22,271 bases of DNA from a virus. This document shows, in pieces, positions 1 through 22,271 of the stretch. The position numbers and the translations under genes were made by a program. The notes under the pieces are model-generated. The model was given only the letters and a program-made list of their open reading frames with translations, was not told where the DNA came from and did no database searches. The stretch lies in the IMG/VR virus record IMGVR_UViG_3300030118_002997, positions 1 to 22,271 of that record. The stretch is one strand, 5' to 3'. Positions within the stretch are counted from its first letter, which is position 1; every line of letters begins with the position of its first letter.

Positions 1-1140
1 TGCATCTGCCATAGCTTTCATATCTTTTTTTGTATCGATTATATTTTGATCTATCTCAGCAACTAATTTATTTGCACTTGCGAAAAGTCCATTCAAATCT
101 TTTTGATCTGTTTTAGCACCAAATATTTTATTTGATATAGCTTCTAAATCTACATTCATTTTTTCTAAGAAAGCAGTTATGGCAACTATTGCTAATTTAC
201 CTTTTGTACCAAACATTAAGAAACCTAAAATACCAAGTTCTCTAATTCCTGCTGGTAAAGCAGTTATGACATTTATTAAGGCAGAAACTCCATTAGATAT
301 AATTCTAAATGCTGGAGCTAATATATCTATTAAAGCGGCAGTACCTAATATTGCTTCTTTAATAAAATTGACCATACCTTGACCAATAGCTGATGCAAAA
401 TTTTCTAAATTTTTCGAGTTTCTTTCTATTATTCTATTAACGACTACTAATGAACTTTTTAGAAAATCGAAAAAACCAGCTCTGTTTGTTTCTAATCTAA
501 ATTTAAATAATTTATCTCCTAACATTGACAGAGTTCCTGTAAATGTAGTTGCTAAAACTTCTGTCGCTTTTCCGAATCTTCCATCAGGACCAAATAACTC
601 TTCAAATCTTTTTATCGTATCTTCTGTGGTAACATTCATTCCAGCTTTAAATCCTAATAAAGCTCTAACACCTCTTTCTCTAAAAAGATCAGCTGCACCT
701 ATTCCAGATGAAAATGATCTTTGTATTTGTTCTGCTGTTGTATTGAAATCTAATCCTGTGACTGCTGCAACATTACCAGTTATTTTTAATATTCTTTGTA
801 GATCGTCTGCATCTTTAGAAACGACTGCTAAATTACCTGATGCTTGTGATATTTCTTCTAATGAAAAAGGTACTTTTGATGCAAAATTAATTAATCCTTG
901 AAATGCTTTCTGACCCTCTTGAACATTGCCAAATAAAAAATTAAATCTTAATCCTAAATTTTCTACTTGTGAACCAACACTTACTAATGATCTAATAACT
1001 AGACCACCACCAATACCAACTAATGCACTTTGTACTGAAAATACTGCACTTCTTAAATTAGCTAATCCAGCTCTTACGCCATTGAAAGCGGCTCTAGTTT
1101 TATCTTTAGCTAAAATATTTAATACTAAATTTTGTGCCAT
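1..1140 (-). CDS. Tail tape measure protein, N-terminal part (cut by window edge)
   Basis: The reading frame is open from the ATG at 1140 to the window edge, giving 380 codons with no stop. The tape measure protein sets tail length and is threaded inside the tail tube. The N-terminus has a Gly-rich hydrophobic stretch (IGGGLVIRSLVS, about residues 43-54). It is followed by VPFSLEEISQASGNLAVV and by a segment containing AEQIQRSFSSGIGAADLFRERG, which resemble the conserved N-terminal tape-measure domain (TIGR02675-like). Further hydrophobic helices lie around residues 270-330. The ATG overlaps the stop of the frameshifted tail chaperone as TAATG, the classical neighbour arrangement. The C-terminus is missing only because the window ends. 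Confidence 0.88.
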   Translation of the reverse strand, partial: MAQNLVLNILAKDKTRAAFNGVRAGLANLRSAVFSVQSALVGIGGGLVIRSLVSVGSQVENLGLRFNFLFGNVQEGQKAFQGLINFASKVPFSLEEISQASGNLAVVSKDADDLQRILKITGNVAAVTGLDFNTTAEQIQRSFSSGIGAADLFRERGVRALLGFKAGMNVTTEDTIKRFEELFGPDGRFGKATEVLATTFTGTLSMLGDKLFKFRLETNRAGFFDFLKSSLVVVNRIIERNSKNLENFASAIGQGMVNFIKEAILGTAALIDILAPAFRIISNGVSALINVITALPAGIRELGILGFLMFGTKGKLAIVAITAFLEKMNVDLEAISNKIFGAKTDQKDLNGLFASANKLVAEIDQNIIDTKKDMKAMADA

Positions 1141-1310
1141 TACCTTGTTCTTGTTCGATTCATTTGTAACTCTTGTTCTTCAATTTCAAGCATCATATAA
1201 CCAAGCCAATAGTTATATTCCCACTCTTCCATTTTTAGAATAGCAGATATAGATAGTTTTAACCTATCAGCAACAATAAGTAAATTTTTTAATTGAGGAT
1301 CAGTTTTTAG
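1140..1310 (-). CDS. Tail assembly chaperone frameshift extension (gpGT-like C-terminal part)
   Basis: In the -1 frame relative to the upstream chaperone gene, 56 codons are open from the slip site to a TAA at 1140-1142. They encode a stretch beginning LKTDPQLKNLLIVADRLKLS and ending in MNRTRTR. A ribosome slipping at A AAA AAC would make a fusion of about 169 residues. The extension has no good start of its own: the first ATG (MEEWEYNYW) is internal and has no clear Shine-Dalgarno. This supports expression as a fusion, as in lambda gpGT. Its stop overlaps the tape measure ATG by one base. Confidence 0.78.
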   Translation of the reverse strand, partial: LKTDPQLKNLLIVADRLKLSISAILKMEEWEYNYWLGYMMLEIEEQELQMNRTRTR

Positions 1311-1648
1311 TTTTTTTTTACTTCATCTGGAGAAATTACTTGCACCATTGATGTAGCTATACGTGATAAAACATCAGAATCCACTTTAGTCATTAATTCC
1401 ATTTTATCATCTAATTTAAAAATCTTTTTACCATCTTTATCAAGAGCTTTCATTACGACAATATCAGCAAGAATACTGACATCACTCATGTTATCAGATT
1501 TTTTAAAAAGTTTATTCTTTTCAAAAAGATTTATAGGATTCCAAAAAATGACAGTAGGTTTGCCATCTTCATCTTTCCATTCTGGAACTTCTATAGACTG
1601 TATGCCAATATTCTCAAAATGAGATTTAGCCCTATCTAAAATTGACAT
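1307..1648 (-). CDS. Tail assembly chaperone, short form (gpG-like)
   Basis: This 113-residue protein is encoded directly between the tail tube gene and the tape measure gene, the invariable site of siphophage tail assembly chaperones. Such chaperones coat the tape measure protein during assembly and are made in two forms by -1 ribosomal frameshifting. The reading frame ends in VISPDEVKKN, and its last codons contain a run of nine A followed by C, which forms a canonical slippery heptamer just before the stop. The start is the ATG at 1648. The protein is charged, without membrane segments. The assignment rests on position and the frameshift signal more than on residue similarity. Confidence 0.8.
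   Translation of the reverse strand: MSILDRAKSHFENIGIQSIEVPEWKDEDGKPTVIFWNPINLFEKNKLFKKSDNMSDVSILADIVVMKALDKDGKKIFKLDDKMELMTKVDSDVLSRIATSMVQVISPDEVKKN
1310..1316 (-). promoter_or_regulatory. -1 programmed frameshift site, A AAA AAC
   Basis: On the minus strand the zero frame reads GTA AAA AAA AAC TAA. The heptamer A AAA AAC is one of the most efficient bacterial -1 slippery sequences and is followed at once by the zero-frame stop. The -1 frame stays open for 57 codons up to the tape measure start. I did not find a strong downstream stem-loop by eye. Confidence 0.8.
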
Positions 1649-1654
1649 AAATTA

Positions 1655-2041
1655 TTATTCAGTTCCAATTGTTAAAGCACCTGTTCCTTGAAAAGTTACT
1701 GATCTTGATACGATACCATCTAAAGGTTGTGATACCGACATTCCTGTAATCACACTTGCACCTTCAAATTTTCTATCGCCTGTTGAACTTCCTTCTGGTA
1801 ATAATTTAAAAGTTATACTCGCACCAGCAACTAATTGTGTTTGAACACTATCAGCTTCGTCGAAATGCATTTCTAAACTTCCAGAAAAAGATGTTCTACC
1901 AGCAATAAAAGTTTTTGCTGAATCAGACATTTGTGTACTTTCAACAACATCTCCAGTAGTTTCTAAAGTGAATGAAACGAGTTCACCAACTGCTGAACCA
2001 CCAACTACTACTTCACCCTCTTTGCCATGATGTACTGCCAT
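1655..2041 (-). CDS. Major tail tube protein
   Basis: This 128-residue protein is rich in beta-forming Ser, Thr, Val and Gly residues. It opens with MAVHHGKEGEVVVGG, which resembles phage tail tube proteins with a short polar N-terminus before a beta-sandwich. Other typical features are ELVSFTLETTGDVVESTQMS, FSGSLEMHFDEAD near the middle, and the ending RSVTFQGTGALTIGTE. Such proteins form stacked hexamers around the tape measure. The ATG at 2041 has a strong AAGGAG Shine-Dalgarno, as expected for an abundant protein. The gene lies immediately upstream of the tail chaperone. The family call (phage tail tube, lambda gpV-like N domain) is by pattern and context. Confidence 0.85.
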   Translation of the reverse strand: MAVHHGKEGEVVVGGSAVGELVSFTLETTGDVVESTQMSDSAKTFIAGRTSFSGSLEMHFDEADSVQTQLVAGASITFKLLPEGSSTGDRKFEGASVITGMSVSQPLDGIVSRSVTFQGTGALTIGTE

Positions 2042-2078
2042 ATGTTTTCTCCTTATTAATTATTAGTTTATAGTATTA

Positions 2079-2270
2079 TTAATCTTCTTCGTCAATATCT
2101 TCTTCTTCGTCTTCTAAATTTTCTTCAAAATCGTCATCAAATTCTTCGTCTTGATCTTTCAACTCTTCTAGTTGATCTTTTACTTCTTCACAAAGCATAG
2201 ATTCTTTATCATGTAATTTTTCTATACTATTAATTTTTTTTATAATTTTATTAATTAGAATATTCGACAT
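2079..2270 (-). CDS. Small highly acidic protein of the tail module
   Basis: This 63-residue protein has a basic-hydrophobic N-terminus (ILINKIIKKINSIEK) and an almost purely acidic C-terminal half (runs such as EEFDDDFEENLEDEEEDIDEED). I do not recognise a family. It sits between the tail terminator and tail tube genes in the same direction, eight bases after the terminator's TAG. The acidic tail could mimic nucleic acid or keep a tail subunit soluble, but that is only a guess. Its low complexity means homology searches would say little. Confidence 0.6.
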   Translation of the reverse strand: MSNILINKIIKKINSIEKLHDKESMLCEEVKDQLEELKDQDEEFDDDFEENLEDEEEDIDEED

Positions 2271-2278
2271 AATTAGAC

Positions 2279-2464
2279 CTATGGTGTTCCAGCTTGATGT
2301 TCATAAATAACTCTTACTGTAATTAAAACTGCACCATAAGGAAACAAACTTCCAGCATCAGTCTCAATAGAAATAATTTCCGTATCGAGTGCATTTCCGT
2401 TACGAGTAATATCAGATTCGAGTGCTGTTTCAATAGCAGATGCTAAATTATTTCTCGCTACCTT
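2279..2464 (-). CDS. Tail terminator protein, C-terminal frame (+1 relative to N-terminal part)
   Basis: Open from just after a TAA at 2465-2467 to a TAG at 2279-2281, this frame encodes ARNNLASAIETALESDITRN, then a segment with NALDTEIISIETDAGS, and ends VRVIYEHQAGTP. That is what should follow GYIKG in a tail terminator. The frame contains no ATG or GTG start and no Shine-Dalgarno, so it can only be made by a +1 shift from the upstream frame or by correcting an indel. A shift at AAA-TAA-T, skipping one base at the stop, would give a continuous GYIKGSEKNLASAIET. Confidence 0.65.
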   Translation of the reverse strand, partial: KVARNNLASAIETALESDITRNGNALDTEIISIETDAGSLFPYGAVLITVRVIYEHQAGTP

Positions 2465-2696
2465 TTATATATCCTGTAATACCGAATTCTAATGTATTTA
2501 ATCTTGTCTTTGCACCTGATCCTAATTCTTGATCTTCTTTTGTTTCTTCTATCGTTTGAATTAATACTGCTGGATATTGTTGTTGTGATAATTCATCTAA
2601 TTCAAAAGGTTGTCTAGTTACTTTTTTAACTTGAGGGCTAGATATATTACCTATTACTGAAACTAAATTAGATGCAATGTCTTCTCTTGTACTCAT
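2448..2696 (-). CDS. Tail terminator protein, N-terminal frame
   Basis: The 82 residues read MSTREDIASNLVSVIGNI, then a conserved-looking VTRQPFELDELSQQQYPAVL segment, and end GITGYIKGSEK before a TAA. This matches the first half of phage tail terminator or completion proteins, normally about 135-140 residues, which cap the tail tube and join it to the head. The missing half follows directly in the +1 frame (2279-2464). The start ATG overlaps the previous stop as ATGA. Whether the two halves are joined by frameshifting, or the gene is broken, cannot be told from sequence alone. Confidence 0.72.
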   Translation of the reverse strand: MSTREDIASNLVSVIGNISSPQVKKVTRQPFELDELSQQQYPAVLIQTIEETKEDQELGSGAKTRLNTLEFGITGYIKGSEK

Positions 2697-3154
2697 AATC
2701 CTAATCTTCTAATTTCTTTTTTTAAAAATTGTTCGTATGTTTTTTGTATTACTTTTTCAGTTTTTTTACTAAATCCAAAAAATTTTCTTTCAGGAAGTCT
2801 TCCCATACCTTTTTGATGGAATAATCCTTTAGTAGCTTCTCGTGGACTTCTAAAAAAAACTTGTGCCTTATTTCTTGAAACGACTTTAGATGAAATACTT
2901 TGTAACATTTTGTTAGTATCTTCTAAATCTACTTTTGTTTTTCCTTTTAATTCTGAATAAGCTTGAGAATATGCTCTAAAAGCTTTACCTTCTTGATCTT
3001 TTCCAGATTCAGTTCTTTTAATTATAATAGTTTTAAGTTGCTCTCCAGCTTGATCTAAACCTTGTTGAATTATTCTTGGAAATTTATTTAGAAATTTTAC
3101 ATAACGAGCTTGAACATTTTTTACATTAGAAGTTACCTTTAAATCTAAAGCCAT
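2693..3154 (-). CDS. gpG-like virion morphogenesis / tail completion protein
   Basis: This is a 153-residue basic protein with an N-terminal helical part and the typical C-terminal signature GLFHQKGMGRLPERKFFGFS (about residues 109-128). The His-x-x-Gly-x-x-Pro-x-R-x-Phe-hydrophobic-Gly pattern marks the phage virion morphogenesis or gpG-like family, which acts where the tail meets the connector. The length is usual for the family. Start and stop overlap both neighbours (TAATG upstream, ATGA downstream), so it is translationally coupled to the connector and tail terminator genes. Confidence 0.78.
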   Translation of the reverse strand: MALDLKVTSNVKNVQARYVKFLNKFPRIIQQGLDQAGEQLKTIIIKRTESGKDQEGKAFRAYSQAYSELKGKTKVDLEDTNKMLQSISSKVVSRNKAQVFFRSPREATKGLFHQKGMGRLPERKFFGFSKKTEKVIQKTYEQFLKKEIRRLGL

Positions 3155-3639
3155 TATCTAGTCAATCTTCTAAAGCCATGCAAAGGTTCTCTTTCTGCTC
3201 TAGTGATAGTATTGTTATCGTCTTCATCATATTCAACACCATCCTCAAGGATCATTCGCCATTCTTTGTTGTATTCTCCCATATAATACTCTGCCATTCT
3301 TTCAAATCTATCCTTATCTGCTTCTGGTCTGAATTTTGTAAGTGATGGTAAAAAAAATCGACCTAAAAATAAATAAACTGCCGCTCTTTTGAATTGATCT
3401 AAATTTATTTTAGTATTATCCATTTCAGCAGTATTAAGTACTGTAATATCTGTAAATACATTTAATTTATATGTAGGCCACCATTCAGCTCTTAAATGTC
3501 TTAATATATCTGAATTAGTTTCTGAAAGATAATGAGTAACTTTAGAATCTCCTGATCCTATACCAAAATTAAATGCATCTGGTTGATACTTTGATATTTC
3601 ACCAGCATCAACTACATTTAAGCCTGTAAAATTAGCCAT
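3154..3639 (-). CDS. Head-tail connector / head completion protein
   Basis: This 161-residue, largely helical protein has an aromatic-rich centre (AEWWPTYKLNVFTDITVL) and a charged C-terminal part containing ERMAEYYMGEYNKEWRMILE and EREPLHGFRRLTR. Position between the capsid and gpG-like genes is the normal site of connector proteins that extend the portal. I cannot assign it to gp6, gp36 or another subfamily by eye. The start is the ATG at 3639. Confidence 0.6.
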   Translation of the reverse strand: MANFTGLNVVDAGEISKYQPDAFNFGIGSGDSKVTHYLSETNSDILRHLRAEWWPTYKLNVFTDITVLNTAEMDNTKINLDQFKRAAVYLFLGRFFLPSLTKFRPEADKDRFERMAEYYMGEYNKEWRMILEDGVEYDEDDNNTITRAEREPLHGFRRLTR

Positions 3640-3677
3640 AGCATTTACCTATAAACCAATCTATAAATTTTTTTATT

Positions 3678-3887
3678 TTACTTTTTATTTTTTTTAACAT
3701 TTTTTTTCTTCTTAGGTTTTAGTTGTACGACTTTATCTACTAAATCTACTATCTTTGATTTTTTAATTTCTTTTTTTACTGCTGAGACTGGAACAAATCC
3801 TCTACTTTTGAATGATTCTAAATTAGCTTCGTATTGTTGTTTACTTCTCACAATAGTTTTTTTTCCATTAGTTAGTTCTATATTCAT
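3678..3887 (-). CDS. Small basic protein downstream of capsid gene
   Basis: This 69-residue protein begins MNIELTNGKKTIVRSKQQYE and ends in a lysine tail (LKPKKKKNVKKNKK). It is unrecognised. The start has a strong AAGGAG Shine-Dalgarno, and a GAAA-capped hairpin separates it from the capsid gene. The basic tail suggests binding to DNA or to an acidic partner. From its position it could be a minor capsid-associated protein. Confidence 0.6.
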   Translation of the reverse strand: MNIELTNGKKTIVRSKQQYEANLESFKSRGFVPVSAVKKEIKKSKIVDLVDKVVQLKPKKKKNVKKNKK

Positions 3888-3904
3888 ATGTACTCCTTAA
3901 TCTC

Positions 3905-3924
3905 ATGGGGGATTTCTCCCCCAT
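3905..3924 (-). promoter_or_regulatory. GAAA-capped hairpin after the capsid gene
   Basis: The minus strand reads ATGGGGGA, GAAA, TCCCCCAT, a perfect 8-bp stem with a GNRA-type tetraloop. It begins 15 bases after the capsid stop. No T-tract follows, and the next gene's Shine-Dalgarno lies only a few bases further on. It therefore looks more like an mRNA 3'-end stabiliser or a leaky terminator than a full terminator. It could help keep capsid mRNA abundant relative to downstream genes. Confidence 0.7.
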
Positions 3925-3938
3925 AAGTAAAATGATTA

Positions 3939-4790
3939 TTAGCTTACTATACTTGAATCACCTTGTATTTCAACTCCATAAGTATCATGTAGTTCACCTA
4001 CACCATACACAGCAGTCGCTACAATTTCATCTGCACGTAAACTTGCATCTCTTTGTGTTTCAATTTTTAGGTCTTGCATCATTGCCATTCCTAAAGCATC
4101 TCTATGGAACATAGCTGATTTGTAGTCTCCAGCATTTCCTGTGTTAGCGATGTTTGAAGTTTCAAAGATTCTGATTCCACCTAAAGATCCGATGAAACCA
4201 TTTCTTAAAGCTTCATTCGCTAAATCAGATACATTACCAGAAGTTGCAAATGTATTTGTGATACCTTTTTTCAAATCATAAGCAATATCTGGATGGAATA
4301 CTGCAACAACATCAGCTAGAGGAACATTGTTTCTTCTTAATGTTGCTAAAGCTTGAAAGAAATGTTCTACTGTTACTGCCGCCGCAGTTGATCCGACAGT
4401 ATTTGAAAATCCATCAAATAAAGCAGTTAAATCTAAGTCTTGTTTCTTAGCAATTGCTTCTCCGAATAATTTTCCTATGTCTGCCGCAACATTTCTTGGT
4501 GCTGCATTTCTTGCTAGGTCTGTTAATGTTGTCATGATTCCATTTTCACTTGCAGTAATAGTTACTGATGTTGGATTCACTTCTGTATTAGATAAATCAG
4601 TTGCCTCGTTGACCGCTGAAGCTGATACCGTTCCATAAATTGGCACCTCTACTGATTTTCCTCCACCTGATACCGCATAGTTTCTTACTAACGGTCTCAT
4701 GATCGATTGCTCACTTGCTACGAATAATGCCTCTGCCACAATTTCTGTGTAAAGTTCCGACAAGGTTGAGCTAGTTGTTTCATTAGCCAT
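3939..4790 (-). CDS. Major capsid protein (HK97-fold)
   Basis: This 283-residue protein has the signature composition of a coat protein. The N-terminus is helical (TLSELYTEIVAEALFVASEQ). An E-loop-like beta region follows (GGGKSVEVPIYGTVSASAVN), with a central stretch containing VVAVFHPDIAYDLKK. The segment GSLGGIRIFETSNIANTG matches the GxxxGxxIxxS/TxxxP-type strand of phage capsid proteins. Near the end comes ASLRADEIVATAVYGVGELH, like other HK97-fold proteins. It follows the scaffold gene and has a good Shine-Dalgarno (AAAGGA). There is no N-terminal delta-domain, consistent with a separate scaffold protein. Confidence 0.88.
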   Translation of the reverse strand: MANETTSSTLSELYTEIVAEALFVASEQSIMRPLVRNYAVSGGGKSVEVPIYGTVSASAVNEATDLSNTEVNPTSVTITASENGIMTTLTDLARNAAPRNVAADIGKLFGEAIAKKQDLDLTALFDGFSNTVGSTAAAVTVEHFFQALATLRRNNVPLADVVAVFHPDIAYDLKKGITNTFATSGNVSDLANEALRNGFIGSLGGIRIFETSNIANTGNAGDYKSAMFHRDALGMAMMQDLKIETQRDASLRADEIVATAVYGVGELHDTYGVEIQGDSSIVS

Positions 4791-4808
4791 TTTTATTTTC
4801 CTTTGTTA

Positions 4809-5516
4809 TTATTTATTTAAATTTATTTGAACTGCACCACTATCACGTTGCTTACGATATTCTGCATATCTTTTACGATCCTCTGGTTTGCTCAAATCTA
4901 AGTCCTGAATATTAAAAGGTTTTACAGTTTTACCCTCGACACTACTCTGGCTACCTGATCCAGACGGAGACCCTTTTCGGAAATGTGGGTTAGCATCTAA
5001 AAACTCTTTTACTCTTTCCTCAATTGTAAGTAGTTCTCCTTTAGTGTTATAGCGAATGTTTGAATTATTATCAAGTATTTCAACTCTTCCATCATCATTA
5101 TAATTTACCTCATTTTTTAATAATGACACGACTTGACTGGGTGCTATCGCATTATTATTAGAAGCTATTGAGAGAATTGAATTATCAACATTTATTGTCT
5201 TAACTTTATTTTTCCATTTAGATAACTCTTGATCTTTTTCTGCTATTCTAGCTTTCATAAGATTTTCAAGATCTGCTTTTGTTTTAGCATCTTGAATTTC
5301 TTTTTCTTTAATAGCTTCAGCTTCTTTAGCTTTTACTTCATCTAAAGCTCTTTGATTTTTTGCTTTTTCTGCCTCAAGTCTTTGTTTGATTATTCTATCT
5401 AAATCTTCTTGAGTGAATTGTGGTTGATTAGTATTATTTTCTTCTGTCTTTGTTTCTTTTACCTCAACTGCTTGAGCATCATTTTGCGGTTGATTAACCT
5501 GTGTGTCGTCTGACAT
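4809..5516 (-). CDS. Capsid scaffold protein
   Basis: This 235-residue, highly charged protein is predicted mostly coiled coil. It contains a Gln/Asn/Glu-rich N-terminus, a long E/K/A helix (about residues 35-115, with FTQEDLDRIIKQRLEAEKAK), and a basic C-terminus (EDRKRYAEYRKQRDSGAVQI). This architecture, in the gene just before the capsid gene, is that of a phage scaffold (gp20-like minor structural) protein, which guides procapsid assembly and is then removed. The C-terminal basic helix would contact the coat. Shine-Dalgarno AGGAG precedes the ATG at 5516. Confidence 0.8.
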   Translation of the reverse strand: MSDDTQVNQPQNDAQAVEVKETKTEENNTNQPQFTQEDLDRIIKQRLEAEKAKNQRALDEVKAKEAEAIKEKEIQDAKTKADLENLMKARIAEKDQELSKWKNKVKTINVDNSILSIASNNNAIAPSQVVSLLKNEVNYNDDGRVEILDNNSNIRYNTKGELLTIEERVKEFLDANPHFRKGSPSGSGSQSSVEGKTVKPFNIQDLDLSKPEDRKRYAEYRKQRDSGAVQINLNK

Positions 5517-5524
5517 TTTTTCTC

Positions 5525-6553
5525 CTATTCAATTATTAAATTTCCATTTGGGTCATACCAATCTGGATTGACAAATGACCATTGATGACGACAGTTATAT
5601 CCTCCTCTCACGATAAATGGATCTCCTGGTTTTTTACCTTTCCAATTTCTTCGCCAAAGTTTTCTGACTTCATCAATAGTAAAAAGTCCGCCTTTTCTTT
5701 TATCATATGTTCCAGATCTTACAAGCCTACAGAAATCTCTAGTCGTTGGTATATTACTACCTTGATAAACAACATGAGTTAATCCAGCATCATTAGCTTT
5801 AGCTAAATTAAGAGTTGCATCAAATTCTCTCAATGAATCATTCAATATTTGACCAGCATATCTTTTCATATTTTCACCAGCTCTATCTCTTGCAAATTTT
5901 GATTGTAATATCTGAATATTTTTATCTAATTTATTTTTTAATGCTTTACCTTGTGCAGTTCTTTTATCTAGTTTTCTTAATCTTACTTCGTCTCTTTTGA
6001 TTGATTTAACTAATTCATTAACTTCTGTGTCTTTAGCAGATGCATATATTCCGTTAATAGTTCTTCTTAAATCATCTTCTAATTCTATTGGATCACTTCC
6101 TATTAGCGTATATTGATAAACTTTTTCTGATAATCTTCTCGTAAAAGTATTAGATACATCTTTGAATTGTGTATAAGTTTGACGTTTTAAATTTTGTATT
6201 AATGTCAAATCAGATTCGGTAAGCTGTTGAAAAGCTTCAGGGATATTTCCTATTTCTCTAAATGCTCTTTCAATTCTTTTGGCTTGTTTATTAAAACCAT
6301 CCCTTACAACTGTATCAGACCATCTTAAATATTCTTTTTCTAATGTTTGTCTAATTAAAGGTTGAACAGCAATAGCAGATCTTAAATTAAATAATTTAAA
6401 GTCATCACTTTTAGGGAGATTTTTATTTACAAGATTAACTACATCAGTTTCGATTTTATCTAATGTTCTAATTAATGTTTCATAATATTCTGCTTCTGCT
6501 ATCTCTATGGATCTAATTCTATAATTAGTAAAATTTTCTACTATGTTTGCCAT
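5525..6553 (-). CDS. Mu F-like / SPP1 gp7-like head morphogenesis protein
   Basis: This 342-residue protein is mainly alpha-helical over its first 250 residues. Its C-terminal domain begins near THVVYQGSNIPTTRDFC (Cys275) and ends with VRGGYNCRHQWSFVNPDWY (Cys321, His323). That Asp-Phe-Cys plus Asn-Cys-Arg-His pattern is typical of the Phage Mu F-like domain (PF04233) and could coordinate a metal. Such proteins are minor capsid components present in a few copies near the portal. The gene lies directly downstream of the portal gene, with coupled TAATG overlap. Confidence 0.82.
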   Translation of the reverse strand: MANIVENFTNYRIRSIEIAEAEYYETLIRTLDKIETDVVNLVNKNLPKSDDFKLFNLRSAIAVQPLIRQTLEKEYLRWSDTVVRDGFNKQAKRIERAFREIGNIPEAFQQLTESDLTLIQNLKRQTYTQFKDVSNTFTRRLSEKVYQYTLIGSDPIELEDDLRRTINGIYASAKDTEVNELVKSIKRDEVRLRKLDKRTAQGKALKNKLDKNIQILQSKFARDRAGENMKRYAGQILNDSLREFDATLNLAKANDAGLTHVVYQGSNIPTTRDFCRLVRSGTYDKRKGGLFTIDEVRKLWRRNWKGKKPGDPFIVRGGYNCRHQWSFVNPDWYDPNGNLIIE

Positions 6554-6556
6554 TCA

Positions 6557-7978
6557 TTAAACTTCTTCCTCTTCTACTTCCTGAGTTGTTTCTGGCTGTT
6601 GAACTTCATCTTGAGTAAATTGTCCTAATTCTTTTTGTTGCTCGATTTCATCAAATATAATATTTAATTTTTCATCATCATCTACAACTGCTCTAGCTAT
6701 CTCTTTATCAATTTCTTTTTGTAATGTAGGAGATTCTATATTGATTGCTTTTGCTTGTTGAAAGTATGCTAAGTCACTCGCATAGTCTCTTATATTAAAT
6801 GATTCTGGATAATTTATTTCTCCATCAAAAACTGTATTTTGAAACATAGCATAACATCTAAATAATTGTTCTTCTGCTATTTCTAAATTGTCTGCCTTTT
6901 CAGATAATCTTGCATTTAATAATTCAAATTCTGTTTGTAATGCTATTCCAGATGATACTGCTTGTTTAGTTGTTCTTACTGCTCCTGTATGTGCAATTCT
7001 ATTAATAGATTCTACTTTGTGATTAATAGATTGCATAAGTCCTTGTAAATTTTGTCCTGATGGTTGTAATAAATAAGGTTTTAAATTAGGTTCCATTTCC
7101 TCTGGCATTTCAATCACTGCACCAGCTCCAGCACTTGCATTAACTGATGGAGTTTTAACTAATGATGGATGATTTGTTAATCTGATTAATTGTTCTATTT
7201 CTGAAAATTCATTATAGATAGATTTTTGTAAATCTGCAATATCTGCCAAATCGGAAATTCCTAAACCTTTTTTATGGCTCTTAGAATTATAAAGAATAAC
7301 TGCTGGTATTCGTCCGATCTGGTTATCGGCAGTATCTATTGTGATTGGATCAGATCTGTCATCTTTTGCATATATTGTTTCTATTCGATCTGGAAACCAT
7401 AGTCTAAAATAAGTACCACCATCTTTATCAACTTCTTCTCTAATTTTAAGATAGTCTAAATAATATTTTCCATTTATTTCTCTTTTAAAATTCCAGTCTA
7501 AAACATTTTCTGGAGTTACTAATGATAAATACGGTCTTATATCTTGTTCTAGTTCTTCTGCTCTAGTTCTTGTTTGTATTGTTGGTTTATCTAAAATTAA
7601 AAAACAATGTCCATATATTGACGAATATATCTGAGCTTGTTTCATTACAGAAGTAAAACTATTACCCTCTAAATCCGCATCTTTTAAGAATGCTTCTAAA
7701 CTAGGTTCATCTGCCATTTCTCCAAAATCTCTGCTTGCTTTTACTCTAAATAAAAACGATGAATATATTTGTATAATATTTTTACAGTGATTATCACAAG
7801 GAGTATTTCCTAATCTTTGATTATATTCATTATCTAATTCAAGATTATATCTATTGAGATATTGACCGATTGTGTAATCATATCCTCCGTTAAAACTACG
7901 TATGAAAAATTCCCATTGATTTACGTTTTCTCTATAATCTTTGTGAGTATCAAATGCGTCGTCTCTTGAATATGCCAT
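6557..7978 (-). CDS. Portal protein
   Basis: This 473-residue protein lies between the large terminase and head morphogenesis genes. It has the usual portal layout: a mixed N-terminal wing (CKNIIQIYSSFLFRVKAS; ENVLDWNFKREINGKYYLDY), a central helix-rich stem and crown (KKGLGISDLADIADLQKSIY, the common portal motif), and an acidic C-terminal tail ending in EEEEEV. The portal is a dodecameric ring through which DNA enters and to which the tail attaches. The length is normal for siphophage portals of the DUF4055 or SPP1 type. Start ATG 7978. Confidence 0.85.
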   Translation of the reverse strand: MAYSRDDAFDTHKDYRENVNQWEFFIRSFNGGYDYTIGQYLNRYNLELDNEYNQRLGNTPCDNHCKNIIQIYSSFLFRVKASRDFGEMADEPSLEAFLKDADLEGNSFTSVMKQAQIYSSIYGHCFLILDKPTIQTRTRAEELEQDIRPYLSLVTPENVLDWNFKREINGKYYLDYLKIREEVDKDGGTYFRLWFPDRIETIYAKDDRSDPITIDTADNQIGRIPAVILYNSKSHKKGLGISDLADIADLQKSIYNEFSEIEQLIRLTNHPSLVKTPSVNASAGAGAVIEMPEEMEPNLKPYLLQPSGQNLQGLMQSINHKVESINRIAHTGAVRTTKQAVSSGIALQTEFELLNARLSEKADNLEIAEEQLFRCYAMFQNTVFDGEINYPESFNIRDYASDLAYFQQAKAINIESPTLQKEIDKEIARAVVDDDEKLNIIFDEIEQQKELGQFTQDEVQQPETTQEVEEEEV

Positions 7979-7980
7979 AA

Positions 7981-9219
7981 TTATTTATGAGTCCATCTTG
8001 TAGGTTGAAAAGGTTTTGATTCTGCTATCAATGGTTTAATTATTTCAATGCAATATCCTATTGAATCATTCATATGATCGTAACCCTCTTCCTTATCAGG
8101 AATATTTGTATTTTCCTTATATATCTGTCTTTGTAAACCTTTAATGATAATTTTGCAAGATGGATTAATAAATATATGTCTTTTACCATTTGCTGATTTT
8201 AATCTTGAGTTCACTGCATTTATTCTATCTCTTACTGGACTATGTTTTAATTTGCATTTCACATTAAATCCTGCATTTTGTAATATCGTTAAGTCTGTTC
8301 TACCTCCAGCAGATGTTTTTCTTTGACGACATGCTGGATCTGGATAAACAAATATTTTCATTTTTGATCCATATCTATTTCTTATTTCTTCAACCATTTC
8401 ATCAGTATTGCTTGAATAAATAACTATTTCGTCTTTAAAATGAACAATATCTTTTTCTATTTGACACACAGAAGCTGACATTGGATCTACGTTAAAATCT
8501 AATCCAATGTGAATAGGTTTTGACCAATCTATGTTGCTATGCTTAACATTTTCTACAGGATGAAAATTATAATAAACTGATCCAGCGTAGTTTTCAAAAG
8601 TACCCTCAAACTCTTGCCTATAGGTTCTTATATCTACATCTTGTTTAGCTTGATCTAATTCTTCTTCGGAAACCATTCCACCTTGAAGAGTTGTATATTG
8701 AAAACTTTTCCATTCTTTATCTTCTCCTTGTCCTTTTAAATACATTCTGTAGGACCAATTACCATAACCTTTAGGAGATCCACACATTAGTACATGACCA
8801 ACTGTATCTGCAACTGAAGCTCTTAATACCTCTGTCCATGCTTTTTCTTCAATGTCTGCAAATTCATCTAATATTAAAAAATCTAAACCTACTCCACGAA
8901 GAGCATCATAATTTTCACATCCTTTAAGTGATATTATACTTCCAGTCTTTTTGATTTTTATTGATAGATTTGTTTCATTAATAGATTCAATCCAATTAAA
9001 ATCATGTAGCATTTGTTTTAATTTAGACCATACGATTTCTCTAGCCATCTTAAAAGTAGGTGCTACATACCATATATTTTTATTAACCTGACATGCATAT
9101 TTCATCATTTCAGTAATACATAAAAAAGTTTTTCCAAATCTTCTTCCTGATATTAAAACTCTAAATCTATTATCTGATTTTGATACTGCTAACTGAGGTC
9201 TTGTTAGACTGATTTTCAT
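7981..9219 (-). CDS. terL: Terminase large subunit
   Basis: This 412-residue motor of DNA packaging has an ATPase and a nuclease domain. In this frame (from ATG 9219), the Walker A is SGRRFGKT at residues 24-31. The Walker B is DFLILDEF at 113-120, with the catalytic Glu at 119. The coupling motif MCGSP lies near 145-149. The RNase H-fold nuclease aspartates are in GLDFNVDP (Asp241), VYPDPAC (Asp294) and DHMNDSIGY (Asp385). An upstream TTG (9228) would add three residues, but the ATG is the more natural start. The gene overlaps the previous one by 50 bases. Confidence 0.95.
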   Translation of the reverse strand: MKISLTRPQLAVSKSDNRFRVLISGRRFGKTFLCITEMMKYACQVNKNIWYVAPTFKMAREIVWSKLKQMLHDFNWIESINETNLSIKIKKTGSIISLKGCENYDALRGVGLDFLILDEFADIEEKAWTEVLRASVADTVGHVLMCGSPKGYGNWSYRMYLKGQGEDKEWKSFQYTTLQGGMVSEEELDQAKQDVDIRTYRQEFEGTFENYAGSVYYNFHPVENVKHSNIDWSKPIHIGLDFNVDPMSASVCQIEKDIVHFKDEIVIYSSNTDEMVEEIRNRYGSKMKIFVYPDPACRQRKTSAGGRTDLTILQNAGFNVKCKLKHSPVRDRINAVNSRLKSANGKRHIFINPSCKIIIKGLQRQIYKENTNIPDKEEGYDHMNDSIGYCIEIIKPLIAESKPFQPTRWTHK

Positions 9220-9418
9220 TACATCCAAATTTTATATAAATTTTATATTCATTAACATCTTCTCGACCTAGTTCTACAATTTTATTATATGATTGATTAT
9301 ATCCATCTAACAAACATTCATAAGAATCAATATATTCTACTTCGGATTGAAATGCTGGCAGACATGTTGTTTTTCCATTAATAATAGAACACATTATAAA
9401 AGTTAATATATAATTCAT
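9170..9418 (-). CDS. Small probably exported protein upstream of terminase
   Basis: This 82-residue protein has a hydrophobic N-terminus (MNYILTFIMCSIIN) that could be a signal peptide or membrane anchor. It is followed by a polar part with spaced cysteines, including SYECLLDGY and YIKFGCNE. The family is not named, but the SYxCL...G / FxC pattern looks like a conserved small envelope protein of marine phages (memory only). It overlaps the terminase start by 50 bases in another frame and the upstream gene by ATGA. Confidence 0.6.
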   Translation of the reverse strand: MNYILTFIMCSIINGKTTCLPAFQSEVEYIDSYECLLDGYNQSYNKIVELGREDVNEYKIYIKFGCNENQSNKTSVSSIKIR

Positions 9419-9666
9419 TTAAACTGATCCTTATGTGGTGTGTTATTTGCTAAATCATCTTCAAACTTATCTTGCATGTTTTTTTCTAATTTTTTTTTTA
9501 TTTCGTTAATTTCTATATCTTTCAAATCTATAACTGCTTTTAAAGTATCTATTTCTTTTTCTAATGTAGCAATCTTAATCTCTAAATCCGCAGGACCTCT
9601 ACTTTTTAGCTCTTTGCGTAATTTATTAATTAGTCCTAATCTTTTAATTATTTGCTCTTTGGTCAT
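9415..9666 (-). CDS. Small coiled-coil protein
   Basis: This 83-residue, highly charged protein has heptad-like spacing across most of its length (IATLEKEIDTLKAVIDLKDI; INEIKKKLEKNMQDKFEDD), and no signal or membrane segment is seen. The function is unknown. It is one of a chain of four overlapping genes (ATGA and TAATG junctions), which suggests a common role with the neighbouring membrane-anchored coiled-coil protein. Confidence 0.55.
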   Translation of the reverse strand: MTKEQIIKRLGLINKLRKELKSRGPADLEIKIATLEKEIDTLKAVIDLKDIEINEIKKKLEKNMQDKFEDDLANNTPHKDQFK

Positions 9667-9875
9667 TTTAATACTAATTTTTTTATACTTTTCTCACCCA
9701 TATAAATTTCTATTTCTGCTTCTGATTTAATACATTTATAAGATACAGATGTACCCTTAGCACTTCTCTCAGCTATCCTTTTTCCTTTAAGGCACGCAGA
9801 CAAAGATGGTTGTATTCTATGTTCCTTGATCTCGTGATCTATAATCATTAACAAAGCAAATACTGTTTCTAACAT
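9663..9875 (-). CDS. Small conserved-looking protein, unknown
   Basis: This 70-residue protein begins with a hydrophobic stretch (MLETVFALLMII) followed by a basic core SLSACLKGKRIAERSAKGTS and a C-terminal segment with CIKSEAEIEIYMGEKSIKKL. Two cysteines flank the core. It may be periplasmic, but the leader is short and without a clear cleavage site. I do not recognise the family. It overlaps both neighbours (TAATG upstream, ATGA downstream). Confidence 0.55.
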   Translation of the reverse strand: MLETVFALLMIIDHEIKEHRIQPSLSACLKGKRIAERSAKGTSVSYKCIKSEAEIEIYMGEKSIKKLVLK

Positions 9876-10207
9876 TAGTGGTTACCATTCAGTTTCTTTT
9901 GTAGCAGATCAACTTGTTCTTTTAAATGATCTATATTGACTTTGTTATATCTACTAGCTTCTATTTCTTTTTCTATTGATTCAATCTGGCCTGAAAGATG
10001 TTCTATCAACATAAACATCTCTAAATTTTTTGGTTCTTGTTCTGCTTTTTTTAATAGATCAGCTTGAAACAAAGTATCAGATGTTTCTAGTCTATTCAAT
10101 CTTTCAACAATTCCAAAATAAGCCCAGACACCTATCGCTACACCGAATATAATTGCTAGTAAATTTCTTATTGGTAAAGCAACATTTGTGTTCTCATTTA
10201 TCTTCAT
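9875..10207 (-). CDS. Membrane-anchored coiled-coil protein
   Basis: This 110-residue protein has one N-terminal membrane helix (about residues 12-32, IRNLLAIIFGVAIGVWAYFG), followed by a long charged coiled coil reaching the C-terminus. Topology would be N-in with a periplasmic rod, like an inner-membrane spanin or holin accessory. No lipoprotein partner is nested here, so the spanin idea is weak. It may equally be an attachment or exclusion protein. The start overlaps the previous stop as ATGA. Confidence 0.6.
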   Translation of the reverse strand: MKINENTNVALPIRNLLAIIFGVAIGVWAYFGIVERLNRLETSDTLFQADLLKKAEQEPKNLEMFMLIEHLSGQIESIEKEIEASRYNKVNIDHLKEQVDLLQKKLNGNH

Positions 10208-10482
10208 ACTCTAAAGCCTTTTCTCCATGCTTTCATAGACCAAAATGCTGGCGACAATGACTTCTGCCCTTTTACTTTGGCTAATATAGGACGAAACCTT
10301 GCAAAAAACATTCTTTGTCTTGTAGGATTATTTTTTTTAATTGATAAATTTGGATCTCCGAACCTTACGACTTGAACTCTATTAGTTTTATTATTTCTTA
10401 CATAAACACCGAACTTTTTAGACTTACCAGGTGTTCTAAATGGTTTATTTAGTTTTACAGATCTACCTTTGTATTTTGCCAT
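10204..10482 (-). CDS. Small basic conserved phage protein
   Basis: This 92-residue, Lys/Arg-rich protein contains KKFGVYVRNNKTNRVQVVRF and GDPNLSIKKNNPTRQRMFFA, then a C-terminal AFWSMKAWRKGF. The central GVYVR...VRFGDPNLSIK block matches, from memory, a small family common in environmental phages. In members I recall, the part before the final WS.K.W carries Cys and His residues, and here these are absent. The protein is probably a beta-rich nucleic-acid or virion-associated factor, with function unknown. Confidence 0.6.
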   Translation of the reverse strand: MAKYKGRSVKLNKPFRTPGKSKKFGVYVRNNKTNRVQVVRFGDPNLSIKKNNPTRQRMFFARFRPILAKVKGQKSLSPAFWSMKAWRKGFRV

Positions 10483-10501
10483 GCATAGTAAATATCATTT
10501 A

Positions 10502-10711
10502 TTATCTACAAATGCACCCATAAAAATAACCTGAGCCATCTTTCATCTGATGTAAGTTTATCGGATAATCTAAATATTCTGTAAATTCTAATTTTATAAT
10601 ATCACAAAGAGAAAAGCAATCTACATCTGATAAAATCTTAATGTGATCTATCATTTGTTTGGTAACCTCAACTAGCGAATAATTACCATCATTATAGATA
10701 ATTAATTCCAT
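10502..10711 (-). CDS. Small protein, unknown
   Basis: The 69-residue reading frame starts at the ATG 10711, which overlaps the stop of the upstream gene as TAATG. A TTG further upstream could extend it by 12 residues, but the coupled ATG is preferred. The protein reads MELIIYNDGNYSLVEVTKQM with a later DCFSLCDIIKLEFTEYLDYP and ends FYGCICR. It has four cysteines in 69 residues (two as DCFSLC, two as CIC) and no known motif. Confidence 0.55.
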   Translation of the reverse strand: MELIIYNDGNYSLVEVTKQMIDHIKILSDVDCFSLCDIIKLEFTEYLDYPINLHQMKDGSGYFYGCICR

Positions 10712-10917
10712 TATCTTTGAAAATGTCGTTGACGCCAATTTCCACAAACATAAATATCTCTAACCCTAAACTCTTTAAACACACCACAATAGGATCTTCT
10801 ATTAGAATACATTCCACAATTACCACATGCTTTTTCGCCTTGTGCTTTTCTAAAATCTTGTGGCATACGATTAGGAATCATTTCTCCATTAAAGTAAAAT
10901 AATGATCTTTTATTCAT
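10711..10917 (-). CDS. Four-cysteine small protein, possibly metal binding
   Basis: This 68-residue protein has cysteines at 31, 34, 44 and 58 (CGNC, YC, VCGNW), preceded by SLFYFNGEMIPNRMPQDFR. The spacing suggests a small zinc or iron-sulfur site similar to high-potential iron-sulfur or zinc-ribbon peptides, but no family can be named. The protein is basic at its C-terminus. The ATG overlaps the preceding stop as ATGA, so it is translationally coupled to the tiny upstream gene. Confidence 0.6.
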   Translation of the reverse strand: MNKRSLFYFNGEMIPNRMPQDFRKAQGEKACGNCGMYSNRRSYCGVFKEFRVRDIYVCGNWRQRHFQR

Positions 10918-11084
10918 TTTCCTTGTCCTCTATATCGCATTTGTTTTTTTGATCTTCCTTGTCTTTTTGATTTATTCATGGTTTTTATTTTTGATCTGCT
11001 TGTTATTCTTCCTATTGAAGTGCCTTTATGCTTTTTTTCGTACTGAACTGTTTTGCCAAATATATTACCTTTTTTCTTTGACAT
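10914..11084 (-). CDS. Small very basic protein (56 aa), missed by length cut-offs
   Basis: Open from ATG 11084 to a TGA at 10914-10916, it encodes 56 residues starting MSKKKGNIFGKTVQYEKKHK and ending KKQMRYRGQGK. Lys, Arg and Gln dominate. The KGNIFGKTVxYE...KGTSIG and YRGQGK pieces look like a recurrent tiny phage protein (memory only). It overlaps the upstream HTH gene by 20 bases and the downstream Cys-rich gene as ATGA. Its basic charge suggests DNA or RNA contact. Confidence 0.62.
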   Translation of the reverse strand: MSKKKGNIFGKTVQYEKKHKGTSIGRITSRSKIKTMNKSKRQGRSKKQMRYRGQGK

Positions 11085-11391
11085 CTTTAGCTTCTATAAT
11101 CAATGGCAATGGCTCATTGTAATTAGTTTGCTCTATCTTATCTTTTTGATCTAAATGTTGTTTTCCTAGCCATATCATCATTGGAACTGATCCACCTAAA
11201 GCTTTTTCAAACTGTGCTTTTCTTAAACTTATTTTGCCCAGCTCTCGTCCCTTTTTTATATAGTGGACATAACTCCTCTGTAATGTCTTTGTAGATACAC
11301 CTACAAACTCTGCAATCTCTTGATATGTACAATGCAATTGTGCTAATTTCTTTATAGTTTCTACATCTACTCTTTTAATTGGTCTCGCCAT
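11065..11391 (-). CDS. HTH protein, probable terminase small subunit
   Basis: This 108-residue protein has an N-terminal helix-turn-helix (about residues 8-42, LAQLHCTYQEIAEFVGVSTK). It is followed by helices with EKALGGSVPMMIWLGKQHLD, the block seen in small phage proteins annotated as HTH or small terminase. A small subunit binds the packaging site on DNA and recruits the large subunit. Several small genes separate it from the large subunit, which is common in these phages. The ATG at 11391 has an AAGGA Shine-Dalgarno. A general transcription regulator remains possible. Confidence 0.65.
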   Translation of the reverse strand: MARPIKRVDVETIKKLAQLHCTYQEIAEFVGVSTKTLQRSYVHYIKKGRELGKISLRKAQFEKALGGSVPMMIWLGKQHLDQKDKIEQTNYNEPLPLIIEAKDVKEKR

Positions 11392-11429
11392 TATGTCCTT
11401 TTTATGTCTTTTTTAAAATAAATGCAATA

Positions 11430-11500
11430 TGGAGCGTGAGGGTTGGAATCGCACCACCTTACCTATTGAGGGTATCAATAGACCTTTCTAAAGCTCACGC
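11430..11500 (-). tRNA. Degenerate tRNA-Gly-like element
   Basis: The minus strand can fold as a 71-nt tRNA. It has a 7-bp acceptor stem GCGTGAG/CTCACGC followed by TCCA (U73 plus encoded CCA), a 5-bp anticodon stem TATTG/CAATA with a 7-nt loop ATACCCT giving anticodon ACC (Gly), and a 5-nt variable loop. A T-arm GGTGG-TGCGATT-CCAACC follows. The GCG start, U73 and C35-C36 are glycine identity features. Against full function, the D-arm region is only 13 nt, the T-loop has G instead of the second T, the T-stem carries a bulged A, and position 37 is C. It overlaps the last six bases of the Mom-like gene. It may be a decayed tRNA or a tRNA mimic. Confidence 0.6.
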
Positions 11501-12127
11501 AGGATATTCTTTTATTTTATCTCTTATAAGGTTAAATAATTTCTTATCAAATAAGTAAACATATTTGTATTTACCTTTAGTAATTTTATAATCTAAGTTA
11601 TGATTTTTATCTAATTTATTGAATCTTATTCTATCTGAGATTGTTTTGCTGTGAATTTCTTTATTATTCACAATATAAACTTTAGCTTTAGATGTTTCGC
11701 CAATATAATACCAATTCATTGCTTGATATATTTTACCTTTATGATCTTGTTCTGGATCTGCATATGACACAACTGCTTTTAGTTTAGGATAATCTTTTTT
11801 TAATTTTTTTAGGGTATAAGAAACAATTTTAGATACAGGGTTTTTATGTTGAGCTAATGCTACTCTCACTAATTCTGGACACTCAAAATTAGATACTTGT
11901 AAAAACGCACCTGATTTTGGATTTGCACCTAAACCATATATTACTGATCCCTTAAACTCTCCTTTTTCCCATACTCCAAATCTTACTAATTTAGATTTAG
12001 GCATTCGTTTTGAATAATGCCATTTATATACAGAATATTCACTTGCTTTTTGTGAACAATAATCAATATATAAATCTTTACTTAGGTAATGTTTGTCCAC
12101 AAACTTCGCATTTTTCAGATGCTTCAT
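11495..12127 (-). CDS. Mom-like DNA adenine modification protein
   Basis: This 210-residue protein shows the Mom family signature: WHYSKRMP (about 36-43), FGVWEKGEFKGSVIYGLGA (50-68), ECPELVRVALAQ (82-93) and SYADPEQDHKGKIYQAMNWY (121-140). Phage Mu Mom uses a GNAT-like fold to convert adenine into carbamoylmethyladenine, shielding DNA from restriction. The reaction here is inferred from family only. The ATG overlaps the ParB-like gene by 50 bases. The stop codon lies inside the acceptor stem of the tRNA-like element, so expression may depend on RNA processing. Residues before about 18 may be an overlap-driven extension. Confidence 0.82.
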   Translation of the reverse strand: MKHLKNAKFVDKHYLSKDLYIDYCSQKASEYSVYKWHYSKRMPKSKLVRFGVWEKGEFKGSVIYGLGANPKSGAFLQVSNFECPELVRVALAQHKNPVSKIVSYTLKKLKKDYPKLKAVVSYADPEQDHKGKIYQAMNWYYIGETSKAKVYIVNNKEIHSKTISDRIRFNKLDKNHNLDYKITKGKYKYVYLFDKKLFNLIRDKIKEYPA

Positions 12128-12557
12128 CTATATCTGATTGATCTTCTTTATCAGTAGGATTGAATGTATCTACTGACATAAATTTTTTTAATTCTTCTTC
12201 TGTAAAACCTAAAATAGGTAAACTAAAATTATCTTTTTTTAAATCTTCTATTTCTAGATTTAATAATGGAAAATCCCACTGATTATCTTCGGAAACTCTA
12301 TTATCAGCTATTCGATATGCTTTTTGTTTTGTATCATCTAATTCAGCTATTACACATGGAACTTGTTTTAGTTCTAATTTTTTTGATGCAAAATATCTTG
12401 TATGACCAGCTAGTATAGTTTTATCTGCATTAATTACAATTGGTTGTTGAAATCCAAACTCTTTAATTGAAGCCGCAACTTTGTCAACATTAAGGCTTTT
12501 TCGTGGATTATTTATGTATGGTGTCAAGGATTCTAAAGATACTAATTCAATCTTCAT
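12078..12557 (-). CDS. ParB/Srx-fold N-terminal domain protein with CxxC tail
   Basis: This 159-residue protein has the ParB-like nuclease fold. LTPYINNPRK (11-20) is followed by VAASIKEFGFQQPIVINADK (27-46), the nucleotide-site motif GHTRYFASKK (51-60) and IADNR (83-87). There is no HTH partition domain, so it is a stand-alone ParB-Srx domain such as those beside phage DNA methylases. The C-terminus ends with CEVCG (150-154), a possible half of a metal site. The gene directly precedes the Mom-like gene and overlaps it, suggesting the two act in one modification process. Confidence 0.8.
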   Translation of the reverse strand: MKIELVSLESLTPYINNPRKSLNVDKVAASIKEFGFQQPIVINADKTILAGHTRYFASKKLELKQVPCVIAELDDTKQKAYRIADNRVSEDNQWDFPLLNLEIEDLKKDNFSLPILGFTEEELKKFMSVDTFNPTDKEDQSDIDEASEKCEVCGQTLPK

Positions 12558-12832
12558 AAAAGAATTTTTTCCATTTTAATTATACACCCTATAGGGAATA
12601 CATTCCTATCAGAAAAAGTTTCATCGTCAAAGCTAGAAAATGTTTTTAATTCTTTTTTATCTTTACTAAATACATAAGCGTTGGTTGTCATTTGTGCAGG
12701 CTTCATAGATTTAAATTCTTTTTCAGTGGCATGTCCTGAGTCCCCTAAAATATCTTGCCATATGATTGAATAAAAGAAATATTTCTTTTTATTAATTTCA
12801 ATGTGCCTGTATTTCGCTTTTTTCTTTTTCAT
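12554..12832 (-). CDS. Small conserved phage protein, unknown
   Basis: This 92-residue protein starts with a lysine-rich tip (MKKKKAKYRHIEINKKKYFF). A conserved-looking body contains IIWQDILGDSGHATEKEFKS, AYVFSKDKKELKTFSS and NVFPIGCIIKMEKI. The W.DI.GDSG...E..F..MKPA and P.G.IIK.E.I pattern is frequent in phages (from memory), with no known function. It is probably a compact beta fold. It overlaps the replication gene by 35 bases and the ParB-like gene by ATGA. Confidence 0.6.
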   Translation of the reverse strand: MKKKKAKYRHIEINKKKYFFYSIIWQDILGDSGHATEKEFKSMKPAQMTTNAYVFSKDKKELKTFSSFDDETFSDRNVFPIGCIIKMEKILL

Positions 12833-13610
12833 TATCTAATACTAATTGATGTTTTTCATCATATACATCAACTTTATAATATTTTCCATCTTTCATAAAT
12901 TTTTGAATATTTCCATCTCTAGCATAATGTACATATCCTAAATCTTCTAATCTTTTTACTAAATCTGGAATTTGTTGTTTTTCTTCATTTTCCCATCTAC
13001 GTTGATTTAGCCATGTTGTAAAATGTGGTATAAATGTGTCATCTTGTATATTTTTAGTTTGATTATTGTATGCATTTATAAGCTCTGGCGTATCTGTTTC
13101 TTTCAAAATACCTTTTGACCATAGTTTTAGCCAAATTTTATGAGCTTGAAATTTTGAGCCTTTTTTTCTATTCAAACTACTCCATAGATTCTCAAAGACA
13201 GGATCATATTTATTATTATTAGGTATAGGATTAGGTATAGGTATAGGTGCTTGATTTTTGCTTCTAGCAAGACCACCTTTTCTACCAGCTTCAGATTTTT
13301 TTTTATATTTTTCAGTTAAATATTGATGTTCTCCTGTCAATCTTTTCTGAGTCCATTTTGATAAATCATAATCTTGAGGTATAAAAAATTCTTTTAATAT
13401 TTGATCTACTTGGAAGTCACATTCAGCAGTTTTACATTGGCATATTCTTCTCGCTGATTCTGTTGTAAATGGTTTTGTATTTTTAGTCCAAGCAAAGCAT
13501 AATAATCTTATATAAATACCTACTTGTTCGTTAGTTAAATGTACTGTTTCTGCAATAAATGTATCTGTAAATAATTGCAATGCGTGAAACTTATTTTTTG
13601 ATTCCTCCAT
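12798..13610 (-). CDS. Replication initiation protein (DUF1376-like, phage O-like)
   Basis: The 270-residue protein has an N-terminal winged-helix-like DUF1376 region (LQLFTDTFIAETVHLTNEQV, then GIYIRLLCFAWT). A linker has the typical KKKSEAGRKGGLARS and a proline-isoleucine repeat. The C-terminal domain contains FENLWSSLNRKKGSKFQAHK and FIPHFTTWLNQRRWENE, which occur in phage replication proteins that load helicase. The role is likely origin binding or helicase loading at replication start. Its end overlaps the next gene by 35 bases, and its start overlaps the HNH gene by 20. Confidence 0.72.
   Translation of the reverse strand: MEESKNKFHALQLFTDTFIAETVHLTNEQVGIYIRLLCFAWTKNTKPFTTESARRICQCKTAECDFQVDQILKEFFIPQDYDLSKWTQKRLTGEHQYLTEKYKKKSEAGRKGGLARSKNQAPIPIPNPIPNNNKYDPVFENLWSSLNRKKGSKFQAHKIWLKLWSKGILKETDTPELINAYNNQTKNIQDDTFIPHFTTWLNQRRWENEEKQQIPDLVKRLEDLGYVHYARDGNIQKFMKDGKYYKVDVYDEKHQLVLDNEKEKSEIQAH
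13219..13248 (-). repeat. In-frame tandem 12-bp repeat in the replication gene linker
   Basis: On the plus strand TTAGGTATAGG(A/T) occurs twice head to tail, followed by a half unit ATAGGT. It encodes the PIPIPNPIPN linker between the two domains of the replication protein. Repeat length is a multiple of three, so copy-number changes would alter linker length without breaking the frame. Confidence 0.75.
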
Positions 13611-13932
13611 AAAATATATCCTCCCTTTCTAATTGAATTATATTTAAGTTTGTTTCTTTTAGTAATTCGAGCTCTGTGCCAAATAAATGCTCAAATGCTT
13701 TACGATTCAAATGTACAGATTGATTTCCCATGTTGTGATGTATTGGACATAATGGAATTGTATCATCATGGCTAGGCCTTAACGAAAGTCCTGTATGCTT
13801 TCTAATATGATGAATTATAGGATCTGAAAATTTTCCATATTTAGTTTTACAAGCTATACAACCTATCTGTTTTAATTGATCGAATCTTTTTTTATGTTCT
13901 TTTTTCATATAGAGTTTTTGATTTCTTGCCAT
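13591..13932 (-). CDS. HNH nuclease (Ref / DUF968-like)
   Basis: This 113-residue protein contains a metal-coordinated HNH pattern: CIAC (25-28), IHHIRKH (40-46), RPSHDDTIPLC (52-62), PIHHNMGN (63-70) and SVH (72-74). The HHIR...RPSHDDTIPLCPIHH core is characteristic of the P1 Ref-type recombination-enhancing nucleases and of DUF968 proteins. The ATG at 13932 is preferred to a TTG three bases upstream. It lies between the replication gene and early unknown genes, consistent with DNA metabolism or recombination. Confidence 0.78.
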   Translation of the reverse strand: MARNQKLYMKKEHKKRFDQLKQIGCIACKTKYGKFSDPIIHHIRKHTGLSLRPSHDDTIPLCPIHHNMGNQSVHLNRKAFEHLFGTELELLKETNLNIIQLEREDIFYGGIKK

Positions 13933-13955
13933 CAAAATAATATCCTGAAATAATT

Positions 13956-14240
13956 TTATTCTTCGACTTTATATTTGATATTGTTGATGTGCGTTTGGAT
14001 ACTTTCAATCTCATTCCTAATTTCAATTTTTTCAAAACTTCCTTTATGAACATCGCTTATTTCTACAAGTTGATTTAATCTTATCATTCTTAATAATCTT
14101 TTAAATGCTCTTCTTACGTGCATATCCGACATATCAGATACCATAATCCAAGTATTTTTAGATCGTGAAAAATAATACTCCTCTGGCGTAGCTTGTTGAG
14201 TTTCATCAGTTTTTGGAATATCTAAAAATTTTTCACTCAT
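13956..14240 (-). CDS. Small protein of the early replication block, unknown
   Basis: This 94-residue, mostly helical protein contains TPEEYYFSRSKNTWIMVSDM, MHVRRAFKRLLRMIRLNQLV and a C-terminal charged helix. There is no recognised motif. It overlaps its upstream neighbour as ATGA, so the pair is translationally coupled. The basic helix FKRLLRMIRL could bind nucleic acid, but that is only a composition argument. Confidence 0.55.
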   Translation of the reverse strand: MSEKFLDIPKTDETQQATPEEYYFSRSKNTWIMVSDMSDMHVRRAFKRLLRMIRLNQLVEISDVHKGSFEKIEIRNEIESIQTHINNIKYKVEE

Positions 14241-14503
14241 ATTAAATTACCTTGATTCTTATCAGCTTCTTTATAAGGTTTCCATTCAAAATCAATCAAT
14301 CTGTAAGATTTATCATTATACTTACTTTTAAATGTTTGATCTGTATATATTCGTGCTTTTTTAAGGTTTTCGTATGGAATAAACATATATTCTTTTCCAT
14401 GAACAATACCTATTGATTCTTTTTTTCTTAAAGCCTTTTTATATATATGTTCACGAATTGAGACTTTGCCCAACCATATCTTTGTTACTTGTATTTTTAT
14501 CAT
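14237..14503 (-). CDS. Small basic protein of the early replication block, unknown
   Basis: This 88-residue basic protein contains KIWLGKVSIREHIYKKALRK, HGKEYMFIPYENLKKARIYT and YRLIDFEWKPYKE. It is probably a small alpha/beta fold. The family is not recognised by name. It overlaps the XRE regulator's 3' end by 53 bases in another frame and the following gene as ATGA. Its position suggests co-regulation with the regulator. Confidence 0.55.
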   Translation of the reverse strand: MIKIQVTKIWLGKVSIREHIYKKALRKKESIGIVHGKEYMFIPYENLKKARIYTDQTFKSKYNDKSYRLIDFEWKPYKEADKNQGNLI

Positions 14504-14810
14504 ATTTTTGCTCCCTGTTTATTCTAGTTTCTAATTCATTTAGTACAATAAAATGTTTTTCTTTTAAAGCTGGATGAATATCTGCACTTTCTATTACGCT
14601 GTAAGGATCACCATTTTGAAATTCAGAAACATTAATTTTAAAATGATTACAAAACTTCATTAGCTTAGTGCTAGGTATTCCATTTAATCCTTTTTCATAT
14701 TTTTGAAACTGTTGGAATGTGATTCCTAATGGTTCTCCAGCTTTTGTTTGACTCTTCTTCTTAGATATTCTTTGAGCATATAGCATTTGAGCTATTTGTA
14801 GTTTTTCCAT
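14451..14810 (-). CDS. XRE-family helix-turn-helix regulator
   Basis: The 119-residue protein has an N-terminal HTH of the Cro/CI type (about residues 14-62). It contains QTKAGEPLGITFQQFQKYEK and LMKFCNHFKINVSEF, the usual helix spacing of HTH_3. The C-terminal part is charged and lacks a LexA-type peptidase domain. It is the first gene of the leftward unit and faces the early block across a 306-bp region, so it likely controls both directions. The ATG at 14810 has an AGGA Shine-Dalgarno. Confidence 0.78.
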   Translation of the reverse strand: MEKLQIAQMLYAQRISKKKSQTKAGEPLGITFQQFQKYEKGLNGIPSTKLMKFCNHFKINVSEFQNGDPYSVIESADIHPALKEKHFIVLNELETRINREQKYDKNTSNKDMVGQSLNS

Positions 14811-14829
14811 TGTTTTTCCTGATTGTTAG

Positions 14830-14854
14830 GTGGCGAGAAATCGGAACTCGCCAC
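14830..14854. promoter_or_regulatory. Hairpin in the leader of the XRE regulator gene
   Basis: An 8-bp perfect stem GTGGCGAG/CTCGCCAC has a 9-base loop. A competing inner fold CGA-GAAA-TCG resembles the other GAAA-capped hairpins of this window. It lies 20-44 bases before the regulator's start, so it could be an operator, an attenuator or a translation-control element. There is no T-tract in either direction. Confidence 0.6.
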
Positions 14855-14865
14855 GTTATTAACTA

Positions 14866-14911
14866 GAAAGGGAACATAGATTTTTAAGAAAAAAATTTTA
14901 CGTTCTCTTTC
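14866..14911. promoter_or_regulatory. Near-palindromic repeat, candidate operator
   Basis: GAAAGGGAAC at 14866-14875 is mirrored by GTTCTCTTTC at 14902-14911, a 10-bp inverted repeat with one mismatch and a 26-base AT-rich centre. It lies between the regulator gene and its candidate promoter, a plausible binding site for the XRE protein. Confidence 0.4.
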
Positions 14912-14923
14912 GTGATTATCCGA

Positions 14924-15035
14924 TTTTATCATTATTAGCAATCTATAAAAAATTTTTACAAAAGATTCAATCTATTATTGATTTGAAATTATTACTAATT
15001 TTCCACTAATCATTGAATTTTTTATCGTATTAGCG
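14924..15035. repeat. Imperfect direct repeat pair in the control region
   Basis: TTTTATCATTATTAGCA (14924-14940) recurs as TTTTATCGTATTAGCG (15020-15035), differing by one deleted base and two changes. Such pairs often mark operator or replication-protein sites. With two copies, the significance is modest. Confidence 0.35.
14942..14970 (-). promoter_or_regulatory. Candidate leftward promoter for the regulator operon
   Basis: Reading leftward, TTGAAT (14970-14965) and TATAGA (14947-14942) are separated by exactly 17 bases, fitting a sigma-70-like promoter with imperfect boxes. In such AT-rich sequence chance matches are common, so this is only a candidate. Confidence 0.35.
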
Positions 15036-15116
15036 TTGATTTTATTGAGTTTTTAACGGTTTTAATGTGCATTCAATTTGATACAAATAATTCATTAACT
15101 AATAAAAAGGAAACAT

Positions 15117-15377
15117 ATGAAACACTATAACTTATATACAAAAGAATCTTTTCAAGGAAAAAATCTTGAAAGATTAGAAGCTACTAAATTGACAGGTGGT
15201 TTTTGCACATTCAATCAAGCTAGAAAGATGGGAGCAAAAGTTATCAAGGGATCAAAAGCAGTAGCAAGATTAACTAGATTAGTTCAAGATTCTGGCAAAG
15301 ATTCAGAATTTAGAAGCTATCCAGTTTTTCATGAATCACAAATACAAATCAAATCGGAGGAAAAATGCAACAAGTAA
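15117..15377 (+). CDS. ArdC N-terminal-like small protein
   Basis: This is the first gene of the plus-strand early block (86 residues). The segment GGFCTFNQARKMGAKVIKGS followed by KAVARLTRL resembles the ArdC N-terminal domain (PF08401-like, with its T.xQA...G..V.KG motif), which binds single-stranded DNA. ArdC proteins are normally about 300 residues with a C-terminal protease-like domain, which is absent here. ArdC-family proteins of plasmids counter host restriction or protect incoming DNA. The ATG has an AAAGGA Shine-Dalgarno. Confidence 0.55.
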   Translation: MKHYNLYTKESFQGKNLERLEATKLTGGFCTFNQARKMGAKVIKGSKAVARLTRLVQDSGKDSEFRSYPVFHESQIQIKSEEKCNK

Positions 15378-15616
15378 TAACTACATTTTATTTAAATGGC
15401 AGAACTAAAACTTTTAATTCTGATTCAGAAGCAAAAAATCTTGAAAAGTTTTTAGATGAATATTCTGAGGCTACTCCAGAATTATATCAATCAGATAAAA
15501 ATAAAATTGTGACTGCTATACAAAGAGATGGAAATACTACATTAAATTTCATTTATAGACAAAATTATGAAATTACAAATTTCCTAAACTGCAACTTTAA
15601 ATCTAAGGAGATATAA
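15365..15616 (+). CDS. Small early protein, unknown
   Basis: This 83-residue protein has a beta-like start (VITTFYLNGRTKTFNSDSEA), a helix, and a C-terminal segment INFLNCNFKSKEI-like with one cysteine. There is no known motif. It overlaps its upstream neighbour by 13 bases and has a strong CGGAGG-type Shine-Dalgarno. The role is unknown. It is probably an early takeover protein, judging only by position. Confidence 0.55.
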   Translation: MQQVITTFYLNGRTKTFNSDSEAKNLEKFLDEYSEATPELYQSDKNKIVTAIQRDGNTTLNFIYRQNYEITNFLNCNFKSKEI

Positions 15617-15822
15617 TGATATTTGCTGACGAAGTAAGAATAGGAGAATTAGCTAAAATTTGGAAAGAAGGCAAAAAAACTAATAAAGAGGAATTAGTAA
15701 GCCATTTTGTTTCTGATAGAGCTATGCCTTTAAAAAAAGTTTGCGAAATGGCAGAAACTTTTGAAGATAATTTATCAGGTGGTTATAAATTAGTTGTAAC
15801 TTTAGACTTTATAGAAAGATGA
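15616..15822 (+). CDS. Small early protein, unknown
   Basis: This 68-residue protein has two helices (VRIGELAKIWKEGKKTNKEE; LKKVCEMAETFED) and a C-terminal strand (YKLVVTLDFIER). The start overlaps the upstream stop as TAATG after a good AAGGAG Shine-Dalgarno. It has no recognised family. It is coupled on its 3' side to a tiny membrane peptide gene through ATGA. Confidence 0.55.
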   Translation: MIFADEVRIGELAKIWKEGKKTNKEELVSHFVSDRAMPLKKVCEMAETFEDNLSGGYKLVVTLDFIER

Positions 15823-15908
15823 TAATTTATCCTATTATAAAAAAATATATAGCTCTAGCATTCGTGCTAGGGCTATCAATCGGAATAACAATCGGAATAA
15901 TAATATGA
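15819..15908 (+). CDS. 29-residue single-pass membrane peptide
   Basis: Below usual length cut-offs, this frame is bordered on both sides by ATGA overlaps with its neighbours, a strong sign of a real, coupled gene. It encodes MIIYPIIKKYIALAFVLGLS followed by IGITIGIII, a single hydrophobic helix with two lysines at the N-side. Its middle contains a stable TTCG-capped hairpin. It could be a small toxin-like or membrane-acting phage peptide. I see no homolog. Confidence 0.55.
   Translation: MIIYPIIKKYIALAFVLGLSIGITIGIII
15850..15875 (+). promoter_or_regulatory. 11-bp hairpin with TTCG loop inside the membrane peptide gene
   Basis: TAGCTCTAGCA and TGCTAGGGCTA pair over 11 positions (one T-G wobble) around a TTCG tetraloop. 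It lies in the middle of the 29-codon gene, ending 30 bases before the next gene's ATG. It may pause ribosomes or control coupled translation or mRNA processing. Confidence 0.6.
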
Positions 15909-16135
15909 AAGCACATACAATTATTAAAAATGATATAGCAGAGGAATACGTTATTTTTCACAATGGTAATGAATTTAAAATTAGAAGATTTTTAAATGTC
16001 AAAGGTTTTACTGATAATAAAAGTTTTTTTGTTTATAAAAAAATAGGTTACCAAACTTATACATCATTATCTGGAAAAAGCGTTTTTAATACAATGCAAG
16101 AAGTTAAGAAAGGAATAAAAAATAGAAATGACTAA
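15905..16135 (+). CDS. Small basic early protein, unknown
   Basis: This 76-residue protein begins MKAHTIIKNDIAEEYVIFHN and has a beta-rich body with FKIRRFLNVKGFTDNKSFFV, then a basic tail (VKKGIKNRND). The start overlaps the membrane peptide's stop as ATGA. The function is unknown. Confidence 0.5.
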   Translation: MKAHTIIKNDIAEEYVIFHNGNEFKIRRFLNVKGFTDNKSFFVYKKIGYQTYTSLSGKSVFNTMQEVKKGIKNRND

Positions 16136-16343
16136 AGATTGGAAAGATAAAAGAATAAAAGCGATTAATCGTTTATCTCAAAATAAAAAATGGTCGTGTT
16201 CAGATAATAATCCTTTATTTGAAGAAGTTATGGATATTTATGAATCGCCAGCAAAAACTAGAGAGGAATATTTGATAGAAAGGAAAAAAAAGAATGAAGA
16301 AGTATCTATTTTTAATACTATTCGTAACAAGTTGCTCGTATAA
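16128..16343 (+). CDS. Small charged early protein, unknown
   Basis: This 71-residue, Lys/Glu-rich protein contains MTKDWKDKRIKAINRLSQNK, WSCSDNN and EEYLIERKKKNEEVS. It overlaps the upstream gene by 8 bases and the downstream lipoprotein gene by 50 bases in another frame. The last third is therefore constrained by two proteins. No motif is recognised. Confidence 0.5.
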   Translation: MTKDWKDKRIKAINRLSQNKKWSCSDNNPLFEEVMDIYESPAKTREEYLIERKKKNEEVSIFNTIRNKLLV

Positions 16344-16593
16344 GCCTGTTATCGATACTGCGGGTAGAAGTGGCACATTTGATTTTTCTAAATCAGATGA
16401 AATAACAAACGATCTGCAACACTGTAAACACTTAGCAAAAGATCATACAAATAATATCTTAGAAAGTAGTAAATATGTATGGAATTACTATTTAAGATCT
16501 GCAACATTATGGTTGAGTCCTAAAGCAGAATATGATTACCCTAAGCTTTACAGAAATTGCATGATAAACAGAGGACACTCTGTAATTAACTAG
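16294..16593 (+). CDS. Phage-encoded lipoprotein
   Basis: This 99-residue protein has a clear lipoprotein signal: basic tip MKK, hydrophobic core YLFLILFVTS, and lipobox VTSC with Cys14. The mature part is polar and contains NDLQHCKHLAKDHTNN and the ending YRNCMINRGHSVIN, with two further cysteines. A phage lipoprotein in an early operon suggests a function at the cell surface such as superinfection exclusion or receptor masking. An outer-membrane spanin subunit is a weaker alternative because the lysis genes are elsewhere. Confidence 0.68.
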   Translation: MKKYLFLILFVTSCSYKPVIDTAGRSGTFDFSKSDEITNDLQHCKHLAKDHTNNILESSKYVWNYYLRSATLWLSPKAEYDYPKLYRNCMINRGHSVIN

Positions 16594-16601
16594 GAGGAAA
16601 T

Positions 16602-17354
16602 ATGTACACTTATCATAAATTATATAATGATAAAATAACAATTAAGTTTGATGAAGAAGAACATAAATATTATGTCAATGGTAATGAATATTTTTCAGCT
16701 ACTACTTTAATTGGTCAAGGTTGCGTTAAACCTGGTCTTGAAAGGTGGAAAAGAGTCACACCAATGATAGAACTTAAAAAGAAACTTAATAAAGTTTTAG
16801 ATGATAATGAAGAACTTGATAGAGTTAAATTAGAAAGACTCTATAAAGAATCTATGGAGCATACAGATAATGTTTCAGATGATGCATCTTTAGTAGGATC
16901 TGTCGTTCATGGTTTAGTTGAAGATTTTATTAAAGGTAAAAAAATTCCTAAACAATCTGATCCAGCAGTTGTAAATTGTTGGAATTTATTTTTAGATTGG
17001 TGGAATCAACAAAACTATAAAGTTATTGATATAGAAAAAAAACTATTCAGTAAAAAATATGGTTATGTTGGAACTCTTGATCTCGTTGTACAAAACGATA
17101 AGGGAGAGTTTGTATTAATAGATTTAAAAACATCTAATCAGATTGTTTTTGGATATGTTTTACAAGCTAATGCTTATAAGCAAGCATATGAAGAGGAAAC
17201 AGGGAAAAAAATTTCATCTTGTTTTTGTTTAAGAACAGGCAAAAAAGATAAGAAAGTTGAGATTGCCCCTATTCCTTTAAATAAAAAACTATTTAATACT
17301 TTTCTTGGAGTTAAGTTGATTTGTGAACAAAGAGAAAGTAGTAAATATAAATAA
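16602..17354 (+). CDS. PD-(D/E)XK nuclease (RecB/Cas4-like exonuclease)
   Basis: This 250-residue protein has the full PD-(D/E)XK motif series. The conserved GSVVHGLVEDF (99-109) supplies His103, GYVGTLDLV (154-162) supplies Asp160, FVLIDLKTS (170-178) supplies Asp174 and Lys176, and QANAYKQAYE (188-197) gives the Q-x-x-x-Y motif. Such enzymes process DNA ends for recombination or degrade host DNA. The protein has the single-domain phage form and no helicase part or visible four-cysteine cluster. Strong AGGAGG Shine-Dalgarno before ATG 16602. Confidence 0.82.
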   Translation: MYTYHKLYNDKITIKFDEEEHKYYVNGNEYFSATTLIGQGCVKPGLERWKRVTPMIELKKKLNKVLDDNEELDRVKLERLYKESMEHTDNVSDDASLVGSVVHGLVEDFIKGKKIPKQSDPAVVNCWNLFLDWWNQQNYKVIDIEKKLFSKKYGYVGTLDLVVQNDKGEFVLIDLKTSNQIVFGYVLQANAYKQAYEEETGKKISSCFCLRTGKKDKKVEIAPIPLNKKLFNTFLGVKLICEQRESSKYK

Positions 17355-17373
17355 ACAACAAAAGGAGAATCTG

Positions 17374-17724
17374 ATGCAATATAATAAAGCACAGTACAAT
17401 AACAACTATCAAAAAAAATCAAATGATAGTAATGGAGGATCTGCTAAACTAACGACCACTAAAAAAGATGGTTGTATTTTAGTAGTAACCTTGAATAATC
17501 AAAACTTAGTCTTAAAAGGTTATTATCAAGGTAAAACAAATGAATGGAAATTATTTCCTTATTATGATAAGCGAAAACAAAATCCATCATTCAATCAACC
17601 TAAACAATCGTATCAACAAAATAATGATATGGACGATCAGTTGCCACAATCCGAACAAGAATGGAGTCAAGGATCAGCTACTGAATTTAATCCAGAGGAA
17701 TACGAACATCAATTAGGTGATTAA
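17374..17724 (+). CDS. Small protein with Q/N-rich linker and acidic tail (SSB-shaped)
   Basis: The start is set at the ATG 17374, preceded by AAAGGAG. An upstream GTG would add 17 residues but lacks support. The 116-residue protein has a short beta-rich core (KLTTTKKDGCILVVTLNNQN; LVLKGYYQGKTNEWKLFPYY). A Q/N/P-rich linker follows (QNPSFNQPKQSYQQNND), and then an acidic end (FNPEEYEHQLGD). This layout recalls SSB proteins, but the core is half the usual OB-fold size. It lies next to the nuclease gene. Confidence 0.55.
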   Translation: MQYNKAQYNNNYQKKSNDSNGGSAKLTTTKKDGCILVVTLNNQNLVLKGYYQGKTNEWKLFPYYDKRKQNPSFNQPKQSYQQNNDMDDQLPQSEQEWSQGSATEFNPEEYEHQLGD

Positions 17725-18107
17725 TGAGTGATAAAGATTCATTAGATAAATACATTGAGCATAGACCTAAAGTATTTAATTCTGAAATAATTCTAGTCTA
17801 TCTTAACGCTTTAGATAAAAATAAAATAAAGGCAGAAGAAGAATACGAAGAATGTAAGGATCAAGTACAAGAGCAATTAGATTATATAATTAGCGAAAAG
17901 GTTGAAAATACTAAATGCTCAATGGCACAAGCAAAAGTATTAGCTACAAATGATGAAAGATATAAAAGAATAAAAGCTGAATACAGAAAAAGAAAAGCTT
18001 ATTATCTTCTTAAAAAAGTTGAAGCTAATAATGGTCACTCTTATTGTGAGAATCTAAAGCAAGAATCTATCAATCAATTAGCTGTAGATAAATTGACTAG
18101 AAATTAA
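17724..18107 (+). CDS. Helical charged protein, last gene of early block
   Basis: This 127-residue, mainly helical protein has long Glu/Lys-rich helices (NKIKAEEEYEECKDQVQEQL; YKRIKAEYRKRKAYYLLKKV) that could form coiled coil. Its ATG overlaps the upstream stop as TAATG, linking it to the SSB-shaped protein and nuclease, so a role in the same recombination module is possible. The stop is followed within six bases by a hairpin that ends the early block. Confidence 0.58.
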   Translation: MSDKDSLDKYIEHRPKVFNSEIILVYLNALDKNKIKAEEEYEECKDQVQEQLDYIISEKVENTKCSMAQAKVLATNDERYKRIKAEYRKRKAYYLLKKVEANNGHSYCENLKQESINQLAVDKLTRN

Positions 18108-18112
18108 TTTTA

Positions 18113-18136
18113 TTGAGGGCGAGAAATCGCCCTTAA
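18113..18136. terminator. GAAA-capped hairpin between convergent operons
   Basis: TTGAGGGCGA, GAAA, TCGCCCTTAA forms a 10-bp stem (one G-T wobble). It begins 6 bases after the early block's stop and contains the TAA stop of the opposite gene. Plus-strand downstream bases are only weakly T-rich, so termination may be partial or serve both directions. Confidence 0.6.
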
Positions 18137-18366
18137 TGTCTTGTTACTTCAAAATATGAAATATCAGTATCTTTATCAATAATTTTTGTGCTGTAACTAT
18201 AATCTATAAGATTTACATCTGGTCTTTTTTTTACTTGAGAAATCATATCTTGCACTCTCGGAAAACAAGGTGATAAATCTATAAATGTAAAAACAACAAA
18301 GTGTCCATAAATAGAGTTATGACTTTCTATTTGCATTTCTAAATCTGTAATTACTGCATCAATCAT
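18133..18366 (-). CDS. Small protein ending the late minus-strand block, unknown
   Basis: This 77-residue protein opens MIDAVITDLEMQIESHNSIY and has a hydrophobic strand (FVVFTFIDLS) and a C-terminal DYSYSTKIIDKDTDISYF-like beta region. Two cysteines or other metal pairs are not conserved here (one Cys only). No family is recognised. It is the final gene of the minus-strand block before the converging early block, and its stop lies within the hairpin. Confidence 0.5.
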   Translation of the reverse strand: MIDAVITDLEMQIESHNSIYGHFVVFTFIDLSPCFPRVQDMISQVKKRPDVNLIDYSYSTKIIDKDTDISYFEVTRH

Positions 18367-18400
18367 AATGCAATATAACTTAATTAGAATCTATTTAGTA

Positions 18401-18790
18401 TTATTTTTTTTTGATGATGTCTGCACCTTTAAGACCGTAAATAGCACTCACTACGCCTATAAACAATGCTTGATACCAAAAAGGCATATTATTAAATTGA
18501 TTAAAAAACTTATCAACCTTTTCCATAATTTCTGGATCATCACTAAAGATACTCCAAATTAATAACATCACAGGCGCAGAGACTAAAATTAACACAAACT
18601 CGTCTTTCCATCCCTGTTGATTATTTTGCATGACTGCTTTTTGATACTCTACTTCTCCGTTTGCCATTTTCTCTGCATGACGCATTTCTGCCACAGATTC
18701 ATATTCTTTTGCTCTTCTTCTATTATTTGCAATAGACATGCCTGTTTTAATAATACCTGGTACTAACTTAGATGCTATATTTAACCACAT
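18401..18790 (-). CDS. 3TM holin-like protein
   Basis: This 129-residue protein has an N-terminal amphipathic part (MWLNIASKLVPGIIKTGMSI), a charged middle, and GWKDEFVLILVSAPVMLLIW (about 61-80). Its last hydrophobic helix is WYQALFIGVVSAIYGLKG. The GWKDEF...P...WYQ pattern resembles the gene-transfer-agent 3TM holin family (PF11351), in which a holin releases the endolysin at the end of infection. Only two helices are strongly hydrophobic; the third may be the N-terminal one. The neighbouring M15 peptidase would be the lysin. Confidence 0.72.
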   Translation of the reverse strand: MWLNIASKLVPGIIKTGMSIANNRRRAKEYESVAEMRHAEKMANGEVEYQKAVMQNNQQGWKDEFVLILVSAPVMLLIWSIFSDDPEIMEKVDKFFNQFNNMPFWYQALFIGVVSAIYGLKGADIIKKK

Positions 18791-18791
18791 T

Positions 18792-19079
18792 TTATTTTTC
18801 TTTTATTTTTTCAATTAACATATCAATAACATGTTTTGCTTTTTCTAAATCTTTTATTTGATCTTTTTTATCTTTCCATTTTAGGTTGTATCTTGTTATA
18901 TATTTTAAAGCGTGAGATTGACAGGCATTAAAATCATTTGCCATAGAAAAGTCTAAAGGTTGAATTTTAAGGTTTTTATAGTGATCCCCAGCAACTTGTT
19001 CAGAAAATGCAGAATCGCCGTCTAAAGGGGCTCTATGGCTCTTTAAAAGGGTGTTTTTAAGCTTATTAGACTTACTCAT
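18792..19079 (-). CDS. DUF3310 family protein
   Basis: This 95-residue protein has the whole DUF3310 (PF11753) pattern: DHYKNLKIQPLDFSM (32-46), HALKYITRYNLKWKD (56-70) and DLEKAKHVIDMLIEK (77-91). The family is common in tailed phages and is sometimes annotated as a nucleotide kinase, but its biochemical role is not established. It overlaps the metallophosphoesterase gene as ATGA. Confidence 0.85.
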   Translation of the reverse strand: MSKSNKLKNTLLKSHRAPLDGDSAFSEQVAGDHYKNLKIQPLDFSMANDFNACQSHALKYITRYNLKWKDKKDQIKDLEKAKHVIDMLIEKIKEK

Positions 19080-19777
19080 ACAATCTTTTTAATCCAATCA
19101 CCTCTATTGTTTAAAACCATAGGTAATAGCCTTGGTATCCCATCTAATATAATTCCGCAACCTAAAATAAATCTTGTTTTAAAATTCTTAGCATAGTTGA
19201 ATGCCATAGACTTTTGATTTATCATGCACCCCACATTCATAGCAAAAAATAAATTATCAGGATTTGCCCACCAACTAACTAAAAATTTTGTGTGGTAGTG
19301 ACCCTGCACTGCGGAAAGCCCCATGCTTTGTGACACCTTTAGGACGTCCGCAGATCTTCCATGGGTAAAAAAACATCTTTGACCATTTGACATTGTTAGT
19401 GTCAAATCATCTACCCACTTCCATTTTTTTGTACCTAAAAAATCTCCATAATCTTTTAAAAATTCTTTACTCATTCCAAACTTTAATGCTCTTCTATAAA
19501 CTAAACTAGAGTGATTAGACTCTACTTCTGTAACTTTTGGAAATATTGATTCTAATTCTTTTACATATTTTTTGCTTTGTCTAAGCTCATGGCCTGCACT
19601 AAATAAATCTGGATCATGTGTGTGCATGCTGATAGCATGGAAGTCTAATAAATCGCCTATATTACAAACGAAATCTGGTTTAAATTCTTTTTTAATTTCT
19701 TTTAAAAAATTAAAACTATCCTTATGGTGATAAGGAATATGCATATCCGATATTACAAGTATTCGTTTGAAACCCAT
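19076..19777 (-). CDS. Calcineurin-like metallophosphoesterase
   Basis: This 233-residue protein shows all metal-binding blocks in order: SDMHIP (Asp11, His13), GDLLDF (Asp42), ESNHSS (Asn88, His89), THG (His139) and GHYHTK (His160, His162). Such phage enzymes hydrolyse phosphodiesters, for example in nucleotides or nucleic acids; the substrate is unknown. It is coupled to DUF3310 and lies in the lysis-associated region. Start ATG 19777. Confidence 0.85.
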   Translation of the reverse strand: MGFKRILVISDMHIPYHHKDSFNFLKEIKKEFKPDFVCNIGDLLDFHAISMHTHDPDLFSAGHELRQSKKYVKELESIFPKVTEVESNHSSLVYRRALKFGMSKEFLKDYGDFLGTKKWKWVDDLTLTMSNGQRCFFTHGRSADVLKVSQSMGLSAVQGHYHTKFLVSWWANPDNLFFAMNVGCMINQKSMAFNYAKNFKTRFILGCGIILDGIPRLLPMVLNNRGDWIKKIV

Positions 19778-19793
19778 AATTGAATAAATACAA

Positions 19794-19979
19794 CTATTTA
19801 GTGATAATGTAAAGAAGCTGACCTAATACTAAAAGTCCTACTGCACTTAATCCGTACAAGATTCGGTCAATATCTTGTTTCATATGTTTTAAGTGATTAT
19901 TGATTACAAGATTTAATTTTTGATCTACTAATTTTATTTTGCCATCAATTTCAACAAATTTTTCTTTATTGGTTTTCAT
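19794..19979 (-). CDS. XhlA-like membrane protein, possible holin partner
   Basis: This 61-residue protein has a charged coiled-coil start (FVEIDGKIKLVDQKLNLVIN, then NHLKHMKQDIDRIL). One C-terminal membrane helix follows (YGLSAVGLLVLGQLLYIIT). This layout matches XhlA/hemolysin-like small proteins that associate with holins. It overlaps the preceding gene as ATGA. With the 3TM holin and M15 peptidase, it would form the lysis set. Confidence 0.7.
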   Translation of the reverse strand: MKTNKEKFVEIDGKIKLVDQKLNLVINNHLKHMKQDIDRILYGLSAVGLLVLGQLLYIITK

Positions 19980-20227
19980 CTTCGTTTTCTCTTTCTACGA
20001 AGATCAGTATCATGCTTCCTACTTCCACGCAAGAAACTGTTTACTCTAGCCATAGACCAAGCCGCCATCGGAATACGAGGACGAGATCCTCCAGATAACC
20101 ATGCACCTTGTCCTCGTCTATAAACTTTTACTAATTGTCCGTATGTAATATTTTTTTTAGTCTTAGCTTTAGCTCTTAATGTAGCTTGTGTTCTTGCTGA
20201 TAGTGGTCTTCTAAATCTTGATGCCAT
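19976..20227 (-). CDS. Arginine-rich small conserved phage protein
   Basis: This 83-residue, strongly basic protein contains ITYGQLVKVYRRGQGAWLSG, SRPRIPMAAWSMARVNSFLR and GSRKHDTDLRRKRKRR. The RRGQGA(W/Y)LS.GSRP..PMAAW..ARVNSF.RG..KHDTDLR stretch resembles a small family of environmental phages (memory only), with function unknown. A DNA or RNA partner is likely from the charge. The start overlaps the previous stop as TAATG. Confidence 0.65.
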   Translation of the reverse strand: MASRFRRPLSARTQATLRAKAKTKKNITYGQLVKVYRRGQGAWLSGGSRPRIPMAAWSMARVNSFLRGSRKHDTDLRRKRKRR

Positions 20228-20415
20228 TATATTTTTACTCTCATTTTAAATGCAGATGGTGATATGTATCCTCCAGATCTATAAGCTGAACTCATAGATT
20301 TTATTAATTTTGCTCTTCGCTGTCGCTTTGCACCTTTAAGCCCTGACAAGTATTTCTTCGGGATTCCTGTCTTTTTATCTTTTGGTACGAGTCTTCTTTT
20401 TTTTTTTCTTGCCAC
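20227..20415 (-). CDS. Lys/Arg-rich small protein with GTG start
   Basis: This 62-residue protein begins ARKKKRRLVPKDKKTGIPKK after the initiator and continues YLSGLKGAKRQRRAKLIKSM. The start is GTG at 20415, supported by AAGGAG five bases upstream. The P..KTGIPKKYLSGLKG block is typical of a small phage family of unknown role. The gene overlaps, out of frame, the tiny gene ending at 20375, and couples to the next gene as TAATG. Confidence 0.62.
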   Translation of the reverse strand: MARKKKRRLVPKDKKTGIPKKYLSGLKGAKRQRRAKLIKSMSSAYRSGGYISPSAFKMRVKI

Positions 20416-20488
20416 TTTTTCTCCTTTTCCGCATAGGAAACTTATTTAGCATTTCTTTTATAGAAATAGAAGTAGTAAATCCAGTCAT
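20375..20488 (-). CDS. Tiny basic protein overlapping the next gene (37 aa)
   Basis: The frame starts at an ATG overlapping the upstream stop (TAATG). It encodes MTGFTTSISIKEMLNKFPMR followed by a lysine-rich tail with GKKKKKKTRTKR, ending at TAA 20375-20377. Its last 41 bases overlap the GTG-started gene. The regular coupling argues that it is translated. An A11 run in the overlap could also allow frame switching. Confidence 0.5.
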   Translation of the reverse strand: MTGFTTSISIKEMLNKFPMRKRRKSGKKKKKKTRTKR

Positions 20489-20646
20489 TAAGCTCTTCCT
20501 CCGTACTTTTTAGATTTAACCTTTTTACCTTTAAACTTACCAGATTTTCTAGGTAATAATCCTCTGGCTATAGCTGAAGCTCTTTCTGTAAACCCTAATT
20601 TTTTTTTCTTTTTAATTTTATCTTTTAATGTAGATAATTTAACCAT
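20488..20646 (-). CDS. Tiny lysine-rich protein (52 aa)
   Basis: Fifty-two residues: MVKLSTLKDKIKKKKKLGFT, then ERASAIARGLLPRKSGKFKG and a KKVKSKKYGGRA end. Both flanking junctions are TAATG. It is too short for usual cut-offs but in a strict chain of small basic genes. The function is unknown; binding to packaged DNA or RNA is a reasonable guess. Confidence 0.6.
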   Translation of the reverse strand: MVKLSTLKDKIKKKKKLGFTERASAIARGLLPRKSGKFKGKKVKSKKYGGRA

Positions 20647-20828
20647 TAGTTACCTACAGCACGCATAGCAGATCTATGTGCCTGTGCAAATGATTTCCCT
20701 TTTTTCATCGCTCTAGCCATAGATCGCATATGTTTCAAACTATGATGCTTTGCATGACGATTCATTGTTTTTTTTTGTCTGGGATTAAGGTCTTTTATTA
20801 TGCCTTTAATAGAAGCAACTTTAACCAT
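20646..20828 (-). CDS. Small Lys/His/Arg-rich protein (60 aa)
   Basis: This 60-residue protein contains IIKDLNPRQKKTMNRHAKHH, SLKHMRSMARAMKKGKSFAQ and AHRSAMRAVGN. The L.PRQKKTM.RH.KHHS..HM..M...M..GKSF..AH..AM..VG pattern looks like a conserved small phage family (memory only), an amphipathic basic two-helix protein. It is coupled to both neighbours by TAATG. Confidence 0.65.
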   Translation of the reverse strand: MVKVASIKGIIKDLNPRQKKTMNRHAKHHSLKHMRSMARAMKKGKSFAQAHRSAMRAVGN

Positions 20829-20914
20829 TATTTTCTTTTTCGTTTGCCCATTTTATTTTTCTTTTTCTTATTCTTCTTCATTCCTTTTGAATGTTTTCCT
20901 GTATGATATGGCAT
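20828..20914 (-). CDS. Tiny lysine-rich protein (28 aa)
   Basis: Twenty-eight residues: MPYHTGKHSKGMKKNKKKKN followed by KMGKRKRK. It is bounded by TAATG at both ends, so it is in the coupled chain. There is no conserved motif beyond MPYHTGKHSKG, which looks like the start of small virion-associated basic proteins. Composition alone would allow chance, but the chained overlaps make a real gene more likely. Confidence 0.5.
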   Translation of the reverse strand: MPYHTGKHSKGMKKNKKKKNKMGKRKRK

Positions 20915-21006
20915 TATTTCCTCGCTTTCTTTTTTTTCTTTTTTTTACTCTTCATAATAGCTTTCTGCAAAGCTAATGGAAGTTTTTTTTGTTTCTTTGT
21001 TAGCAT
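20914..21006 (-). CDS. Tiny lysine-rich protein (30 aa), first of the chain
   Basis: Thirty residues: MLTKKQKKLPLALQKAIMKS, then KKKKKKKARK. The ATG at 21006 is preceded by AAGGAG, a strong Shine-Dalgarno that would launch the coupled chain. Its stop overlaps the next ATG (TAATG). The QKKLPLALQKAI part is a short amphipathic helix before a polylysine tail. The function is unknown. Confidence 0.52.
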   Translation of the reverse strand: MLTKKQKKLPLALQKAIMKSKKKKKKKARK

Positions 21007-21014
21007 ATTACTCC

Positions 21015-21494
21015 TTATATTAAATCTTTTGCTTTTCCGATGATCGGTTTATATTTAGTTTTACCATTTAAATCCCTATAACACCATAAAAATTGTTCTC
21101 TTCTATTTTCAGGTATCCAACTTGCATGAATCCATCCGCTGTTAGGCTCTCCGACTTTGTAATATTCGAGGATCAGCTGGTCTGTTTCAAGGTTTGATTT
21201 AATCCAATCAGCTACTTCAACATTATCAACTCCAATACATTCAAAATCGCAAGCCTCAGCTTTCGCATGTTGACTTTCTGCTGAACTATTTATTGCTAGG
21301 CATAATTCAACTGAACGAAATCCGCTAGTGCATTTAACTCTTCCAAAATGATCTCGAACTGGTTGCAATATATTTTCACAAAGTAATTTTAACTTTTCAA
21401 TTTGATCTGCATTAGGGTTATTATCAATCCCTTTACGGATAGCTGTGTCTGATTTAATCAATTCAGATAATGAAAAATTACGAGTAAGTTGCAT
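21015..21494 (-). CDS. M15 family peptidase, probable endolysin
   Basis: This 159-residue protein (ATG 21494; a TTG further upstream is less likely) shows a Peptidase_M15_3 layout. It starts MQLTRNFSLSELIKSDTAIR, followed by LQPVRDHFGRVKCTSGFRS and SQHAKAEACDFECIG with zinc ligands His76 and Asp83. WIHASWI supplies His123. Such enzymes cut the D-Ala-containing cross-link of peptidoglycan and are either phage endolysins or tail-associated. Its proximity to the XhlA-like and holin-like genes favours endolysin. Confidence 0.85.
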   Translation of the reverse strand: MQLTRNFSLSELIKSDTAIRKGIDNNPNADQIEKLKLLCENILQPVRDHFGRVKCTSGFRSVELCLAINSSAESQHAKAEACDFECIGVDNVEVADWIKSNLETDQLILEYYKVGEPNSGWIHASWIPENRREQFLWCYRDLNGKTKYKPIIGKAKDLI

Positions 21495-21498
21495 TTTT

Positions 21499-21675
21499 TT
21501 ATTCTGGTGGATTATCAATAACTGTGTTTCCGTCAGCTATCCATTCTTGGATTGCTTGGTAATCTGAATTATCTTCAGCTATTGGTACTGATTTAACTCT
21601 ATTAGAATTTACATAAGTTACTTGATAACTTACAAAAACTCCATCTGCATAATTTTTAGTAACTGTTTCAATCAT
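21499..21675 (-). CDS. Small protein between tail fibre and peptidase genes (58 aa)
   Basis: The frame runs from ATG 21675 to TAA 21499-21501 and is just under usual length cut-offs. It encodes MIETVTKNYADGVFVSYQVT, with YQAIQEWIADGNTVIDNPPE at its end. This C-terminal pattern (xYQAxxEWxxxGNTxxDN) occurs in small proteins encoded after phage tail fibre genes, possibly fibre-associated. The fibre gene ends two bases before this start. Confidence 0.68.
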   Translation of the reverse strand: MIETVTKNYADGVFVSYQVTYVNSNRVKSVPIAEDNSDYQAIQEWIADGNTVIDNPPE

Positions 21676-21677
21676 AA

Positions 21678-22271
21678 TTATAACTCCGCATCAAATGCTA
21701 AAAAAGCACCTGAACTATTTGTAAATAAATATCCAGCTTGACCAGCAGTACCACTTGCATCTGATTGATTTATTAGTGTCATGGATGTTAAACTAATATT
21801 TCCATCTGCAAAAAAATCATCTAAATTATCAAAACCACCATTTCTTCTAAATTGATAAGCGTTTGATGCTGTTTCAACATCTAAAGAAGCTCTTGTTCTC
21901 ATTGAAACTGGAAAATTAACCACAGTTCGAAAATCACTATTACTATAATATAAACCAACTCCAATATTTTCAGAACCAGTTGAATGGTCTGCTTTTAAAA
22001 AATAATACCTCTGGCATCTTTGTAAATTTACATCAGTAGGCAAAAACTCAAAGTCACTAGCTTGTGACCCTGTCTCTAATTGAGCTCCAGTCAGATACCA
22101 TTCATTACTTGTACTATCTGCTAAATTTACTTGACCTACCGCATTATTTGCACTTGTTTCTGTAGCCCATAATGTTGCTAAACTTCCTGATGTAAAATTA
22201 GTTCCAGCAACTAACCACCATCTTATTTCAAAACTCTTAGCATTATCATTATCTAATGCACCAGTAGTATC
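21678..22271 (-). CDS. Tail fibre / receptor-binding protein, C-terminal part (cut by window edge)
   Basis: The frame is open from the right window edge to a TAA at 21678, giving 197 residues of the C-terminus. It contains FEIRWWLVAGTNFTSGSLAT, EWYLTGAQLETGSQASDFEF and LPTDVNLQRCQRYYFLKADH. The W.LTGAQLE.G..A..FE......LQRCQRYY block is a signature of the C-terminal beta region of phage tail fibres and other surface-binding proteins. The upstream part is outside this window. The internal TTG that could look like a start (22043) is not used. Confidence 0.85.
   Translation of the reverse strand, partial: DTTGALDNDNAKSFEIRWWLVAGTNFTSGSLATLWATETSANNAVGQVNLADSTSNEWYLTGAQLETGSQASDFEFLPTDVNLQRCQRYYFLKADHSTGSENIGVGLYYSNSDFRTVVNFPVSMRTRASLDVETASNAYQFRRNGGFDNLDDFFADGNISLTSMTLINQSDASGTAGQAGYLFTNSSGAFLAFDAEL

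Follow-up and report, generated by a model that had tools for sequence, protein, structure and literature searches.

A conserved tRNA-Gly-like RNA at the end of phage mom genes, a candidate glycine carrier for DNA modification

The product of Mu Mom is N6-carbamoylmethyladenine, a glycinamide derivative, and GNAT enzymes use loop glycines to hold the pyrophosphate of CoA. The donor for Mom has been speculated in print to be an acyl-CoA 'such as glycyl coA' (PMC7824862), which counts against a tRNA donor; in the literature we searched, mostly open-access journal papers, Mom was not linked to glycyl-tRNA or tRNA-Gly, and Mom's donor may already have been found elsewhere. Two described systems bring GNAT proteins together with glycyl-tRNA. 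The GNAT toxin TacT reads U73 and G71 of glycyl-tRNA. In Staphylococcus aureus, the GNAT-fold proteins FemX, FemA and FemB are supplied by non-proteinogenic tRNA-Gly isoacceptors that lack the D-loop GG (G18G19 being replaced) and have features expected to weaken EF-Tu binding, with glycine being supplied to non-ribosomal transferases (PMC4052509).

Here we analyse a phage-encoded RNA element that shares glycine identity and an altered D-loop with the S. aureus tRNAs, but differs from them in that it overlaps or abuts a gene for a DNA-modifying enzyme, in carrying a bulged A in its T stem, and in being known from sequence; the Staphylococcus system, for its part, makes peptidoglycan, and its genes are not fused. 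The element resembles bacterial tRNA-Gly (RF00005) in its cloverleaf, CCA, U73, G1-C72, C2-G71, G3-C70 and C35-C36, whereas it departs from tRNA rules in its D-arm, its T-loop, the bulge of its T stem and position 33. The 3′ tRNA-like structure of Tymovirus (RF00233) matches it weakly (15.7 bits, far below the gathering score) and has a similar T-loop (UGCAACU against UGCGAUU), but the element has no pseudoknotted acceptor and comes from a different type of virus, making this a resemblance only. Finally, Mu Mom (PF25680; 8bv8) belongs to the same family and fold as the Mom described here, including a serine at the catalytic position, but no such element was found in the Mu mom locus or in the whole Mu_3F6 genome, where host glycyl-tRNA or another donor would be required.

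The Mom locus and its tRNA-like element

The window, which is the entire 22,271-base stretch of viral DNA analysed, encodes on its minus strand, in this order, a ParB-like protein, Mom, the element and a terS-like protein. The open reading frame at 11495–12127 (minus strand, 210 aa) is firmly assigned by homology to the Mom family of DNA modification enzymes, with matches to PHROG 1384 (E 4e-48) and, nearly over its full length, to PF25680 (E 5.9e-43, profile positions 1–201 of 202). An AlphaFold model of the protein (pLDDT 91) has a GNAT-type fold and finds as its best match the solved S124A mutant of Mu Mom (8bv8, E 3.9e-13, 23% identity), with Ser99 aligned to the essential Ser124 of Mu. 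In the Mom alignment, the P-loop glycines that would contact CoA are missing where they would be expected, and the loop reads H-x-x-P-V-S; this favours a tRNA donor but is no proof against CoA binding. On the strength of the homology between the two proteins we assume that Mom of the pelagiphage type and Mu Mom yield an identical base. Among named sequences, the window's nearest DNA match covers only a short part of Pelagibacter phage HTVC112P, and a pelagiphage-type host appears likely.

Directly upstream of Mom, at 12078–12557 on the minus strand, lies the ParB-like (ParB_N) gene (PF02195, E 1.5e-11), whose product may act alongside Mom as another part of the modification system; ParB-like genes adjoin Mom in phiEf11, Sicarius2 and Phonegingi, and one lies near Mom in BarretLemon. 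ParB_N genes sit directly upstream of Mom in loci L136 (2026–2547), L137 (2007–2537), L138 (1975–2508) and L018 (1606–2226), and several distant Mom phages have this ParB-like neighbour whether or not they carry the element. Downstream of the element, at 11065–11391 on the minus strand, is the gene for the terS-like HTH protein (PHROG 309, E 3.8e-09). Two observations concern RNA genes in the surroundings of other Mom loci: L195 has an abiF RNA (Rfam RF03085, 43 bits) at 1887–1923, some 840 bases downstream of its element, and phiEf11-like Mom phages (L168–L194) carry a single tRNA-Trp or tRNA-Asn gene about 1.8 kb upstream of Mom, at the same place in different isolates (for example L168 1299–1370 and L171 1250–1322).

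The element itself occupies 71 nt at 11430–11500 on the minus strand, including an encoded CCA, and reads, from 11500 to 11430, GCGTGAG-CTTTAGAAAGG-TCTATTG-ATACCCT-CAATAGG-TAA-GGTGG-TGCGATT-CCA(A)CC-CTCACGC-T-CCA. All seven pairs of its acceptor stem form between the 5′ strand GCGTGAG (11494–11500) and the 3′ strand CTCACGC (11434–11440), and its first six bases, GCGTGA, double as the final codon (GCG) and the stop (TGA) of the Mom reading frame. A reduced D-arm, CTTTAGAAAGG (11483–11493), has a 3-bp stem, no linker at positions 8–9 and no GG; it is followed by an anticodon-like arm (11462–11482) with a stem of 6–7 bp and a 7-nt loop, ATACCCT (11469–11475), which places the anticodon ACC at 11473–11471. 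The T-arm (11441–11458) has 5 bp, as judged from pairing in relatives, a loop TGCGATT altered to G at position 55, and a bulged A at 11443. The discriminator U73 (11433) and the CCA (11432–11430) complete the element. A first-pass annotation of this DNA had described a perfect 7-bp acceptor stem, U73, an encoded CCA, a CC-containing anticodon, a shortened D-arm, an altered T-loop and the overlap with the Mom stop codon, and each of these is present in the sequence; we refine its description to a T stem of 5 bp interrupted by a conserved bulged A, and to an anticodon-arm stem of 6–7 bp rather than 5.

With its 3-bp D stem, missing GG, G55 and bulged A, the window element departs from the canonical tRNA core. 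ARAGORN did not call it as a tRNA, and Rfam did not match it at the gathering threshold and gave chance-level matches only at a relaxed threshold. Our covariance model R1 scored it at 93.6 bits, the window sequence being within the R1 training set. Single-sequence folding, which is weak evidence in either direction, gave this member a folding energy that is mildly unusual only (z −1.96) and preferred a wrong, rod-like fold.

Covariation and linkage to Mom

We fetched relatives through the terS-like and Mom proteins and aligned their elements with MAFFT, unfitted to any structure. Compensatory changes were found in all four stems: 97% of alignment cells were paired and 13 of 21 pairs had changed on both sides, a level that none of 500 shuffles matched, and pairing fell to 34–51% when partners were slid by one to three bases as a control. 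The acceptor stem occurs as GTGAG/CTCAC, GTAGG/CCTAC, GTGTG/CACAC and GGTAG/CTACC, and the D stem, with 91.7% of its cells paired, as CTT/AAG, CTA/TAG and CTC/GAG. Five of the six counted pairs of the anticodon-arm had changes on both sides, as had three pairs of the T-arm, in which all cells were paired and the stem varies as GGT/ACC, GGA/TCC and GGC/GCC around the same bulged A throughout. An earlier register of the T stem, which left six broken pairs, was discarded; moving the bulge by one base restored pairing to 100%. A second, independent MAFFT alignment of 21 more distant, 76-nt members, which have the full tRNA skeleton of two-base linker, 4-bp D stem and 5-bp anticodon stem, again gave 97% pairing, with 17 of 21 pairs changed on both sides. 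The element is a conserved structured RNA and a member of a large family. These compensatory changes, together with its wide conservation, rule out the alternative in the first-pass annotation that it is a decayed tRNA.

Among close Mom loci with the 3′ end on the contig, the element sits at that end in all 63, its start falling anywhere from 2 bases short of the Mom end to 5 bases past it; two further close loci without it are truncated contigs. A further 160 Mom loci were fetched as relatives of the Enterococcus phage phiEf11 and Arthrobacter phage Sicarius2 loci, and 162 diverse Mom loci were counted. A training-free scan that required the acceptor stem and T-arm only, and no glycine feature, placed an element near the Mom end in 71 of these 162 loci and in none of the 162 control stretches upstream of Mom. 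The covariance model R2, which represents the wider family, found it in 129 of the 162, nearly all at the Mom 3′ end, but because R2 was trained on part of the counted loci, the training-free scan is the cleaner count.

The same linkage is seen when a neighbouring gene, rather than Mom, is used as the point of entry. In 29 records sharing the terS-like gene, Mom and the element occur together in 4 and are both absent from 25. One of the four, L018, has a divergent Mom that BLAST with the window protein missed and PF25680 matches at 4e-50, and it carries the element; the element thus accompanies Mom even where Mom is of a very divergent Mu type, as in L018 and L167. These records bear directly on the proposal that the element acts as DNA, as an att copy, as a packaging site next to terS or as tRNA remains. 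Its place just upstream of the terS-like gene in the window would suit such a role, as would the frequent use of tRNA ends as att sites. However, the element does not track the terS-like gene, being absent from all 25 Mom-less records that have it, and lies away from terS in other phages; the compensatory changes moreover mark selection on RNA pairing, in an element that is strongly conserved yet negative by ARAGORN. We therefore regard a DNA-level site as extremely unlikely, and a packaging or att site beside terS was rejected on the ground that the element follows Mom.

Within a few hundred bases of Mom, the only tRNA type that ARAGORN named was tRNA-Gly; two other predictions came back as '???' (anticodon tc). 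Genes for tRNA-Gly are found at the end of Mom in Arthrobacter (Marthavirus) and Microbacterium (Appavirus) phages: in the cultured phages Sicarius2 and BarretLemon, unannotated genes of tRNA-Gly type overlap the end of Mom; in Phonegingi, an annotated tRNA-Gly lies 33 bases beyond Mom on the other strand; and the Microbacterium phages have a canonical tRNA-Gly(TCC) on the opposite strand. Deposited genomes of Arthrobacter phages contain genes of tRNA-Gly(TCC) type, left without annotation, that overlap the end of the 'acetyltransferase' (Mom) gene (L137 3143–3214; L139 3595–3665). Separately, a 9.4-kb contig labelled as a Flavobacteriaceae MAG (L157, PBVB01000001.1) has a Mom and an element of the window type; it probably comes from a phage and ended up in the MAG through binning.

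In a Mom tree, in which some placements are unsure, the element was found in 61 of 74 members of a ParB-associated clade and with two long-branched Mu-type Moms, and was absent from the Moms of Mu, Listeria and the Klebsiella type and from most Firmicutes Moms, including phiEf11. Where phages have Mom with no element beside it, R2 matched elsewhere in the genome in 3 of 34 records; these matches were rejected as relocated elements, being ordinary tRNA-Gly within or beside other phage tRNAs. That many Mom phages have no element counts against a dedicated tRNA: Mom as a family can do without it in cis, and such phages would have to rely on glycyl-tRNA from the host. The first-pass view that a tRNA-like RNA of glycine type is linked to the Mom-like gene is strongly supported.

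Family-wide features and overlap with the Mom coding end

Across the family, almost no variation is seen at G1-C72, C2-G71, G3-C70 and U73. Of 99 distinct distant members, 98 begin the acceptor stem with GCG, 97 end it with CGC and 82 encode CCA. Positions 34–36 read NCC in 93 of the 98 members with a clean 7-base anticodon loop, the anticodon being ACC in 49, TCC in 40, CCC in 4 and GCC in none. The letters of the window element and of the family thus contain the bacterial glycine identity set, which is U73, G1-C72, C2-G71, C35 and C36 (PMC9976931).

The features used in translation are treated differently. U33 is kept in only 40 of the 98 clean loops, with another base in the other 58; the D-loop GG is often lost, being missing in the window and likewise in several relatives; G55 is common in the T-loop; and the T-stem bulged A is present in 96 of 112 distinct family members. 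The frequent loss of U33, the D-loop GG and the T-loop consensus, combined with the bulged A, makes decoding by the ribosome unlikely, judging from sequence features. Two members, L117 and L167, the latter with the bulged A, pass the Rfam tRNA model (RF00005), and this closeness to tRNA points to tRNA-Gly as the ancestor. These two, together with L323 and the Microbacterium tRNA-Gly(TCC), are the few nearly canonical members, and they are what could be said for a phage tRNA-Gly that serves translation by compensating host tRNA supply. We consider such a function very unlikely, given that most members lack U33 and the T-loop consensus and carry a bulge where EF-Tu binds, that the most frequent anticodon is ACC and none reads GCC, that no other tRNA type occurs next to Mom, and that the element vanishes together with Mom in the records sharing terS. 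The conserved letters also include U73 and G71, which are recognised by GNAT toxins such as TacT, as might be expected of an RNA that acts during infection as a decoy for, or antidote to, host enzymes attacking or acetylating glycyl-tRNA or tRNA-Gly. A decoy would leave unexplained both the tight linkage to a DNA-modification gene and the loss with that gene, and we think it a shade less probable than a translational tRNA.

The position of the element relative to the Mom stop codon, by contrast with its adjacency to Mom and its glycine identity, varies between clades. In the clade of the window, the stop (TGA or TAG) lies inside the acceptor stem; in L088-, L092- and L093-type phages, 3–5 nt separate the end of Mom homology from the element; and L018 has its stop inside the D-arm. 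In most distant loci, no stop interrupts the Mom frame anywhere in the element: this holds for 118 of 128 hits in one count and for 117 of 124 loci in another, where the other two frames average 43 of 124. The DNA there appears to encode a tail peptide of Mom as well as the RNA; L195, L199 and L282 are examples of such open frames. In L167, the element (2427–2502) overlaps the 3′ end of an upstream reading frame, and the start codon of a Mu-type Mom falls in its D-loop. With the stop lying before, in or after the element, removal of the stop codon by RNase P, which the first-pass annotation had put forward as coupling RNA processing to modification gene output, is not its conserved purpose. 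The overlap implies that release of the RNA should damage most Mom messages and that ribosomes reading through should unfold the RNA; this trade-off may be regulatory, and looks like a consequence of the overlap.

These arrangements also bear on the idea of a cis-acting processing element, in which tRNA-processing enzymes would cut the Mom message, remove or isolate its stop and thereby limit Mom, with no job as an amino acid carrier. Overlap or contact with the Mom coding end in nearly all members, such that cleavage would destroy the intact message, fits this idea, as do the open Mom frame and the fact that no promoter or terminator of the element's own stood out. Yet the glycine anticodon, U73 and the GCG acceptor, which a cleavage signal does not need, are the most constant letters, and the shifting stop, the L167 element at the start of Mom and the canonical tRNA-Gly on the opposite strand in Microbacterium phages also argue against it. 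We rate a purely cis-acting role as unlikely, though better placed than the other alternatives.

A probable dedicated glycyl-tRNA for Mom

The element is probably a dedicated, non-translational, glycine-accepting tRNA that feeds glycine to Mom for DNA adenine. Computation supplies the conserved structure, the glycine identity set, the loss of translation features and the co-occurrence with Mom; from these we infer expression, processing, charging and the transfer of glycine to DNA. The recurrence of the pairing across many phages suggests that Mom takes glycine from its own tRNA. Based on the T-stem bulge and the linkage to Mom, we predict that EF-Tu binds the element weakly and that a non-ribosomal transferase uses it.

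According to this proposal of a dedicated tRNA, the element would be co-transcribed with Mom, trimmed out of the Mom message and charged with glycine by the host glycyl-tRNA synthetase. The GNAT-fold Mom would then take the activated glycine from the charged element for adenine in phage DNA. Chemically, the N6 amine could accept the glycyl group as an amide, after which the free glycyl amine would attack C6, and an intramolecular rearrangement would yield N6-carbamoylmethyladenine. A dedicated tRNA would spare translation from competition for glycyl-tRNA, and phages without the element would use host glycyl-tRNA. More broadly, and with somewhat less confidence, we favour an aminoacyl-tRNA-dependent modification of DNA bases, in which glycyl-tRNA is provided by the phage at the mom coding end or, for Mu and other phages without the element, by the host.

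If this is correct, it would answer the question of the donor for the glycine-derived group that Mom places on adenine and would extend aminoacyl-tRNA chemistry to DNA. The element would provide a genomic marker for glycine-hypermodified phage DNA, and it would represent a widespread class of tRNA genes hidden in coding regions and mostly missed by tRNA finders.
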